DNA of 64,000 nucleotides from Halosimplex rubrum (GTDB taxonomy: Archaea; Halobacteriota; Halobacteria; Halobacteriales; Haloarculaceae): NCBI RefSeq assembly GCF_013415885.1, contig NZ_CP058910.1, forward strand, positions 3,348,001-3,412,000. Direction: 5' to 3'. A program made the position numbers and the translations under genes. Shown here one piece after another: positions 1 to 64,000 of this stretch. The notes under the pieces are model-generated. The model was not told where the DNA came from. It saw only the letters and a list, made by a program, of their open reading frames with translations, and did not search any database. Positions within the stretch are counted from its first letter, which is position 1. Each line of letters begins with the position of its first letter.

Positions 1-1
1 G

Positions 2-157
2 TCGGTCGCGCTCGTCACCGCCGTCGCCCTGCTCGTCGCGGGGCTGGCCGTCCTGCTGGGGACGTTCATGCGCCGCCAGGCGAGCCGGCGAGTCACCGGC
101 GACCTGCGGGCGTTCGAGGAGGCCCGGCCCGACTCGGAGGACACCGGCGAGAACTGA
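2..157 (+). CDS. C-terminal end of a membrane protein (5' end outside window)
   Basis: An open frame enters from the left edge and ends at TGA 155-157, giving the last 51 residues of a protein. The visible part is one hydrophobic Val/Ala/Leu-rich helix followed by a basic RRQASRR stretch and an acidic tail, which suggests a final transmembrane helix with a cytoplasmic tail. It converges on cysteine synthase with a 1-nt gap. The family cannot be named from this fragment. Confidence 0.5.
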   Translation, partial: SVALVTAVALLVAGLAVLLGTFMRRQASRRVTGDLRAFEEARPDSEDTGEN

Positions 158-158
158 C

Positions 159-1064
159 TCAGTCGAACATCCCGGTCGACATGTAGCGCTCGCCGCTGTC
201 CCAGTAGACGGTGACGACGAGCGGGTCCGCCACGCCCTCCTCGACCAGGCGCTCGGCCACGCGCTTCGCGGCGAGGTTCGTCCCGCCGGAGGACTGCCCG
301 ACGAAGATCCCTTCCTCGCGGGCGAGGCGCCGACACTCCGCCTCGGCGGCGTCGAGGTCGACCGTCTCCACGCCGTCGAGCAACTCGCGGTCGAGGTTGT
401 CGCTGACGAACCCCGGCCCCATCCCCTGGAAGTCGTCGTCGCCGGCCTCGCCCGTCGAGAGGACGGCGTTGTCGGCGGGTTCGACGGCGACGACATCCAT
501 CTCGGGGAACGCCTCGCGCAAGCGACGGCCGATGCCGGAGATCGTGCCGCCGGTGCCGACGCCGGCGACGAACGCGTCGATCTCGCGGTCGCCCACCTGG
601 TCGAGGATCTCGGGACCGGTCGACCGGTAGTGCGCCTCGGGGTTGGCGCGGTTGTCGAACTGGCGGAGCTGGACGTACTCCCCTTCAGATTCGAGTTCGT
701 CGGCGCGGTCCTTGGCCGCGGAGATGTCGCCGTCGACGAGTTCGATCTCGGCGCCGTAGGCCCGCATGATCTGGCGCCGCTCGGGCGACTTCGAGGCGGG
801 CATGACCAGCGTCACGTCGTAGCCCTTCGCGGCGCCCACCATGGCCAGCCCGATGCCGGTGTTGCCGCTCGTGGGCTCGACGATGGTGTCGCCCTCGGCG
901 AGGGTACCGTCGCGCTCGGCGGCTTCGACCATCCCCTTCGCCGGTCGGTCCTTGGCCGACCCGCCCGGGTTGAACGATTCGACTTTCGCCGCGAGCGTCG
1001 CCCCCTCCGGGGCGTCGACCTCGACCAGCGGCGACCCGATGGTGTCCAGGATGCTCGAATTCAC
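159..1064 (-). CDS. cysK: Cysteine synthase (PLP-dependent, CysK/CysM family)
   Basis: 301 aa, the usual family length. The enzyme makes cysteine by replacing the activated hydroxyl of O-acetylserine (or O-phosphoserine in some archaea) with sulfide. The PLP lysine is expected at K38 in NPGGSAKDR, the PLP-binding TSGNTG loop is at about 65-70, and a glycine-rich GVGTGGT phosphate-binding loop follows near 165-175. The start is GTG at 1064; a TTAAAT box 25-30 bp upstream supports this exact leaderless start. Which activated serine it uses, O-acetyl or O-phospho, cannot be told here. Confidence 0.9.
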   Translation of the reverse strand: MNSSILDTIGSPLVEVDAPEGATLAAKVESFNPGGSAKDRPAKGMVEAAERDGTLAEGDTIVEPTSGNTGIGLAMVGAAKGYDVTLVMPASKSPERRQIMRAYGAEIELVDGDISAAKDRADELESEGEYVQLRQFDNRANPEAHYRSTGPEILDQVGDREIDAFVAGVGTGGTISGIGRRLREAFPEMDVVAVEPADNAVLSTGEAGDDDFQGMGPGFVSDNLDRELLDGVETVDLDAAEAECRRLAREEGIFVGQSSGGTNLAAKRVAERLVEEGVADPLVVTVYWDSGERYMSTGMFD

Positions 1065-1088
1065 TATCTCGCCGTAGGACGCCCGCGC

Positions 1089-1094
1089 TTAAAT
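1089..1094 (-). promoter_or_regulatory. TATA box of cysteine synthase
   Basis: TTAAAT lies on the minus strand 25-30 bp upstream of the GTG start at 1064, the spacing expected for a haloarchaeal leaderless transcript. It helps choose the GTG as the start. Confidence 0.55.
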
Positions 1095-1286
1095 GGCCCG
1101 TGACAGCGGCAGGGAGTGCGGCAGTCGGTGACGGTGCGAAATGGCGGTAGAGACGGGCCTAAATCGGCGTATTCCGGGGTTTCCTATGCAGGCCGAACGG
1201 ACTTTCGGCTACCGGGTCAACGGCAGAGTGAGCCGTTCGACGGGCGACCGTCGACGGTGACAGCACTGCGGTCTACCAGTTCAACT

Positions 1287-2342
1287 ATGGCTTACAACAA
1301 CCCCAACGACCGACGACAGCGGAGCCAGCACGACCAGCAGCAGTCCGGCGGCCAGCAAGGTCGCTCGACCGGCGGCCAGCACTCGGCCCGCTCCCAGCAG
1401 CGCACCCAACAGGGTCAGTTCACCGGCCAGCAGGGCCAGCAGCAGGGCCACACACAGCAGCACCAGCAGGGTCAGCCCAACCGGCAGAGCCATCGGGGAC
1501 AGCAGCACCGGCAGCAGGCCCAGCAGCAGAACTACCAGCAGCAGGGCCGACAGCAGCGACAGGGCCAACAGCACCAGCAACAGGGCCAGCACCAGCAGCG
1601 ACGGCAAGGCCAGCAGCACCAGCAGCACCCGCAGCAAGGCCAACAGCAGAACTACCGGCAGCAGGGTCAACAGCGGCAAGGCGGCCAGCAGTTCGGCGGC
1701 CAGCAGAGCCGGTCGATGGGTGGCCAGCACTCGGCCCACTCCCAGCAGCGCGACGCCCAGAGCCAGTTCACCGGCCACGGCGGTCAGCAGACTCAGCACC
1801 AGCAGGGCGGACGACAGCAACAGCGCGGGCAGCAGCAGGGCGGGCAACAGCAGTTCGGTGGCCACCAGGGCCGGTCCATCGGCGGCCAGCACTCGGCTCA
1901 CTCCCAGCAACGTGACACCCAGGGCCAGTTCAGCGGTCACGGCGGTCAGCAGCAGGGCCACACACAGCAGCGCCAGCAGAGCCAGCAGTACCGGGGCGGG
2001 CAACAACATCAGCAGGGCGGCCAGCAGTTCGGCGGCCAGCAGAACCGGTCCATCGGCGGCCAGCAGTCGGCTCACTCCCAGCAGCGCGGCTCCCACGGCC
2101 AGTTCACCGGTCACCAGCCCGGCCAGCAGTCGAACCAGCAGCGCCAGTCCGGCCAGCAGTCGAACCAGCAGCGCCAGTTCGGCCAGCAGCGCGGTAGCAG
2201 TCGGAGCGACAGCGACCAGAGCAGCGGCGGCCAGGGCAACACGCAGGGCCTGACGCAGGAGGCGCGCCGACGCGGCGGCGAGCGCTCCGCCCAGGGGCAG
2301 GAACGCAACGAGAGCGGCCAGTTCACCGGCGACAACAGCTAA
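1287..2342 (+). CDS. Glutamine-rich low-complexity protein with five GGQHSA..QFTG repeats
   Basis: 351 aa from ATG 1287; an in-frame upstream start at 1116 would add an unlike, normal-composition leader and is less likely. By hand count about 131 residues (37%) are Gln, with many Gly, Arg, Ser and His. There are only about 11 acidic residues and no Lys, Cys or Trp, opposite to a haloarchaeal acidic proteome. A 19-residue unit, consensus GGQHSAxSQQRxxxGQFTG, recurs at residues 29-47, 145-163, 199-217, 257-275 and 330-348, separated by Q/H/R-rich spacers. No signal peptide or membrane helix is seen. The last unit, after EARRRGGERSAQ, is the least Q-rich and faintly resembles KGG/Con-10-type stress motifs. 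It should be intrinsically disordered; the function is unknown. Copy number may vary by slippage on CAG-rich DNA. Confidence 0.8.
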   Translation: MAYNNPNDRRQRSQHDQQQSGGQQGRSTGGQHSARSQQRTQQGQFTGQQGQQQGHTQQHQQGQPNRQSHRGQQHRQQAQQQNYQQQGRQQRQGQQHQQQGQHQQRRQGQQHQQHPQQGQQQNYRQQGQQRQGGQQFGGQQSRSMGGQHSAHSQQRDAQSQFTGHGGQQTQHQQGGRQQQRGQQQGGQQQFGGHQGRSIGGQHSAHSQQRDTQGQFSGHGGQQQGHTQQRQQSQQYRGGQQHQQGGQQFGGQQNRSIGGQQSAHSQQRGSHGQFTGHQPGQQSNQQRQSGQQSNQQRQFGQQRGSSRSDSDQSSGGQGNTQGLTQEARRRGGERSAQGQERNESGQFTGDNS

Positions 2343-2459
2343 CGACCGTCGCGTCCGAACCGGCCGGAACCGCACCGTCGGGGTGCCCCTTCGCTCACCC
2401 CGTCCACACCGACCCGCGCGGGCGGTACCTTTTCCACCGTCTCGGACGAACGGCGACGC

Positions 2460-2900
2460 GTGTCCGGGGCCGTCACGGAGACCTACGCCGCGGCGCTCCA
2501 GCACGACATCGCCGACCTGTCCGAGGAGGCGACACGGGTCGGCGTCGTCCGCCGGCCGACCGGCTGGTTCGGGGCGCTCGTCGACGAGAACCGGCCCGAA
2601 CTCGGGCCGCCGGAGTCGCTGCTCTCCGAGACGAAAGACCGCCAGGAAGCCCTCCGGCGCCAGGGGCTGTGCGACGAGGAAGCGCACAACGCCGCCTGGG
2701 CGGAGACGGACTTCGAGACGCGCTATCGCGACTACCTCGCGACGGACGAGGCCGCTGGCGACGCGCTCGCCGACCTCGCCGAGCGGGTGCGAGCGGGAGA
2801 ATCCGTCGCGCTCGTCTGTTTCGAGGGTGACTCCAAGCGGTGTCACCGGCGGATCCTCGACGACGTGGTCCGCGAGCGGGCGGCGAGCCCCGCGGAGTGA
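2460..2900 (+). CDS. DUF488 family protein
   Basis: 146 aa from a GTG start; no better ATG lies upstream. The C-terminal half carries the family signature, a hydrophobic strand followed by CFEGDSKRCHRRIL (about residues 120-133), matching the VCxE..xxCHR motif of DUF488. The function of the family is not established; the conserved Cys and His suggest a metal or nucleotide site. It sits between the Q-rich protein and a thioredoxin-like gene on the same strand, with no overlap. Confidence 0.75.
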   Translation: MSGAVTETYAAALQHDIADLSEEATRVGVVRRPTGWFGALVDENRPELGPPESLLSETKDRQEALRRQGLCDEEAHNAAWAETDFETRYRDYLATDEAAGDALADLAERVRAGESVALVCFEGDSKRCHRRILDDVVRERAASPAE

Positions 2901-2984
2901 TACGATCGCGAGCGGAGCGGACGCACGGGAAGCGAGCGTGAACGGAGCGTTGTCGTTAAGCCACCTCGCGCGTAAGGATCTGGT

Positions 2985-3371
2985 ATGTCACTGGAGACCA
3001 TGGACCCGAACCCGGTGTGGACCGAGGAGGCATACGCCGAGACCGTCGACGTGCTCGCGGCGCTGGGCGACGAGGTCACCTACAAGGTCTGGGGGGGCGA
3101 CTGGTGTATCGACTGCCGGTCGCAACTCCCGGATTTCGGCGCGGCGCTCGACGCCGCGGGCGTCCCCGACTACCGGATCGAGGAGTACGCCGTCGAGAAA
3201 GAAGACGACGGCACGAAGGTCGGCCCGAAGGTCGAGGAGTACGACATCGAGTACATCCCGACCGTCGTCGTCGAGCGCGACGGCGAGGAGGTCGCCCGCT
3301 TCGTCGAGGAGGAACCGGTCCCTATCGCCGTCTACCTCGGTCGCGAACTCGAACACCTGGCCTCCAGTTGA
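2985..3371 (+). CDS. Thioredoxin family protein
   Basis: 128 aa with a thioredoxin-fold layout. The redox motif is WCIDC (C41 and C44), with the cis-proline of YIPTVVV at about P92. No signal peptide is seen, so it is probably a cytosolic thiol-disulfide oxidoreductase. The CIDC active site differs from the classic CGPC and is common in archaeal and bacterial thioredoxin-like proteins of unassigned substrate. It converges on the DUF255 gene, which is another thioredoxin-fold protein. Confidence 0.85.
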   Translation: MSLETMDPNPVWTEEAYAETVDVLAALGDEVTYKVWGGDWCIDCRSQLPDFGAALDAAGVPDYRIEEYAVEKEDDGTKVGPKVEEYDIEYIPTVVVERDGEEVARFVEEEPVPIAVYLGRELEHLASS

Positions 3372-3404
3372 GTTTCCGACCTCCCTCGCTCCGTTCCTCC
3401 GCGG

Positions 3405-5690
3405 TCAGTCCTGAAACCAGTCCAGCGCCTCGCTCAGGTCGTGGGTCGGCGGCGAGCAGGTCCGCGACCGGCAGGCGTACACCGTCGGCTCGCCGTCGCG
3501 ACCCGCTCGACTCGCCCAGACGGGCGGTGCGGCGGTCAGTTCGAGCGCGTCGAGCCACGCCGCGAGCGCGTCGTCCGTCGCCGGTCGCGGCGCGAGCAGC
3601 CGCCGCGGGACGTAGGTGTCGGCCAGCGTCTCGCGCCAGGACCGGGGCATCGACTCCGCGGCGAGGGTGAGCTCGTGGGCGCCCGAGCGGTAGGTATCGG
3701 CGGCGAGCGCGAGCGACGGGTGCTGCTGGGGGTTCGACTCGACTCGGCCGCCGTGGGTGGCCAGGACCCCGCTCGCGACCGACTCGAAGCGGTCGTGGTC
3801 GACGAACGGGTCCAGCGATAGCAGGAGTTCGGCCGCCACGCCCGCGCTCGACGGCGTCGACTGGTCGGCCAGTTCCTGCGGACGCGCGACCAGCGACTCG
3901 CCGCTCTGGGGGGTGAAATACAGCGTCTCCTCGGACTCGTCCCAGAACTCCGCCTCGATGGTCCGCGCGAGGTCGACGGCGAACGCGAGGTGCTCGACCT
4001 CGCCGGTCGCCCCGTAGGTGTCGAACGCGCCGCGGGCGAGGAACGCGTAGTCCTCCAGATACCCCCGGATGTCCACGTTTCCGTCCTTGAACCGCCGGGA
4101 GAGACGCCCCGAATCGGCGTCCCACAGGTGTTCGCGGGCGAAGGCGAGCGCGTCGACCGCCGGTTCGGCCCAGGCGTCGTCGTCGACGATGGCGGCCTCG
4201 GCGTACGCCGAGACCATCAGCCCGTTCCAGCCGGCCAGCACCTTCTCGTCGCGGGGCGGACGGGGGCGCGCTTCCCGTGCTTCGAAGACGGCGGCTTTCG
4301 CCGAGTCGAGCAGGCCCTCGGCGTCCTCGGTCGAGAGCTCGTAGTCGTCGGCGAGCGACTCGACGCTCGCGCTGCGAGTGAGGACCGTCGTCCCGTCCTC
4401 GAAGTTTCCGGTCGCGGTGACGCCGTAGCGCTCGCGGAAGATTTCGGCGGCCAGTCCGGTCTGCTCGCCGGGGATCCCGTGTTCGGGCCCGTACTCGGCG
4501 ACCGCGTCGTCGACCCCGTCGGGCGTCCAGACGTAGAAGGCGCCCTCCTCGCGGTCCCCACTCTCGTCTTCGCTCGCGGGTCGCTCCGCTCCCCGCTCGC
4601 CCGTGTCGTGGTCGCTCCCGTCGGTCTGGTCCGCTGCTCGCGGGTCGCTTCGCTCCCCGCTCGCCGTTCCGAGGTCGCTCCCGTCGGTCGCGACCTCGCT
4701 CTCGGCGTCGAGCGTGCTGTAGAAGCCGCCGTCGGGATGGGTGAGCTCGCGCTCGACGAACTCCAGCGTCTCGCGCGCCGTCTCGCGGTAGCGCTCGCGG
4801 CCGGTGAACTGGTAGCCGGTCAGGAAGACGCGGGCGAGTTCGGCGTTGTCGTAGAGCATCTTCTCGAAGTGGGGGACGACCCACTCCCGGTCGGTGGTGT
4901 AGCGGTGAAACCCGCCGCCGACGTGGTCGTAGAGGCCGCCGTCGCCCATCGCGTCGAGCGTCTCCGCGACGACCTCGCGGTAGTCGTCCCGGCCGCCCGC
5001 GCGGTGGGCGCGCATCAGCACGCGCAGGCGGCCCGGCTGGGGGAACTTCTGGCCCTTGCCCCAGCCGCCGAACTCCCGGTCGGCGCCGCGGAGGGCGGCG
5101 CTCGCGGTCGCGTCGAGCACGTCCTCGTCGGGGGCGTCGCCGGGCCCGTCGGGCGTCGACTCCAGATCGTCGGCGATCGCTTCGGTCCACTGGCGGGCGC
5201 GGGACTCCATCTCCTCGCGCTGCTCGGGGTCGGCCCACGACTCGGAGATGTCTTCGAGCAGCTGGCGGAAGCCGGGCGTGCCGCGCTTGGGTTCGGGTGG
5301 GAAGTAGGTGCCGACGTAGAAGGGCTCGCCCTCGGGCGTGAGCCAGGCGTTGAGCGGCCAGCCGCCGCGGCCGCTGACCTGCTGGCAGATGCTCATGTAG
5401 ATGGAGTCGATGTCCGGGCGCTCCTCGCGGTCGACCTTGATCGGGACGAACTGTTCGTTGAGCAGCTCGGCGATCCCCTCGTCCTCGAAGCTCTCCGCCT
5501 CCATGACGTGACACCAGTGGCAGGCGGCGTAGCCGATAGAGAGGAAGATGGGCTTGTCCTGCTCCTCGGCGGCCGCTAGGGCCGCCTCGTCCCAGGGCTG
5601 CCAGTCGACGGGGTTGTCGGCGTGCTGGCGGAGATAGGGGCTCTCCTCCTCGTCGAGGCGGTTGCGGGCGGTGGGGTCGGCGTCGGTCAT
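3405..5690 (-). CDS. DUF255 / YyaL (SPATA20-like) thioredoxin-domain protein
   Basis: 761 aa from ATG 5690; an in-frame start 33 codons upstream adds no conserved sequence. The N-terminal thioredoxin-like domain has the family signature around [14 protein letters not shown] (about 17-30) and the redox motif ACHWCHVM (C57 and C60). The rest resembles the (alpha/alpha)6 six-hairpin glycosidase-like domain of YyaL and mammalian SPATA20. A hydrophilic insertion of about 60 residues rich in Gly, Ser, Asp and Glu, near residues 325-390, looks like a haloarchaeal linker. The biological substrate of the family is unknown. Confidence 0.88.
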
Positions 5691-5785
5691 AGGCGACCGT
5701 ACGCCGTAGACACCGAAAAGCGACCGGGAACGCGACGCGGGCCACGGACGGTAGCGGGCCGACGGCGCCGGTCCCGGACTGGCGC

Positions 5786-7147
5786 TCACTCGATCCAGAC
5801 GGTCTTGCGGTTGACGAACTCCGTCATCCCGGCTTCGGAGAGTTCGCGGCCGTAGCCGGACTGTTTGACGCCGCCGAAGGGGACTCGCGGGTCGGACTTG
5901 GTGAGCTGGTTGACGTAGACGCAGCCGGCGTCGATCCGGCGGGCGACGCGCTCGCCCCGTTCGCGGTCCTCGGTCCAGACGCTCGCGCCGAGCCCGAACT
6001 CGGTGTCGTTGGCCCGCTCGACCGCCGCCGCCTCGCCGTCGACCTCGTAGACCGCCGCGACCGGCCCGAACAGCTCCTCAGTGTCGGCGGGACACCCCGC
6101 CGGCACGTCCGTCAGGACCGTCGGCGGGTAGTAGGCCCCCTCGCGCTCGATGGGGTCGCCCCCGGTGACGACCGTCGCGCCCGCCTCGACGCTGGCCTCG
6201 ACCTGCTCGTGGAGGGCTTCGAGGAGGTCCTGTCGGGCCTGCGGGCCGACCTCGGTGTCCTCGTCCATCGGGTCGCCGACGGCGAGCGACTCGACCTCGT
6301 CGACGAAGGCGTCGAGGAAGTCGTCGTAGACGGCGGTGTGGACGACGAAGCGCTTGGCGGCGATGCAGGACTGGCCGCCGTTGAGGTTGCGCGCCCACGC
6401 GCCGGTCTCGGCGGCGTCGGCGAGGTCGGCGTCGTCGAGGACGACGAACGGGTCGCTCCCGCCGAGTTCCAGCACCGTCTTCTTCAGCTGGTCGCCGGCC
6501 GCCGAGGCGACGGCGCGACCCGCCGGACCGCTCCCCGTCAACGTGGCAGCGCGGACGCGGTCGTCGGCGACGATGTCGTCGACCAGATCGGAGGGCGCGA
6601 GCAGCGACTGGAAGACGCCCTCGGGGTAGCCCGCCTGTCGGAGCACGTCCTCGATGGCCTCGGCGCAGCCGGGGACGTTCGAGGCGTGTTTCAACACGCC
6701 GACGTTCCCGGCGGTGAGATACGGCGCGAGGAAGCGGAACACCTGCCAGAACGGGAAGTTCCACGGCATCACCGCCAGCACGACCCCCAGCGGCTCGTGG
6801 ACGGTCTTGACCGCGGTCCCCGGAGGGCTCGGGTGGTGGTCGGCTTCGAGGTACGCGTGGGCGTGTTCGGCGTAGTGGTCGCAGACCCACGCGCACTTCT
6901 CGACCTCCGACTCGGCCTGGGCGACCGGCTTGCCCATCTCCCGGGTCATCAGCTCGGCGTACTCGCGTTTGCCGTCGCGGAGCACCTCGGCGGCCGCCTC
7001 GATCAGCTCCTCGCGCTCGGCCAACGGTCGCTCGCGCCACGCCCCGAAGGCCGCGTGGGCGTCCGCCAGCGTCCGTTCGACGGCCTCGTCTCCGGCCTCC
7101 TCGTACGTGTCGATGCGCTCGCCGGTGGCGGGGTTGACGACCTCCAT
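5786..7147 (-). CDS. NAD(P)-dependent aldehyde dehydrogenase, succinate-semialdehyde type
   Basis: 453 aa from ATG 7147. All class hallmarks are present: MPWNFPF (N130), the coenzyme-loop [10 protein letters not shown] (about 204-213), the general base E227 in LELGGSDPF, and nucleophile C261 in [10 protein letters not shown]. The overall pattern, including the short N terminus, resembles GabD/YneI-like succinate-semialdehyde dehydrogenases, but substrate cannot be assigned from sequence alone. A TATA-like element 28-35 bp upstream supports this start over the longer frame beginning at 7252. It is divergent from purD. Confidence 0.85.
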
Positions 7148-7174
7148 CGCTGGTCGCACATCGACCGCGACGCA

Positions 7175-7182
7175 CTTATTTT
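7175..7182 (-). promoter_or_regulatory. TATA-like box of the aldehyde dehydrogenase
   Basis: AAAATAAG on the minus strand is 28-35 bp upstream of ATG 7147, fitting a leaderless or near-leaderless transcript. Confidence 0.45.
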
Positions 7183-7241
7183 GGCCCCCCGGTTCGGCCG
7201 CGTCCGCCCCGCTCGCGCGGACCGTATCGCTCGAAAGGCAA

Positions 7242-7272
7242 CCTTTAGGCATCCACCGCGCCGGATATCCGG
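7242..7272 (+). promoter_or_regulatory. purD promoter with a perfect 12-bp palindrome
   Basis: A weak TATA-like CCTTTAGG (7242-7249) lies about 28 bp before the purD ATG at 7275. The perfect palindrome CCGGATATCCGG (7261-7272) sits between it and the start codon, where a bound repressor would cover the transcription start. Direct operator function is inference. Confidence 0.4.
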
Positions 7273-7274
7273 AT

Positions 7275-8588
7275 ATGACAGAGACAGTCCTGCTGGTGGG
7301 CGGCGGCGGTCGGGAGCACGCGGTCGCCCGCGCGCTCGGCGACTCGGACGCGGACCTCTACGCCTGCGCGGGCAACCGCAACCCGGGCATCGCCCGGCTC
7401 GCCGACGGCTTCGAATCGCTGGACACCACGAACCCCTCGGCGGTCACCGCCTACGCCCGCGAGGTTGACGCCACGCTCGCGGTCGTCGGCCCCGAGGCGC
7501 CGCTGGCCGCGGGCGTCGCCGACGCGCTGGACGACGCGGGCGTCTACGCTTTCGGCCCGCGGGAGGCCGAGGCCCGCATCGAGACGGACAAGGCCTTCCA
7601 GCGCCGCTTCATGGAGCGCCACGACATCCCCGGCTGCCCGGTCTTCGAGACCTTCGAGGACATGGACGCCGCCTGCGACTTTATCGACGAGTTCGACGGC
7701 GACCTCGCCGTCAAGCCCGCCGGCCTCACCGGCGGGAAGGGCGTCAGGGTCACCGGCGACCAGATCACCAAGGCGGAGGCCAAGGAGTACGTCCGCGACT
7801 CCTCCTACGAACGGATCGTCCTCGAAGAGCGGCTGGTCGGCGAGGAGTTCACCGTCCAGGCGCTCGTCGCCAACGGCGAGGTGCGCGTGACGCCGGCCGT
7901 CCAGGACCACAAGCGCGCTTACGAGGGCGACGAGGGGCCCAACACCGGCGGGATGGGCAGCTACTCCGATTCGACCCTCGAACTCCCGTTCATGGACGAG
8001 GACGACTACATGGAGGCCGTCGACGTGCTGGAGGCGGTCGTCGACGCGCTGGACGGCTACAAGGGCGTCCTCTACGGCCAGTTCATGCTCACCGCGGAGG
8101 GCATCAAGGTCGTCGAGTTCAACGCCCGCTTCGGCGACCCCGAGGCGATGAACACGCTTCCCGTCCTGAACACGGACTTCCTCGACGTGCTGACGGCAGC
8201 GCGCGACGGCGACGCGCTCCCCCAGCTATCGTTCGCCCCGCGGGCGACCGTCTGCAAGTACGCCGTCCCCGACGGGTACCCGACCGACCCCGACAGCGGT
8301 GCCCGTGTCACCGTCGACGAGGAGAGCGCCGCCGCCGCGGCCGAAGGGACCGACGGCGAGGCGCTGCTGTACTACGCTTCGGTCGACGAGCGCGACGACG
8401 GCATCTACACGACCACCTCGCGGTCGTTCGCGGTCGTCGGACTCGCGGACACGATCGAGGCCGCCGAAGCGATCGCCGAGGACGCGCTCGCGGCCGCCGG
8501 CGACGGCGTCCGCATCCGCCACGACATCGGCAAGCCCGACCTCGTTCAGCAGCGGGTCGACCACGTCGCCGAACTCCGCGGCGAGTGA
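7275..8588 (+). CDS. purD: Phosphoribosylamine--glycine ligase (GAR synthetase)
   Basis: 437 aa, full family length. It catalyses ATP-dependent joining of phosphoribosylamine and glycine in purine synthesis. The N-terminal domain starts with LLVGGGGREHA; the ATP-grasp domain includes KPAGLTGGKGV, GPNTGGMG and the metal-binding VEFNARFGDPE. The C-terminal barrel (from about YAVPDGYP) is intact. ATG 7275 is chosen because the longer frame upstream overlaps the divergent promoter and adds no family sequence. No other pur gene is adjacent. Confidence 0.95.
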   Translation: MTETVLLVGGGGREHAVARALGDSDADLYACAGNRNPGIARLADGFESLDTTNPSAVTAYAREVDATLAVVGPEAPLAAGVADALDDAGVYAFGPREAEARIETDKAFQRRFMERHDIPGCPVFETFEDMDAACDFIDEFDGDLAVKPAGLTGGKGVRVTGDQITKAEAKEYVRDSSYERIVLEERLVGEEFTVQALVANGEVRVTPAVQDHKRAYEGDEGPNTGGMGSYSDSTLELPFMDEDDYMEAVDVLEAVVDALDGYKGVLYGQFMLTAEGIKVVEFNARFGDPEAMNTLPVLNTDFLDVLTAARDGDALPQLSFAPRATVCKYAVPDGYPTDPDSGARVTVDEESAAAAAEGTDGEALLYYASVDERDDGIYTTTSRSFAVVGLADTIEAAEAIAEDALAAAGDGVRIRHDIGKPDLVQQRVDHVAELRGE

Positions 8589-8618
8589 CGCCGGCAAGAA
8601 AACAGGCTCGAACGGCCG

Positions 8619-9125
8619 TTACTCGACGGATATGCCGCCTTTCATTCCGGTCCCCTGGTGCGGACCGCAGTAGTACGTGTAGACGCCGGTCGTCTCCAGC
8701 GTGACCGAGTACGTCTCGCCCTGGTCGACCGTATCCATCTCGCCGCCCTCCGTGCCGTCGAGAGAACCGCCGTCGGGCTGGCTCTCGGGCTTGACGTTGT
8801 GCGTGGGGGATTCGAACTCGAAGTTCACCGTCGTCCCCGAGTCGACGCGGAGGTGGACGGGATCGTACACGAAATTGCCGTCCGGCCCGACTGCGACCGT
8901 GACCTCGCTCTCTCCCCGTGCGTCCTGACTGGTGTCGCCCTGCGCGTCGTCGAGGTACGAGGGCCAGGAGGGCGTCCCCTCGCTGGCACCGTCACCGCCG
9001 TCACCGCCGTCACCGCCATCGCCTCCGTCGCCACTCGTCTCCGTCGAACACCCTGCGAAGGCGCCTACGGTCGCCATCGCTCCGATACCACCGAGCAGCC
9101 GTCGACGTCGGATTCCGTCGGTCAT
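8619..9125 (-). CDS. Halocyanin-like blue copper lipoprotein
   Basis: 168 aa. The N terminus has a twin-arginine run (RRRRLLGG) and a lipobox ending at C26 (GAFAGC), so the protein is probably exported by Tat and lipid-anchored outside the membrane. A Gly/Asp linker of repeated GGD units follows. The cupredoxin domain (about 75-168) has the expected type-1 copper ligands: H109, C153, H156 and M161 in YYCGPHQGTGM. It is likely a small electron carrier. An in-frame start at 9170 would bury the Tat signal and is less likely. The copper ATPase gene lies just upstream on the same strand. Confidence 0.85.
   Translation of the reverse strand: MTDGIRRRRLLGGIGAMATVGAFAGCSTETSGDGGDGGDGGDGGDGASEGTPSWPSYLDDAQGDTSQDARGESEVTVAVGPDGNFVYDPVHLRVDSGTTVNFEFESPTHNVKPESQPDGGSLDGTEGGEMDTVDQGETYSVTLETTGVYTYYCGPHQGTGMKGGISVE
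8991..9017. repeat. Tandem 9-bp repeat encoding the GGD linker
   Basis: Three perfect copies of GTCACCGCC, followed by degenerate copies, encode the Gly-Gly-Asp linker of the halocyanin-like protein. The unit is a multiple of three, so copy-number change keeps frame. Confidence 0.7.
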
Positions 9126-9263
9126 GTCGCAACTGGATACTCGGGGCGCCAGCGAAAAGAGGGTTCGCAATACAGACCGTGATAGACCGGATCGGCCGGA
9201 CGAAAGCCGGCAGATCGCCCGGTTCGGGGCGAACGTATTCGGCGGCCGAACGACCTGCCCGGC

Positions 9264-11975
9264 TCAGCGCAGGAACCCGAGCAGTTCGTAGTCGTGGTCG
9301 GGCTCGTACCGGCGGAACAGCAGGCTGTTGGTCAGCACGGAGACGCTGGAGATAGCCATGGCGACCGCGGCCAGCACCGGTTGGAGCAGCCCCAGCGAGG
9401 CCAGCGGGATCATCGCCGTGTTGTAGCCCAGCGCCCAGAAGAGGTTCTGCTTGATCTTCGCGAGGGTCCCCTCCGAGACGCGGACGGCCTTGACCACGTC
9501 CAGCGGGTCCGACCGCATCAGCGTCACGTCGGCGGCCTCGATGGCCACGTCGGTGCCGCTCCCGATGGCACAGCCGACGAAGGCCGTCGCCAGCGCCGGC
9601 GCGTCGTTGACGCCGTCGCCGACCATCATCGCCCGGCGGCCCTCGGACTGGAGGTCGTCGACCGCGTCGGCCTTGTCCTCCGGCAGGACGCCGGCCATCA
9701 CGTTGTCGGGGTCGATCCCGACTCGCTCCGCGACTGCAGTCGCCGTCCGCTCGTTGTCGCCGGTGATCAGCCACACGTCCGTGCCCCGGTCGCGGAGTTC
9801 GCTGACGGCCGTCTCCGCCGACTCCTTGACCGTGTCCGCGTCGGCGACGACGCCGAGCAGGCGGTACGCCTCGCTCGCCGCGTCGGCGCCCTCTCCGTCG
9901 GCCAGCGCGACCAGCATCGCGGTCTTGCCCTCGCGTTCGAGCCGGTCCATCGCCTCGTCAGCGGGCGCCACGTCGACCCCCGCATCGCGCAGGAGTTTGC
10001 GGTTGCCCACGAGCACGCGGCCGCGGCTCGTCGTCGCTTTCACGCCCTGGCCGGGGACGTTCTCGAACGCTTCAGCGTCCTCGACCTCGATACCGCGCTC
10101 GCGGGCGCCCTCGACGATGGCCTCGGCGAGCGGGTGTTCGCTGCCGGACTCGGCGCTCGCGGCGACTTCGAGGACGAACTCCTCGGTGACTTCGGGACCC
10201 ACGAGAGCACCCCCGTCGGTCGCCGCGTCGCCGTCCGGGGACGCTTCGCCCTCGACGCTGCCGCCGTCGGTGGCGGGCAGCGCGACCACGTCGGTCAGTT
10301 CCATCTCGCCTTTCGTCAGGGTGCCGGTCTTGTCGAAGACGACGGTGTCCACGTCGCGGACCCGTTCAAGGATGTCCCCCCCCTCGAAGAGGACGCCGTT
10401 GCGCGCGCCGATGGTCGTCCCGACCATCGTCGCCGCCGGCGTCGCCAGCCCGAGCGCGCAGGGACAGGCGATCAGCACCGCCGACGCGAAGACGACGACC
10501 GCGAACTCGAAGACGCCCACCGCGGCGGGACCGCCCGCGGCGAGCCCCCACACCGGCAGCGACCCGACGAACCCGGCCAGCGCCTCGGGGAAGGCGTACC
10601 AGACCGCCCCCCAGAACAGCGCGTTGACGATGACCGCCGGGACGAAATACGAGGAGATGCGGTCGGCGACGTTCTGGATCTCCGGCTGGCGGCTCTGGGC
10701 GTCCTTGACGCGGGCGACGATTTGCTGGATCGCCGTCTCCTCGCCCACCTTGGTGGCCTCGACCACGAGGACACCGTTCCGGTTGACCGTCGAGCCGATC
10801 ACCTCGTCGCCCGGCTCCTTCGAGACGGGCACCGACTCGCCGGTGACCATCGACTCGTCGACCGCGCTGTCGCCGTCGACGACCTCGGCGTCGGTGGGAA
10901 TCTTCTCTCCGGGGCGGACCTTCAGGCGGTCGCCGACCTCGACCGCCGAGAGCGGAACCTCCTCTTCGACTACGGCGGCTTCGCCGCCTCCGTGAGGCGT
11001 CTCCGACGCCTCTCCGTCCTCGTGGACCAGCGTCGCCGTGTCGGCCTCCATCTCCAGCAGCGAGCGGATCGCCTCGGAGGCCTGGCCTTTCGAGCGGGCT
11101 TCGAGGAAGTTGCCCAGCGTGATGAACACCAAGATCAGCGCGGCGGTGTCGAAGTACAGCCCCTCGCCGGGGAACCCGAGCAGGCGCGCCACGGAGTAGA
11201 GATACGCCGTCGACGAGCCCAGGGCGATCAGCACGTCCATGTTCGCCGTCCGGTTCTTCACGAGCGCCGTGTAGGAGTTCTCGTAGAACTCCTTGCCCAG
11301 CGCGTACTGGACGGGCGTCGCGAGCGCGAAGGCGACCCAGCCCAGCGGGATCCCCTCGAAGGTGGCGTCCATCCACCCGGGCGCGAAGAGGTGCCCGGCC
11401 ATCATCGCCAGCAGCGGCAGCGACAGCACCGCACCGAAGAGCGTCAGATTTCGCTGGCGCCGGATCTCCGCGTCGCGTGCGGCCTGCTGTGGATCGGTCG
11501 AGGAATCGCTGTCCTCTCCGCCAGCGCCGTCCTCGCCGTCGGCGCCACGTTCGCCCTCGCGGACGGGGGAGTAGCCGGCGCCCTCGATGGCGTCGTAGAC
11601 GTCCGCCAGCGACGCCTCGGCGGGGTTGTACGTCACCGTCCCCTCGTCGGTCGCGTAGTTCACGTCCGCGTCGATCACTCCCGGCGTGTCCAGCAGCGCG
11701 GACTCGTTGGTCTCCGCGCAGTTCGCACAGGACATGTCCGTGATGCCCACGGAGACCGTCTCGCTGGCCGCCTCGTAGCCCGCGTCCTCGATGGCGTCGT
11801 AGATCTCGCGGAGGGTCGTCTCGTCGGGGTCGTACGTGACGCTCCCCTCGTCGGTCGCGTAGTTCGCGTCGACCGACGAGACGCCCGCCAGCGAGCCCAC
11901 GCGCTCCTCGATCGTCCCCGAACAGTTCGCGCAGCTCATCCCGTGGAGCTGTAGTCTGGAAGTGCGCTCGGTCAT
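9264..11975 (-). CDS. copA: Copper-translocating P-type ATPase with two HMA domains
   Basis: 903 aa from ATG 11975; an ATG at 12005 would add ten residues. Two N-terminal metal-binding domains carry GMSCANC (C15, C18) and DMSCANC (C83, C86). After an acidic linker come the membrane helices, the transport motif ACPCALGLATP, the phosphorylation site DKTGTLTKGE, and the hinge GDGVNDAPAL. The CPC motif and paired HMA domains indicate Cu(I) export (P1B-1 type). A Ser/Asp/Gly-rich insertion lies in the ATP-binding domain. It is probably regulated by copper through the nearby TRASH regulator and an upstream dyad; both links are inference. Confidence 0.93.
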   Translation of the reverse strand: MTERTSRLQLHGMSCANCSGTIEERVGSLAGVSSVDANYATDEGSVTYDPDETTLREIYDAIEDAGYEAASETVSVGITDMSCANCAETNESALLDTPGVIDADVNYATDEGTVTYNPAEASLADVYDAIEGAGYSPVREGERGADGEDGAGGEDSDSSTDPQQAARDAEIRRQRNLTLFGAVLSLPLLAMMAGHLFAPGWMDATFEGIPLGWVAFALATPVQYALGKEFYENSYTALVKNRTANMDVLIALGSSTAYLYSVARLLGFPGEGLYFDTAALILVFITLGNFLEARSKGQASEAIRSLLEMEADTATLVHEDGEASETPHGGGEAAVVEEEVPLSAVEVGDRLKVRPGEKIPTDAEVVDGDSAVDESMVTGESVPVSKEPGDEVIGSTVNRNGVLVVEATKVGEETAIQQIVARVKDAQSRQPEIQNVADRISSYFVPAVIVNALFWGAVWYAFPEALAGFVGSLPVWGLAAGGPAAVGVFEFAVVVFASAVLIACPCALGLATPAATMVGTTIGARNGVLFEGGDILERVRDVDTVVFDKTGTLTKGEMELTDVVALPATDGGSVEGEASPDGDAATDGGALVGPEVTEEFVLEVAASAESGSEHPLAEAIVEGARERGIEVEDAEAFENVPGQGVKATTSRGRVLVGNRKLLRDAGVDVAPADEAMDRLEREGKTAMLVALADGEGADAASEAYRLLGVVADADTVKESAETAVSELRDRGTDVWLITGDNERTATAVAERVGIDPDNVMAGVLPEDKADAVDDLQSEGRRAMMVGDGVNDAPALATAFVGCAIGSGTDVAIEAADVTLMRSDPLDVVKAVRVSEGTLAKIKQNLFWALGYNTAMIPLASLGLLQPVLAAVAMAISSVSVLTNSLLFRRYEPDHDYELLGFLR

Positions 11976-12021
11976 CTTGTCTCTAGATAGGGGCTCCCTA
12001 TTCATGCGGTTTGTCCCTGTG

Positions 12022-12054
12022 TTTCGAAATTCAAATCGCCGGTAAATTTTCGAA
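12022..12054. promoter_or_regulatory. AT-rich imperfect inverted repeat upstream of copA
   Basis: TTTCGAAATT (12022-12031) faces AAATTTTCGAA (12044-12054), an imperfect dyad in an AT-rich island unusual for this DNA. It overlaps the likely TATA region of copA (AAATTTA on the minus strand). It could be the binding site of a copper-responsive regulator. Confidence 0.45.
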
Positions 12055-12090
12055 TCGAAGTCAGAATAGGTGAGAAATTCGATTCTACCG

Positions 12091-12555
12091 CTAGTCGACC
12101 CGCCGCGTGAACGTCACCCGTTTCGGTTCGAACCCGTTGTCCCGGTAGAACCGGCGGGCACCGTCGTTGTGCCACTCGCAGGAGACCTCGACGTAGTCGA
12201 CGCCGCGGTCGCGGGCGAGCTGTTCGACCGCGTCGAGTGCGGCGCTGCCGTATCCCTCGTTACGGTGGGCCTCGGCCACGAACAGGTCGACGATGTCGAG
12301 GGACTCCGAGTTGGTCCGCGAGGGGTGGGTACCGACGCTGAGGACCAGCGAGCCGACGATATCGTCGTCCACGGTGAGCAAGTAGGCGGTGGTGTCGTCG
12401 CTGTCGAGCCAGCCCTCGACTCCCGACTCGGCGGGTTCGGGGCCGTCGTATGCGATCTCGTTCAGTTCGTCGTACGGTTCCATCTCCGTGGCGAGTGCGT
12501 ACCAGTGCTCGGCGAGCAACTCCACGTCCTTGCGCGTCGCTTCGACGAGTTCCAT
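12091..12555 (-). CDS. GNAT family N-acetyltransferase
   Basis: 154 aa, a complete single GNAT domain. Visible features are the beta-bulge region around DIVDLFVAEAHRNEGYGSAAL (acetyl-CoA pyrophosphate loop, Q/RxxGxG/A variant RNEGYG) and a C-terminal RRFYRDNGFE motif typical of the family. The substrate is unknown. It lies upstream of copA on the same strand with a 115-bp gap holding the copA promoter, so it is probably a separate transcript. Confidence 0.85.
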   Translation of the reverse strand: MELVEATRKDVELLAEHWYALATEMEPYDELNEIAYDGPEPAESGVEGWLDSDDTTAYLLTVDDDIVGSLVLSVGTHPSRTNSESLDIVDLFVAEAHRNEGYGSAALDAVEQLARDRGVDYVEVSCEWHNDGARRFYRDNGFEPKRVTFTRRVD

Positions 12556-13098
12556 ACGCGCCGCACAGGCGGGACTCGCTTACGACTTGTCCCGGTTCGG
12601 GGCGCGATCCCAGGTGAGAGGGGTTCGCACGGCACGGAAACGCATTTGTGGGGCGCTCGAATAGTCGGGGGTAGGATGGACAAGAGCCCGAGGTCGGGCC
12701 GCGCCCTCCGACTCGCGTAGACCGTCGACGGCAGCGGCGGTCGCGTGGGCAGGGCGGGTTCGACCGGCTCGCCGGCTGTGCGCCGTTCGGACGCGCGTTC
12801 GGGTCGCTGCCGAACGCGTCTCGTCCCCGGACGGTCGCGCTTTCGGCACCCGGCGCCGCGCTTCGCGGACAGCGGCGCCCGTCTTCTCGACGGCGTCTCC
12901 CCGTAGCGATAGCCCCGAGGCGCGGCTCTGAGTCGGTCGACGACCGCCAGCCCTGCCGACCATCCGAATGCTACGCCACACACGCCCGCGACCGCACAGC
13001 CTCGACGACCACCGAACCGCACACCGCCGGACCCCGGCTCGTCCGACACCGAACCGCTCGCCCGACCGGGGCCACCGCTCCGGGCCAGAGGGTCGACA
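12556..13098. other. 543-bp gene-free region with long perfect hairpins
   Basis: No convincing coding frame is seen on either strand; short frames are arginine/proline-rich, unlike haloarchaeal proteins. It contains a 9-bp perfect stem with a 7-nt loop (12794-12802 with 12810-12818), an 8-bp perfect stem (12852-12859 with 12872-12879), and a smaller dyad GCCCGA/TCGGGC (12686-12699). It could be a structured RNA, a long leader of the methyltransferase gene downstream, or decayed sequence. Strong G+C bias makes chance stems common. Confidence 0.35.
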
Positions 13099-14247
13099 AT
13101 GACCCCTCGCCGCGAGCCGCTGGTCCTCGACGCCAGGACCGACGCCGGCCCCGACCGCTTCGAGTTCCACACGGCCGACGGCGTCGGCGCCGCCGACGCG
13201 TTCTGTCCCGGCGAACTGCTCGCGCTCGAACACCTGTGGGACCGCGACCTCGGACGGCTCCGGACGGTCGGCGCCCGCTACGGCGTCGGCGGCGTCGTCC
13301 TCGCCGACCGCGCCAGTCCCGTCACCATCACGACCCCGAGCGCTCGCGCGGCCGCGCTCTGCGAGCGCAACGCCGCCACCAACGGCGTCGACGCGACCGT
13401 CGAGGTCGCGACCGGCCTCGGGTCGGTCGACGGCCCGGTCGGCGAGCCCGTCGACACCGCCGTCTTCGTTCCCGAAGCGTACACTCCCATCGAGGTCGGG
13501 ATCCGGCGTCTCCGATCGGCGCTCGACTCGCTCGCCGGCGACGGTGCGCTCTACGTCGCCGCGAAGCCCGAAACCGGACTGGGTCGATACGGGGACGCGC
13601 TCGCCGAGACCGCGTCGACGGTGTCGACCGTCCGCGAGCGAGACGGCTGGTCGCTCCTGCGTGCGACCGTCCCGCGATCCGCCGATGGCGCCCGGCGCGA
13701 GCCCGATCCCCCCTTCGACCGAACCGACGCGACCGTCGACGGCGTCGACCTGGACCTCGTGACCGCACCGGGACTGTTCGCGGCCGGCGGCCTCGACCAC
13801 GGGACGCGACTACTCGCCGAGACCGCGACCATCGGCGACGGGGACAGGGTGTTGGACCTCTGTTGTGGCTACGGCTCGCTGGCGGCCTACGCCGGACGAG
13901 TCGCCGACTGCTCTGTCCGGGCCAGCGACGACGACGCGCTCGCGACGGCGGCCGCCCGGCGAACGCTCGCCGCCAACGACGTCGACGGCCGAGTCGTCAC
14001 CGCGGACTGCACCCCAGAGGTCACCGACGCGACGTTCGACGCGATCCTCTGTAACCCGCCGACCCACGCCGGCGACGGCGTGCTCGCCGACCTGTTCCGC
14101 GGCGCGGCGGACGCCCTCCGAGGGGACGGCCGCTGCTGGGTCGTTCACCACCGCGCGCTCGACCTGGCGGACTCGCTCGCCGCGTTCGGAAGCGTCGAGA
14201 CCGTCGTCAGCGGCGCCGAACACGTCGTTCGGCTCGCCCGACGCTGA
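13099..14247 (+). CDS. RsmC-like class I SAM methyltransferase
   Basis: 382 aa. The C-terminal half is a standard Rossmann methyltransferase: motif I DLCCGYGSLA (about 251-260), an acidic residue in RASDDDAL, and the catalytic NPPTH (about 318-322). The N-terminal half looks like a degenerate, duplicated methyltransferase domain, the layout of RsmC/RlmG enzymes that make m2G in rRNA. NPP(T/F)H fits N2-guanine methylation. The target (for example 16S G1207-like) is inference. It stands alone on the plus strand between minus-strand genes. Confidence 0.8.
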   Translation: MTPRREPLVLDARTDAGPDRFEFHTADGVGAADAFCPGELLALEHLWDRDLGRLRTVGARYGVGGVVLADRASPVTITTPSARAAALCERNAATNGVDATVEVATGLGSVDGPVGEPVDTAVFVPEAYTPIEVGIRRLRSALDSLAGDGALYVAAKPETGLGRYGDALAETASTVSTVRERDGWSLLRATVPRSADGARREPDPPFDRTDATVDGVDLDLVTAPGLFAAGGLDHGTRLLAETATIGDGDRVLDLCCGYGSLAAYAGRVADCSVRASDDDALATAAARRTLAANDVDGRVVTADCTPEVTDATFDAILCNPPTHAGDGVLADLFRGAADALRGDGRCWVVHHRALDLADSLAAFGSVETVVSGAEHVVRLARR

Positions 14248-14271
14248 GAGAGCAGCACGGACGAGTCGGAT

Positions 14272-14868
14272 TCAGCCCTCGGCGCCCTCCCGCAACTCCT
14301 CGTACATCTCGACGAACGAGGCCTCGCAGGACGCACAGCAGAAGTGGTAGGTCTCGCCGTCGAACTCGCGGGTCTCGCCCTCGGCGCTGACGGTGTTGCC
14401 GCACTCGTCGCAGGTCAGCGCCAGCTCGGCCTCGGCGACGGAGGGATTCCACGACCGATCCGACAGCAGCGACACCTCGTAGTCGCGCACGTCCTCCATC
14501 GCGACGGCCGAGTCGAGCAGCGAGAGCACGTCGCCCTCGGGGACGGTCGCGGTGAAGACGACGCGCTCCTCGGCGGTGGTGAAGACGTGTTCGACGGCCT
14601 CGGCGTCTCCGAGCGAGTCCGCGACGGCCGAGGCGGCCCGCGGGGTGACGTTCAGGGTCACGAGCACGGGCGCGCCCTCGCGGAGCTTCGAGCGGTCGAC
14701 GTCGAGGGTGAACCCGCGGATGACGCCCAGGTCTTCGAGGCGCTCGACGCGGTCGGCGACCGCGGGCGGCGAGAGGTCGACGACGTCGGCGATGTCGCGC
14801 CAGGAGCGGCGGGCGTCGTCGAGCAGGAGTCCGAGGATCGTCCGGTCGGTGTCGTCGAGGTCGCGCAT
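14272..14868 (-). CDS. Lrp/AsnC-type regulator with C-terminal TRASH metal-sensing domain
   Basis: 198 aa. Residues 1-60 form an AsnC-type helix-turn-helix (DDTDRTILGLLLDD..., SPPAVADRVERLEDLGVI). A ligand-binding-like alpha/beta region follows, and the C terminus is a TRASH zinc/copper-binding domain with C153, C156 (CDEC) and C177, C178, C181 (FCCASC). This architecture matches the Halobacterium regulator VNG1179C reported to control a copper ATPase. Here it lies about 2.3 kb from copA and directly downstream of a DtxR-type gene on the same strand (75-bp gap), so copper or zinc sensing is likely. Confidence 0.88.
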   Translation of the reverse strand: MRDLDDTDRTILGLLLDDARRSWRDIADVVDLSPPAVADRVERLEDLGVIRGFTLDVDRSKLREGAPVLVTLNVTPRAASAVADSLGDAEAVEHVFTTAEERVVFTATVPEGDVLSLLDSAVAMEDVRDYEVSLLSDRSWNPSVAEAELALTCDECGNTVSAEGETREFDGETYHFCCASCEASFVEMYEELREGAEG

Positions 14869-14943
14869 ACGACGGACGAGCGGCGCCCGGGGGAAACTGG
14901 TTTCGGCTGTCGGGGACCACCGAGAAGGGGAGAACGAGACGAC

Positions 14944-15639
14944 TCAGGCGGCGCCGCTCGCGCTCTCGGCGGTCTCTTCGGGCGCGCCGACGAAGATGGT
15001 CCCGGCGACGCCGTCGGGGAGCGAGACGGTCTCGCCGGCCTCGACGAGCGCGACGGTCACCATCCCGATGGGTGCGACCTCCTCGACGACGAGCTCGGTG
15101 CCGGGCGTGATGCCGGCCTCGTCGAGGTAGGCCAGCTCCTCGGAGTCGCGGTCGCGGACGCGCCGGACGACGACGGTCTCGCCCTCGGCGCACTCGTCGA
15201 GGGTGTGGCCGGCGGTCTCGTCGACCGGGTCGAGCGCGTCGGTCGGGATCGGGTCCCCGTGGGGGTCGACGACGGGGTCGTCGAGCATCGCCGCGACCCG
15301 CCGCTCGAACTCCTCGCTGATGTGGTGTTCGAGCCGGTCGGCCTCGTCGTGGACCTCCGCCCAGTCGTACCCCAGCTCCTCGGTGAGATAGGTCTCCAGC
15401 AGCCGGTGGTGCCGGACGACCTCCAGCGCCACGGTCTCCCCCTCGGGCGTCAGCCGGACGCCCTTGTACTTCTCGCGCTCCACGAGCTCGCGCTCTTCGA
15501 GCTTCTCCATCATGCTGGTCGCCGTGGGCGCCGTCACGTCCAGCAACTCCGCGATGTGCGAGGTAGCGGCCGGCTCCTCGCCCTCCCGCTGGAGCTCGTA
15601 GATCGCCTTCAGGTAATCCTCCATCTTGGCGCTGAGCAT
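14944..15639 (-). CDS. DtxR/SirR family metal-dependent transcriptional regulator
   Basis: 231 aa. It has an N-terminal winged helix (LSAKMEDYLKAIYEL, recognition region around TAPTATSMMEKL), a metal-binding dimerisation domain (VVRHHRLLETYL, DEADRLEHHIS) with the His and Glu ligands, and a C-terminal FeoA/SH3-like domain (about 140-215). It is expected to repress Mn or Fe uptake genes when metal is bound. ATG 15639 is preceded directly by a GTG (15642); either could start. A perfect inverted repeat lies 5 bp upstream, so it probably regulates itself. Confidence 0.9.
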   Translation of the reverse strand: MLSAKMEDYLKAIYELQREGEEPAATSHIAELLDVTAPTATSMMEKLEERELVEREKYKGVRLTPEGETVALEVVRHHRLLETYLTEELGYDWAEVHDEADRLEHHISEEFERRVAAMLDDPVVDPHGDPIPTDALDPVDETAGHTLDECAEGETVVVRRVRDRDSEELAYLDEAGITPGTELVVEEVAPIGMVTVALVEAGETVSLPDGVAGTIFVGAPEETAESASGAA

Positions 15640-15646
15640 CACCCGA

Positions 15647-15671
15647 GATTAGACCCATCTAATCCTTAAGG
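15647..15671 (-). promoter_or_regulatory. Operator and TATA of the DtxR/SirR gene
   Basis: A perfect 7-bp inverted repeat GATTAGA-CCCA-TCTAATC (15647-15664) abuts a TATA-like CCTTAAG (15664-15670) about 25 bp upstream of the start codon. The position covers the promoter and start site, and the TTAG/CTAA halves resemble DtxR/IdeR-type boxes, so autoregulation is likely. Confidence 0.65.
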
Positions 15672-15746
15672 GTGTTGCACCGAACGGCCGCCGTTTCGAT
15701 CGGATCGACAGCGCGACGGTTCGACGGCCGCTCGGCCCGGAGCGCG

Positions 15747-16313
15747 TCAGCGGCCCAGTTCGTAGAACTCGTCGTTCGGTCGCATGTCGGCGAGGTGGGC
15801 CATCCGGTTCGAGAGGTTGAAGAAGGCGGTCACGCTGCCGATGTCCCAGATCGCGCGCTCGGAGTAGCCGTGGTCCTGCAAGCGCTCGAAGTCCGTCTCG
15901 TCGACCTCGGCCTGGTTCTCGGTCAGCTTGACGGCGAAGTCGAGCATCGCGCGGCGGTCGTCGGAGACGTTCGCGGTGCGGTGGTTGCTCGCCAGTTGCT
16001 CGGCGATCTGCGGGTCGTCGGCGTAGATCCGCGCGAGCGCGCCGTGGGCGACGTTGCAGTACAGGCAGTCGTTGGCGCCGCTGACGGCGACGATAATCAT
16101 CTCGATCTCGGCCCGGTCGAGTTCGGTGTGTTCAACCAGCGCGTCGTAGTACTGGAAGAACGCCCGGAAGTGCGAGGGCCGGTAGGCGTAGGCGAGGAAG
16201 ACGTTGGGGACGAAGCCGGCGTCGGCTTCCTCCTCGGCGATACGCTCCTGGAGGTCGTCGGGCAGTTCGTCCACGTCCGGGACCGGGAACCGCGTCATCG
16301 CTGGGTCGCTCAT
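15747..16313 (-). CDS. AhpD-like peroxidase-related protein (carboxymuconolactone decarboxylase family)
   Basis: 188 aa from ATG 16313. It carries the CMD/AhpD redox signature CLYCNVAHG with C83, C86 and H90. The overall pattern (FVPNVFLAYAYRPSHF near the start, then AEIEMIIVAVS) matches the uncharacterised peroxidase-related enzyme family. It likely reduces peroxides using the CxxC pair; the electron donor is unknown. It is divergent from the DUF457 gene and lies upstream of the DtxR regulator on the same strand. Confidence 0.85.
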   Translation of the reverse strand: MSDPAMTRFPVPDVDELPDDLQERIAEEEADAGFVPNVFLAYAYRPSHFRAFFQYYDALVEHTELDRAEIEMIIVAVSGANDCLYCNVAHGALARIYADDPQIAEQLASNHRTANVSDDRRAMLDFAVKLTENQAEVDETDFERLQDHGYSERAIWDIGSVTAFFNLSNRMAHLADMRPNDEFYELGR

Positions 16314-16408
16314 ACCGGATCCCCGTCCGGAGCGGGCTTCAGTGCTCGGGCGCCAGGCCGGCCACCCCGAGGGCGTAAGTACCGTGGCGGTCACAGCTAC
16401 GAACGGCG

Positions 16409-16912
16409 ATGTACAAGACGGGTCACTACGGGGCCGCGTTGCTCGTCTACGCGCCGGTCGGCGGCGCGCTGCTGGCCGCGGGGTTCGACGTCGCGGCGCT
16501 GGGCGGCGGCGCCGTCGTCGTCGGGCTCTCGGGGCTGCCCGACGTGGACCAGTGGATCCCGTTCGTCGAACACCGCGGTCCCACGCACACCGTTGGCTTC
16601 CTCGTTCTCGTCGCGCTCGCCGTCGGCGGGGCCGGCGTCGCGGTCGGGGACGCGGTCGGGACCGGCGAGATAGCTACGGTCGGGCGGACGGCGGCGCTGG
16701 GCGCGTTCGGCTTTCTCCTCGGGTCGCTCGCGATCGCCTCGCACCTGTTGGCCGACGCGCTGACGCCGATGGGGATCACGCCCTTTCGGCCGCTCTCGGA
16801 CGCCCACTACACGATCTCGTTGACCCGGGCGGACAACGCGGCGGCGAACTACCTGCTGTTGGGCCTCGGCGTGGCGGTGACGGTCGCGACGGCGCTGGTC
16901 GCCGGCGGGTGA
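16409..16912 (+). CDS. YdjM/DUF457-type membrane-bound metal-dependent hydrolase
   Basis: 167 aa with about four hydrophobic helices. Conserved polar motifs match the DUF457/YdjM family: LPDVDQWIPFVEHRGPTHT (about 46-64) and SHLLADALTPMGITPFRP (about 111-128). These His and Asp residues probably bind a metal at the membrane face. The substrate is unknown. A TATA-like GTAAGTA about 30-35 bp upstream fits a short leader. Confidence 0.8.
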   Translation: MYKTGHYGAALLVYAPVGGALLAAGFDVAALGGGAVVVGLSGLPDVDQWIPFVEHRGPTHTVGFLVLVALAVGGAGVAVGDAVGTGEIATVGRTAALGAFGFLLGSLAIASHLLADALTPMGITPFRPLSDAHYTISLTRADNAAANYLLLGLGVAVTVATALVAGG

Positions 16913-16932
16913 GGGCGGTTCGTCGCCCGCAG

Positions 16933-17184
16933 TTAGAACAGGTCCTGGTCGTCGAGCTGGTCCATGATGTCGTCGACGAACGCGTCGACGTTGTCGTAGG
17001 GGAAGTTCCCGCTCCCGAGCTTCGTGTTGAGCTCCATCGCGGTCATCGAGAAGTCGCCCGACTCGAACTTCGTGCCCGGACCGTTGGGCAGCGCCGGCAC
17101 CAGGTCCATCGGACTGGAGATCGGATAGTCCGCGCCTTCGAACGCCTCGGTGAACTGTTCGCGGAGGTCTTGCCTGTCAACCAT
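16933..17184 (-). CDS. MTH865-like family protein
   Basis: 83 aa from ATG 17184. The sequence (DLREQFTEAFEGADYPISSP, LVPALPNGPGTKFESG, MTAMELNTKLG) matches the small MTH865-like archaeal family as I know it, a compact all-helical fold of unknown function. The strong upstream TATA box supports this start over the longer frame at 17229. It converges on the DUF457 gene. Confidence 0.8.
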   Translation of the reverse strand: MVDRQDLREQFTEAFEGADYPISSPMDLVPALPNGPGTKFESGDFSMTAMELNTKLGSGNFPYDNVDAFVDDIMDQLDDQDLF

Positions 17185-17207
17185 ACCCGTACCATGTCGG
17201 CAGGGCA

Positions 17208-17216
17208 GTAAAAAAG
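17208..17216 (-). promoter_or_regulatory. TATA box of the MTH865-like gene
   Basis: CTTTTTTAC on the minus strand is 24-32 bp upstream of ATG 17184. Confidence 0.55.
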
Positions 17217-17312
17217 GTTCGAGATTCACATCTCCAAACGAGTTGCTCGTTTATTCCGTCCGCCGACCGCCGCGGACCCAAGCTTCCTTTCACTGGAGCA
17301 CGAAATCGACCT

Positions 17313-18812
17313 ATGACCGACGAGGGACTGACGCGGCGGCGCGCGCTCGCGATGAGCGGACTGGCACTGACCGGCGGTCTCGCGGGTTGCGGGAGCGACT
17401 CGAACGGCGGCGGACCGGGGGGCGACCCGTCGAGTCCGGGCGGAACTGCGACCGGGGGGCCCGACGACGGCACCCCGACGAGCGGAGCGACGGCGGCGAC
17501 CGACGGATCGACTGACGCGACCGACGGCGGGGGAGACGGGACGACCCCCGGCACGGCGGCGTTCGAGGACCTGACGGTCCGCGCCGAGCGCGTCGCCTCG
17601 GGGTTCACGTCGCCGCTGGCGCTCGCGATCCCCGAACCGGGTCGGCGGTTCGTCGTCGACCAGACGGGCCAGATCTACCTGCAGGCGGACGGGACGCTCC
17701 GGGAGGAGCCGTTCCTCGACGTGTCCGACCGGATGGTGGACGTGAGCGGCTACACCGAACAGGGACTGCTCGGGCTGGCCTTCCACCCCGAGTTCGCCGA
17801 CAACGGCCGGTTTTTCGTCCGCTACAGCGCGCCCTCGCGCGAGTGGGTGCCCGACGACTACTCCCACACGTTCGTCCTCTCGGAGTTCCGCGCCGACCCG
17901 GGCGCGGCGACCGCCGACCCAGACTCCGAGCGGGTCGTCATGGAGATCGCCGAGCCCCAGTGGAACCACAACGCCGGCGCCATCGCGTTCGGCCCGGACG
18001 GCTACCTCTACGTCGCGACCGGCGACGGCGGTCAGGGCAACGACCAGGGCACCGGCCACGTCGACGACTGGTACGACGCCGTCGACGGCGGCAACGGCCA
18101 GGACCTCACCGGGAACCTGCTCGGGAGCATGCTGCGGATCGACGTGGACGGCGAGGGATCGACGGCCGGGACCGCGACGGGTAGCGGGAACGGCGGCGCC
18201 GGCTCGGACGGACCCGCCCGGAACTACGCGGTGCCCGAGGACAACCCGCTCGTGGGGAGCGACGGGCTCGACGAGCAGTACGCCTGGGGCTTCCGGAACC
18301 CGTGGCGGTTCTCCTTCGGGCCGGACGGCCGGCTGTTCGTCGGCGACGTGGGCCAGGGCGCCTGGGAGGAGGTGTCGGTGGTCGAGCGCGGCGGCAACTA
18401 CGGCTGGAACGTCAAGGAGGGGACCCACTGCTTCCAAGCCGACGACTGCCCGGACCGGAGCCCGCGCGGTCGGCCGCTGCGCGACCCCGTGATCGAGTAC
18501 CCCCACGGCGGCGAGGACGTGAGCGGCATCGCCGTCATCGGCGGGTATCTCTACGACGGCGACGCGATGCCCGCGATGCGGGGGCGGTACCTCTTCGCCG
18601 ACTGGCGGGCGGGCGGACGGCTGTACGCCGCCCGCGAGACCGACGAGGGGCTGTGGCCGACGACGACCGTCTCCGTCGACTCGGAGGCGCAGTTCGGGCC
18701 GATGGTGCTCTCGTTCGGGCGGAATCCCGACGGCGAGCTGTTCGTCTGCACGACCGCGAGCGGGCAGGTCTCGGGCGAGAGCGGCGCTGTGTTCCGGCTG
18801 ACGGGCGCGTAA
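17313..18812 (+). CDS. PQQ-type sugar dehydrogenase (glucose/sorbosone dehydrogenase family), Tat lipoprotein
   Basis: 499 aa. The N terminus has a twin-arginine signal (TRRRALAMSG) and lipobox LAGC near residue 29, followed by a long Gly/Thr/Asp linker to about residue 85, so it is probably anchored on the cell exterior. The rest is a six-bladed propeller of the GSDH family: EQGLLGLAFHPEF, the conserved WNHNAG, LYVATGDGG, WGFRNPWR and DVGQGAWEEV. Soluble relatives oxidise aldoses using PQQ and Ca2+, but many archaeal members have no proven cofactor, so the reaction is family inference. Confidence 0.88.
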   Translation: MTDEGLTRRRALAMSGLALTGGLAGCGSDSNGGGPGGDPSSPGGTATGGPDDGTPTSGATAATDGSTDATDGGGDGTTPGTAAFEDLTVRAERVASGFTSPLALAIPEPGRRFVVDQTGQIYLQADGTLREEPFLDVSDRMVDVSGYTEQGLLGLAFHPEFADNGRFFVRYSAPSREWVPDDYSHTFVLSEFRADPGAATADPDSERVVMEIAEPQWNHNAGAIAFGPDGYLYVATGDGGQGNDQGTGHVDDWYDAVDGGNGQDLTGNLLGSMLRIDVDGEGSTAGTATGSGNGGAGSDGPARNYAVPEDNPLVGSDGLDEQYAWGFRNPWRFSFGPDGRLFVGDVGQGAWEEVSVVERGGNYGWNVKEGTHCFQADDCPDRSPRGRPLRDPVIEYPHGGEDVSGIAVIGGYLYDGDAMPAMRGRYLFADWRAGGRLYAARETDEGLWPTTTVSVDSEAQFGPMVLSFGRNPDGELFVCTTASGQVSGESGAVFRLTGA

Positions 18813-18832
18813 CCCTCGAAAAATACGGCGGC

Positions 18833-19423
18833 TCAGTCCGCGGTGACGGGCTGGCCGTGCTGTACGTCCGTGCCGAGCACGTCGAGGAACGCGGCGATCC
18901 ACTCGGGGTGGTCGGGCCAGGCCTGCGCGGTGACGAGGTTCTCGTCGGTGACGACGCCCTCGGCCCACTCGCCGCCCACGGCGCGCACGTCGGCTTCGAG
19001 CGCGGGGTAGGCCGTGCAGGTCCGTCCCTCGACGGCGTCGGCGGCGACGAGGATCTGCATCGCGTGGCAGATGGCCGCGACCGGCTTCTCCTCGGCGAAG
19101 AAGTGCTCGACGGCGTCGATCACGTCGTCGTAGTTGCGGAGGTACTCCGGGGCGCGGCCGCCCGGGAGCACGAGTCCGTCGTAGTCGGCGGGGTCGATCT
19201 CGTCGAGCGTCGCCGTCAGCTCGAAGTCGTGGCCGCGTTCCTCGAGGTAGGTCTGGTCGCCCCGGAAGTCGTGGACCGCGGTCTTGACCGTCTCGCCCGC
19301 CTCTTTGTCCGGACAGACGGCGTCGACCTCGTGGCCGACCGCCCGGAGCGCCTGGAACGGTACCATTACCTCGTAGTCCTCCCCGAAGTCGCCGGTGATG
19401 AGCAGTAGCTTCTTGCCAGTCAT
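18833..19423 (-). CDS. DJ-1/PfpI family protein
   Basis: 196 aa from ATG 19423. The nucleophilic elbow AICHA places the reactive cysteine at C119 next to H120, and an acidic residue early on (GDFGEDYE, E15 or E18) completes the PfpI-type site. Family members include proteases, glyoxalases and deglycases, and the sequence alone does not separate them. A TATA box 27-34 bp upstream supports the start. It converges on the sugar dehydrogenase with a 20-bp gap. Confidence 0.88.
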
Positions 19424-19449
19424 GGTGTCTCTGAACCCCACTGGATTCA

Positions 19450-19457
19450 CATATTAG
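19450..19457 (-). promoter_or_regulatory. TATA box of the DJ-1/PfpI gene
   Basis: CTAATATG on the minus strand is 27-34 bp upstream of ATG 19423. Confidence 0.55.
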
Positions 19458-19545
19458 TTGGCCGTGCGACAAGATAAAGCTATCTCCACCTGTCGGAATC
19501 GGGACCCGAGCGTCGTCGTTGGGGACGTGAGAGCGCATCTCTCCC

Positions 19546-20358
19546 TCAGTCCAGCAACGCGGGCAGGTCGGCCAGCGAGTCGAGGACAGCGTCGGGATCG
19601 ACCTCGCTGTCGGCGGCGTCGGTTCGGCCCGAGACGCCGGTGAGCACGAGCGCGGTCGCCATCCCGTGGTCGGCGCCCATCCGCAGGTCCGTGTCGAGGC
19701 GATCGCCGACGACGAGACAGTCCTCGGCCGGGACGCCGAGTCGTGCCAGCGCGTCCTCGGCGGCCTCCGGCGAGGGCTTGCCGAGCACGCGGTCAGGCTC
19801 GCGTCCGATCGTGCGGGCGACGGCGCCGACGATAGCGCCCGATCCCGGGACGAACCCCTCGGCTGCGGGGATCGTCCGGTCGGGATCGGTCCCGAGGAAG
19901 GTCGTCTCGTCGTCGACGCCGGCGAGCGCGTCGCGCATGTCGCCGTAGTCGAAGCGCTCGTCCCACGAGGCGACGAACACCGAGGCCGCCCGCGGGTCGT
20001 CGACGAGCCGTTGCCCGGACTCCCGGAGGTACTCGCCCAGCGAGTCGGAGCCGAGGAGGTAGGTCGGATCGTCGGCGTGGTGGTCTCGGAGGTAGTCGCG
20101 GGTGACGGTCGACGCGGGGAGGATCGCCGATTCGTCGGCCTCGATCCCCATGCCCGCGAGGCGGTCGACGTACTCGGCGGGCGTCTTCGTCGGGTTGTTC
20201 GAGCAGAAGCAGACGGCGATCCCCCGGTCACGGAGGGTCGCGACGGCCTCGGCCGCGCCCGGGAGGACGCCGTCGCCGCGGTAGACCGTCCCGTCGAGGT
20301 CGAGGACGACGCCGCGGATCCCGGTCAGCGGACGCTCGGTGTCTGGCGTGGTGGACAT
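19546..20358 (-). CDS. HAD-IIA family phosphatase (NagD-like)
   Basis: 270 aa. HAD motif I is VVLDLDGTVYRGDG (about 16-29), motif II lies in CFCSNNPTKT (about 49-58), the motif III lysine in GKPSPEA, and motif IV in VVGDRLDTDLRMG. The cap between motifs II and III is the type IIA cap of NagD and p-nitrophenyl phosphatases. It probably dephosphorylates small sugar phosphates or nucleotides. ATG 20358 is chosen because the longer frame upstream overlaps the ABC permease gene. Confidence 0.9.
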   Translation of the reverse strand: MSTTPDTERPLTGIRGVVLDLDGTVYRGDGVLPGAAEAVATLRDRGIAVCFCSNNPTKTPAEYVDRLAGMGIEADESAILPASTVTRDYLRDHHADDPTYLLGSDSLGEYLRESGQRLVDDPRAASVFVASWDERFDYGDMRDALAGVDDETTFLGTDPDRTIPAAEGFVPGSGAIVGAVARTIGREPDRVLGKPSPEAAEDALARLGVPAEDCLVVGDRLDTDLRMGADHGMATALVLTGVSGRTDAADSEVDPDAVLDSLADLPALLD

Positions 20359-20456
20359 TCGGTCGTCGTCCAGCGATACGGGCCGTCGCGGCAAAAGGAG
20401 GGCGGTCGGGGCAGGCCGACGGGCGGGCGGCGGGCGGGGCGGCGACCGGCGACCGC

Positions 20457-21896
20457 TCACCGCAGTTTCCGCTGCCAGCGCGGTCCCGCGCGCTCCGAGA
20501 GGACGACGCCGACCGCCGCGGCGACGAGTGAGACGCCCACGGAGACGCCGACCGCGACGGTCGGCGCCTCGGTGTAGGCCAGGGCCGCGACGACCAGCGG
20601 GACGGCGACGGCCGCCAGCGCCGCGCCGAAGGCGACGAACAGCGGCGTGTCGAACAGCAGTTCGTTCGGCGCGAAGCCGGTGACGTAGGCGGTCACGCCG
20701 AAGACGTAGACAGCGATGAAGGGGAACACGACCGCGCCGACCGCGACCTGAACTGGGGGGAGCCAGACCAGCGACCCGACGAGGTAGACCAGCCCGGCGG
20801 GCACGGACAGCAGGAGGAAGGCGGTTCGCTTGCCGGCGAACGCGTCCGAGAGCGACAGCGGCAGGCGGCGGTACTCCTCGGCCGAGTCGAACTGCGTCAC
20901 CCAGCTGTAGGTGGTAAAGGAGCCGAGCCCGAGCAGGGTGCCCACGGCGATACCGTAGGAGGGGGCGAGCGTCGTCGCCCGCGCGACCTCCCGGACGAGC
21001 AGGACCGTGACGCCGAACAGCACGCCCATCGAGAACAGCACTTTCCACACCGACCCCGACGAGCGGGCGACCTCCAGCAGCGTCCGGGTGGCGACCCCGC
21101 CGTCGTCGCGGATCGCCGAGCGGACCCGCTCGTACCGCTGGGGCGCCGACCGCGCGCCCCCGCTCTCGACCGGCTGGAACGCCAGCGGGCCGGCAACCGC
21201 GAGCGCGAGCGCGGGACCGAACCCGAGGGCCGCCGACCGGAGCGTCGGGTCGAGGTAGAAGCCGTACGGCGAGAGCGCGACGGCGTCGAGCCGCCCCGTC
21301 GCGATCCCGGCGGCGACCGCGAGGACGAGCGCGAGCACGGCCGCCCGACTCCGGGTGCCGACGCCGGTGAGCGTGAGACTGGTCCCGACGCCGAGCGCGA
21401 ACGCGCCGGTCGTCGTCACCCACAGCAGCGCGACGCGGCCGGGCGGGACCCCCGCCGAGAGCGCGACGGCGGCGTAGCCGACCGCCATCGGCACGAGGAA
21501 CAGGCCGGAGTAGTACAGCAGATCCTTGACGACGAAGACCCCGAGGAGGCGCCGCCAGGTGACCGGGAGCGTCCGCGCCGAGAAGACCAGCAGCGTCACG
21601 TCGCCCAGCACGTCACGCAGCGCGTCCCGGCCCACGAGGCCGATAGTGCCGACCTGGAGCCCGAAGAAGAACACGAGGCCGTGCAGCCCCGCGGCCACCG
21701 CGTCGATGGAGGTCCCGGCCACGGTCAGCAGCCAGACGCCGAGGCCGGCGAAGACGGCGATCACGACCGGGAACGCGGCGAAGCGGTCGCCGAACAGCTC
21801 CGCCTGCAGGCGCCACTCCTCGCGGATCATCCGGACGAGCAGCCGCGTCGAGAGGCCGCCGCGGCGGTTCGGTGTCGCCGTGTCCCCGCCGCTCAT
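20457..21896 (-). CDS. ABC transporter permease (ABC-2-like, multi-pass)
   Basis: 479 aa with about 10-12 hydrophobic helices and a conserved early cytoplasmic stretch RMIREEWRLQAELFGDRFAA. It is the membrane partner of the ATPase encoded just upstream, which overlaps it by 4 nt (ATGA at 21893-21896), so the two are co-translated. Direction is probably export, as for most ABC-2 systems without a binding protein. The substrate is unknown. Confidence 0.82.
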   Translation of the reverse strand: MSGGDTATPNRRGGLSTRLLVRMIREEWRLQAELFGDRFAAFPVVIAVFAGLGVWLLTVAGTSIDAVAAGLHGLVFFFGLQVGTIGLVGRDALRDVLGDVTLLVFSARTLPVTWRRLLGVFVVKDLLYYSGLFLVPMAVGYAAVALSAGVPPGRVALLWVTTTGAFALGVGTSLTLTGVGTRSRAAVLALVLAVAAGIATGRLDAVALSPYGFYLDPTLRSAALGFGPALALAVAGPLAFQPVESGGARSAPQRYERVRSAIRDDGGVATRTLLEVARSSGSVWKVLFSMGVLFGVTVLLVREVARATTLAPSYGIAVGTLLGLGSFTTYSWVTQFDSAEEYRRLPLSLSDAFAGKRTAFLLLSVPAGLVYLVGSLVWLPPVQVAVGAVVFPFIAVYVFGVTAYVTGFAPNELLFDTPLFVAFGAALAAVAVPLVVAALAYTEAPTVAVGVSVGVSLVAAAVGVVLSERAGPRWQRKLR

Positions 21897-22681
21897 GGTT
21901 CGCGCCCGTCGGCCCCGGCCGAAGTCGCCGCGGGTCCGGCAACGGCACCGCTCTCGGCTCCCGCCCCGCCCGCCCCGGGTTCGACCTCGCGTCGGAAGTA
22001 GTCGAGCAGTTGCTCGTCGGGGTCGAGGTCGCGGGGGTCGCGCTCGGCGACGAGGTCGCCGTCGCGGACGATCCCCACCGAGGTACACAGCTCCTCGGCG
22101 ACCTCCAGGAAGTGCGTCGAGAGGAAGAGGGTGTTACCCCGCTCGCAGTAGTCGCGCATGTGGTCTTTGACCTCCGCCTGCATGATCGGGTCGAGGTTGA
22201 CCAGCGGCTCGTCGATGAACACGAGGTCGGGCTCGTGGATGAACGTCTGGGCGAGCATCACGCGCTGGCGCTCGCCCTCCGACAGATCGGTCGAGATGGT
22301 GTCGAGCGTGTCGACGAAGCCCAGCCGGTCGGCCCACTCGTCGATGCGGTCCTCGACCCCCGTCAGGTCGCGCACGTCGCCGACGAACTGGAGGTACTCC
22401 CGCGGCGTGAGGAAGCTCGGCGGGTCCTCGCGCTCCGGGAGGATCCCGACCGCTTCGCGGACCGCGAGCGGGTCGCCCACCGGGTCGTGGCCCAGCACGC
22501 TCGCGCTGCCGGCCGTCGGGTCGAGCTGGCCGGTGAGTATCTCGATGGTCGTCGTCTTCCCGGAGCCGTTGGGGCCGAGCAGGCCGAACAGCTCACCCTC
22601 CGGGACGGACAGTGAGAGCGACGACAGCGCCGCCACGTCGCCGTACCGCTTCGTCAGGTCCTCGGTCTCGATAGCAGGCAT
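21893..22681 (-). CDS. ABC transporter ATP-binding protein
   Basis: 262 aa. Walker A is GPNGSGKTT (about 36-44), the signature is LSEGERQRVMLAQ (about 133-145), Walker B is LVFIDEP, and the H-loop is STHF. A proline/alanine/glycine tail of about 30 residues extends past the domain. It drives the permease encoded downstream. A likely promoter element (TATAGTGATTT, about 22742) lies about 60 bp upstream. Confidence 0.92.
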   Translation of the reverse strand: MPAIETEDLTKRYGDVAALSSLSLSVPEGELFGLLGPNGSGKTTTIEILTGQLDPTAGSASVLGHDPVGDPLAVREAVGILPEREDPPSFLTPREYLQFVGDVRDLTGVEDRIDEWADRLGFVDTLDTISTDLSEGERQRVMLAQTFIHEPDLVFIDEPLVNLDPIMQAEVKDHMRDYCERGNTLFLSTHFLEVAEELCTSVGIVRDGDLVAERDPRDLDPDEQLLDYFRREVEPGAGGAGAESGAVAGPAATSAGADGREP

Positions 22682-22787
22682 GTGTGTCTCCGTCGGGCCC
22701 GCCGCGCCCGATAGCTGTCCGATATCGACCGCGGACCCGTATAGTGATTTGGACCTTCAGAACGACTGTCAGAAGAGGGGAGCGCCG

Positions 22788-23204
22788 CTACTCGTCGGCC
22801 GACTCGGTGTCGTCGCGGGTCTCGGCCGCGTCAGTGTCGGCGTCGTCCTCGGTTCCGATGTCGACGGTCACGTCGGCGGCGTCGCCGGCGTCGGTGTCGT
22901 CTTCGGGGGTGTCGATCCGGTCGATACCGTCGAAGTTCGCCCCCGTCGAGTCGTCGTCCTCGCTCGCGGACTCCGCGCGACTCTCGAGGAGCAGCGCGGT
23001 GCCGCCGGCGGCGAGCATGCCGACGCCGGTCGCCCGGACGGCGCGGACGTACCAGTCGGTCGGCTCGAGTTCGCCGGTGTTCTCGAAGCCCGGGAGCGAC
23101 AGCGTCGCCGCGATCCGGGCGCTCAGTCGGGGCGCGACCGTCGCGAACAGTCCTTTGAGGGCGATCGACGCGTAGGCTACCTTTCGGAGTCCTGCGGGGA
23201 TCAT
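22788..23204 (-). CDS. Small membrane-associated protein with acidic tail, function unknown
   Basis: 138 aa. The N-terminal part (about 1-70) contains two moderately hydrophobic stretches, one at about 55-72 (ATGVGMLAAGGTALLLE) that could cross the membrane. From about residue 80 the chain is almost all Asp, Glu, Thr and Ser, a disordered acidic tail. I do not recognise the family, though short proteins of this build are common in haloarchaea. It lies between an ABC gene and the bacterial-PH genes on the same strand. Confidence 0.6.
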   Translation of the reverse strand: MIPAGLRKVAYASIALKGLFATVAPRLSARIAATLSLPGFENTGELEPTDWYVRAVRATGVGMLAAGGTALLLESRAESASEDDDSTGANFDGIDRIDTPEDDTDAGDAADVTVDIGTEDDADTDAAETRDDTESADE

Positions 23205-23314
23205 CCGCCGGAGCTACGGCTCGGTGATCCCTCAATGCACGAGAAGCGGCAATCCCCGTCGGCCGAAGGGCGGCGGGCTCGGACCGGCCCGGTCTCGCCA
23301 TCCCGACGGCGGCG

Positions 23315-25111
23315 TCAGTCGCCGGGAGAGCCGGTCTCGCCGCCGGGTGATCCCGGTCGGGCGGTGTCGGAGACGTCGACGCCGGTGGGACCCGAGCGCT
23401 CGCGCCCCTGGCGCCGACGGGCGAGCGCCCCGTAGAGTTCGTCGGAGACTTCCTCGCGGAGCCGCTCGGCGGTCTCGGCGTCGATGTCGACGGCTTTGGC
23501 GTCCTGACCGGTGATGCTCTGGGAGCCGGCGGTGTCGACGGTGACCGTCGCCAGGTCGCGCCGGCGCTGGAAGACCGTCTGGGAGCTGAAGACTGTCTGG
23601 ACGCGGTGGTAGGGGACGACCTTCTGCCGGCGGACCCAGAACCCGTTGCGGGTGACGACGTGTTCCTCGCCGAGCGCGTAGCCGCGATTTTTCCACTTGT
23701 AGTGGGCGGCGACGGGGACGAGCGGTACGGCGGCCAGCGGGACGTACCAGTACAGTTGGAAGGTCGAGAGGACCGTCCCGCCGTACAGCAGCGCGACGAG
23801 GATCGCCAGGCCGATGGCGTAGCGGAAGCCGTAGCGCAGGCGCGCCCGTTTCGGCGGCCGTTCGAGGTGGTCGTCCTCGAACGCCTCCAGCGACCGGGCC
23901 AGCGAGACGACCCGGTCGCGCTCGGCGACCGGGATCGCCGACTGGGACCCGTTCGACTCCCCGCCCGTCGGCGTGTACCCGGCCGTCTCGATAGTCAGCG
24001 CGGCGTAGCCCAGCGCCCGCGCGAGGACGTTCTCCTCAAGGGTGAGCGTCTGGACCTTCGAGAGGGGGATCGTCCCGCGGAACTTCTGGAGGAGCCCGCG
24101 CTCGTAGCGCAGTTCCTCTTCCCCGCGGTCGAGGCGGAACCCGTAGTAGCGGGCGGCGTTGAGCACGCCCGAGACGAGCGCGAGCGCCGCGATGGCACCC
24201 AGCGCGGCCAGCGGCCCCAGGAACGCGCCGACCAGGCTGTCCAAACCGAAGCCGTACTCCCACCAGCTGTCCGGCTGGGCCATCGAGGCGGCCGACGGCG
24301 CGAAGATCGACGCGCCGAAGAAGAGGAACGAGGCGATCCGGAGGTCAACGGAGATCAGCGCGAGGACCCCGAGTTCGCGCTCGGTGATCGAGAACACCGT
24401 CTCGAAGCGCTCCTCGTCGGTCGCGGTCGTCTCGCCGTCTTCGGCCTTCGCGACGCGGCTCAGGCGGCTTATCTCCGACTGGAGCGCCTCGGCGTCGTCG
24501 ACGGTGACGTACCGGAGCTGGGCCTCCGTCCCGCCGCCGCCGGCCGTCTCCAGACCGACCTCGGCGATCCCGAGGGCGCGCTGGACGACGTTCTGGCTGA
24601 TGTCGACGTTCTGGATGCGACGCAGCGGGATCTCCCGCGTGCGCCGCGAGAGCACGCCCGACCTGATGTCGAACGTGTCCGCGGTGAGCTCGTACTCGAA
24701 GCGACGGTAGCGGGCGACGAAGTAGCCGACGAACGCCACGATGCCGAGGACGATCGCGACGATCGCGCCGATCGCCAGCAGGCTCTGCCCCGAGCCGAAC
24801 AGCGCCGACACGCCGCCCCCGCCGAACACGAAGATCGCGATGACGATGCTGATCCCCTGCTGGGCGATCTGGTAGGGGACCGTCAGCACGTTCAGTTGCT
24901 GTGGCCCCTCGATCCGCGGCGCCGCCGGCGAGGGGCCGGCCGCCTCGCTCTCCTCGGCGGCGGCCGCGCCGACCGTCTCGCGCTCCGTGCCGTCGGTCCG
25001 GGGATCGTCCGCTGGTGGGCCGTCCGCTGGTGGGCCGTCCGCTGGTGGGCCGTCGCCGGTCGGAGGGTCCTCGATCGGTGAGCCGTCGGTCGAGGGGTCG
25101 TCGTCGCTCAT
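23315..25111 (-). CDS. Membrane protein with three bacterial PH (bPH2/DUF304) domains, YdbT-like
   Basis: 598 aa. After a proline/acid-rich N terminus (to about 65) there are three repeats of membrane helix pair plus bPH2 domain. Each carries the family pattern of RRTREIPLRRIQNVD, RGTIPLSKVQTL and RRQKVVPYHRVQTV, followed by a GxATVxxxTAG-like strand. This matches Bacillus YdbT, which pairs with YdbS. Its upstream partner overlaps it by 4 nt (25108-25111). The function is unclear; the Bacillus pair is linked to resistance to an antimicrobial. Confidence 0.85.
   Translation of the reverse strand: MSDDDPSTDGSPIEDPPTGDGPPADGPPADGPPADDPRTDGTERETVGAAAAEESEAAGPSPAAPRIEGPQQLNVLTVPYQIAQQGISIVIAIFVFGGGGVSALFGSGQSLLAIGAIVAIVLGIVAFVGYFVARYRRFEYELTADTFDIRSGVLSRRTREIPLRRIQNVDISQNVVQRALGIAEVGLETAGGGGTEAQLRYVTVDDAEALQSEISRLSRVAKAEDGETTATDEERFETVFSITERELGVLALISVDLRIASFLFFGASIFAPSAASMAQPDSWWEYGFGLDSLVGAFLGPLAALGAIAALALVSGVLNAARYYGFRLDRGEEELRYERGLLQKFRGTIPLSKVQTLTLEENVLARALGYAALTIETAGYTPTGGESNGSQSAIPVAERDRVVSLARSLEAFEDDHLERPPKRARLRYGFRYAIGLAILVALLYGGTVLSTFQLYWYVPLAAVPLVPVAAHYKWKNRGYALGEEHVVTRNGFWVRRQKVVPYHRVQTVFSSQTVFQRRRDLATVTVDTAGSQSITGQDAKAVDIDAETAERLREEVSDELYGALARRRQGRERSGPTGVDVSDTARPGSPGGETGSPGD
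25006..25050. repeat. Three perfect 15-bp tandem repeats
   Basis: CGTCCGCTGGTGGGC occurs three times in a row and encodes the repeated PPADG unit in the N-terminal tail of the YdbT-like protein. Being in multiples of three it keeps frame. Confidence 0.85.
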
Positions 25112-25836
25112 ACGGCGTCTTCGTCCTCGGAGGCGATCGCGAGCCGTTCGAGCCGGGACTGGAGGTCATCGGCCGTGTCGGGCGTGAGTCCGGGGATCGT
25201 CACGTCGGCGCCTCTGGAGCCGGCGGTGTAGACGACCAGCGTCGAGAGGCCGAGCACGCGCTCGAAGGCCGACCGGCGCGTGTCGATGTGCTGGACGCGC
25301 ACGTACGGGACCACGGTCTGAACCGTGGTGAGGACCCCGCGGGTGAGATACAGCGACTCGTCGCGGACGACGTAGCGCCACGACCGATAGAGGAAGACGG
25401 CCCGGACAGCGCCGTACACCGCGAACAGGACGAACAGGCCGGCGCCGACGGCGACCGCGCTCGGCAGCCGGTCGTAGGGGAGGTACTCGGCGGCGACCGC
25501 CCAGGTGATGAACCCGGCGACCAGCGCCGTCAGGAGGGCGCCGACGAGCGGGCCGACGATCCACTCGATGCGGACCGTCGGGTCGAGCGTCCGCGGTTCG
25601 CCGGGGGTCTCGACGGACTCGGCGACCGGACGGTCGTCGGTGTCGGACTCGGGCGCCGGGGCCTCGGCGGCCCCCGGAGCGTCGTCCGACGGCGACCGGT
25701 CGGCGCCGACCCGGGCGTCGTCGCCCGACTCCGCGCCGGCGGCGCCCTCGGCGGGATGGGCGGTGCCGTCGGCGGGCGGCGCGGCGTCGTCCGGGGACGG
25801 ATCCGCCCCGTCGGCGTCGTCGCGGGGATCTGTCAT
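25108..25836 (-). CDS. Bacterial PH (bPH2/DUF304) membrane protein, YdbS-like
   Basis: 242 aa. A disordered acidic/Pro/Ala N terminus of about 80 residues precedes two transmembrane helices (about 93-150) and one bPH2 domain with the signature TTVQTVVPYVRVQHIDTRRSAFERVLGL. It is the usual partner of the larger YdbT-like protein downstream, with a 4-nt ATGA overlap, so the two probably form one complex. A TATA-like box lies 25-31 bp before the start. Confidence 0.85.
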   Translation of the reverse strand: MTDPRDDADGADPSPDDAAPPADGTAHPAEGAAGAESGDDARVGADRSPSDDAPGAAEAPAPESDTDDRPVAESVETPGEPRTLDPTVRIEWIVGPLVGALLTALVAGFITWAVAAEYLPYDRLPSAVAVGAGLFVLFAVYGAVRAVFLYRSWRYVVRDESLYLTRGVLTTVQTVVPYVRVQHIDTRRSAFERVLGLSTLVVYTAGSRGADVTIPGLTPDTADDLQSRLERLAIASEDEDAV

Positions 25837-25860
25837 CGCCTCAGTCGTGGGCCGGGCCCG

Positions 25861-25867
25861 GTTTAGT
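25861..25867 (-). promoter_or_regulatory. TATA-like box of the bPH2 operon
   Basis: ACTAAAC on the minus strand is 25-31 bp upstream of ATG 25836. Confidence 0.45.
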
Positions 25868-25894
25868 GGTATCGGCGTCGGATCGCGCGACCAC

Positions 25895-26869
25895 TCACTC
25901 GTGGCCCGAGACGCGAACCGGCTCGTAGGGCTCTTCGAGGTACTCCGCGTCCGAATCGGACAGCGAGATGTTCAGCGCCTCGACGGCCTGTTCGAGGTGT
26001 TCGACGCTCGTCGTCCCCACGATGGGCGCGTCGACCCAGTCCTTGTCGAGCAGCCACGCCAGGCCGATCTGGGCCATCGTCGCGCCGTACTCGTCGGCCA
26101 GCTCCGCACAGCGCTCGTTGATCTCCCGCCCCCCGCCCTCGAAGTAGGGGTGTTCCCGGGCGTAGTCGTCGGTCTCGCCCCGGGTCGTCGCGTCGTACTC
26201 CTCGTGCGGACGGGTGAGATAGCCCCGCGCCAGCGGCGACCAGGGGATGACCCCCACGTCTTCCTGCTCACAGTACGGGAGCATCTCCCGCTCCTCCTCG
26301 CGGTAGAGGAGGTTGTAGTGGTTCTGCATCGTCTGGAACCGTTCGAGGCCCAGTCGGTCGCTGGCGTGCAGCGCGTCGGCGAACTGGCGGGTCCACATCG
26401 ACGACGCGCCGATGTACCGGACCTTCTCCCGGCGGACCGCGTCGTCGAGCGCGCGAAGCGTCTCCTCGATGGGCGTGTCGTAGTCCCAGCGGTGGATCTG
26501 GTACAGATCGACGGTGTCCATGCCCAGCCGCTCCAGGGAGTCGTCGAGCGCCTGCTCGATGGCCTTCCGCGAGAGCCCGCCCGAGTTGGGGTCGTCGTCG
26601 TCCATCTGGAAGAAGCCCTTCGTCGCGACGACGCTCTCCTCGCGGTGGCCCTCCAGCGCCGTCCCGAGGACGCGTTCGGACTCGCCGAGCGAGTACATGT
26701 TCGCGGTGTCGAAGAAGTTGATACCGAGATCGCGGGCCCGCTCAACGAGTTCGATACCCTCCTCCTCGTCGAGGACCCACTCGCGCCAGTCCGACGAGCC
26801 GAAGCTCATGCAACCGAGACAGATGCGACTGACCTCGACGCCGGTCGATCCGAGTGTCGTGTACTCCAT
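25895..26869 (-). CDS. Aldo/keto reductase
   Basis: 324 aa, a complete TIM-barrel reductase. It has the start pattern LGSTGVEVSRICLGCM, the catalytic aspartate and tyrosine in INFFDTANMYSLG, the conserved histidine in YQIHRWDYDTP, and the NADPH-binding end region PIVGTTSVEHL. The closest match by pattern is the YajO/IolS-like group that reduces aldehydes and ketones. The physiological substrate cannot be read from sequence. Confidence 0.93.
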   Translation of the reverse strand: MEYTTLGSTGVEVSRICLGCMSFGSSDWREWVLDEEEGIELVERARDLGINFFDTANMYSLGESERVLGTALEGHREESVVATKGFFQMDDDDPNSGGLSRKAIEQALDDSLERLGMDTVDLYQIHRWDYDTPIEETLRALDDAVRREKVRYIGASSMWTRQFADALHASDRLGLERFQTMQNHYNLLYREEEREMLPYCEQEDVGVIPWSPLARGYLTRPHEEYDATTRGETDDYAREHPYFEGGGREINERCAELADEYGATMAQIGLAWLLDKDWVDAPIVGTTSVEHLEQAVEALNISLSDSDAEYLEEPYEPVRVSGHE

Positions 26870-26961
26870 ACGCTCCGGAGGGCTCCGCGGCGCAAAAAGG
26901 TGGGTTCCCCGGGCGCTGTCGCCGGCTCTCTGCGGAGGTCCTGAGAAGGGGCCGGCACGGC

Positions 26962-28164
26962 TCAGAGCCCTTCGGGGTCGGTCCGCGCGACGAGTCGACG
27001 GGCGCCGACGAACAGGACGGCCGCGGCGACGGCGTAGGCGGCGACGTGGACGGTCGTCACCGCGGTGGAGCTGTCGACGGCGAGTTTCGCGACCGTCGTC
27101 GCCGGGTGTTCGAGCGCGAATAGGCGTTCGGCGACGAAGGAGTTCCCGGACGCGGCCGTCAGCGCACCGAAGCCGAAGATCACGAGGACGGAGTACAGCA
27201 GCTGGGCCTGCCGGCGTTTGGCCGTGAGCACGCCCAGCGAGAGCCCGAGCGTGACGACGAGCGTCGTCATCGCGGTGACGACCAGTAGCAACTGCGGGAC
27301 GTTCGCGACGGCGATGCCGTTGAATCCCAGCAGGCCGATCCACATCGCCGCCTGGACGGGCGCGATGAGGATCATCGCCAGGGCCTTCCCGTCGACGATG
27401 TCGACCAGCGACAGGGGCGCGACCCGCAGGAGTTCCAGCGTCCCGCGTTCGATCTCCTCGGTCAGCGCGTCGACGGCGACCGAGCCGCTGATGAACGGGG
27501 GGAGAAAGAGGAGCAGCGGGACGAGCACCGTGTAGGTGAACCCGAAGTAGGGGCTGGCGTCGACGTCGTCGGGGAGCGGGACCGTCGAGCGGTCCAGGGA
27601 GTCCGAGCGGGCGATCCGCTCGGTGCGCTCGAGCGACTCGAGGAGCGTGCGCACCTGGTCGACGATCAGCGTCGTCTCGATGCTCTCGGTCGGCGCGATC
27701 ACCGTCACGTCGATCCGGTCGCCCGAATCGCCGGCCAACAGCGTGGCGTGGACGTTCCCGTCGTGGTAGGCGTCACGGGCGGCCCCGGGGTTCGGGTAGA
27801 CGATCGCGCGGAGGCCCCGCTGGTCGTTGGCCGCCCGGACCAGCGCGTCGTCGTGCTCGCCGGCGACGCCGACGACTACCTCGCCGGCCGAGACCGACCC
27901 CGGACTGTACAGCGAGGTGAGCCCGACGACGAGGAACGACGAGAACGCCGCGACGAACAGCTGGATCAACAGCGCGAGGACGATCGTCTTCTCGCGGCTG
28001 AGCGACGCCAGGTCCCGCTTGGCGACGGTGAGTCGCGGGTCCGACAACAGCGACCGACCCGAGGACGCATCGTCGGCGCTCGGTCCGCCGCCGTCTCCCG
28101 GTCGTCCGTCGGACTCGGCCGCCGTCGACCCCGGCTGCGGGGCCGGCGAGGAGTCACCCGACAA
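26962..28164 (-). CDS. ABC-2 type transporter permease (NatB-like)
   Basis: 400 aa from a TTG start at 28164, overlapping the end of the upstream fused permease by 11 nt. The N-terminal tail is disordered to about residue 50. One membrane helix and a large extracellular domain (about 85-200) follow, then five or six C-terminal helices with an ABC-2 pattern (FLPPFISGSVAVDALTEEIERGTLELL). The EERGT-type motif is typical of NatB/ABC-2 permeases. It is the third gene of an ATPase-permease-permease operon. Substrate unknown; Na+ export is only an analogy. Confidence 0.85.
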   Translation of the reverse strand: MSGDSSPAPQPGSTAAESDGRPGDGGGPSADDASSGRSLLSDPRLTVAKRDLASLSREKTIVLALLIQLFVAAFSSFLVVGLTSLYSPGSVSAGEVVVGVAGEHDDALVRAANDQRGLRAIVYPNPGAARDAYHDGNVHATLLAGDSGDRIDVTVIAPTESIETTLIVDQVRTLLESLERTERIARSDSLDRSTVPLPDDVDASPYFGFTYTVLVPLLLFLPPFISGSVAVDALTEEIERGTLELLRVAPLSLVDIVDGKALAMILIAPVQAAMWIGLLGFNGIAVANVPQLLLVVTAMTTLVVTLGLSLGVLTAKRRQAQLLYSVLVIFGFGALTAASGNSFVAERLFALEHPATTVAKLAVDSSTAVTTVHVAAYAVAAAVLFVGARRLVARTDPEGL

Positions 28165-30193
28165 GGCTACTCACCACCGTGAGGTTGTAGGCGACGTGAA
28201 CCGCGACCGCGACCACCAGCGCGACCGCGTACGAGCGCCGGCCGCGCCTGGCGCCCAGCGCCGATATCGACGCCGTGACGACGTGCAGCGCCAGCGGCGC
28301 CAGCAACAGCGCGACCAGCAGTATCGGGAGCGGGACGCCGATCCCGACGGCCGCCTGCTCGCCCACGAGGGTCTGACCCACGGGGAGCGTCTGCAGGTCC
28401 GCGAGGCGGACGATCAGCGTGAGCTTCTCGGCGAGGAAAAAGCCCAGGCCGCTGAAGAAGCCGACGACCAGCGCCGTCCGCAGCCGGTCGTCGAACAGCG
28501 AGTGGGCGTAGCCGGCGTAGACGTGGAGGCTCTTGGCGAGTTCCTCGACGACGGCCAGGCCGATCAGCATCACGACGACGATGATCCCGACCGGAATCTC
28601 CGCCTGCCACAGCGGGTACGCGAACGCGGCGACGATCAGCTCGGCGACGAGGACGAACGGCAACAGGACGGCCGTCACGAGCGCGACGCTCCGTCGGCGC
28701 TCGATCGGTCCCGCCAGCGCGTCGAGCACCTTGTAGGGGATCGGCCGCTGGGTGAACATGTCCTCCTCGCGGTAGAGGCCGGCACCGAGACCGAAACAGA
28801 CCAGCGCCGTCAGCGTCGGCGGCAGCGTCGAGAAGACGAACTGCCCGAGCCCGATCGCCTGGCCCTGGAGGTCCCTGACGACGAGCGTCAGCGGCGAGAT
28901 GAGTGCGATCGGCGTCACGTCCGTGAAGATCGCCGGGACGAACGCGTAGGAGGTGAGCGAGACGGTGATCGTCACCGTGACGAAGGTCAGCTCCTTGAAC
29001 GACCGCGCGAACATCGCGCCGAGGAAGGTCGCGGCGAGGAACAGCATCGCCAGGGGGACGACGGCGAGGACGGAGACGACCGACCCGCCGAGGCCGAGGC
29101 CGACCTGGAGGACGAGCGTGATCCCCGTCGCGACGCCGAGGGCGGCCGCGAAGTACGGCAGCGTCTTCCCGACGATGATGTCCCCGCGCGAGACGGGCGC
29201 GACCAGCAGGAGTTCGCCCCGGCGGTTGATCCGCTCGCTGAGGATCGTCGAGCCGTAGGCCTGGATGACGAAGTTCAGCGGCAGGACGAACACGAACGCG
29301 AGCACGAGCGACCGGAACGGGAACGGGGGCGTGATGTCCGACGGGGCACCGGTGGCGCTCCCGCCGGTCAGCCGCGCGCCGATGCTCGACCCGGCGACGT
29401 TGGACCCCTCGCCCGGTCTGGTCACGTCTCCGGACCCGTCACCGCCGTCGCTCGAACCGTCGCCGGACTCGTCGCTTGAACTCCCGTCCGCGCTCCCGTC
29501 GCTCCCGGTCCCGGAACCGGTTCCATTGCCGTCGTCCGACCCGCCGCCGTCCCCGCCGCCGGCGGAGCCGTCGCCGCTTCCGGCTTCGTCCTCGTCGGTC
29601 TGAATAGGGATCGTCCGCGTCTGCGAGACCGCGACCCGCGTCGACTCGCGGTCGACGTAGGTCAGGTTCACCACGACCGGGAACGCCGCCGACTGGTTGT
29701 CCTCCAGGTCCATGATCCCGTCGTTGTACCGCTTGACCGTCGACCGCAGCTCCGCGACCGCGGCCCGCCCCTTCGTCGAGTTGGCGTACTCGCGGACCTG
29801 TGGTCCGACGACCATGACCTCCTGGTAGCCCGCTTCGACCGCCGACTCGCTCGGGTCCTGCACCCGGAAGGTAGGGTCGAGGTACGCGGGGTCGTAGAGG
29901 GGGTCCTCCTCCACGACGCCGACCCGGTAGATCCCCTGGTCGAGCGCGACGCCCTGGCTCACCGCGACGGGCGCCATCGCGCCGAGTCCGAGGACCGCCA
30001 GCAGCGCGATGACGACCGTCCGCCGGTCGACGCCGCCGGCGTTTTTCGTCACCTCCCAGCGGGCGATCCGGGCGACGTTCTCGACGCGCGTGCGGAGCCA
30101 GCGGGCGAACCGCTGGGCGGCGGACGCGTCGCTTCCCGTCCCCGACTCCCCGCCGGAGCGGTCGTCGCCGCCGGCCGGCGGCGGGCCGCTCAC
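28154..30193 (-). CDS. ABC-2 permease fused to a PrsW-like intramembrane protease domain
   Basis: 679 aa from a GTG start at 30193 that forms a GTGA overlap with the ATPase stop. The N-terminal part (to about 460) is a NatB-type permease: a first helix near 50-65, a long extracellular domain with a Gly/Ser/Asp linker, then helices containing INRRGELLLVAPVSRGDIIVGK. The C-terminal part (about 480-679) has PrsW-family residues: EELAK (about 550-554), GFFSGLGFFLAEK (about 578-590), an LHVVTASISALG histidine near 635, and HVAYN near 665. This points to a glutamic intramembrane protease-like domain. The cleaved substrate, if any, is unknown. Confidence 0.8.
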   Translation of the reverse strand: MSGPPPAGGDDRSGGESGTGSDASAAQRFARWLRTRVENVARIARWEVTKNAGGVDRRTVVIALLAVLGLGAMAPVAVSQGVALDQGIYRVGVVEEDPLYDPAYLDPTFRVQDPSESAVEAGYQEVMVVGPQVREYANSTKGRAAVAELRSTVKRYNDGIMDLEDNQSAAFPVVVNLTYVDRESTRVAVSQTRTIPIQTDEDEAGSGDGSAGGGDGGGSDDGNGTGSGTGSDGSADGSSSDESGDGSSDGGDGSGDVTRPGEGSNVAGSSIGARLTGGSATGAPSDITPPFPFRSLVLAFVFVLPLNFVIQAYGSTILSERINRRGELLLVAPVSRGDIIVGKTLPYFAAALGVATGITLVLQVGLGLGGSVVSVLAVVPLAMLFLAATFLGAMFARSFKELTFVTVTITVSLTSYAFVPAIFTDVTPIALISPLTLVVRDLQGQAIGLGQFVFSTLPPTLTALVCFGLGAGLYREEDMFTQRPIPYKVLDALAGPIERRRSVALVTAVLLPFVLVAELIVAAFAYPLWQAEIPVGIIVVVMLIGLAVVEELAKSLHVYAGYAHSLFDDRLRTALVVGFFSGLGFFLAEKLTLIVRLADLQTLPVGQTLVGEQAAVGIGVPLPILLVALLLAPLALHVVTASISALGARRGRRSYAVALVVAVAVHVAYNLTVVSSLVG

Positions 30194-31089
30194 GCTCGCG
30201 GCCCCGAGGTCCGCTCGGCCTCGGGGTCGGACTCGGCGACGTTGAGGAACACCTCTTCCAGGCTGGACTCCTCGGTCCGGATGTCGACGACCTCGCCGCC
30301 CGCGGCCTGGGCCGCCTCGCGCGTCTCGTCGACCGCGTCCATGCTCTCGACGGTACGCCGATGATAGCCGTTCTCGCGCGCGCTCTCGGGCACCTCGACG
30401 GTCGTGTAGACGTGGTACTCCGTCCGGCCGTACTCGGCCTGGAGTTCGTCCAGATCCCCTTTGGCGACGATGCGGCCCTCGTTCATGATGGCGACGCGGT
30501 CGCAGATGCTCTCGACGTGGTAGAGGTTGTGGGCGCTGAAGACGATGGTCTTGCCCTGCTCGCCGAGTTCCCGCGTGAAGTCGATGATGTAGTTCGTGGT
30601 CAGCGGGTCCAGCCCGCTGCCGGGTTCGTCGTAGATCAGCACGTCCGGGTCGTTGATGAGCGACCGCGCGATGGCGACCTTCCGTTTCATCCCCTTGGAC
30701 ATGTCGCCCAGGGGGCGGTCGCGGTGGTCGAGTTCGAGCCGTTCGAGCGTGTCGTGGATGCGCCGGTCCGCGACGCCCTCGGGCACGTCGTAGAGGTCCG
30801 CGAAGAAGTGCAGGTAGGAGACGGGCGTCATCTCCTCGTACAGCGGCGACTCCTCCGGGAGGAAGCCCAGCCGTCGGCGCATCTCCGTCTCGCCGGCGTC
30901 GAAGCCGGCGACCGAGACCTCGCCGTCGGTCGGTTCGACGAGGCCGGCGAGCATCTTCAGCGTCGTCGTCTTGCCGGCCCCGTTCGGGCCGATGATGCCG
31001 AAGACCTCGCCCTCCTCGACCGTGAACGTGCTCCCTTCCACCGCGACGAAGCCGCCGTACTCCTTTCGCAGGTCGCGGGCCGTGATCAT
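30190..31089 (-). CDS. ABC transporter ATP-binding protein (NatA-like)
   Basis: 299 aa. Walker A GPNGAGKTT (about 34-42), signature MSKGMKRKVAIA (about 130-141), Walker B VLIYDEP with D-loop SGLD, and H-loop SAHN are all present. A C-terminal extension of about 80 residues ends in an EESSLEEVFL motif, common in ABC-2 ATPases that regulate their permeases. It leads a three-gene operon with two permeases. A TATA box lies 26-34 bp upstream of ATG 31089. Confidence 0.93.
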   Translation of the reverse strand: MITARDLRKEYGGFVAVEGSTFTVEEGEVFGIIGPNGAGKTTTLKMLAGLVEPTDGEVSVAGFDAGETEMRRRLGFLPEESPLYEEMTPVSYLHFFADLYDVPEGVADRRIHDTLERLELDHRDRPLGDMSKGMKRKVAIARSLINDPDVLIYDEPGSGLDPLTTNYIIDFTRELGEQGKTIVFSAHNLYHVESICDRVAIMNEGRIVAKGDLDELQAEYGRTEYHVYTTVEVPESARENGYHRRTVESMDAVDETREAAQAAGGEVVDIRTEESSLEEVFLNVAESDPEAERTSGPRA

Positions 31090-31547
31090 TCGACCGTCGC
31101 TTACGGCCGGGGGGTTGTATAGGTTGGTCCCCCGTTATCGGATCTGGGTATCGGCTGCTGGGAGTGTCACGTTGCAAATAGCTACTGGATACAGCGAGTG
31201 GCGCGCGCTGTCGAGCGGTGCGAGGCGCGCGTGGCGCGACTAGTGCGGGACCGGAGGTCCCGCATACCATGCGTACGGCGCGAAACGCCGTGAGCAGACG
31301 AAGTGAGCGCCACGGCTGGCCGAACGGTGAGCGGAGCAAACCGTGAGTCGCGCTCGCGTGCAGTTCAGTCGCTGAGCGGGCTACTATCCGCGCGGGCGGT
31401 GCGGAGAGCGCGGATCTCTCGCTTCAGCGACCGCGAGAGCGAGGTCGACCGAAGGGAGACCTCGACACGCGAACGAGAGAGCGGAGCGACCCGTGAGCGA
31501 GCGGGTCAAGGGCTTTCAGCACCGATTCCCGACTGCGGTCGAATCAC
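31090..31547. other. 458-bp spacer with two tight hairpins and purine-rich repeats
   Basis: No coding frame is convincing. A 9-bp perfect stem with a 3-nt loop (31244-31252 with 31256-31264, TGCGGGACC/GGTCCCGCA) is followed 10 bp later by a 6-bp stem (31275-31280 with 31286-31291). The right part is rich in GAGCG/GCGAG-like repeats. Such spacers recur in haloarchaea; it could be a small RNA or degenerate repeat. The left end holds the promoter of the ABC operon. Confidence 0.4.
31115..31123 (-). promoter_or_regulatory. TATA box of the NatAB-like operon
   Basis: CCTATACAA on the minus strand is 26-34 bp upstream of the ATPase ATG at 31089. Confidence 0.5.
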
Positions 31548-31970
31548 TCACGCCTCGGGACGGGGCATCGCTTCGAGTTCCTTGATCTCGGTGGTCTTCT
31601 CGACGCGGTCGTACTGTCGCTGCCACGCCTCGGCGGGGAACAGGCCGTTGCGGTCGAACAGCTCCCGGGCCTCGTCGGTCACCCGGTAGAACTTGTAGGG
31701 GTAGCCCCGCGTGCGCTGGCCCGCCGGGACCGTCAGCTCCTCGACGACGCCCGCGTCGGCGAGCACCTTCAGATGGTTGCGGATGGTGTCCGCTTCGAGG
31801 CTCGGATTCGTGTAGTCGAGTTCGTCGACACTGGGCGCGCCCTTCGGGTGGCCGACCACGTCCGCGACGATGTTCGCCCGCGTCGAGTCGGTGACCCGCT
31901 GGAGCGCGAGCCAGGAATCGAACCCCTCGCTCGCCTCGTCCCCCCTGGGTTCGGCCGTGTCGGGTCGCAT
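31548..31970 (-). CDS. ArsR-like winged-helix transcriptional regulator
   Basis: 140 aa from ATG 31970. A single winged-helix domain spans about 25-95: ALQRVTDSTRANIVADVVGHP, SVDELDYTNPSLEADTIRNHLKVLADAGVVEEL, then a wing with YPYKFYRVTDEARELF. The family is close to haloarchaeal HTH proteins annotated as ArsR or MarR-like. No metal-binding cysteines are present, so the signal is unknown. A good TATA box sits 26-31 bp upstream; the longer frame to 32984 overlaps the divergent gene and is rejected. Confidence 0.82.
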   Translation of the reverse strand: MRPDTAEPRGDEASEGFDSWLALQRVTDSTRANIVADVVGHPKGAPSVDELDYTNPSLEADTIRNHLKVLADAGVVEELTVPAGQRTRGYPYKFYRVTDEARELFDRNGLFPAEAWQRQYDRVEKTTEIKELEAMPRPEA

Positions 31971-31995
31971 ATCTCGCTGTACGACCCCCGGCGTG

Positions 31996-32001
31996 ATAAA
32001 C
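31996..32001 (-). promoter_or_regulatory. TATA box of the ArsR-like regulator
   Basis: TTTATC on the minus strand is 26-31 bp upstream of ATG 31970. Confidence 0.55.
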
Positions 32002-32036
32002 ACTTGGACGCTGAGTGCCAGTAGTTCTCGACTATT

Positions 32037-32058
32037 CGTCGAACGATCGTCGAACGAT
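32037..32058. repeat. Two perfect 11-bp direct repeats with internal dyad
   Basis: CGTCGAACGAT occurs twice in direct tandem. The 11-bp period is one helical turn, and TCGT/ACGA inside each copy forms a small dyad. It lies between the divergent ArsR-like regulator and the gene at 32106, a natural place for a regulator binding array. Confidence 0.6.
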
Positions 32059-32105
32059 TCTCCGACAGACGGAAGACACTTGCCACGCCCGGGAGTCGGG
32101 CCGGC

Positions 32106-32765
32106 ATGGTCGAAGACGGGAACGCGTCGGGGGACGCCAGCGACGAGGGACGAGGGGGCGACCGAACAGCGGGAACGGAGAGCGATCCGGACTACGTCGA
32201 CGGCGTCGACGGCGCGGGACTCGTCGACGCGAGTCCGGATTCGCTGACGCTCACCCCACGGCAGCACGAGCGGCTGAAGACGCACCTCCACGGCGACCGG
32301 CTCAACGACATCCAGTACAGCGACCGCCGATATCTGGTCGTCGGCCGCGGCGGCGACGACGGTCCCGGCCAGCGCCGCCGCCGGGTTCGGGACCTGCTCG
32401 ACGACCGCCGCGAGGCGACGGCGTTCATGCTGGAGGACTTCGGGCTCTCCGGCGACGAGATCGATCTGTGGGCGCCCGCCTTCGAGATCCTCTGCGAGCA
32501 GGCGACCCACGTCGTCGGCGTCCTCGAAGACTACGGCGGCGGCCACGTCTGGGAGCTCGGGTATCTCTATCACGAACAGAGCCGTGTTCGAGACGTGCTG
32601 TGGCTGCTGAAACGCGCCTACGAGAGCGACGAACGACGGCGCGAGCGCTACGACAACGGGATGGCCGCCGCCCACCTCGCGGCACTCGAACGCGCCGCGG
32701 ACGAGCGCGTCGTCCACTGGCGCGGTGCGTCCGACCTCGACCGGGCGGTCGGCGAGATCCCCTGA
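32106..32765 (+). CDS. Conserved haloarchaeal protein of unknown function, deoxyribosyltransferase-like motif
   Basis: 219 aa. The first 45 residues are acidic and disordered. The core (about 50-219) is alpha/beta. The stretch VVGVLEDYGGGHVWELGYLYHEQ (about 138-160) resembles the GG..WELGYA pattern of nucleoside 2-deoxyribosyltransferase-like and SLOG/TIR-like Rossmann folds, where the Glu is catalytic. That is a motif-level guess only. It is divergent from the ArsR-like regulator, which may control it. Confidence 0.65.
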   Translation: MVEDGNASGDASDEGRGGDRTAGTESDPDYVDGVDGAGLVDASPDSLTLTPRQHERLKTHLHGDRLNDIQYSDRRYLVVGRGGDDGPGQRRRRVRDLLDDRREATAFMLEDFGLSGDEIDLWAPAFEILCEQATHVVGVLEDYGGGHVWELGYLYHEQSRVRDVLWLLKRAYESDERRRERYDNGMAAAHLAALERAADERVVHWRGASDLDRAVGEIP

Positions 32766-32844
32766 CGGGCGAGCGCAGACGGCGGACCGTCCGGAGTCGG
32801 CTCCTGCCCCGACACCCAAGTCCGAGCGGCTCCAACGGGCACAC

Positions 32845-33273
32845 ATGGCTTCGCTGCCGCGGATCGAGCGGACGCCGGACGGTCGGCGCCTCGTCGTAGA
32901 CCGCGTCGTCGGCGCCGACGCCGACACCGTCTGGCGGACCCTGACCGACACGGAGCAGTGGCCCGAGTGGGGTCCGAGCGTCACCGCCGTCCGCTCGCGA
33001 CACCGATACGTCGAACCCGGAGCGCGAGGTGAGGTGCAGGTCGCGGGCGGTCCGTGGATCCCCTTCGAGGTCGAGACCTGCGGGAACTACCGCTGGACGT
33101 GGCGCGTGGCGGAGATCCCGGCGACCGGCCACGCGGTCACGCCGCTGGGCGAGGACCGCTCGCGGGTCGCCTTCGAGATCCCGCTGCTCGCGGGCGGGTA
33201 CGCCGTCGTCTGCCATCGAGCGCTCGACCGGATCGCGTCGATCGCCGAGAACGACGAGCTATCGACGGAATAG
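32845..33273 (+). CDS. SRPBCC / polyketide cyclase-like family protein
   Basis: 142 aa from ATG 32845. The pattern fits the START/SRPBCC ligand-binding fold: RVVGADADTVWRTLTDTEQWPEWGPSV near the start, then alternating strands and a C-terminal helix (HRALDRIASIAEN). Members bind hydrophobic ligands or act as cyclases; here function is unknown. It follows the gene at 32106 on the same strand with a 79-bp gap, possibly one transcript. Confidence 0.8.
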   Translation: MASLPRIERTPDGRRLVVDRVVGADADTVWRTLTDTEQWPEWGPSVTAVRSRHRYVEPGARGEVQVAGGPWIPFEVETCGNYRWTWRVAEIPATGHAVTPLGEDRSRVAFEIPLLAGGYAVVCHRALDRIASIAENDELSTE

Positions 33274-33306
33274 CACCGCTCGGTGAAAATCGGGGAGCCG
33301 CGGTCG

Positions 33307-33546
33307 TCAGACCGACTTCTCGATGCGTACGTCGCTGACGTTGTGGATGTCCTCGCCCATCCCCTCGCCGTCGCAGTCGTCGCTGGGGCATCGATAGTGC
33401 CAGCCGTCCTCCGTGGCCGTCCGCTCCGCGAACCGCTCGCCGCACTCGTCGCAGAAGAGATCCCCCTGCGAGCACGTGTCACGGTGGAGTTCGAGCTCGA
33501 GTTCCGTACTGAACGTGCGTTTGCAGTTACGGCAGACGTTGGTCAT
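33307..33546 (-). CDS. Small zinc-finger protein
   Basis: 79 aa from ATG 33546. Residues 1-21 form a C2H2-like finger (CRNCKRTF...LELHRDTC), followed by CDECGERF and HYRCPSDDC, so up to two zinc sites are likely. Haloarchaea encode many such micro zinc-finger proteins with roles in regulation or biofilm and stress response. The TATA box just upstream rules against the longer frame from 33612. Confidence 0.75.
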   Translation of the reverse strand: MTNVCRNCKRTFSTELELELHRDTCSQGDLFCDECGERFAERTATEDGWHYRCPSDDCDGEGMGEDIHNVSDVRIEKSV

Positions 33547-33569
33547 ATTCGAAAGTTCGACATCGCCCC

Positions 33570-33576
33570 ATATATC
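33570..33576 (-). promoter_or_regulatory. TATA box of the zinc-finger gene
   Basis: GATATAT on the minus strand is 24-30 bp upstream of ATG 33546 and is one of the clearest TATA boxes in the window. Confidence 0.6.
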
Positions 33577-33780
33577 AACACCGGAACGTTCACGCCCCCG
33601 AGAACCGCTCACAGGAGGACCGTGACCGCCCGACGACGGTCAGTAATCTCACACAACCGCGGTGATCAACTCTCCAGAACCGCCGTGGTCCTGCGATCGT
33701 CGGAGCAGGTCGGCGAGCGGACCGACCGGTCCGTTCCGGCCGGCGGCGAGCGGCCGGGCGTCGATGTCGTGGCCCCGGGC

Positions 33781-34506
33781 CTACCGGGTGTCGATGTCGT
33801 CCTCGTCTTTGAGGATACGCGTCTCGGCCTCGCCGCTGGAGACCTCGTTGACGAGGTCGTAGAACTCGTTTTGCATCCCGGCGGGGAACTCGACGACGCC
33901 GACCCAGGAGCCGTCGGGCTGCCACTCCTCGCGTTCGAGGTCGCCGAACTCCCTCACTTGCGCCTGGCCGCTGCCGGCGTAGTCCGCGGGCAGCTGGGCG
34001 GCGACTTTCACGGTGTCGAAGCGGATGGGGATCACCGGCCGGAGCGCGTCCAGCGCGTCGTCGACCTGGTTCTCGACGGGCTCCATCGGATCGACCTTGA
34101 AGTCGGCCTGCTCCAGCGCGCTCTCGATGCGGTCGGGCGGGTGGGGCGCGTCGTCCATCTGGGGGTTGACCGCGTTGCGCGTGATGCGGTTGACCAGGTC
34201 CCGGTACTTGCGCTCCTGCATCTCCTTGCGCTGCTCGGCGGTGATCTGGATCTCGCCGCGTTCGACGACCTCGGGGATGATCGCTAGCGGGTCGGTCGTC
34301 CCGAACACCTCCTCGAGCGCGTTCTCCGGCGGGCGGTCCCCGCGGGAGGCGTTCTCGAAGACGTCCTCGGCGGCGATCACGTCCTCCAGTTCCCCGTCGA
34401 ACTCGCCGCGCTTCATCGCGAGGGCGGCGTCGGGTTCGACGAGCACTTCGAAGCGCTCACCGTGGGACTCGAGACGCGCCGTCACGGCCTCGTCGAGCGA
34501 TATCAT
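33781..34506 (-). CDS. Ribosome assembly factor SBDS
   Basis: 241 aa, the usual archaeal length. The N-terminal FYSH domain carries FEVLVEPDAALAMKRGE and FENASRGDRPPENALEEVFGT, and the middle domain ITAEQRKEMQERKYRDLVNRITRNAVNP, both diagnostic for SBDS. It acts in late 60S/50S subunit maturation. In many archaea it sits beside psmA and the exosome genes; here psmA is directly upstream, as expected. ATG 34506 has a strong TATA box. Confidence 0.95.
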   Translation of the reverse strand: MISLDEAVTARLESHGERFEVLVEPDAALAMKRGEFDGELEDVIAAEDVFENASRGDRPPENALEEVFGTTDPLAIIPEVVERGEIQITAEQRKEMQERKYRDLVNRITRNAVNPQMDDAPHPPDRIESALEQADFKVDPMEPVENQVDDALDALRPVIPIRFDTVKVAAQLPADYAGSGQAQVREFGDLEREEWQPDGSWVGVVEFPAGMQNEFYDLVNEVSSGEAETRILKDEDDIDTR

Positions 34507-34528
34507 ACCCTGAGGTAACACCGTGTGG

Positions 34529-34536
34529 GTAAAAAG
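34529..34536 (-). promoter_or_regulatory. TATA box of the SBDS gene
   Basis: CTTTTTAC on the minus strand is 23-30 bp upstream of ATG 34506, so SBDS can be transcribed independently of psmA. Confidence 0.55.
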
Positions 34537-34623
34537 GTGTGTGGGCGCGGACCGCACGCCGGCGGCCGCCGACCCGTCTCGCGACGAGCCACCGAAAGCG
34601 ACCGGGCGCCGCTCGGGGCGGCG

Positions 34624-35391
34624 TTACTCCTCGTCGCTCTCGTCTTCGTCGTCCTCTTCGACGGCGAGGAGGTCGAGCTCGTCGAGGTGGGACTCCTTCT
34701 CGGCGTCGCTCATCTCGGCGAACGCCTCGTCGTCGACGCTGATGGTGGCGATGCCGATGCCCTCGGGGGCGAGCTCGCCGTCGTTGACCGACGCGAGCGC
34801 CTCCAGGGCGAGGCCGACGCCGCCGTCGAGGTCCATCTCCTCGTCGTAGTTGTCCTCGAGGTACTCGCGGATGTCGCCGCGGTCGGCGCCGACGGCCAGG
34901 GCCTTCCACTCGTAGGGGGTGCCCGACGGGTCGGTCTCGTAGAGGCGGGGCTCGCCGTTGGCGATGCCGCCGATGATGAGCGCGACGCCGAACGGGCGGG
35001 CGCCGCCGACCTGGGTGTACTGCTGGATGTGGTCGGTGACCGACTTCGTGAGCGTCTCGACGCCGATGGGCTCGCCGTAGCGCAGCTGGTTGACCTGCGC
35101 CTGGCGGCGGGCGAAGTCGATGAGCTGGCGCGCGTCGGCGACGTGGCCGGCGCTGGCGATGCCGATGTGGTCGTCGGCCTTGTGGATCTTCTCGACGGAC
35201 GAACGCTCCATCAGCGGCGAACGGATGCGCTTGTCCACCGCCAGCACGACTCCGTCAGCTGTTCGTACGCCGATACTCGCCGTGCCGCGCTTGACGGCTT
35301 CGCGGGCGTACTCGACCTGGTAGAGCCGGCCGTCCGGCGAGAAGATCGTGATCCCGCGGTCGTACGCCTGCTGTTGCGATTGTCCCTGCAT
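34624..35391 (-). CDS. psmA: 20S proteasome alpha subunit
   Basis: 255 aa. The alpha signature YDRGITIFSPDGRLYQVEYAREAVKRG spans about 10-36, with the N-terminal gate region before it. The central fold (ADGVVLAVDKR, HIGIASAGHVADAR, GGARPFGVALIIGG) is complete. The acidic C-terminal tail is typical of haloarchaeal alpha subunits. It forms the outer rings of the 20S particle that docks PAN. Its start lies 2 nt after the rnp2 stop (TAA), so it is co-transcribed with the RNase P genes. Confidence 0.97.
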   Translation of the reverse strand: MQGQSQQQAYDRGITIFSPDGRLYQVEYAREAVKRGTASIGVRTADGVVLAVDKRIRSPLMERSSVEKIHKADDHIGIASAGHVADARQLIDFARRQAQVNQLRYGEPIGVETLTKSVTDHIQQYTQVGGARPFGVALIIGGIANGEPRLYETDPSGTPYEWKALAVGADRGDIREYLEDNYDEEMDLDGGVGLALEALASVNDGELAPEGIGIATISVDDEAFAEMSDAEKESHLDELDLLAVEEDDEDESDEE

Positions 35392-35393
35392 AT

Positions 35394-35870
35394 TTATAGA
35401 TCGAGTTCGGTCGCCCCGACGAACGCGTCGTCGGCCCGCACGTCGATTCGGCCGTCGCGACCGACGGCACGCCGCTCGGCGTTCTCGAAGACGACGTTTC
35501 TCTGGTCAGAAGGTTCCGGTCGGCGTCGTATATACTTTTCTTCACAGGCACGCACCGTGCCGCTAACCCCCCGCACGCGGACGCCCACCTCCGCGCCGTC
35601 GACCCCGTCCAGACACGCCAGCACCGCCCGCGCGCGGTCGACCTCGCCCCGGCGCGCCCGCACGATGGCGTGGCCCGCGCCGTCGTCGAACGAGAAGCGA
35701 ACCACCGACAGGTCCGCCTCCGCGCTCCCGGCGTCGCCGACCAGGTTCTGCGCCGCGAACCACAGCTCGCGCTGGAACGCCCGGCGGTCGACCTCCGCGT
35801 CGGGCCACGCCTCCAGCTCGACCGCGAGGTAGCGCCACCGCGGTCGCAGGTGTTTCGGGAGGTGTTTCAC
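35394..35870 (-). CDS. rnp2: RNase P protein component 2 (Pop5/Rnp2)
   Basis: 158 aa. The N-terminal motif KHLPKHLRPRWRYLAVELE is the Pop5/Rpp14 family signature, and the core continues through VVRFSFDDGAGHAIVRARRGEVDRARAVLACLDGVDGAEVGVRVRGVSGTVRACEEKY. The last 45 residues are a haloarchaeal extension. It supports the catalytic RNA of RNase P with Rnp3. Its start overlaps the methyltransferase stop by 4 nt (35867-35870), and psmA follows directly. Confidence 0.92.
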   Translation of the reverse strand: MKHLPKHLRPRWRYLAVELEAWPDAEVDRRAFQRELWFAAQNLVGDAGSAEADLSVVRFSFDDGAGHAIVRARRGEVDRARAVLACLDGVDGAEVGVRVRGVSGTVRACEEKYIRRRPEPSDQRNVVFENAERRAVGRDGRIDVRADDAFVGATELDL

Positions 35871-36541
35871 GAGCCGCCCTCCGCGTCGGCGGCGTCGGGC
35901 CCACCGACCGGTTCGGCCGGCTCCCCGACGGGAACCACGCGCTCGGCGACGAGGACGCCCACCTGGTCGTGGACTCGTTCGACCGCCGTCAGCGCGTAGC
36001 CCGCGGCGGTGAACGCGTCCGCGAGCGTCCCGACCGTCGCCGGGTCGTCGACCTCCGGGCTGTAGAAGGGGTCGTCGGGGTCGGGGCCGTCGAAGAACAT
36101 CACGTCACCGAGCACGACTCGTCGCGGTTCGAGCCCGGCGATCGCGTCGAGCGTCTCGCGCTTCTCGGCGTCCGAGAGGTGGTGCATCGCGAAGTTCGTC
36201 GTCACCACGTCCACGTCGGCGTCGTCGGGGACGGCCGGCTCGCGGAACCGCCCCTCGCCGAACTCGACGTTCGAGAGTCCGCGGTCGGTCGCCTTCTCGC
36301 GGGCCTCCTCGAGCATCCCCTCGCTGATGTCCCGGCCGATCACGCGCTCGGCCTCCTCGGCCAGGGGGAGGGCGATGGCGCCCGTTCCGGTCCCCAGGTC
36401 GAGGACGGTGTCGCCGGGGCGGGGATCGGCGTGTTCGACGACCAGCGACGCGCAGGCGCGGTACTCGTCGCTCTCGTCGTCGTCGTAGTCGGCCGCCATC
36501 TCGTCGAAGCGGGCGGCGTGCTCGTCGAGCGAGCGTTTCAT
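35867..36541 (-). CDS. Class I SAM-dependent methyltransferase
   Basis: 224 aa. Motif I is VLDLGTGTGAIALPLA (about 46-61) and the acidic residue of motif II lies in GRDISEGML. The post-I region NFAMHHLSDAEKRETL is typical of Methyltransf_11/25 enzymes. No NPPY/NPPF motif, so small-molecule, protein or tRNA substrates are possible. It sits between the rnp3 and rnp2 genes in the RNase P superoperon, a place where a methyltransferase gene is often found in haloarchaea. Confidence 0.88.
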   Translation of the reverse strand: MKRSLDEHAARFDEMAADYDDDESDEYRACASLVVEHADPRPGDTVLDLGTGTGAIALPLAEEAERVIGRDISEGMLEEAREKATDRGLSNVEFGEGRFREPAVPDDADVDVVTTNFAMHHLSDAEKRETLDAIAGLEPRRVVLGDVMFFDGPDPDDPFYSPEVDDPATVGTLADAFTAAGYALTAVERVHDQVGVLVAERVVPVGEPAEPVGGPDAADAEGGS

Positions 36542-36613
36542 GGCACCGAGTTCGGCCCGGGGGGCAAAGAACGCCTCGCTCCCGGTCGGTAGCCCCGGCT
36601 CGCGCTCGGCGAC

Positions 36614-37336
36614 CTACCGGTCGTCCACGTCGGCGCCGTCCTCGGCGGCGGCCTCGCGGTAGACGCCCGGCTCGACGAACGCGTCGCTCGCCAGCCGGCG
36701 GTTCCGGTCGACGAGCCGACCCCACTCGGCCAGCCCCGTCCGGATCTGGTCGGCGTCGAAGCCCAGCACCTCGCCGACGGCGACGAGTTCGCGGGGCGCC
36801 CGGAGCTGGAGGTGACTGCGCGGGTCGGCGCTGACGACGTAGGGCGCACCGGCGTCCTCGACGATCTCGCGGAGCTTCCGGAGACCGCGGATCGCCTGGA
36901 CGCGCCGGCCGCCGTCGGCCCGGAGCACTCGCCGGAAGGAGAACTCGAAGCGGACGCCGTTCTCGGCGGCCGCGTTCGCCAGGACGTGGTTCACGTCGCC
37001 GTCGCCGGCCATCGGATGGGCGAGCACGTCGACGGCCGGCTGCTCGACGGCGAAGCGGTTGATCGCCGCCGACCCGCCGTGGACCGCCACGACCGTCTTC
37101 GACCGTCGGTGGTTGCCGACGAACCCGCTCGCTCGCGAGGGGTCTTCCGCCCGGATCTCGACGCCCTCGACGACTTCGACGTCGTACGTCTCGGCTATCT
37201 CCTCGGCGTCGAACTCGGCGAGGGCGTCGCCGTGGTTGCGGACGACGATCCCGTCGAAGCCGTACTCGGCGGCGGTCGTCGCCTGGCGGGCGACGGTCGC
37301 CTCGCCGTCGGGACGGGCGTGGACGGCTTCGTACAT
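36614..37336 (-). CDS. rnp3: RNase P protein component 3 (Rpp30)
   Basis: 240 aa from ATG 37336; a GTG three codons upstream is an alternative. The TIM-barrel-like Rpp30 fold starts with MYEAVHARP, and conserved segments include GFDGIVVRNH, VDVLAHPMAGDGDVNHVLA and NGVRFEFSFRRVL. It pairs with Pop5 (rnp2) in the RNase P holoenzyme, whose RNA is encoded elsewhere. It lies 16 bp downstream of the RNA-binding protein gene on the same strand. Confidence 0.92.
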   Translation of the reverse strand: MYEAVHARPDGEATVARQATTAAEYGFDGIVVRNHGDALAEFDAEEIAETYDVEVVEGVEIRAEDPSRASGFVGNHRRSKTVVAVHGGSAAINRFAVEQPAVDVLAHPMAGDGDVNHVLANAAAENGVRFEFSFRRVLRADGGRRVQAIRGLRKLREIVEDAGAPYVVSADPRSHLQLRAPRELVAVGEVLGFDADQIRTGLAEWGRLVDRNRRLASDAFVEPGVYREAAAEDGADVDDR

Positions 37337-37352
37337 CGCGGTCACGCCACCG

Positions 37353-37778
37353 TCAGAGCGCCTCGAAGACCTCGCGGGCGTTCTCGACGGCCGCGGGCTT
37401 GTCGGCGGGGTAGGCCTCGACCTTCGAGCGGAAGGTGATGCCGTCGCCGCGCTCGATCTCGCCCCGGAACGCCGCCTGCTTGTCCAGCGTCAGGTAGAAG
37501 GCGCAGTTGTCGTCGACCCGCTCGTCGAGTTCGGAGACGACGGCGTCGACGTCGTCGAGTTCGCCCAGTCTGTCGAGGACGTGACGGATCTCATCGGCGC
37601 GCTCGACGCGCGCCGAGAGGACGACGATGCGGTCGCCGTGGTGCCCCTCCGAGGCCGCGCGTTCGATCTCGAAGTCCTCGGGGAGGAACGCGCGCAGCGC
37701 CGACTCGACGCGCTCCTCGTCCTCGGTGACGTAGCAGAACGCTCGCAGGTCGACGTAGTGCAGCGGGACGGAGGCCAT
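37353..37778 (-). CDS. RNA-binding protein (archaeal DUF54 / exosome-associated family)
   Basis: 141 aa. The pattern (PLHYVDLRAFCYVTEDEERVESALRAFLP, GHHGDRIVVLSARVERADEI, DNCAFYLTLDKQAAFRGE) matches the pfam RNA_binding family, found next to RNase P and exosome genes across archaea. It is thought to bind RNA; its partner is not known for haloarchaea. It lies between a small conserved gene and rnp3 in the superoperon. Confidence 0.9.
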   Translation of the reverse strand: MASVPLHYVDLRAFCYVTEDEERVESALRAFLPEDFEIERAASEGHHGDRIVVLSARVERADEIRHVLDRLGELDDVDAVVSELDERVDDNCAFYLTLDKQAAFRGEIERGDGITFRSKVEAYPADKPAAVENAREVFEAL

Positions 37779-37788
37779 CGACCGGGAG

Positions 37789-37971
37789 TTACTCCTCGGC
37801 GGCTTCGAGCTGGTCCTCGGAGACGCCGGCTTCCTGCCCGTCCTCGAAGGAGACGGTGTAGTTCTCGTCGCCGAACATCGTCTCGACGACCTGCGTGACC
37901 GTGCCCGCTTCGCCGTCGTACTCGCTGTGCTCGTCGCGGAGGATGACGCTGTCGTCCTCTTCGAATGCCAT
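37789..37971 (-). CDS. Small DUF1918-like conserved protein
   Basis: 60 aa. A compact beta-rich domain: MAFEEDDSVILRDEHSEYDGEAGTV, then FGDENYTVSFEDGQ. It has an SH3/KOW-like look, with a strand-turn pattern around DG. Function unknown; it is the first gene of the RNase P superoperon. A clear TATA box lies 24-32 bp upstream, so it probably marks the start of the operon transcript. Confidence 0.72.
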   Translation of the reverse strand: MAFEEDDSVILRDEHSEYDGEAGTVTQVVETMFGDENYTVSFEDGQEAGVSEDQLEAAEE

Positions 37972-37994
37972 GGGCGGCGGTACTCGACGGCCCG

Positions 37995-38003
37995 TCAAAA
38001 AGG
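37995..38003 (-). promoter_or_regulatory. TATA box at the head of the RNase P superoperon
   Basis: CCTTTTTGA on the minus strand is 24-32 bp upstream of ATG 37971, the first gene of the cluster that runs to psmA. Confidence 0.55.
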
Positions 38004-38015
38004 GATTGATCCGTC

Positions 38016-38771
38016 TCACTCGGTCCCGCTCGCCGCTCCGCTGGGGACCCCCGGATCGCCGCCGTCGGTGACGACGGCGCGACCCGTCGAATCGGCCGAC
38101 GACTCCGAGGCGTCGGTCGGTGCGGCGGCCGTCGTGTCGCCGGCCCGCCGCTCGGTTCCGACCACGGCGTCGAACAGCGTCCGGAGCGTCGCCAGGGTCG
38201 CCCCGTCGTGTGCGCCCGGGTCGACCGAGACGTACGCGGTCGCGCCGGCCGAGCGGACCCGCGCGACCAGCGCGTGCAGGAACCGAAACGCGCGTTCGAG
38301 GTCGGCGTACTGCAGCAGCGTCGACAGCGAGTCGAGACAGACGACGGGTTGCTCGTCGGCGTCGCGGGCGCGCAGCCACTCGCCGACGGCGATGGCGACG
38401 CCGGTGAGGTCGGTCGGGTCCGAGACGTTGCGGACCGGGAGGCGGTCGCAGCTCCGGTCCGCGTCCGCCACGGGACCGACGGCGGCGACCGCGGCCGAGT
38501 CGACCCGGTCGCATCGCGTCCGAAGCGCCGTCGTCCACGCTTGTACGTCGTGGCGATACAACACTCCGAGGACGCTCCGCGCGCTCTCGCCGTTCAGCGC
38601 GCGGTCGAGCTGGCCCGCCGCGTCCGCGCGGAACGCCGGTTCGCACACCAGTGCGACCGAACCGGTCCCGACCTCGTCGGCGTCGCCGGTCCCGTCCTCG
38701 CCCGCGTCGGAGCCGTCACCGCGCTCGCTCGATCGCACACCCTCGTTCGCCCGCCTGACACCCTCGGTCAT
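38016..38771 (-). CDS. DUF7504 / KaiC-like RecA-fold protein
   Basis: 251 aa. After an acidic N terminus (to about 38) the core has RecA-like strands: a first strand SVALVCEPAF, a Walker B-like VVCLDSLSTLLQY (about 142-154) and a strand ATAYVSVDPGAHD. No Walker A GKT is present, so ATP binding is doubtful. Such proteins pair with bat-type or HalX sensors in haloarchaea; a signalling role is inference. The tail is low-complexity Ser/Thr/Asp. A TATA box lies 25-32 bp upstream. Confidence 0.65.
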   Translation of the reverse strand: MTEGVRRANEGVRSSERGDGSDAGEDGTGDADEVGTGSVALVCEPAFRADAAGQLDRALNGESARSVLGVLYRHDVQAWTTALRTRCDRVDSAAVAAVGPVADADRSCDRLPVRNVSDPTDLTGVAIAVGEWLRARDADEQPVVCLDSLSTLLQYADLERAFRFLHALVARVRSAGATAYVSVDPGAHDGATLATLRTLFDAVVGTERRAGDTTAAAPTDASESSADSTGRAVVTDGGDPGVPSGAASGTE

Positions 38772-38795
38772 CGATATCTGGTCTCTCGACGCGAT

Positions 38796-38803
38796 TCATA
38801 AAT
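38796..38803 (-). promoter_or_regulatory. TATA box of the DUF7504 gene
   Basis: TATTTATG on the minus strand is 25-32 bp upstream of ATG 38771. Confidence 0.55.
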
Positions 38804-38926
38804 ACCCGTCAGACGCCCGGCAGACACACGCTGGCGCCGGCTCGGGACGTACGGAAGCGGCTCCTAACGGCAGCGAACTGGCCCGGAGGTCGAAAACTTA
38901 TGGCGGAGACTCGCGAACGTGAGGCC

Positions 38927-39019
38927 ATGACCGAGCGAACGCGCGCTGACCGGCGGTGGCGTTTGCCGGGGGGACCGCGCCCGTCGAGCAGACCGCATCC
39001 GCCGACACCGGTTCGATGA
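38927..39019 (+). CDS. Possible 30-codon upstream ORF overlapping the Nudix start
   Basis: ATG 38927 opens a 30-residue basic peptide frame whose TGA (39017-39019) overlaps the Nudix ATG (39016) as ATGA. A TATA-like AAAACTTA at 38894-38901 lies about 27 bp upstream. The composition (Arg/Pro-rich) is not typical of a haloarchaeal protein, so it may only be a leader allowing translational coupling, or chance. Confidence 0.25.
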   Translation: MTERTRADRRWRLPGGPRPSSRPHPPTPVR

Positions 39020-39579
39020 CCGCCGTCGACAACCTCTGGTACCTCGCCACCGAGGCCCGCCAGGAGGCCGAACAGGTGTACCACCGGTTCGCCGACGAGT
39101 ACGACGACTTCGTCGAGTTCCGGACCGCCCGGACGGTCTCGCGCGACCGCTTCCGGACCGTCGCCGAACGCATCGAAGCGCAGGGCCTCCCCTACGGCGC
39201 CCACACGCTCGCCTATCGGCCCTCCGGCGAACTCCTGCTCGTCGAGCAGGCCGCCATCGACACCTGGGTGCTCCCCGGCGGCGAGGTCGAACCCGACGAG
39301 TCCGTCCGCGAGGGGGCACGACGCGAACTCGGCGAGGAGGCCGGGATCGACGTGACCTACGACGGCCTGGGCGTCCTCGGCGAGGTCCGCTTCCACAGCG
39401 ACGGCCACGAGACCTGGGGCGTCCTCCCCATCTTCGAGGGCCAAGCGGAGTCGACCGATCTGGCGGTGTGTGACCCCGACGGCGAGATCACCGACGCTCG
39501 CTGGTTCGACGAACTGCCCGAGAACACCCGGGACCGGTCGGTCCTGCGGGAGTGGCGCCGCGACCGCTTCGGCGAGTGA
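39016..39579 (+). CDS. Nudix hydrolase
   Basis: 187 aa. The Nudix box GGEVEPDESVREGARRELGEEAGI (about 91-114) has every catalytic Glu in the GX5EX7REUXEEXGU pattern. An N-terminal helical domain (1-55) precedes it, as in haloarchaeal ADP-ribose/NUDIX proteins with a small leading domain. It probably hydrolyses a nucleoside diphosphate derivative; the exact substrate is unknown. ATG 39016 is chosen because the 20 extra residues upstream lack family sequence. Confidence 0.9.
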   Translation: MTAVDNLWYLATEARQEAEQVYHRFADEYDDFVEFRTARTVSRDRFRTVAERIEAQGLPYGAHTLAYRPSGELLLVEQAAIDTWVLPGGEVEPDESVREGARRELGEEAGIDVTYDGLGVLGEVRFHSDGHETWGVLPIFEGQAESTDLAVCDPDGEITDARWFDELPENTRDRSVLREWRRDRFGE

Positions 39580-39609
39580 GTGACCGCCCTGTCGCGTTGC
39601 CGGTCTCCG

Positions 39610-40437
39610 CTATTCGGGCCCGAACTGCTCGCCTTCGCGGGCGTCGGCCTCTAGCCGCCGGATCGTGGCCCGGGCGTTGCTGGCGTCGTAGCCGAACAGC
39701 ACCGACTCGGCGTACTCGTCGGCGACCTCCGTCGCGTGGACGAGGTCGTCGATGTCGACCTCGACCGCGTAGAGTTCGATCGAGAAGGGGGAATCGAGCT
39801 CGTCGACGAACCCCTTGGCGAGGATCTCCAGCCAGTAGGTCGTCGAGTAGGCCATGTCGTACAGCGGGACGACGAACTCGTCGACGTACTCCGCCAGCGC
39901 GTCCACCTCCAGCCCCGCCCGGTCGTAGATGTGTCCCGGATAGGGGTCGGGGTAGAGCGTGAGATACAGGTCGCCCGGCACCCGCTCGCGGGCCTCGGCG
40001 ACGAACTCGGTGATGACGCTCGCGCGCCAGGCGCGCCAGTCGTCGAACTCGCTGTCGTCGAAGGCGGCCTCACAGCGGTCGCAGTGGCAGTACTCCTCGC
40101 GGGGAAAGCCCACGTCGTCGAGGCGCACGTCCTCGTTCGCGTCGGCGGCGTCCTCGATTATCTCAAGCAGCCCCTCGCGGTAGCGCTCGTGGGTGGGGCA
40201 GACGTAGGCCCAGTCGAAGTAGGGCCGATCACGGGTGGCGGGCTCGCCCTCGGCGCTCTCGGGGACCAGGTCGGGGTTGTCGGCGGCGGCCTTGTTGTCC
40301 CCGAAACAGGAGACCATGTTGACGCCGTTGTCGACGGGTTCGGCCGCGCGCCCGGTCACGTCCTTGACCTCGTAGAAGGCGCGGTCGAACTCCGCCCACT
40401 CCAGTTCGGGCTCGTTGCGCGTGACGACGCCGTACAT
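39610..40437 (-). CDS. Conserved protein resembling TIM-barrel glycosyl hydrolases
   Basis: 275 aa. The central part VCPTHERYREGLLEIIEDA...VRLDDVGFPREEYCHCDRCEAAFDD resembles the (D)GxxLDxxxFP...CxCxxC pattern of putative glycoside hydrolase-like TIM barrels, where the Asp is near the active site and the Cys/His cluster may bind zinc. Later strands (LYLTLYPDPYPGHI, EFVVPLYDMAY) fit the barrel. There is no signal peptide, so the enzyme would be cytosolic. The substrate is unknown and the family assignment is by motif only. Confidence 0.6.
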   Translation of the reverse strand: MYGVVTRNEPELEWAEFDRAFYEVKDVTGRAAEPVDNGVNMVSCFGDNKAAADNPDLVPESAEGEPATRDRPYFDWAYVCPTHERYREGLLEIIEDAADANEDVRLDDVGFPREEYCHCDRCEAAFDDSEFDDWRAWRASVITEFVAEARERVPGDLYLTLYPDPYPGHIYDRAGLEVDALAEYVDEFVVPLYDMAYSTTYWLEILAKGFVDELDSPFSIELYAVEVDIDDLVHATEVADEYAESVLFGYDASNARATIRRLEADAREGEQFGPE

Positions 40438-40527
40438 ACCCGTGGATTGGGGGCGGGCGGTGTAAGTCGTTCGAAAAGGCGGTCGGAGAGCGATGCCTCG
40501 CCGGCGCTGGTGCGCCTGAGATCCCCC

Positions 40528-40605
40528 TTACTCGGCGAGCGCCGTCTTGTAGACGACGGCGACCGCGACCAGGGCGACCAGCACGACCAGTGATTTCTTC
40601 GACAT
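40528..40605 (-). CDS. 25-aa single-helix membrane microprotein
   Basis: ATG 40605 to TAA 40528 encodes MSKKSLVVLVALVAVAVVYK... of 25 residues: a basic start, a 16-residue Val/Ala/Leu helix and a short polar end. It is complete with start and stop, lies in the gap between two divergent genes, and has a composition typical of a membrane microprotein. Its role is unknown. Confidence 0.45.
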   Translation of the reverse strand: MSKKSLVVLVALVAVAVVYKTALAE

Positions 40606-40736
40606 CGCTCGTACGTTCGTGGCAACCGGTTAAAGTGTTTCTGGTGCGAAACGACCGAGCGACCGATCGGATCGCGGGCGACCGCTCGTTCGCCGGGCGA
40701 CCGCTCGGTCGGCGACGGACGCGCCGTCGACCGCGC

Positions 40737-41579
40737 TCAGTCGTCGTCGCTCGCCACCTCGTTGTGCGTGTCGGGGTCGGCCGCGGAGATGTCCCGCATC
40801 GCGCCCTCCATGTCGCCCTCCCAGACGAACGAGAAGTCCTCCGTCCCGTCGACGGACGGGCCCTGCGTCCACGGGGCCTCGTACTCCTCGCCGTCGCGGG
40901 TGGTCGACATAAAGGAGTAGTCGAACTCGTCGGGCATCTCCTCTTCGGGGAAGGTGTTGGGGATGGGGAGGTGGTCGAAGGGGTCCTCGGGGTCGCCCAG
41001 CGTGTGCAGCGCCTTCAGCCACTGGTTCTGGTGCATCGCGTCGCGAGCGACCAGGTACGACAGCATGTCCTTCATCCCCGGGTCGTCGGTCATCTCCCAG
41101 AGCCGCGCCGCCAGCAGGCGACCGGTCGACTCGGCCATGACGTTGGCGTACATGTCCGCCGCGAGGTTGCCGCTGGCGACCACGTAGCTGGCGTCGAAGG
41201 GGTTGCCGTTCGCGTCGATCGGCATCGCGTTCATGCCCGCCGAGAGGTACTGCCGTGGCAGCATTCCGGACATCGCCGCGTTGACGGCCCCGTCCGAACT
41301 CATCTCTTCGCGCAACTCCGTGGGAGCGCCCTCGAGGTTCTTCGCGACGGCCGTCGCGAGCATCTCGATGTGGCCGATCTCCTCGACGGCAGTCTCCATG
41401 AGGAGCTTGCGGTACTCGGCGTGTTCGTCCGGGACGCCGAACGCCTGGAACATGTACTGCAGGCAGACGCGCATCTCGCCTTCGACGCCGCCGATGGCCT
41501 CCTGCAGCATCTTCGCGAACGCCGGGTCGGGTTCCTCTACTTCGACCGGGTACTGGAGTTTGTCGTCGTGGTAGAACAC
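40737..41579 (-). CDS. Manganese catalase
   Basis: 280 aa from a GTG at 41579 (MFYHDDKLQYP, the usual family start); an in-frame GTG at 41600 would add seven residues. A TATA-like CCTATTGAC near 41612-41620 places the start site between them and favours 41579. The di-manganese four-helix bundle is visible: EGEMRV (first Glu), METAVEEIGHIEML (Glu and His), and ARDAMHQNQW (second pair). It degrades hydrogen peroxide in the cytosol. Confidence 0.93.
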   Translation of the reverse strand: MFYHDDKLQYPVEVEEPDPAFAKMLQEAIGGVEGEMRVCLQYMFQAFGVPDEHAEYRKLLMETAVEEIGHIEMLATAVAKNLEGAPTELREEMSSDGAVNAAMSGMLPRQYLSAGMNAMPIDANGNPFDASYVVASGNLAADMYANVMAESTGRLLAARLWEMTDDPGMKDMLSYLVARDAMHQNQWLKALHTLGDPEDPFDHLPIPNTFPEEEMPDEFDYSFMSTTRDGEEYEAPWTQGPSVDGTEDFSFVWEGDMEGAMRDISAADPDTHNEVASDDD

Positions 41580-41683
41580 TGGAAGCCCTCCACCGGCCAC
41601 TCGAAGGGTCTGTCAATAGGCGACTCCCTTTCGCCCGCAAGCCGCCGAAACCGCGCTCAGATGCCGCCTAGCAGCGAAAGCGA

Positions 41684-42145
41684 TCAGGCCACGTCGATCT
41701 GCTCGGGGATGGAGTCGCGGACGATGGTGTCGCAGTAGGTGCAGCGGATGCCGTCGTCGAGCACGTCGAAGCGGGACTCGACGGGCTCGTCCTCGGTCGT
41801 GATGCAGTGGCGGTTCGGACAGGAGAGGACGCCGACGACTTCCGAGGGGCGCTCGACGCGGTGTTTCTTCACCACGTCGAAGTCCTGGACGATGTTGATC
41901 GTCGCGGCGGGGGCGATCAGCGACAGCACGTCCACCTCGTCCTGACTCAGCTCGCGGCCCTCGACCTTGACGATGTCCTTGCTGCCGAGGCGGTCGCTGG
42001 GGACGCGCATGCCGACGCTGACGGTCTCGCCGCTGTCGGCGTCGATGCCGAGGATGGCCAGCACGTTCAGCGCCTGGCCGGCGGTGATGTGGTCGACGAC
42101 GGTGCCGTTGCGGATCTTGGAGACGCGGAGTTCGCGGTCGCTCAT
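41684..42145 (-). CDS. pyrI: Aspartate carbamoyltransferase regulatory subunit
   Basis: 153 aa. The allosteric domain ([27 protein letters not shown]) and the C-terminal zinc domain with four cysteines (SCPNRHC ... RCTYC) are intact. It gives nucleotide control to the catalytic subunit PyrB. Its start overlaps the pyrB stop by 4 nt (42142-42145), so both are translated from one mRNA. Confidence 0.96.
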
Positions 42146-43056
42146 TCGTCACCTCCGAGGACGAGGTCCAGCAGCGCCATCCTGACGGGGACGCCGTTGT
42201 GGGCCTGCTGGAAGTAGTGGGCGTAGTCGGTGTCGTCGATCTCGTGGGCGATCTCGTCGACGCGCGGGAGCGGGTGCATGACCGTCAGGTCGTCGCGGGC
42301 CGCATCCAGCGTCTCGGTGTCGATCTGGTACTCGCCGGCGATCGCCCGGTACTCGCTCTCGTCGGGGAACCGCTCGGCCTGGATCCGGGTGACGTACAGC
42401 ACGTCCAGCTCCGGCAGCACCGGGTCCAGCTCCGTGTGCTCGCGGATCGACGCGCCCTCCTCGTGGAGGTCGTAGCGGACGCTCCGGGGGAGCTTGAGGC
42501 TCTCCGGGCTGATGAAGTGCTGGTCGGCGTCGAAGTTCGTCAGCGCGTGGGCCAGCGAGTGGACCGTCCGCCCGTACTTCAGGTCGCCCATGATCCCGAT
42601 CGTCAGGTCGTCGAAGCCCGCCGACTCGCGGATCGTGTACAGATCCAGCAGGGTCTGGGTGGGGTGTTGGCCCGCGCCGTCGCCGGCGTTGATCAGCGGC
42701 ACGTCGACGAACTCGCTGGCCATCTGTGCCGACCCCTCGCTGGGGTGGCGAAGGACGAGCGCGTCGGCGTAGCCCTCGACCACCCGGACCGTGTCGGCGA
42801 GGCTCTCGCCCTTCTTGACGCTGGAGGACTCGACGGTGCCCATGTCCACGACGTCGCCGCCCAGCCGCTTTATCGCCGCGGTGAAGCTCATCTTCGTCCG
42901 CGTGCTCGGTTCGAAGAAACAGAGCCCGAGCAGGGCGTTCTCGTGGCGGTCGGCGAACGACTCCGGGTCGGCGGCCACCTCCGCCGCCCGGTCGAGCACC
43001 GCCTCGATGTCCGCCCGCGAGAGTTGTTTCGCACTGATAATGTGGTCGTGACGCAT
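42142..43056 (-). CDS. pyrB: Aspartate carbamoyltransferase catalytic subunit
   Basis: 304 aa from ATG 43056. The carbamoyl-phosphate loop STRTKMSF (51-58), the active-site [12 protein letters not shown] and the aspartate-site HPLPRVDEI are present. It makes carbamoyl-aspartate in pyrimidine synthesis, as a PyrB3-PyrI2-type complex. The frame upstream to 43098 adds no family sequence. pyrI follows with an overlap. Confidence 0.96.
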
Positions 43057-43149
43057 CGAGTAGAGTCGCGCCCTCGATTGTCTTGAAACTCCCGACACGG
43101 GGTCACCCGCGCCGAAGGTTCAAGTACGAGAGCCCGACCACGCCGACCC

Positions 43150-43797
43150 ATGCTCGCGATCGCCGGCGGCAAGGGTGGCTGCGGGAAGACGACCACGGCG
43201 CTGGGGCTGGCGGCCGCGCTCGCGCGGGACGGCGGCCGACCGCTCGTCGTCGACGCCGACTGCGACATGCCGAACCTGCACACGATGGCCGATACGGACC
43301 GCTCGCCGGGCGTCGACGCCGTCGCCGACGGCGACTCGATCGCCGCGGTGACCCACCGGAGCACCGTCGTTCCCGGCGTCGACGTGCTCCCGTCCGGGAA
43401 CGCCTCCGGACCGCTCGACCGGACGGCGCTCCGCCGGCTCGGGCGCGCTCGTCAGCGGGTGATCCTCGACTGCCCGGCGGGCGCGACGGACGCGGCTGCC
43501 GCGCCGCTGCGTCACGCCGACGCGGCGCTGGTCGTCTCGACCGGCGAGCCGGCGAGCCTCGACGACGCCGCCAAGACCGCGCGGATGGCCGAGACGCTGG
43601 ACGCCCGAGTCGCGGGGAGCGTCCTCACCCGGACCGACGACCCGCCGTCGGCCGTCTCGGCTTCGGCGGACCTCGCTCGCGCGGTCGAGCCGGTACTGGC
43701 GACGGTTCCGGAGATCGCGGGTGACGTGCTGGGCGACCGGGTCGGACGCACGTCGTACGATCGGCTCGCAACGGCGCTCGTGAGGCGGAATGTTTAA
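43150..43797 (+). CDS. MinD/ParA-like P-loop ATPase
   Basis: 215 aa. Deviant Walker A is GGKGGCGKTTTALGL (about 6-20), followed by VDADCDMPNLH. The Walker B-like strand VILDCPAG (about 106-113) and a TEPASLDDA-type stretch complete the fold. It is shorter than cell-division MinD and lacks an obvious C-terminal amphipathic helix, so a role in membrane patterning is uncertain. Its stop codon overlaps the promoter of the next gene. Confidence 0.85.
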   Translation: MLAIAGGKGGCGKTTTALGLAAALARDGGRPLVVDADCDMPNLHTMADTDRSPGVDAVADGDSIAAVTHRSTVVPGVDVLPSGNASGPLDRTALRRLGRARQRVILDCPAGATDAAAAPLRHADAALVVSTGEPASLDDAAKTARMAETLDARVAGSVLTRTDDPPSAVSASADLARAVEPVLATVPEIAGDVLGDRVGRTSYDRLATALVRRNV

Positions 43798-43799
43798 TC
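43793..43799 (+). promoter_or_regulatory. TATA box of the KaiC-like gene
   Basis: TTTAATC is 27-33 bp upstream of ATG 43826 and overlaps the MinD-like stop codon, so the two genes can be read separately. Confidence 0.55.
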
Positions 43800-43825
43800 T
43801 GGTGGGATCGTAATGACTCGATAGC

Positions 43826-44455
43826 ATGGTCAACCGGCTGAACACGGGCATCGATGTCCTCGATCGGAAGCTCGGGGGTGGAATCCCGGAGGGGAGCATC
43901 GTCGCTCTCAGCGCCCAGCCGGCCAGCCAGGCGGAGCTGTTCCTCTACGAACTCACCGCGACCCGCGGCACGCTGTACCTCTCGCTCGACCGCACCGCCC
44001 AGTCGGTCACGGCAAGCATCGAGCAGTCGCCCACCGACACCGGCGACCCCACGGTCCGCCACATCTCGGGCGAGGCGCCGCTGGACAACGCGAGCAAGCT
44101 CGTCAGCGCGCTCCCCGAGACCTCGAATCTCATCGTCGACCCGCTCGACGTGCTCGAGGCACAGGAGCCGCCGTCGCGGTACCGCTCCTTCATGAACGAC
44201 CTGCAGAACCACATCGTCAACACGGGCAGCCTCGCCATCGTCCACTGCCTCGACGGGCGCAGCGTGCCGCCGCTGCGCGACACCACCGAACACTTCGCGG
44301 ACGTGATCTTCGAGCTGAAGACCACGACCGACTCCGACGAGGTCGAGAACCGCCTCGCGATCCCCAAGTTCCGCGGCGGCCGCGCTCCGACCGACATCAT
44401 CAAGCTCGACCTCGTCGAGCAGGTCTCGATCGACACGAGCCGGGACATTGCCTAG
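43826..44455 (+). CDS. RAD55/KaiC-like protein without Walker A
   Basis: 209 aa. It begins like a RAD55/KaiC protein (GIDVLDRKLGGGIPEGSIVAL), but where a GxxxxGKT loop should be it reads SAQPASQAE, with no Lys. The Walker B strand NLIVDPLDVLEAQE (about 92-105) and the SLAIVHCLDG strand are recognisable. It probably keeps the fold without normal ATP hydrolysis. Similar HTR-like proteins are common in haloarchaea, often near sensors; function unknown. Confidence 0.8.
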   Translation: MVNRLNTGIDVLDRKLGGGIPEGSIVALSAQPASQAELFLYELTATRGTLYLSLDRTAQSVTASIEQSPTDTGDPTVRHISGEAPLDNASKLVSALPETSNLIVDPLDVLEAQEPPSRYRSFMNDLQNHIVNTGSLAIVHCLDGRSVPPLRDTTEHFADVIFELKTTTDSDEVENRLAIPKFRGGRAPTDIIKLDLVEQVSIDTSRDIA

Positions 44456-44501
44456 CCGTCTCGGGTCTGCTCTTTCTCCGGCAGTTCGCACGTCGAGGAT
44501 T

Positions 44502-45236
44502 TCAGCGCTTCAGGTCCGCGCCGTCACCGGACGGAACGTGCCCGAGCGCGAGCGCCGCGAGCAGGACGACGACGGCGACGAACAGGGAGACGACGGAGAC
44601 GAGCGGCACCGACGAGGGGCCGACGCCGTACAGGCCGGTCGCGGCGACGACGGCGACGACTCCGACTGCGAGGGACCCGACGAGGTGCGCCGCCGACGCT
44701 CCGACGGTCGCCCCCGCGCGGCCCACGTCGGCGCCGAGGCCGACCGCGTGGTCGGCGGCGTCCCACGCCAGGATCGTCGCGGCGAGGGCGACGAGCAGCG
44801 AGATCCGGCCGGTCGCGGCCAGGAACCCCCGTACGACCACGGCGGCGACCGAGAGCGCGGTCGCGAGGGCGACCAGTCGGCCGGCCCACGAGCGACGCAG
44901 CGGGACGAGGCCGACGGCGAGCACGCCCGGTCCGAGCGTCCCGAGGACGAGCGCCGCCTTCGTGACTAAACCGGCGGGGTAGACGACCGCGAGCCCGACC
45001 GCGACGAGGACGGTCACGAGTCCGACCGACAGCGCGAGCGGGGCGACCAGCCGACGGCCGCGGAATCGCAGATAGCCGCCGGCGAGGAGACACCCGGTTC
45101 CGACCGCGTCGACGGCCACGACGGCGAACTCAGACGGGTCGGTCGCGAGCAGTGCCGCCGCGCTCAGTGCGGCGACCACCGCGACCGCACTACCCGGGAA
45201 CGCCGGGCCTCTATCGGGCGAGCGGTCGACACCCAT
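44502..45236 (-). CDS. DUF7519-like multi-pass membrane protein
   Basis: 244 aa from ATG 45236 (a GTG at 45248 is an alternative). It is nearly all hydrophobic, with about seven or eight helices and one conserved charged turn (RSWAGRLVAL). It is the last gene of the DUF4129-DUF7269-DUF58 operon; its start lies 1 nt beyond the DUF58 stop. Its role is unknown; gene order is the main evidence for the family. Confidence 0.7.
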   Translation of the reverse strand: MGVDRSPDRGPAFPGSAVAVVAALSAAALLATDPSEFAVVAVDAVGTGCLLAGGYLRFRGRRLVAPLALSVGLVTVLVAVGLAVVYPAGLVTKAALVLGTLGPGVLAVGLVPLRRSWAGRLVALATALSVAAVVVRGFLAATGRISLLVALAATILAWDAADHAVGLGADVGRAGATVGASAAHLVGSLAVGVVAVVAATGLYGVGPSSVPLVSVVSLFVAVVVLLAALALGHVPSGDGADLKR

Positions 45237-45237
45237 C

Positions 45238-46686
45238 TCAGCGGTCACCTCCGCCGGCCCGAGACCACCGCACGGGGTCGCCGGGTCGCCAGTCGCCGAC
45301 CGGGACGCCCGTGGACCGCAACGCCTCGATCCGGTTGCGGCGCTCGACGCCGACGACCTCGGCCCCCAGCGATCCGTCGCCCGTCACGTCCGGGCTGAGC
45401 GTCGCGACGCCCCGTCCCCGTTCGGCGGCGCGGCGCGCGACGTCGACGCCGAACTCGTCGAGCAGCGGCGTCACCAGCACGAACTCTACGGCGCCGCCGG
45501 TCCGTTCCAGCACCTCGTCGACCTGCCCCCGGAACTCGTCGGCCGAACCCGACGGGACCGCCGGTCCGCCGGCGCCGTCGGTCGCTGCAGCGGGGTCCGC
45601 AGCCGCGTTCCCACCGTCGGACGCGGCGCTCGGGCCGTCGGTCGAGTCGGTCAGCAGCGTCGTGATTCGTTCGCGGTGGTGGCGACCGCCGCCGGGGCCG
45701 ACCAGTTCGAACCGGGGGCCGAGGCGGGCGACGCCGACCCGGGCCCCGCGGTCGAGCAGCGTCGTCGCGAGGGCGGCCGCCGCGGCCCCGCCGGCGGTCA
45801 CGGCGTCCGCGTCGCCGTCACCGGCTCGGCGGACCGACCGCGGCCGCGCATCGAGACAGACGACGACCGACCGCCGGCGGTCCGGTCGGTACTCGACGGT
45901 CGTCAGGTCGCCGGTGCGGGCGTAGCGCCGCCAGTCGATCCGGTCGGCGGGGTCGCCCGGTCGATACTCCCGAGTGCGGTCGAACTCGACGCCCGACCCG
46001 CTCGCGTCGACGACCGTCCGTCCCGTCGCCCGCGCCGTCCGCCGGGGCGGCGGGACCCCTTCGACCGGGACCGAACACTCCAGGGTCGACACGGCTTCGG
46101 TATCGTCCGTCTCACCGTCTCCGTCGGCTTCGCCGGTCTCGTTCGCCTCGTCGGCGCGACCGGACCCGGTTCCGACCCCGAGCTCGGTCTCGACGCGGAC
46201 GCCGCCGCTACGGTCGTAGCAGGTCACCGTCGCCGGTTCGAACCGATGGGTTCCGAGTTCGGCCTCGACGACGTAGCGGACGGTCGCGGACTCGCCAGGC
46301 CCGAGCGCGACGGCGCGGCGGGGCGTCCCGCCCCTGACCGCCAGCCTCGGCGGGACGCCGTCGACGAACCGAACGTCCGGCAGGGTCCGCGACCCCGTGT
46401 TCGTCAGCGTCGCTGTGACGGTCACCGCGTCGCCGTACGCGGGCGAGGCGTCGTCGACGGCCCGCGTGAGCGCGAGGGTGGCCGTCGGCCCGGCCGTCAC
46501 GAGCGGATAGGCCGTGTAGGCGAGACCGACGACGGCCGCGAGGAGCAGCGCCGGGCGTCCGAAGTAGACTCCGGCCGACCCGACCACGAGCGCGACCGCC
46601 ACGGCGGTCAGCCACCGTCCAGTCCGTTCGCCCCCGGAGAGCCCGTCGCCGGAGTCGTTCGAGGTCCCGTCGCCGCCGTCGGTCAC
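45238..46686 (-). CDS. DUF58 domain-containing protein
   Basis: 482 aa from a GTG start at 46686 that forms a GTGA overlap with the gene before it. Two N-terminal membrane helices (about 25-65) are followed by a beta-rich domain (TLTNTGSRTLPDV...), then the DUF58 core with EFDRTREYRPGDPADRIDWRRYARTGDL (about 243-270) and a vWA-like tail. A low-complexity insertion is seen near 360-400. DUF58 proteins normally pair with MoxR ATPases and are thought to act in complex assembly at the membrane. Confidence 0.88.
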   Translation of the reverse strand: MTDGGDGTSNDSGDGLSGGERTGRWLTAVAVALVVGSAGVYFGRPALLLAAVVGLAYTAYPLVTAGPTATLALTRAVDDASPAYGDAVTVTATLTNTGSRTLPDVRFVDGVPPRLAVRGGTPRRAVALGPGESATVRYVVEAELGTHRFEPATVTCYDRSGGVRVETELGVGTGSGRADEANETGEADGDGETDDTEAVSTLECSVPVEGVPPPRRTARATGRTVVDASGSGVEFDRTREYRPGDPADRIDWRRYARTGDLTTVEYRPDRRRSVVVCLDARPRSVRRAGDGDADAVTAGGAAAAALATTLLDRGARVGVARLGPRFELVGPGGGRHHRERITTLLTDSTDGPSAASDGGNAAADPAAATDGAGGPAVPSGSADEFRGQVDEVLERTGGAVEFVLVTPLLDEFGVDVARRAAERGRGVATLSPDVTGDGSLGAEVVGVERRNRIEALRSTGVPVGDWRPGDPVRWSRAGGGDR

Positions 46687-47282
46687 GGCTCGTCCCTCCC
46701 ATCGGCCGCGACGACGGCGCGAGCGGCCCGGCGCGCCTGGTACCGGGACGCGAGCCGCGTCGAGATCCGCCGCCGTAGGCGGACGCGACGCGGTTCGATC
46801 GAGTCGCCGAGGAACGCGGCGGCCGCGTCGTCGTCGGTCCAGTCGCCGTTCTCGACGAGGCGCTCGGCTCGCTCCCGAGAGACCGACCGCCGACGCGCGA
46901 CCGTCCGAACCGCGGTCTCCCGGAGCCGGTCGCGCAGCCGCTGGCGCGCCGCTTCCGTGCGGTGACCCGACGGGAACACGCCCCCGAGCGCCTCGTCGAA
47001 GTCGGCGCCGGTCCGGGGGACGGTTGTCGCGGACTCCGGCGTCTCCGCCGACACGGTCGACGAGCGGCCGAGCAGCCATTGGTGGTTCACGACGAGCGCG
47101 AGCGCGCAAACGGCCACCGTCGCGAACCCCGCGACCACGGCCGAATCACCCCACGGGGGGCGCACCCACTCGGACGGAACGACGCCCGCGGTCACCGCCC
47201 AGTCGAGGGCGAGTGCGAACGCGAGCGCCACGGCGCCGACGGCGGTCGTCGCTCGCCGGATCCGGGTTCTCCACCCCGTCAT
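46683..47282 (-). CDS. DUF7269-like membrane protein
   Basis: 199 aa. Two hydrophobic helices (about 12-35 and 46-66) lead a soluble, helical, Arg-rich domain (EAARQRLRDRLRETAVRTVARRR...). The C terminus overlaps the DUF58 gene. This protein type is known from haloarchaeal DUF58 operons, where it probably helps the membrane complex. It overlaps the preceding gene by 4 nt (47279-47282). Confidence 0.72.
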   Translation of the reverse strand: MTGWRTRIRRATTAVGAVALAFALALDWAVTAGVVPSEWVRPPWGDSAVVAGFATVAVCALALVVNHQWLLGRSSTVSAETPESATTVPRTGADFDEALGGVFPSGHRTEAARQRLRDRLRETAVRTVARRRSVSRERAERLVENGDWTDDDAAAAFLGDSIEPRRVRLRRRISTRLASRYQARRAARAVVAADGRDEP

Positions 47283-47989
47283 CCGGCCTCGTCCCCCTCG
47301 TCGTCGGCCAGCGCCCGCCGGGCCCGACGGACGGCGGTCCGCCGGGGTTCGGCGGGCGGCTCCCCACCGTACCTGCTCGCTCGGAACGCCTCCGTGAGGG
47401 TCTCGACCGCCTCGGGGTCCAGCCCCGATTCGACCGCGGTTCGGCTGACCTCCGCGGGCGTGCGAGCGGCCGGGTCGGCGATGTCTGCGCGCTCGACGAG
47501 ATCGACCCAGGCCCGTGCGACCGTCTCGTCGGGGTCACCCCGCGGCCACGCCGCCGGGGTGCGACCTCCGTCGTCGCCGGCCGACGGACCGCCCGTTCGC
47601 CGACGACGGGCCAGGCTACCGAGACCGCCGCCCCGCCGAGAGACGAGGGTCGCCAGGGTCAGGACCGTGACCGCGCCGACCAGCGCGAGTCGGTGCCGGT
47701 AGACCGCGCCCACCGCGGCGAGCAGCGCCCGGAACGTGGACCCGCCACCGATCCCGCCGCCGGTCATCTCGAAGGGGATCCCGAACACCGAGAGCAACGC
47801 CTCGACGAGTGCGAACAGCAGCGCGAACAGGGACGTCCCGCCGGCGGTCGAGCCTCCCGGGTCGGGCGCGACCGGCGTCGAGAGCGACCCGTCGAGCGCC
47901 GTCGCCGCGCTCGCGAGCGCGACCGCACAGAGCGCGGCGGCTGTCGCTGCGAGCGCGCGCTTCCGGCCGGTCGGTCCTCGGTGCTGCAT
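47279..47989 (-). CDS. DUF4129 domain-containing protein
   Basis: 236 aa. An N-terminal signal-like helix, a second helix near 96-113 (HRLALVGAVTVLTLATLVS), and a C-terminal DUF4129 domain with TPAEVSRTAVESG and LTEAFRASRYGGEPP. DUF4129 is often found in transglutaminase/DUF58/MoxR operons. It is the first gene of this four-gene operon, whose members overlap or nearly touch. Confidence 0.82.
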   Translation of the reverse strand: MQHRGPTGRKRALAATAAALCAVALASAATALDGSLSTPVAPDPGGSTAGGTSLFALLFALVEALLSVFGIPFEMTGGGIGGGSTFRALLAAVGAVYRHRLALVGAVTVLTLATLVSRRGGGLGSLARRRRTGGPSAGDDGGRTPAAWPRGDPDETVARAWVDLVERADIADPAARTPAEVSRTAVESGLDPEAVETLTEAFRASRYGGEPPAEPRRTAVRRARRALADDEGDEAG

Positions 47990-48149
47990 GTACTGGAGGG
48001 AGTTGGGGTTCGAGACGGAGTTCTCCGGGGACGAGCGGTCGAGTGGCGTCGTGAGTGTGCTGTCGACGGGCAGTCTGATAAACGTCGGGTCCGACGGCGC
48101 GGCGGGTCCGGCCCACAGATTGAAACCGCTCTGTCACGTTGGGCCGGCT

Positions 48150-48545
48150 ATGGCCGACGAACGATACCAGCCGCTCCTCCAGTTGGTTCACAGCAGAGCC
48201 GGCGACGCCTTCCGCGGGGCGGTCCGGTACGACGCCGACGGCTGGGACGCGCTGTATCTCCGCGACGACGTAGCGACCGAGGACCTGAAAAACGCGCTTC
48301 CGACCATCACGGACCGGGCGCGCGCCAACGAGTCGATCGTCCCTCCCGAGCAGTACGACCGGCTCGGCGAGCGGCAGGCGACCGTCGAACTGCACGACCG
48401 CGCCGCGGTCCTCCACTTCCGTGAGTCCGCGGACAGCGGTATCGTCGTCTCGCTCGACCGGGAGGTCGCCCAGGGGCTCGGACAGTTCGTCAACAGCTGT
48501 AACGCGGTGCTGGACGGGGGACAGCCGCGCGGCGCCGACGGCTGA
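48150..48545 (+). CDS. DUF7522-like conserved haloarchaeal protein
   Basis: 131 aa from ATG 48150. A single alpha/beta domain: YQPLLQLVHSRAGDAFRGAVRYDADGWDALYLRDDV, then ATVELHDRAAVLHFRE and a C-terminal GLGQFVNSCNAVL. I recognise it only as a conserved haloarchaeal small protein with no proven role. It is divergent from the DUF4129 operon and converges on the FKBP gene. Confidence 0.68.
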   Translation: MADERYQPLLQLVHSRAGDAFRGAVRYDADGWDALYLRDDVATEDLKNALPTITDRARANESIVPPEQYDRLGERQATVELHDRAAVLHFRESADSGIVVSLDREVAQGLGQFVNSCNAVLDGGQPRGADG

Positions 48546-48574
48546 GACCGGGGGAAAACGCGGCGTCGGCGCGC

Positions 48575-49537
48575 TTACTCCTCGGCGCCTTCGAGTTCGT
48601 CGACGATCTCCTCGGCGTCGATGTCCTCGTCTTCGAGCGCCTCTTCGAGTTCGGCGCCCTCCGCGCCGCCCATACCGCCCATCATGCCGCCCATGCCGCC
48701 CATCATGCCCATGCCGCCGCCGAGCTCCTCCTGGACGATGATGCGGTCGATGTCGAGCAGGTTCGTGAGCTGCTGGGCGATCTGCTGTTTGCCCATCATC
48801 CACTGCTGGTTCATCGTCAGCTGCGGCGTCGCCTCGATGTACAGCGTCTCCTTCTCGACCTCGACGGTCTCGTACTCGGGCTCGCTCTCCTCGTCCTCCT
48901 CGTCGTCATCGTCCTCGACGAGTTGCTCCTCCTCGACGGTGTCCGTCTCGAACCACACGTCGAGGTCCATGTCGAGGAACACGTCGAGCAGCGCGCTCGC
49001 GCGCTGTTCGCGGTCCTCGACCTCCGAGAGGACCTCCCAGTCGTACTCGATGTCCTCGCCGGCGAGCGGGTGGTTGAAGTCGACGCGGGCGCGGCCGCCG
49101 ATGATCGTGTTGATGTGGCCGTGCTCGCCGTCGATGTCGACGTGCGCACCGGGGTAGCGGTCGTCCTCGGGGATGCGGTCGGCGCTGATGGTGCGGACCT
49201 CCTCGTCGTCGAACTCGCCGAACGCGTCGACGGCCGGGACGGTCACGGTACCGGTGTCGCCGACCTCGCTACCGACGATGTCCTCCTCGACGGCGTCGAA
49301 GACGTGGCCCTCGCCGAGGACGATCGTGCGGGGACCGAACTCCTGGTCCTCGCCGACGCCCTCCTCCTCGGCGACCTCGGGGTCGGTCGTGTCGACCAGG
49401 TCGCCGCCCTCGACCGTGCGGGCGGTGTAGTCCAGTTCGATGAAGTCGCCGTGCTGGAGTCCCTCGGCTTCGGCCTGTTCCTCGGTCTCCTCGGCTGCGT
49501 CCTGCGCTGTCTCCTCGGACTCGGACTCGTTGCTCAT
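48575..49537 (-). CDS. FKBP-type peptidyl-prolyl isomerase (SlyD-like) with GGM-rich tail
   Basis: 320 aa. The FKBP domain (about 28-190) includes GDFIELDYTARTVEGGDLVDTT and VLGEGHVFDAVEEDIVG, with an IF-domain insert (ADRIPEDDRYPGAHVDIDGEHGHINTI, then DFNHPLAGE), as in long-type archaeal FKBPs and SlyD. An acidic linker and a second, mostly helical domain follow. Near the end is a GGGMGMMGGMGGMMGGMGG-like stretch resembling the GGM tail of GroEL. It likely folds cytosolic proteins. A TATA box lies 24-29 bp upstream. Confidence 0.92.
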   Translation of the reverse strand: MSNESESEETAQDAAEETEEQAEAEGLQHGDFIELDYTARTVEGGDLVDTTDPEVAEEEGVGEDQEFGPRTIVLGEGHVFDAVEEDIVGSEVGDTGTVTVPAVDAFGEFDDEEVRTISADRIPEDDRYPGAHVDIDGEHGHINTIIGGRARVDFNHPLAGEDIEYDWEVLSEVEDREQRASALLDVFLDMDLDVWFETDTVEEEQLVEDDDDEEDEESEPEYETVEVEKETLYIEATPQLTMNQQWMMGKQQIAQQLTNLLDIDRIIVQEELGGGMGMMGGMGGMMGGMGGAEGAELEEALEDEDIDAEEIVDELEGAEE

Positions 49538-49560
49538 ACCGACACGACTCGCGTTGCACT

Positions 49561-49566
49561 CTTAAG
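49561..49566 (-). promoter_or_regulatory. TATA-like box of the FKBP gene
   Basis: CTTAAG is 24-29 bp upstream of ATG 49537, typical leaderless spacing. Confidence 0.45.
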
Positions 49567-49631
49567 AACAACGTTTCGGGGCTATCGCACCGGAGCCGGG
49601 ACGCCGCCGGGCGTGCGGGCGGGACCGGGCG

Positions 49632-50204
49632 TCACGCGACCTCGGACGGTCCGGTGGCGAGCCGTCCCTCGACGAAGGCGGCGAAGTCGTCGGTGAACGA
49701 CTCGACCTCGGCCCAGTCGGTGTACTCGTAGTCACGCGAGGTATCGGTGTCGCCGGTCGCCTCGCGGGCGATCCGTTTCATCAGCAGCCGCTTGAGGAAG
49801 CCGTACTTCGAGTAGCGGAGCGCGCCGCCGAACCGGGCGATCCGGTCGGGGTGAAAGCCGGTGTCTTCGAGGAACTCCTCGACGTATCGGGCGGCCTCGG
49901 CGCGGCGTTCGGGGTCGTCGCCGACCGAGGACAGCGAGACCTGGAAGAACGCGGTCGGCAGCGCCGCGAGCGCGTCGGCGTTCGCGTCGACGAACGAGCG
50001 GATCGACGCCTGGTGTTTCCCGACGTGGATCGAGGATCCGACCACGACCGCGTCGAAGTCGGCCAGCGAGTAGTCGGTCTCCAGCGCGCCCGCGTCGACG
50101 GCCGTCGCGTCGTGGCTCCGGTTGCGCAGGCGCGCGGCGATCCGGTCGGCGATCTTCGCGGTCTGTCCCTCGCTCGATCCGTAGCAGACCAGAAACGAGC
50201 CCAT
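49632..50204 (-). CDS. HemG-like flavodoxin-domain protein
   Basis: 190 aa. The FMN loop CYGSSEGQTAKIA (about 7-19) and the flavodoxin-like segment FDAVVVGSSIHVGKHQ (about 49-64) are clear, and the C-terminal part (RFGGALRYSKYGFLKRLLMKRIA) matches HemG, the FMN-dependent protoporphyrinogen oxidase. Whether it is a true oxidase for heme synthesis or a related flavodoxin is uncertain. It stands alone with gaps on both sides. Confidence 0.8.
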   Translation of the reverse strand: MGSFLVCYGSSEGQTAKIADRIAARLRNRSHDATAVDAGALETDYSLADFDAVVVGSSIHVGKHQASIRSFVDANADALAALPTAFFQVSLSSVGDDPERRAEAARYVEEFLEDTGFHPDRIARFGGALRYSKYGFLKRLLMKRIAREATGDTDTSRDYEYTDWAEVESFTDDFAAFVEGRLATGPSEVA

Positions 50205-50325
50205 GGCAACCCGACGCCGGGCGGAGTGAAAAACACCGCGTCGCTTCGCCCGGTAAGGCCGGATTTGTCGCAGGTAAGGTCCGCCGACGGTCGCGAGCGG
50301 GCGACCGAACCGGCGGTAGGCTCCC

Positions 50326-51240
50326 TCAGTACTCGACGCGTGACCGGAACTCGGGGACGCCTTCGACGCCGAGGTCGACTTCGAACAGCGCGCCCGCGCC
50401 GTCGCCCTCCTCCTCGCGGGTGCCGGCCGGGCCCTCGCCGGGGCCGAGCGCGGTCGTCACGTAGGCGGTCCCGTAGTCGGGGTCGCCGAAGGTGACCGCC
50501 GACACCTTCTTCGCCGGGAACTCGACCCGCGCCAGTTCCGTTCCGTCGGGGTCGTAGCGGGCGATCCGGCCGCCGTCCCAGAAGGCCGCCCAGACGCAGC
50601 CCTCCGCGTCGACGGTCATCCCGTCGGGATGGCCGTCCAGGTCGCTCGCGTCGAGGAACGGCTCCCGGTCGGAGAGCTCGCCCGTCGCCCGGTCGTAGCG
50701 GTACCGCGAGATCCGACCGGCCTCGGTCTCCGTGAAGTAGAGCTCCTGGCGGTCCGGGGTGAACCCGAGCCCGTTCGAGAGCTGGGCGTCTTCGACGGCG
50801 ACCGACAGCGAGCCGTCGGTGTCGAGCCGGTAGAGCGTCCCGGGCTCGCCGTCCGGGGTCGGCATCGTCCCGCAGAACACGCGGCCCTCCGGATCGGCGA
50901 TCACGTCGTTGAACCGCGATTCGCTCTCCCCGTCGATGGATTCGACGAGGGGGTCGCCGAGCCCCGATTCGGGGGACCACGGCTGGATCCGGCCCTCGTC
51001 GCAGAACAGGAGCAACTCGCCTGACTCCTGGATCGTGAACCCGCCGATGGCCCCCTCGGAATCGAGGACGCGCTCGTGGGACTCCTCGGCGGGGTCGTAG
51101 CGGTAGAGGTCGGCCGAGGGGATGTCGAGGAAGTAGACGACCGCCTCGTCGGGATGGTAGAGCGGCCCCTCGCCGGTGTGACAGCGCGTGTCGGCGACCC
51201 GTCGGGGGTCCGGCGCGTCGTCGGCGCCGTCGGTCGCCAT
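50326..51240 (-). CDS. SMP-30/gluconolactonase family protein
   Basis: 304 aa, a six-bladed propeller. The metal-binding pattern includes HTGEGPLYHPDEAVVYFLDI (first Glu), ESRFNDVIADPEGRVFCGTM (Asn/Asp), and LSNGLGFTPDRQELYFTET (Asn), then DGHPDGMTVDAEG. It should hydrolyse an aldonolactone. The mannonate dehydratase gene lies directly upstream with a 1-nt gap, so the two form an operon and may act in the same sugar-acid pathway. Confidence 0.9.
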   Translation of the reverse strand: MATDGADDAPDPRRVADTRCHTGEGPLYHPDEAVVYFLDIPSADLYRYDPAEESHERVLDSEGAIGGFTIQESGELLLFCDEGRIQPWSPESGLGDPLVESIDGESESRFNDVIADPEGRVFCGTMPTPDGEPGTLYRLDTDGSLSVAVEDAQLSNGLGFTPDRQELYFTETEAGRISRYRYDRATGELSDREPFLDASDLDGHPDGMTVDAEGCVWAAFWDGGRIARYDPDGTELARVEFPAKKVSAVTFGDPDYGTAYVTTALGPGEGPAGTREEEGDGAGALFEVDLGVEGVPEFRSRVEY

Positions 51241-51241
51241 C

Positions 51242-52207
51242 TCAGGCACCCCCCTCTGCGGATTCGAGCAGACCGCGCATGTAGCCGATCGCGAAGAGCC
51301 GTCCCTTGGTGTGATAGCCCGGGTTCGAGTTGTCCTCGCCGGCCATCGTCGGGACGTGGTCGGGACGCATCGGGCCGTCGAAGCCGACATCGACGAACGC
51401 GTCCATCGCGGCCTGCATGTCCGTCGGGCCGTCGTCGTGCCAGGTCTCGACGAAGCGGTCGGCGTCGCCCGCCACGTCGCGGAAGTGCGCGAAGTTGATC
51501 CTCTCGCCGAAGTGTCGGATCGTCTCGGGGATGTCGACGCCCATCGCGGCGAAGTTGCCCTGGCAGAACGTGACGCCGTTGTACTCGCTGTCGACGATGT
51601 CCAGCACGCGGTCGTAGTTCTCGACGCTGTTGGCGATCCGCGGGATCTCACCCACGGACTCGCGCGGCGGGTCGTCGGGGTGGAGCCCGAGCTTGACACC
51701 GGCCTCCTCGGCGACCGGGACGACCGCCTCCAGGAAGTACTCGATGGCCTCCCACACCTGCTCGCGAGTCACGTCCGCCGCGTCGGCCCCGGGGCCGGTC
51801 CGCATCTTCGCGTTGTCGTAGCCGGTGGTGTACGACCCGCCCCGGGACTGGAGGTGGGCCTCGGTGCGCGCCCAGCGGACGCCGGCCATCCAGTCGTAGC
51901 AGACGACGGGGATATCCAGGTCACCGCAGTCCCGGAGGAACTGTTTGAACTCCGTGATGTCCTCGTCGCGCCCCTCCAGGCCGAGTCGGATGCGGTCGCT
52001 GATGGGGACGCTGCCCTCCAGCACGCCGAACGCCAGGCCGGCGTCTTCGAGCCAGTTCTTCGTCCCCAGCAGGTCGTCGTACGACCAGTGTGTCTTGTCG
52101 TCGCCCACCTCCAGCGGGTGGACGACCGCCTGTTCGACGCCCATCTGCTTCGCGAGCTGCCAGCGTTCGTCGGGCTGGCGGGGTAAAACGAGCGATAGCT
52201 GGACCAT
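51242..52207 (-). CDS. uxuA: Mannonate dehydratase
   Basis: 321 aa. The TIM-barrel UxuA family is recognised by GLHPDDPP (metal site), VTFCQGNFAAMG, INFAHFRDV and MRPDHVPTMAGE. The enzyme removes water from D-mannonate to give 2-keto-3-deoxygluconate, the entry to the Entner-Doudoroff-like steps in haloarchaea. The SMP-30 lactonase gene follows with a 1-nt gap. It is part of a wider sugar-acid cluster. Confidence 0.93.
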   Translation of the reverse strand: MVQLSLVLPRQPDERWQLAKQMGVEQAVVHPLEVGDDKTHWSYDDLLGTKNWLEDAGLAFGVLEGSVPISDRIRLGLEGRDEDITEFKQFLRDCGDLDIPVVCYDWMAGVRWARTEAHLQSRGGSYTTGYDNAKMRTGPGADAADVTREQVWEAIEYFLEAVVPVAEEAGVKLGLHPDDPPRESVGEIPRIANSVENYDRVLDIVDSEYNGVTFCQGNFAAMGVDIPETIRHFGERINFAHFRDVAGDADRFVETWHDDGPTDMQAAMDAFVDVGFDGPMRPDHVPTMAGEDNSNPGYHTKGRLFAIGYMRGLLESAEGGA

Positions 52208-52273
52208 ACTCGCCGTTGGACGCCTCTCCGTTATCGGCGTTCCGGTCGCGGAAGGGGGCGCGGGAGGGGCAAC

Positions 52274-53179
52274 CTACTCGTTTTTCTTGCCGCCCTCGCA
52301 GATGTTCCCGGTGGCCCACACCTCGTTGTCTTCGGTGAGCTCGATCCCGATCCCGAGGCGGTTAATCTCGGGGTAGTCGAGCACGTCACGGTAGACCGGG
52401 TTCGACTTCCACTCCTGGAAGATGTCGCGCGCGACCGCGGTCTCGTTTTCGTGGTAGACCGTCTCGCCACCCTCCTCGTAGTTGCGGCCGGCGTAGGTCT
52501 TGTGGAGCACCTCGAACTGGTAGGCGTCGTTCTCGGGGTCGACGATGTACTGGGCGTCCTGCTTCTTGAACTTGCAGCGGTCGGCGAGGCCGAACGCGCG
52601 GTACCGCTCGCCCGTCGAGAGGCCGTTCGACTCGTGGACAAGCTCCCCGTTCTCCGACATCGCGACGCTGTGGTTCGTCGCCATGCGGTTTATCTGCTTG
52701 ACGAGGCTCCCGTTGGCGTTGGTGAACGGCTGGAGCCCCTTCCGGTCGCGCCAGTCGTTTATCATCCGGCGGAGCTCGAGTTCGATCTCCCGTTCCTCGA
52801 ACTTGCGGGGCAGGATCGGCGTCCGCGTCGGGATCGCCGTGGGCGTCGGCGTGACCGTCGGGGTCCCCGTGGCGGTCGGCGTGGGCGCCGACGTGGGCGT
52901 CACCGTCGGGAACGCCGTCGCCGTCCCGTTGGTTCCGTTCGCAGCGGTCCCGTTCCCGGTTCCGTTCGCCGCGGTCCCGTCACCGGCGGTCGTCGCGGCC
53001 GGTGTCGGCGTCGCCGCGGACCCGCCGTCACTTCCGTCGTCTGCGTCGTCCTCGCCGTCGTCGGGGGTCGGCGTGTCGCCGCCGCCACCGCCGAGGACCA
53101 TCGCACCCGCGATCCCCCCGATCACGAGCACGGCGACCACGGCGACGGCGCCACCGACGACCACCTTCCGATCGACCAT
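52274..53179 (-). CDS. Membrane-anchored CAP (SCP/TAPS) domain protein
   Basis: 301 aa. The N-terminal helix (about 7-32) is an anchor, followed by a Pro/Thr/Ala/Gly linker (about 35-125) that probably spans the cell surface layer. The CAP domain (about 130-295) starts with ELRRMINDWRDRKGLQPF, holds the catalytic-like MATNHSVAMSENGELVH (His) and ends with a cysteine pair (ADRC, NIC). Function in archaea is unknown. It lies between the sugar-acid operon and the bat-type regulator, on the same strand. Confidence 0.82.
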   Translation of the reverse strand: MVDRKVVVGGAVAVVAVLVIGGIAGAMVLGGGGGDTPTPDDGEDDADDGSDGGSAATPTPAATTAGDGTAANGTGNGTAANGTNGTATAFPTVTPTSAPTPTATGTPTVTPTPTAIPTRTPILPRKFEEREIELELRRMINDWRDRKGLQPFTNANGSLVKQINRMATNHSVAMSENGELVHESNGLSTGERYRAFGLADRCKFKKQDAQYIVDPENDAYQFEVLHKTYAGRNYEEGGETVYHENETAVARDIFQEWKSNPVYRDVLDYPEINRLGIGIELTEDNEVWATGNICEGGKKNE

Positions 53180-53246
53180 ACCGTTCGGTGCCCGAGTCGA
53201 GACTTAAATCTTCCCAATACACTACAGGAAGGTGATACGTCCGCGG

Positions 53247-53360
53247 TCACCGGGGCCGTTCGAGCAGGCGGTCGACCCGCGCCGCCGCCTCGTCGATAGC
53301 GGCCTCGTCGGTGGCGTGAGAGAGCCGGACGTCGTGAACCGCGCGACACTCGGACGACCC
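53247..53360 (-). pseudogene. Possible C-terminal gene remnant
   Basis: Directly after the bat-type regulator stop, in the same frame, 37 codons run to a stop at 53247-53249. The peptide contains VHDVRLSHATDEAAIDEA..., an orderly amphipathic pattern with haloarchaeal composition, unlike noise. It has no start of its own and resembles the end of a larger enzyme (an aminotransferase-like C terminus is a guess). It may be a decayed gene tail or a readthrough extension. Confidence 0.35.
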
Positions 53361-54023
53361 TCAAGCGCGCATCGCGGGCGTGCGCTCGTCGACCGGGTCC
53401 GTCTCGTCGACGAACTCCTTGACGATCTTCTCCTCGGCGCGGTGGAGCGTCTCGCTGCAGGTCGACTTGGCGATGTCGGACTCGTCGGCCAGCTCGGTGA
53501 GCGTACACTCGCGGGGCGTGTCGTAGTACCCCTCCTCGACCGCGGTCTGGACGAGCCGGAGCTGTTTGGGCGTGAGCAGCTGCTCGGTCTCCATCTCCTG
53601 GCGGACGGCCATGACCTCGAACTCGATGCCGAACTGCCGGAGCTGGTCGCCGAGCGCCGAGAGCCGGTCCCGGGGCGCCGTGACCTCCCACTCGACGCTC
53701 CCGTCGACGACGGAGAAGGGGAGTTCCAGCGGCGTCCCGGCGTTGCGCACCGGTAGCAGGAGGACCGGGTTCGAGGTCTCGAACTGCACCAGCGCCGTCT
53801 CCGCCGTCCGCTGGAGGAACTCCGTGTTCGTCACCGCCTCGTAGTCGTCCATCGCCAACACGACCTCCTCGACGGCGTCGGCGGTTATCTCCGCCAGCGC
53901 GACGCCGCCCTCGTCCTTCGGGAAGACCGTGAGGATCTCGAACTGTGCGTCCGGGTAGTCGCGCGACAACTCGCCGATCCACACCGAGTCCGGCACGGTG
54001 ATCTCCAGATTGGCCCGCGGCAT
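53361..54023 (-). CDS. Bat-type (HTH_10) transcriptional regulator
   Basis: 220 aa. The N-terminal 150 residues are the bacterio-opsin activator sensory-like domain (NLEITVPDSVWIGELSRDYPDAQFEIL). The HTH_10 near the C terminus is clear: LTPKQLRLVQTAVEEGYYDTPRECTLTELADESDIAKSTCSETLHRAEEKIVKEF. It is divergent from the TIM-barrel isomerase gene, so it is a good candidate regulator of the sugar-acid genes. The shared spacer carries two dyads. Confidence 0.9.
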   Translation of the reverse strand: MPRANLEITVPDSVWIGELSRDYPDAQFEILTVFPKDEGGVALAEITADAVEEVVLAMDDYEAVTNTEFLQRTAETALVQFETSNPVLLLPVRNAGTPLELPFSVVDGSVEWEVTAPRDRLSALGDQLRQFGIEFEVMAVRQEMETEQLLTPKQLRLVQTAVEEGYYDTPRECTLTELADESDIAKSTCSETLHRAEEKIVKEFVDETDPVDERTPAMRA

Positions 54024-54055
54024 GTGTGACCCTTACGCGGCGCGAGGACTATCAG

Positions 54056-54067
54056 TGTTCGCGAACA
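54056..54067. promoter_or_regulatory. Perfect 12-bp palindrome upstream of the bat-type regulator
   Basis: TGTTCGCGAACA is a perfect palindrome next to an AT-rich TATTC element, in the 165-bp spacer between the regulator and the divergent isomerase gene. It is a likely operator of a dimeric HTH protein. Confidence 0.5.
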
Positions 54068-54101
54068 TATTCGGCTCGTTCCCCCGAGTCGGTCCGGTCG
54101 A

Positions 54102-54116
54102 CCGAACGTCGTTCGG
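54102..54116. promoter_or_regulatory. Second inverted repeat CCGAAC-GTC-GTTCGG
   Basis: A 6-bp perfect inverted repeat with a 3-nt spacer in the same divergent spacer, 35 bp right of the 12-bp palindrome. It shares the GTTCG/CGAAC half-site with it, suggesting one protein binding twice. Confidence 0.45.
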
Positions 54117-54188
54117 GGGCGCGCGGGACAACCGGCGGAGACTGCTCCCTCCGGCAGGGGTTTGCGGGGTCGTCCGGTACTCCGTCGT

Positions 54189-55025
54189 ATGCGACTCGGA
54201 GGACCGGTCTTCGCCGACTACGAGACCCCGGAGGAGTGGATCGACGCGCTGGACGACCTCGGGTACGGGGCGGCCTACTGCCCCGTCGACCCGGGCGCCG
54301 ACCCGGAAACCGTCCGCGCCTACCGCGAGGCGGCCGCCGACGCGGACGTGGTGATCGCCGAAGTCGGCGCCTGGGGGGTGAACCCGGTCGGTCCGGATCC
54401 CGACGAGCGCGCCGACGCCGTCGGTTCCTGCGCCCGTCACCTCGAACTCGCGGACGCGATAGGCGCGAACTGCGCCGTCAACGTCGCCGGCTCCCGCGGG
54501 GACTCGTGGGCCGGTCCCCACCCCGAGAACTTCGACGCCGACACCTTCGATCTGGTCGTCGAGTCTGTGCAGGCGATCGTCGACGCGGCCGACCCCGACG
54601 CGGCCAGCTACACCCTCGAAGCGATGCCGACGATGGTGCCCGACTCCGTCGAGAGCTACCGCCGCCTGCTCGACGCGGTCGACCGCGACGCGTTCGCCGT
54701 TCACTTCGACCCGGTCAACCTCGTCGCGTCGCCGCGCCGCTACGCCGACACCGCCGGCCTCGTCGAGGCGTTCGTCGACGAGTTCGACGACGCGATACAG
54801 TGCGTCCACCTCAAAGACGTGACGATGGGTGACGACCCGCTCGTCCACCTCTCGGAGGTGCCGCCGGGCGAGGGGGACCTCGACTACCCCTCCCTCCTCC
54901 GGGCGCTCGGCGACCTCGACGACGACCTGCCGATCATGCTGGAACACCTCGACGGTCCCGGGGAGTACGAACGGGCGGCCGACCACGTCCGGAGCGTCGC
55001 CGACGAGGTCGGTGCGACGGTCTGA
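54189..55025 (+). CDS. TIM-barrel sugar phosphate isomerase/epimerase
   Basis: 278 aa from ATG 54189. The AP-endonuclease-2-like barrel is seen in the metal-site residues: YTLEAMP (Glu), FAVHFDPVNLV (His/Asp), CVHLKDVTM (His) and MLEHLDGPGEYERA (Glu). Members isomerise or epimerise keto sugars or inositol derivatives. The exact substrate is unknown. It is divergent from the bat-type regulator and converges on a dehydrogenase gene. Confidence 0.85.
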   Translation: MRLGGPVFADYETPEEWIDALDDLGYGAAYCPVDPGADPETVRAYREAAADADVVIAEVGAWGVNPVGPDPDERADAVGSCARHLELADAIGANCAVNVAGSRGDSWAGPHPENFDADTFDLVVESVQAIVDAADPDAASYTLEAMPTMVPDSVESYRRLLDAVDRDAFAVHFDPVNLVASPRRYADTAGLVEAFVDEFDDAIQCVHLKDVTMGDDPLVHLSEVPPGEGDLDYPSLLRALGDLDDDLPIMLEHLDGPGEYERAADHVRSVADEVGATV

Positions 55026-55056
55026 ACGACGGAGCCGCGACCGGACACCCGACCGC

Positions 55057-56040
55057 TCACCGCGTCATCGTCGCCCACTGCTCGCGGGGGATGCGATGGT
55101 CGAGCGACCCCCCGTCCCTCCAGCGCTCGATGTCGTCGAGGACCGCGGCCGTCAGCGGCGGCCGGATCTGCGAGCCGCCGACGTGGGGCGTCGCGACGAC
55201 GTTCTCCAGGTCCCGGAGTTCGTGGTCGGTCGGGAGCGGCTCCTCGTGGTACACGTCCAGCGCCGCCGCGATCCTGCCCGCGCGGAGTTCCGAGAGGAAG
55301 GCGGCCTCCTCGACGATCTCGGCTCGGGCGGTGTTGAGGAGGAGTCCGCCGTCGGGGACCCGCGCGAGTCCGTCGGCGTCGACCATTCCGACGGTCTCGT
55401 CCGTGCGAGCGGCGTGGATCGAGACCACCGCCGAGTCCAGCGCCGCGTCGAGGTCCCCGAGCGACGCGAAGGGCCACGCCGAGAGCGCCGCTGGTTCGAC
55501 GTACGGGTCGTAGACGGTCACGTCGGGCTCGAACGACGCGAGGTGGTCGAGCAGTTTCCGCCCGATCGTCCCGAGGCCGACCAGCCCCACCTCGGCGTCG
55601 TGGAGCGTCCGGATGTCGGGCCCGCCCGGGTCCCACGCGCCCTCGGCCATCGACCGGTCGAGCGACGGGACCGACCGCAGGTGACCGAGCAGCAGCGCGA
55701 GCGCGTGCTCGGCGGTGTGGTCGGCCATCACGTCGTTGGCGCTGACGACCGCGACCCCGGCGTCGTAGACGGCCTCCGCGACGACCGGCGCGACGCTCCC
55801 GCCGGTGTGCGCTACCAGTCCGAGGTCGGCGGCGGCCTCGACGACTTCGGCGGTGACCCGCGGGCTCTCCCAGCCCGTCACGAGGGCGTCGACGCCGTCG
55901 ATCCGGTCGACGAGATCCGACTCCGATATGGACCGGTCGGCCCACTCGACGGTTCCGAGCGATTCGAGACGGGCGCGCAGGTCCGGCGGGAAGAACGACT
56001 CGCGGAGGTCACCGGGTGGGAGCGTAACGAGGGCGTCCAT
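55057..56040 (-). CDS. D-isomer-specific 2-hydroxyacid dehydrogenase
   Basis: 327 aa from ATG 56040. The NAD-binding motif is GLVGLGTIGRKLL (about 152-164). The catalytic Arg (LNTARAEIV), Glu (EEPLP) and His (TPHVGG) are all present. It interconverts a 2-ketoacid and a D-2-hydroxyacid. Placed with uxuA and a TIM-barrel isomerase, it may handle a sugar-acid intermediate such as a keto-acid. A TATA-like box lies 24-31 bp upstream. Confidence 0.9.
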   Translation of the reverse strand: MDALVTLPPGDLRESFFPPDLRARLESLGTVEWADRSISESDLVDRIDGVDALVTGWESPRVTAEVVEAAADLGLVAHTGGSVAPVVAEAVYDAGVAVVSANDVMADHTAEHALALLLGHLRSVPSLDRSMAEGAWDPGGPDIRTLHDAEVGLVGLGTIGRKLLDHLASFEPDVTVYDPYVEPAALSAWPFASLGDLDAALDSAVVSIHAARTDETVGMVDADGLARVPDGGLLLNTARAEIVEEAAFLSELRAGRIAAALDVYHEEPLPTDHELRDLENVVATPHVGGSQIRPPLTAAVLDDIERWRDGGSLDHRIPREQWATMTR

Positions 56041-56063
56041 GCCACCGATCCCCCGGCCGGCGG

Positions 56064-56071
56064 ACAAAAAT
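56064..56071 (-). promoter_or_regulatory. TATA-like box of the hydroxyacid dehydrogenase
   Basis: ATTTTTGT on the minus strand is 24-31 bp upstream of ATG 56040. Confidence 0.5.
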
Positions 56072-56126
56072 CGACCGACTCGGTCGGCTCGCGGACCGTG
56101 CGACTACCCCGGGCGGCGGCGAGGGG

Positions 56127-57017
56127 TCACTGTTCGTCGTTCGCGGGCTGGAACGCCCGCTCCGTGGCGTCGTTGAGCAGCTCCCAGTACCGCAGCAGCG
56201 TCGCGGCGTGCCCCTCCTCGGGGCCCGCACGGCGGACGGTCGCCTTGTACGCCTCGTGGACGGCCGCGTTGATCGGGAGGGCGGTCCCGGTCTCCCGGGC
56301 TACATCGCGCGCGTAGCCGATGTCCTTGTGCCAGATCGCGAGCCCGCCGAGCCCCTCGATGCCCTGGGCGAACTCCCGGTCGAGGAGTCGCTCGGACACG
56401 TCCATGCCGAAGAAGTCGCGCAGATGCGCGGGGTCGACGCCGTTGTCCCGCGTGAACTCGACGATCTCCGCGTCGAGCGCGTTCCGGCCGGCGTAGCGCA
56501 TCTGGAGGGCGAGTTTCAGGACCGTCGCCGTCCCGGCCGCGCCGACGTGGAGGTGGTCGTCGCTCAGGACCGCGATCAGGTCGCGGGCCGACTCGTAGGC
56601 CGCCTCCGTCCCGCCGACCATCATGTGCGCGCCGTCCCGGGGCGCCGCGCGAGTGATCGGCGCCTCGACGAACGCCGCGTCGCGGCTCTCGCACCACCGC
56701 TCGCAGTCCCGGGAGGTGTCCGGGCGGGTCGTCGTCGCGTCGACGACGGTCTGCCCCGTCGAGAGCGCCCCGAGGACTCCGTCGTCGCTCTCCATCACCG
56801 CCTCGACCTCCGGCGTGCCGGGAAGCGCGAGGACGACGAACTCCGACCGGCGCGTCAGGTCAGCGGGGCTGTCGGCCGCGGTCGCGCCGCGCTCGGTCGC
56901 GGCGGCGACCTGCGATTCGTCCACGTCGTAGGCGACGGTGTCGTACTCGGTGTCGGCCAGCCGATCGAGGAACCGTTTCCCGATGTAGCCGACGCCGACC
57001 ACTCCGACTGTGGGCAT
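56127..57017 (-). CDS. 3-hydroxyisobutyrate dehydrogenase-like NAD(P) oxidoreductase
   Basis: 296 aa from ATG 57017. The Rossmann start VGVVGVGYIGKRFLDRL, the substrate-site segment FVEAPITRAAPRDGAHMMVGG and the catalytic lysine in LKLALQMRYAGRNALDAE match beta-hydroxyacid dehydrogenases (tartronate semialdehyde reductase, 3-HIBDH). It lies next to the 2-hydroxyacid dehydrogenase on the same strand, so it may act in the same sugar-acid pathway. A TATA box lies 25-31 bp upstream. Confidence 0.88.
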   Translation of the reverse strand: MPTVGVVGVGYIGKRFLDRLADTEYDTVAYDVDESQVAAATERGATAADSPADLTRRSEFVVLALPGTPEVEAVMESDDGVLGALSTGQTVVDATTTRPDTSRDCERWCESRDAAFVEAPITRAAPRDGAHMMVGGTEAAYESARDLIAVLSDDHLHVGAAGTATVLKLALQMRYAGRNALDAEIVEFTRDNGVDPAHLRDFFGMDVSERLLDREFAQGIEGLGGLAIWHKDIGYARDVARETGTALPINAAVHEAYKATVRRAGPEEGHAATLLRYWELLNDATERAFQPANDEQ

Positions 57018-57041
57018 GTGACGACGGACGCCCACCGAGCG

Positions 57042-57048
57042 CATAAAC
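57042..57048 (-). promoter_or_regulatory. TATA box of the beta-hydroxyacid dehydrogenase
   Basis: GTTTATG on the minus strand is 25-31 bp upstream of ATG 57017. Confidence 0.55.
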
Positions 57049-57111
57049 GTTCGAGTCGGCGACGATCCCGCTGGTTCCCGCTCACCCTCGACCGCTCGAA
57101 CGGCCCCGCGT

Positions 57112-59367
<2,256 letters not shown>

Positions 59368-59390
59368 ACGCCTTCTACCCGACTGAGTCA

Positions 59391-59397
59391 GTAAAGC
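59391..59397 (-). promoter_or_regulatory. TATA-like box of the malic enzyme gene
   Basis: GCTTTAC on the minus strand is 24-30 bp upstream of ATG 59367. Confidence 0.45.
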
Positions 59398-59470
59398 TAT
59401 GTGATGGACGCAATTGCGGCGAGCGACCCGACGGCCTCGCTGTCGCTCGTCGGTTCGAGTATCGAAGGAT

Positions 59471-59544
59471 GCTCCGTCAGGGATTCGAACCCTGGTCCTT
59501 GCCGTGAGAGGGCAAGATGATTGGCCGGACTACACCAACGGAGC
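59471..59544 (-). tRNA. tRNA-Glu (anticodon CUC)
   Basis: 74 nt. The acceptor stem pairs GCTCCGT with ACGGAGC, the T arm holds GGTTCGAATCC, and the anticodon stem TTGCC/GGCAA encloses the loop CTCTCAC with anticodon CUC (reads GAG). CCA is not encoded, as usual in haloarchaea, and no intron is present. No integrase gene or attachment repeat lies near it, so it is not an occupied integration site in this window. Confidence 0.95.
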
Positions 59545-59632
59545 GCACACGCCCTCTGTGTGTACCAAATCGTAGCGAGGATACGGGTTTAACGGTTGCG
59601 CTTCGGACCCGTATCGGTACGCCGTCGCACAC

Positions 59633-60223
59633 TCACTCGTCGTCGAACGGGGAGCCCGCCGCTTCCGGTTCGTTACCGCTGAGGCTGATGATGTTCTCCC
59701 GGCCGACTCGGAGCTTGCTGATCGCTTCCTCCTCCTCCATCTCCGAGAGGAGCATGCTGACCTTGGACTTCGACCAGCCGGTTTCGTCGACGATCCGGGC
59801 CTGTTTCATCCGACCCTCGTTCGATTCGAGGATGTCGACGATGAGTTCCCGATCCGTCTTGCCCGCGGGCTCGTCGGGTTCGGTCTTCGACTCGGCCGTC
59901 GGATCCGGTTCGGACGGGGCCTCGGTCGTCGCCGGGCCGTCCGGTTCGGTCGTCGAGCCGCCTTCGGAGGAACTCCCGGTCGAGCCGAGCGACGGGAGCC
60001 CGGAGTGCCAGGCGGCGACGCCGCCGAGGCCGAGGACGACCAGAACCACGGCGGCGACCATCATGCCGCCGACATCGCCCGCGCTGGCGGACTGTAGGAC
60101 GCCGACCGGCGGCTCGGCGACGGTCGAGAACGACGGCGACCCGCGCGCGTCGGTCGCTCGCGCTGTCCCGGCCCCGGCCGCCAGTGCTCCCCCGACAGCG
60201 TCGCCGCCCAACCACTGCAGCAT
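59633..60223 (-). CDS. Membrane-anchored winged-helix protein
   Basis: 196 aa. An N-terminal region includes one membrane helix (about 50-70, DVGGMMVAAVVLVVLGLGGVAAW), then a Ser/Thr/Pro/Glu linker (about 78-122), and a C-terminal winged helix (about 123-185: DRELIVDILESNEGRMKQARIVDETGWSKSKVSMLLSEMEEEEAISKLRVGRENII). The build suggests a membrane-tethered regulator or one released by cleavage. A strong TATA box lies 24-31 bp upstream. Confidence 0.8.
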   Translation of the reverse strand: MLQWLGGDAVGGALAAGAGTARATDARGSPSFSTVAEPPVGVLQSASAGDVGGMMVAAVVLVVLGLGGVAAWHSGLPSLGSTGSSSEGGSTTEPDGPATTEAPSEPDPTAESKTEPDEPAGKTDRELIVDILESNEGRMKQARIVDETGWSKSKVSMLLSEMEEEEAISKLRVGRENIISLSGNEPEAAGSPFDDE

Positions 60224-60246
60224 CTATCGTAACATGCCGAGGTCGG

Positions 60247-60254
60247 TATAAAAA
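60247..60254 (-). promoter_or_regulatory. TATA box of the membrane-anchored winged-helix gene
   Basis: TTTTTATA on the minus strand is 24-31 bp upstream of ATG 60223, one of the best TATA matches in the window. Confidence 0.6.
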
Positions 60255-60307
60255 CGCTGTGAATACGCGTATTTCCCGCCCGTCGATCGCCGGACGAGAG
60301 CGGGGCC

Positions 60308-61360
60308 TCAGGCGAGCCCGACGGTCGGGACGGCGGCCTGCTGGAACACGCCCGCGAGGTCCAGCAGCGCGACGAGCAGCGTGGTGACGACGATGGCCAC
60401 GGACGGCGGGTCGAGGTGGGTGTCGGCGTGGGCGTACAGGACGCGCTGGGCGAGTTCGCCGACCAGGCCGGCGAGGACGCCGAAGGCGCCGCCGACGAGG
60501 ACCGCGACGGTCGGGCCGGCGTTCGGGAGCGCGAGCGCGGCGATGCCGGCGGGCAGCGCCATGTGGTGGGTGACGGGGAACCGCTCGACGCCGGCGGTCA
60601 GGAAGAGGAGTCCGGTGGCGGCGATGCCGAACGCGAGGAAGTAACTCCCCGTGGCGACGGCGACGAAGCCGCCGAAGACGCCGACGACGAGCCCCAGGAC
60701 GGAGACGGAGAGCCACTCGGACTGGTAGGGGAGCCACGGTTCGACGACGTACCGGCCGGCCAGCGACCGGGCGCCGTCGCCGTCGGCGGCCATCCGCCGG
60801 TCGCCGTCGCGGTACGGCGACATGTCGAGCAGGTCGGTGTCGAGGCGGCCCAGGAGCGGGTAGCCGAAGACGGCCCGGTGGAGCAGCGCGGAGACGACGA
60901 CGCTGGCGGCGACCGGGTCCCAGGGCAGCCCCAGTCGGAGCGACAGCCCAGCGAGCCAGTAGCCGAGGACGCCGAAGACGCCGCCGACCGCCAGCGCGCC
61001 CGGTCGCGGTCCGAGCGGCGCCGCGAGGTGCTTGGCCTCGTGGTAGGGGAAGTCGGTGTCGAGGTGGCCCTTGCGGCCGGCGTAGGCGGCGGCCGCGGCA
61101 CCGCCCGCGAACGCGACGTGCGGTCCCAGAACCGGTCCGTAGCCGACCAGGCCGGTGACGCCCGCGTTCGCGAGGTCGGCCGAATCGGCGACGAGCGGCG
61201 AGCCGCCCGCGCCGCTCGTGACGCGTGCGATCTCGCCGACCGTGACGACGAGTCCGGCGAGACCGTAGGCCGCGTAGCCGCCGAGCGCCGCGCCCACGGC
61301 ACCGCCGGCGAACGCCACGAGCAACACGTCGATCGCGAGCAAGCCGCCGTCAACTGCCAT
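60308..61360 (-). CDS. DUF7973-like multi-pass membrane protein
   Basis: 350 aa from ATG 61360. About nine or ten hydrophobic helices with several Gly-rich interfaces. Conserved polar turns include GHLDTDFPYHEAKHLAAPLG and RFPVTHHMALPAG, with His residues that could bind metal or pyrophosphate. I know it only as a conserved haloarchaeal family of unknown function. It is followed by the AglB gene upstream on the same strand. Confidence 0.65.
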   Translation of the reverse strand: MAVDGGLLAIDVLLVAFAGGAVGAALGGYAAYGLAGLVVTVGEIARVTSGAGGSPLVADSADLANAGVTGLVGYGPVLGPHVAFAGGAAAAAYAGRKGHLDTDFPYHEAKHLAAPLGPRPGALAVGGVFGVLGYWLAGLSLRLGLPWDPVAASVVVSALLHRAVFGYPLLGRLDTDLLDMSPYRDGDRRMAADGDGARSLAGRYVVEPWLPYQSEWLSVSVLGLVVGVFGGFVAVATGSYFLAFGIAATGLLFLTAGVERFPVTHHMALPAGIAALALPNAGPTVAVLVGGAFGVLAGLVGELAQRVLYAHADTHLDPPSVAIVVTTLLVALLDLAGVFQQAAVPTVGLA

Positions 61361-61510
61361 CGGTCTCACCCGCCGGCGCGCCCGGTCGAGGCACACGGCC
61401 GGGCCGACCGCACTGTCGTGTCATAGGGGACGAGAGTCGGAGCCGGTAGTTAGTACTGACGGATACCCGACGCGGGTCGAAGGAAAGAGCGTGCGTCGTT
61501 CGGTTCGCGG

Positions 61511-64000
61511 TCAGTCGCGTCTCGTCAGGCCGACGAACGACAGCAGTCCGCCGCCCAGCAGGGCGAGCAGCGTCGCCGGTGCCGCGGTCGAGGGTTCGAC
61601 GAGCGAAGAGCCGGTCGAGCCGTTCGTCGCGCCGTCGGCGCCGGAGCCGCTCGCGGTGCCGACGGCGGTCGCGGTCCCGGTGTCCGTCGCGGCCCCGGTG
61701 TCCGTCGCGGTCCCGGTGTCCGCCGGAGTCGCCGTGGCCGTCGCGCCGTCGGGGGTGGTCGTGTCGCCGCTCGCGTCGTCCGCGCCAGACCCGTTGCCGG
61801 CGGTCTCGTTACCGGCGGTCTCGTTACCGGCGGTCTCGTTGCCGGGCTGGTTGATCTCGAGCGAGCGCGCCTGCCCCTTCTCGAGGGTGACCGTCGAGGG
61901 CGACTCGTCCTCGCCGAGGACCTGCCCCTCGGTCACGTCGACTGTTCCCCCGTAGCGGAACGTGTGGGACTCGTTGGTGGTCATGTCGGTCCTGAGTTGA
62001 TACGAGGAGTTCGCGGTGACGCTCGGCTCGGTGTAGCCCTCCTCGGTACCCCACTCGCCGTAGCCGGTCGTCGAGTAGGGGACCGTCATCGTGAACGTCC
62101 CGTCGTCGCCGGTCTCGGCCTGCTGGCGGTAGACGAACGTCGAGTTCGTCGAGGGGACCTGCATCTCGACGGCCGCCGTGACCGTCGCGTTCGCGGGCCC
62201 TTCACCCTCGATAGTCCCGCCGGGGACGCGCTCGAACGACTTCACCCAGTTCGAACTGCTGGGCTGGAGCGCGCCGAGCACACCGGGCTGGCGCAGCGAG
62301 GTCTGGAAGGCGCCCTGAGCCGTCTTCCGGAGGCCGAGCTGGTACCGCTGCGATTCGAGGGAGCTGTTGTCGCTCCCGTGGACCATCCGGTAGTGCTCCA
62401 GTGCGGGCACGCGCTCGCTCGGGAACTGCCCGACGCCGCCGATCTTCGAGGTCGGGTCGTTCTCGACGTACTCGCGGGCCTCGGCCATCGTGTCGAAGTT
62501 GATCGTCCCGTTGCTCATCCGGATCTGCCCCTGCCCGCTCTGTGCGTCCTGTAGCTCCCAGTCGACGACGATGGGAGTCGGCTCCACGGCGCTCCCGTGG
62601 AAGTTGTACAGGCGGACGGCCGTGGAGTTGTAGTACTTCTGATGCTGCAGTCGGAAGGTCTGGTAGGAGCCCTGCTGGCCGGTCTGGTAGTAGATCCAGT
62701 CCCCTCTTTCGGTGTAGTACTCCCCTTGAGAGATGTTCCCGTCGGAGTAGAACTGGAAGGGCGCGAAGTACTTGCCGCCGAGCCGGAGCGACCCGCCGTT
62801 AGGCCGGAAGTAGGACTGAGCGGTCTCGGTCATCTTCCAGTCGACCATGACGTAGCGGGTCTCGGCGTCATCCTCGCTCACGTCGTTCATGACCTCGTTG
62901 GCGGCCGACTCGTTGGTCGACAGCAGGAAGTTCGCGGCCTGATCGGCGCCCTGCTGGAAGGGGTTCGCGACCGGTATCCGCTCGCCCATGACGGTGATGT
63001 AGTGGCCGTAGTCCCACCACGACATCACGCCGTAGTACCCGTCGGGATAGTCGAAGTCGTCGGTCCGTTCGAAGGTGCCGTAGTAGGGGACGGCGTCGGC
63101 GTTGTCCGCGCCGCCGTACGTGCCTTCATCCGGCGTGTTGCCCTCCATCCAGCCGAGCGTACCGTTCCAGGCGACAGAGCCCTGGCCGGCGCCCCCGCTC
63201 CCGCTCGTCGCCTGCATCGACACCGCCGCCGGATACACCAGCGGCGCGAACAGGACGAGGACGATCGCGACGATAGACAGTATCTGATAGGTTTCGATGT
63301 CGGTATCAGGTCGAGAGATGCCGGAGAACCTGGCGAGCTGTCCGATGACCAGCGCGGTCATCACGGCGACGGTGATCGAGAAGTAGTAGTCGAACCGGCG
63401 CTGCGTGAGCGTCGCCAGCAGCATGAACACCGTCCAGACGGCCAGCAGAGACCACTCGGCGTCAGGCCGGTCGTAGAAGTGCCGCACCGCGACGAACGCG
63501 ACGCCCAGGAGCGCGATGAAGAGCGTGAAGCCGTACTCGGGGAACAGGTTCCCGAACGGCATCGGCTGGGCCTCGGCGACGGTGCCCGCGGTGTCGGTCA
63601 CCGTGAGGCCGACGACGCGCGTCGTCTGGTTGACGAAGAATCCCCAGATGTCCGGAAGCGCCAGCGCCATCGCGACGGCGATACCCAGGAGGATACCGCC
63701 GACCGCGAGCGGGTACTGATAGTTCGGGAGGCCGCGAGATTCCCACTCCCGGGCGAACCAGGCGAGGAAGACGCAGCCGGCTGCGACGCCGAACGCCAGC
63801 ATCGGCTGGACCAGATTGTAGCTCGTCGCGCTGAGCGCGATCTCTTCCATCGCGGCGAGACTCAGGACGCCGGCCGTCGAGAGCGTGACCGCGCCCGCGA
63901 TGGCGACGTGTTCCGGGCTCTCGCCGTGGGCATACTCCGAAGCGAGTTCGATCGTGAAGTAGACGCCGAGGATGCCGAGGAGGAAGACGCCCGGCGCCCA
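61511..64000 (-). CDS. aglB: Oligosaccharyltransferase AglB (STT3 family), N terminus outside window
   Basis: The frame is open from 61511 to the right edge (830 codons shown, no in-frame stop; an internal Met at 63850 is not the true start). Helices of the membrane half are at 63250-63990, and the catalytic WWDYG motif lies at 63005-63019. A large soluble domain follows. The tail has three GNETA units (N-E-T sequons), a Thr/Ala/Asp-rich linker and a last hydrophobic helix ending RRD. AglB transfers lipid-linked glycan to Asn of N-x-S/T on S-layer and other surface proteins. The Asp-rich metal motif of the first loop lies outside. Confidence 0.92.
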   Translation of the reverse strand, partial: WAPGVFLLGILGVYFTIELASEYAHGESPEHVAIAGAVTLSTAGVLSLAAMEEIALSATSYNLVQPMLAFGVAAGCVFLAWFAREWESRGLPNYQYPLAVGGILLGIAVAMALALPDIWGFFVNQTTRVVGLTVTDTAGTVAEAQPMPFGNLFPEYGFTLFIALLGVAFVAVRHFYDRPDAEWSLLAVWTVFMLLATLTQRRFDYYFSITVAVMTALVIGQLARFSGISRPDTDIETYQILSIVAIVLVLFAPLVYPAAVSMQATSGSGGAGQGSVAWNGTLGWMEGNTPDEGTYGGADNADAVPYYGTFERTDDFDYPDGYYGVMSWWDYGHYITVMGERIPVANPFQQGADQAANFLLSTNESAANEVMNDVSEDDAETRYVMVDWKMTETAQSYFRPNGGSLRLGGKYFAPFQFYSDGNISQGEYYTERGDWIYYQTGQQGSYQTFRLQHQKYYNSTAVRLYNFHGSAVEPTPIVVDWELQDAQSGQGQIRMSNGTINFDTMAEAREYVENDPTSKIGGVGQFPSERVPALEHYRMVHGSDNSSLESQRYQLGLRKTAQGAFQTSLRQPGVLGALQPSSSNWVKSFERVPGGTIEGEGPANATVTAAVEMQVPSTNSTFVYRQQAETGDDGTFTMTVPYSTTGYGEWGTEEGYTEPSVTANSSYQLRTDMTTNESHTFRYGGTVDVTEGQVLGEDESPSTVTLEKGQARSLEINQPGNETAGNETAGNETAGNGSGADDASGDTTTPDGATATATPADTGTATDTGAATDTGTATAVGTASGSGADGATNGSTGSSLVEPSTAAPATLLALLGGGLLSFVGLTRRD
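61793..61837. repeat. Three 15-bp tandem repeats encoding GNETA units of AglB
   Basis: The unit GTTRCCGGCGGTCTC (R = G or A) repeats three times and continues into a partial copy. On the minus strand it encodes repeated GNETA, each an N-x-T glycosylation sequon. Confidence 0.8.

Follow-up and report, generated by a model that had tools for sequence, protein, structure and literature searches.

A glutamine-rich repeat protein family with a conserved terminal mini-domain in haloarchaea

Introduction

Haloarchaeal cytosolic proteins are thought to require acidic surfaces for solubility in molar KCl. The KGG proteins (PF10685; YciG and YmdF of E. coli, GsiB of B. subtilis) are small, Gly-rich and hydrophilic, with an (R/K)GGxxS core that recurs along the chain. 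The gene for one of these stress proteins, yciG, adjoins the DUF892 genes yciF and yciE in E. coli K-12. Hydrophilins are defined by a Gly content above 6% and a mean hydrophilicity above 1, while prion-like sequences are recognized by 30 or more Q/N in 80 residues; archaeal prion-like domains were reportedly surveyed in 2021. A Q-rich, His-containing segment of yeast SNF5, the QLC, acts in pH sensing (PMC8890752). The 'LEA/KGG-like' proteins of Methanocella are archaeal, very hydrophilic and disordered, and are KGG-like by annotation but failed the domain test; the same study cautions against LEA or KGG labels for such archaeal hydrophilic proteins absent functional tests (PMC12904285). Here we examine a glutamine-rich repeat protein encoded in a 64,000-nucleotide stretch of the Halosimplex rubrum genome (the window), for which an original prediction had been made from the sequence.

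Results

A basic, glutamine-rich protein among acidic neighbors. The protein contains 131 Gln in 351 residues (37.3%), in agreement with an earlier hand count of about 37%, together with 18.5% Gly, 9.7% Arg, 9.1% Ser, 6.6% His and 3.4% Asn. Lys, Cys and Trp are absent, as had been noted before, and so is Val; the claimed near lack of acidic residues is also correct (Asp plus Glu, 11 residues, 3.1%). With a pI of about 12 and a GRAVY of -2.2, the protein is the neutral-to-basic chain amid acidic proteins that had been expected, as the flanking genes (n = 17) have a median pI of 4.4 and a mean Gln content of 2%. A GTG at 1116 opens a longer frame mechanically; the Halosimplex orthologues share the ATG start at 1287. 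An antisense 521-aa ORF overlapping the gene was dismissed as a composition artefact. Features of the locus are collected in Table 1.

Table 1. Coordinates of the Q-rich gene, its parts and its neighbors in the window
Feature	Position	Strand	Remarks
PALP-family (cysteine synthase-type) gene, divergent neighbor	159..1064	-	Syntenic in Halosimplex
Conserved upstream block, candidate promoter/regulatory element	1178..1201	+	Between cysK and the Q-rich gene
Q-rich repeat protein gene, 351 aa	1287..2342	+	ATG start, TAA stop; orthologues
Unit 1 (aa 29-47) GGQHSARSQQRTQQGQFTG	1371..1427	+	
Longest Q-rich linker, units 1-2	1428..1718	+	QQ-G/R/H/S pattern, no Q run >3
Unit 2 (aa 145-163) GGQHSAHSQQRDAQSQFTG	1719..1775	+	
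Unit 3 (aa 199-217) GGQHSAHSQQRDTQGQFSG	1881..1937	+	
Unit 4 (aa 257-275) GGQQSAHSQQRGSHGQFTG	2055..2111	+	
Terminal mini-domain (aa 321-348) GLTQEARRRGGERSAQGQERNESGQFTG	2247..2330	+	Most conserved part; predicted short helix and hairpin
DUF488, downstream neighbor	2460..2900	+	Syntenic in Halosimplex; lost with the Q-rich gene in G002
Thioredoxin-like gene	2985..3371	+	Syntenic in Halosimplex and retained in G002; weak Pfam match to thioredoxin (E 0.005)

Units and linkers. The five proposed 19-residue units, beginning at residues 29, 145, 199, 257 and 330, were recovered and share 10 to 16 of 19 residues pairwise. When the composition was shuffled 200 times, the best ungapped match between 19-mers had a mean of 11.4 and a maximum of 14, and the best self-match in the protein (16) exceeded every one of them. 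TRF detects an array with a period of about 162/174 nt at the gene. Elsewhere in the window there are two near-perfect 15-nt tandem arrays, at 25006-25054 (3.3 copies) and 61792-61845 (3.6 copies). The last unit reaches further N-terminally than its 19 residues, giving GLTQEARRRGGERSAQGQERNESGQFTG, and its 28-residue consensus, GLTxEaRxRGGkHSAxxQERDExGqFtG, is the most conserved of the units. Linkers vary between orthologues in length and sequence and maintain their composition. All Phe residues lie within GQF(T/S)G, SQFTG, QQFGG or RQFGQ contexts.

Conservation and selection in Halosimplex. The gene was found in seven of eight sampled Halosimplex genomes. Six copies, on long contigs, occupy the same site, divergent from a cysteine-synthase-type gene (cysK), with DUF488 downstream (except in G007, which has a DUF488 fragment only) and the thioredoxin-like gene beyond; the seventh (G001) is a fragment at a contig end. 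In the complete genome G002, the Q-rich gene and DUF488 are cleanly missing while the promoter side of cysK and the thioredoxin-like gene are both intact, and the gene is therefore dispensable. The original prediction had held that absence from close strains, with no transcription, would count against it; one genome in eight does lack the gene, and the other seven carry it. The open frame and the order of parts are preserved across all Halosimplex copies. Codon comparison gave a dN/dS of 0.22 for the terminal unit and, for internal units, of 0.13 within genomes and 0.19 between genomes, and these values indicate purifying selection on the units at the protein level. The DNA upstream of the gene is poorly conserved apart from one block. 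This contains a 14-nt element, TGCARGCCGAACRG (1187-1200), which was found in each of the six loci that retain their upstream DNA, sits roughly 85-100 nt ahead of the start codon and has no other exact copy in the H. rubrum genome. On this pattern, the block at 1178-1201 is possibly a promoter or regulator site. The Q-rich ORF is a real gene.

A scattered family in the Halobacteriales. Strong matches to the terminal unit (E below 1e-6) occurred in 12 of 392 Halobacteriales genomes (about 3%), in a scattered distribution. Weak order-wide matches (E 0.001-0.1) were set aside, as those inspected resembled wrong-frame matches in high-GC DNA. The H. rubrum protein has the two features by which the family is defined, a C-terminal GLTxExRxRGGxxSAxxQERDxxGxF and more than 30% Q. 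Family proteins are 296-573 aa long with 24-43% Gln (mostly 34-43%); their pI is near 12 in most cases, and one member is acidic. Repeat number, a comparison proposed earlier, differs between species, with one to seven unit matches per protein by pattern count. Homologues mostly have no common gene neighbors except within Halosimplex and one other genus; in the other genomes examined, the neighbors are unrelated genes and context gave no function. No description of the family was found in the literature covered, which did not extend to subscription journals, and no Pfam, NCBIfam or PHROG family matched. We conclude that these Q-rich proteins form a genuine family that had not been named before.

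A second module (RHSQQFRQ...RDESGQF) occurs in two species of Halosimplex, in a plasmid protein of Halomicrobium urmianum and in an isolate of the Haloarculaceae, a distribution that suggests module exchange. An alternative module, RHSQQFRQEHRQIAQQLPRDESGQF(V/M)S, is seen in Q-rich genes L051, L054, L059 and L060 (Halosimplex, the Halomicrobium plasmid and the Haloarculaceae isolate) and may form a helix plus RDxxGQF hairpin as in the unit. The plasmid gene is a second Q-rich homologue in H. urmianum (L059:9285-10430; G281:C2, NZ_CP084091.1), which ends not in the usual terminal unit but in a charged, unrelated tail, PSDEEIDKMEEIQVQQGDYDD. Another Q-rich low-complexity protein (L063:15166-16581, G349) has a 472-aa frame, no unit and no Pfam match. 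Whole-protein searches of genome contigs and plasmids gave no match, presumably because of low-complexity masking, while the unit alignment succeeded. Among plasmids, the only sound match was the second copy in H. urmianum; enterobacterial plasmid matches were 40 nt only, mostly in SSB genes, and were rejected. A virus or mobile-element origin was also rejected, as the unit profile matched no viral contig, PHROGs gave none and the single-unit protein found no match in phages.

The unit beyond haloarchaea. The profile search proposed earlier extended the unit to other phyla. The terminal-unit alignment retrieved one Phycisphaerales MAG and one Pacearchaeota MAG, the latter with a 58-aa gene product consisting of a single unit, NLSEEDRRRGGQHSAQSQERDEQGHFAGKG, in a stretch with a GC content of 41%. 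Another genome from the Pacearchaeota phylum encodes an independent one-unit protein, NLTHHDRVIGGQNSAAEQERDERGRFAGKN; the two (L087 and L113) are 50-60 aa long. The Phycisphaerales genome encodes a 128-aa G/N/S-rich protein with the unit (L085) and a protein (L101) in which a DUF892 (YciE-type ferritin-like) domain (Pfam E 9e-53) precedes a tail of repeated RSRGGYxSSRMQERxEYGQF, a fusion known from this one MAG. The frame in L101 (a locus at G609:C2:109000-119000) lies on the minus strand and is 574 aa long, and its long disordered tail carries several units and a closing GRSLGGQHS motif. An HMM built from haloarchaeal sequences only matched L087 (8e-14), L101 (1.5e-11), L113 (3e-10) and L085 (3e-5), and a reciprocal HMM of the three short forms matched the H. 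rubrum protein at 1e-17, with E-values computed on a small local set and scaled as for 10,000 sequences; in that set, reversed sequences and YciG were below significance. The unit is rare in these groups, with 1 of 198 genomes in the Phycisphaerales class sample and 2 of 279 in the Pacearchaeota phylum sample. Low GC near the Pacearchaeota genes and bacterial-type neighbors on L085 and L101 argue against haloarchaeal contamination. Judged from these alignments, the 28-residue unit is not restricted to haloarchaea, which is new here. A relative with a well-folded domain and known function had been named as evidence that would go against the original prediction: L101, in which the unit follows a folded DUF892 domain, matches this in its first half, the folded domain. 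The guess that the last, less Q-rich unit is the ancestral one fits both its top conservation and its solo occurrence in other phyla.

Predicted structure and glutamine pattern. In an AF2 model built with 13 homologues, pLDDT was below 50 for 315 of 351 residues, the terminal unit excepted, so the disorder claimed earlier holds as a prediction. When the terminal 53 residues were modeled with 15 sequences, AF2 predicted a helix over 26-34 and a hairpin at RNESGQF, at a confidence that was modest overall (mean pLDDT 63.9; 82 over the hairpin block). No relative in the PDB was found by sequence or, using Foldseek, by fold. The longest Q run is 3 in this protein and 3-5 across the family. Across 17 proteins there are 19 runs of at least four Q, where shuffling leads one to expect about 73, and in most members QQ doublets are roughly twice as frequent as after shuffling. 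This depletion argues against both a polyQ amyloid and simple CAG slippage; the latter was rejected as the sole cause of Q-richness, the longest pure CAG run in the gene also being 3. Of the earlier label 'prion-like', the compositional part stands, as the densest 80-residue stretch holds up to 47 Q/N, well within the prion-like range; the polyQ reading does not, since long uninterrupted Q/N tracts are absent.

Discussion

Our results are best explained, in a tentative reading that we prefer to the others, by a disordered, multivalent cytoplasmic scaffold in which the units act as stickers, most likely in stress. The mini-domains of about 20-28 residues (a short helix plus R(D/N)xxGQF hairpin with an RGG/GGxHS core) would be low-affinity stickers, and the Q-rich, charge-poor QQ-G/R/H linkers would be soluble spacers. 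Stickers on one chain may bind each other or a common partner (i.e., a protein, RNA/DNA or a ferritin-like protein), which would lead to reversible assemblies or to protection of clients, with dilution, drying or starvation as the most likely settings. While the disorder and the mini-fold are model predictions, we infer the sticker and spacer behavior, the stress role and the partners. A cytoplasmic location is likewise probable, as the protein lacks a hydrophobic stretch that could form a signal peptide. The stress connection is an indirect one, drawn by analogy from the DUF892 fusion in L101, the yciG-yciF-yciE cluster and the KGG-like core. Counting against a scaffold are the absence of the gene from G002 and from most haloarchaea, the modest AF2 confidence, the lack of a solved relative and the unshared neighbors. 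A broader proposal, which we regard as possible and rather doubtful, is that the unit is an unrecognized mini-domain of two archaeal phyla and one bacterium, serving as an assembly or stress-targeting sticker: it occurs solo in Pacearchaeota micro-proteins, in tandem behind DUF892 in Phycisphaerales, and beaded on Q-rich spacers in haloarchaea, where it would build reversible condensates in a cytoplasm near salt saturation.

The closest rival, which we consider unlikely, is a plain monomeric stress hydrophilin of the LEA/GsiB/YciG kind, which would shield proteins or hold water when cells dry out or suffer osmotic shock and would not assemble specifically, its units being KGG-like remnants. 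The Gly content of 18.5% and the GRAVY of -2.2 fit the compositional definition, the core of the unit resembles the RKGGQHS of YciG, and in L101 the unit stands behind DUF892, a domain encoded beside yciG in E. coli. However, an hhalign comparison of the unit with YciG gave a probability of 3.8% over 16 columns, with no alignment beyond the GG core, and the protein matched no Pfam family even at E 10, LEA profiles included; neither it nor its units matched the KGG profile PF10685 at that threshold. This profile found no member in the H. rubrum genome, with positive controls in E. coli, B. subtilis and Caulobacter, or in 195 Halobacteriales, again with positive controls. These profile tests led us to reject KGG/LEA membership. 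Purifying selection on defined units also suggests specific contacts over bulk hydrophilicity alone.

Binding of DNA or RNA by an Arg/His/Gly-rich chain, as in RGG-type proteins, is improbable. It would draw on the surplus of basic residues (34 Arg and 23 His, with 11 acidic ones), the pI of about 12 and the RGG core of the terminal unit, but there is no recognizable binding domain, the protein has only two RGG triplets, which are not clustered, and the molar salt of the haloarchaeal cytoplasm weakens purely electrostatic binding. Quite improbable, too, is a low-value repetitive gene that was retained by chance and spread by recombination: while the patchy distribution, the clean absence from G002 and the modules common to Halosimplex and a Halomicrobium plasmid are in keeping with this, the dN/dS of the internal units, like that of the terminal one, is well below 1, an upstream element is conserved, and the frame and part order are preserved in all Halosimplex copies. 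That the Q-rich region drives a prion or amyloid switch is very unlikely indeed, for although the classical prion-like class is made up of Q/N-rich domains and the Q/N density is high, long Q runs are depleted, Asn is scarce and Arg interrupts the chain.

A conserved family of strongly basic, Q-rich proteins offers a natural test of disordered-protein behavior, and of whether such proteins condense, in a molar-KCl cytoplasm. A mini-domain found in separate phyla also provides a handle for functional work on small proteins that annotation pipelines call hypothetical.

Among known systems, the Methanocella proteins are likened to this family by general properties, and the caution on LEA and KGG labels (PMC12904285) applies equally to the Halosimplex protein. 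Like the SNF5 QLC (PMC8890752), the Q-rich protein has interspersed His and predicted disorder; unlike it, the protein is not attached to a folded complex, has a repeated mini-domain and avoids polyQ tracts. The DUF892 proteins of the YciE-YciF type (PF05974) are related through the Phycisphaerales protein, the tail of which has several units, whereas the haloarchaeal protein has no DUF892. With the KGG proteins, the unit shares small size, Gly-richness, hydrophilicity and the repeated (R/K)GGxxS core, and each is associated with DUF892, by gene adjacency in E. coli and by fusion in one bacterium. In contrast to KGG proteins, the unit adds a QERDExGxF hairpin, and the haloarchaeal forms are mostly 300-430 aa long with Q-rich linkers; the family looks like mini-domain beads on a soluble Q-rich string.
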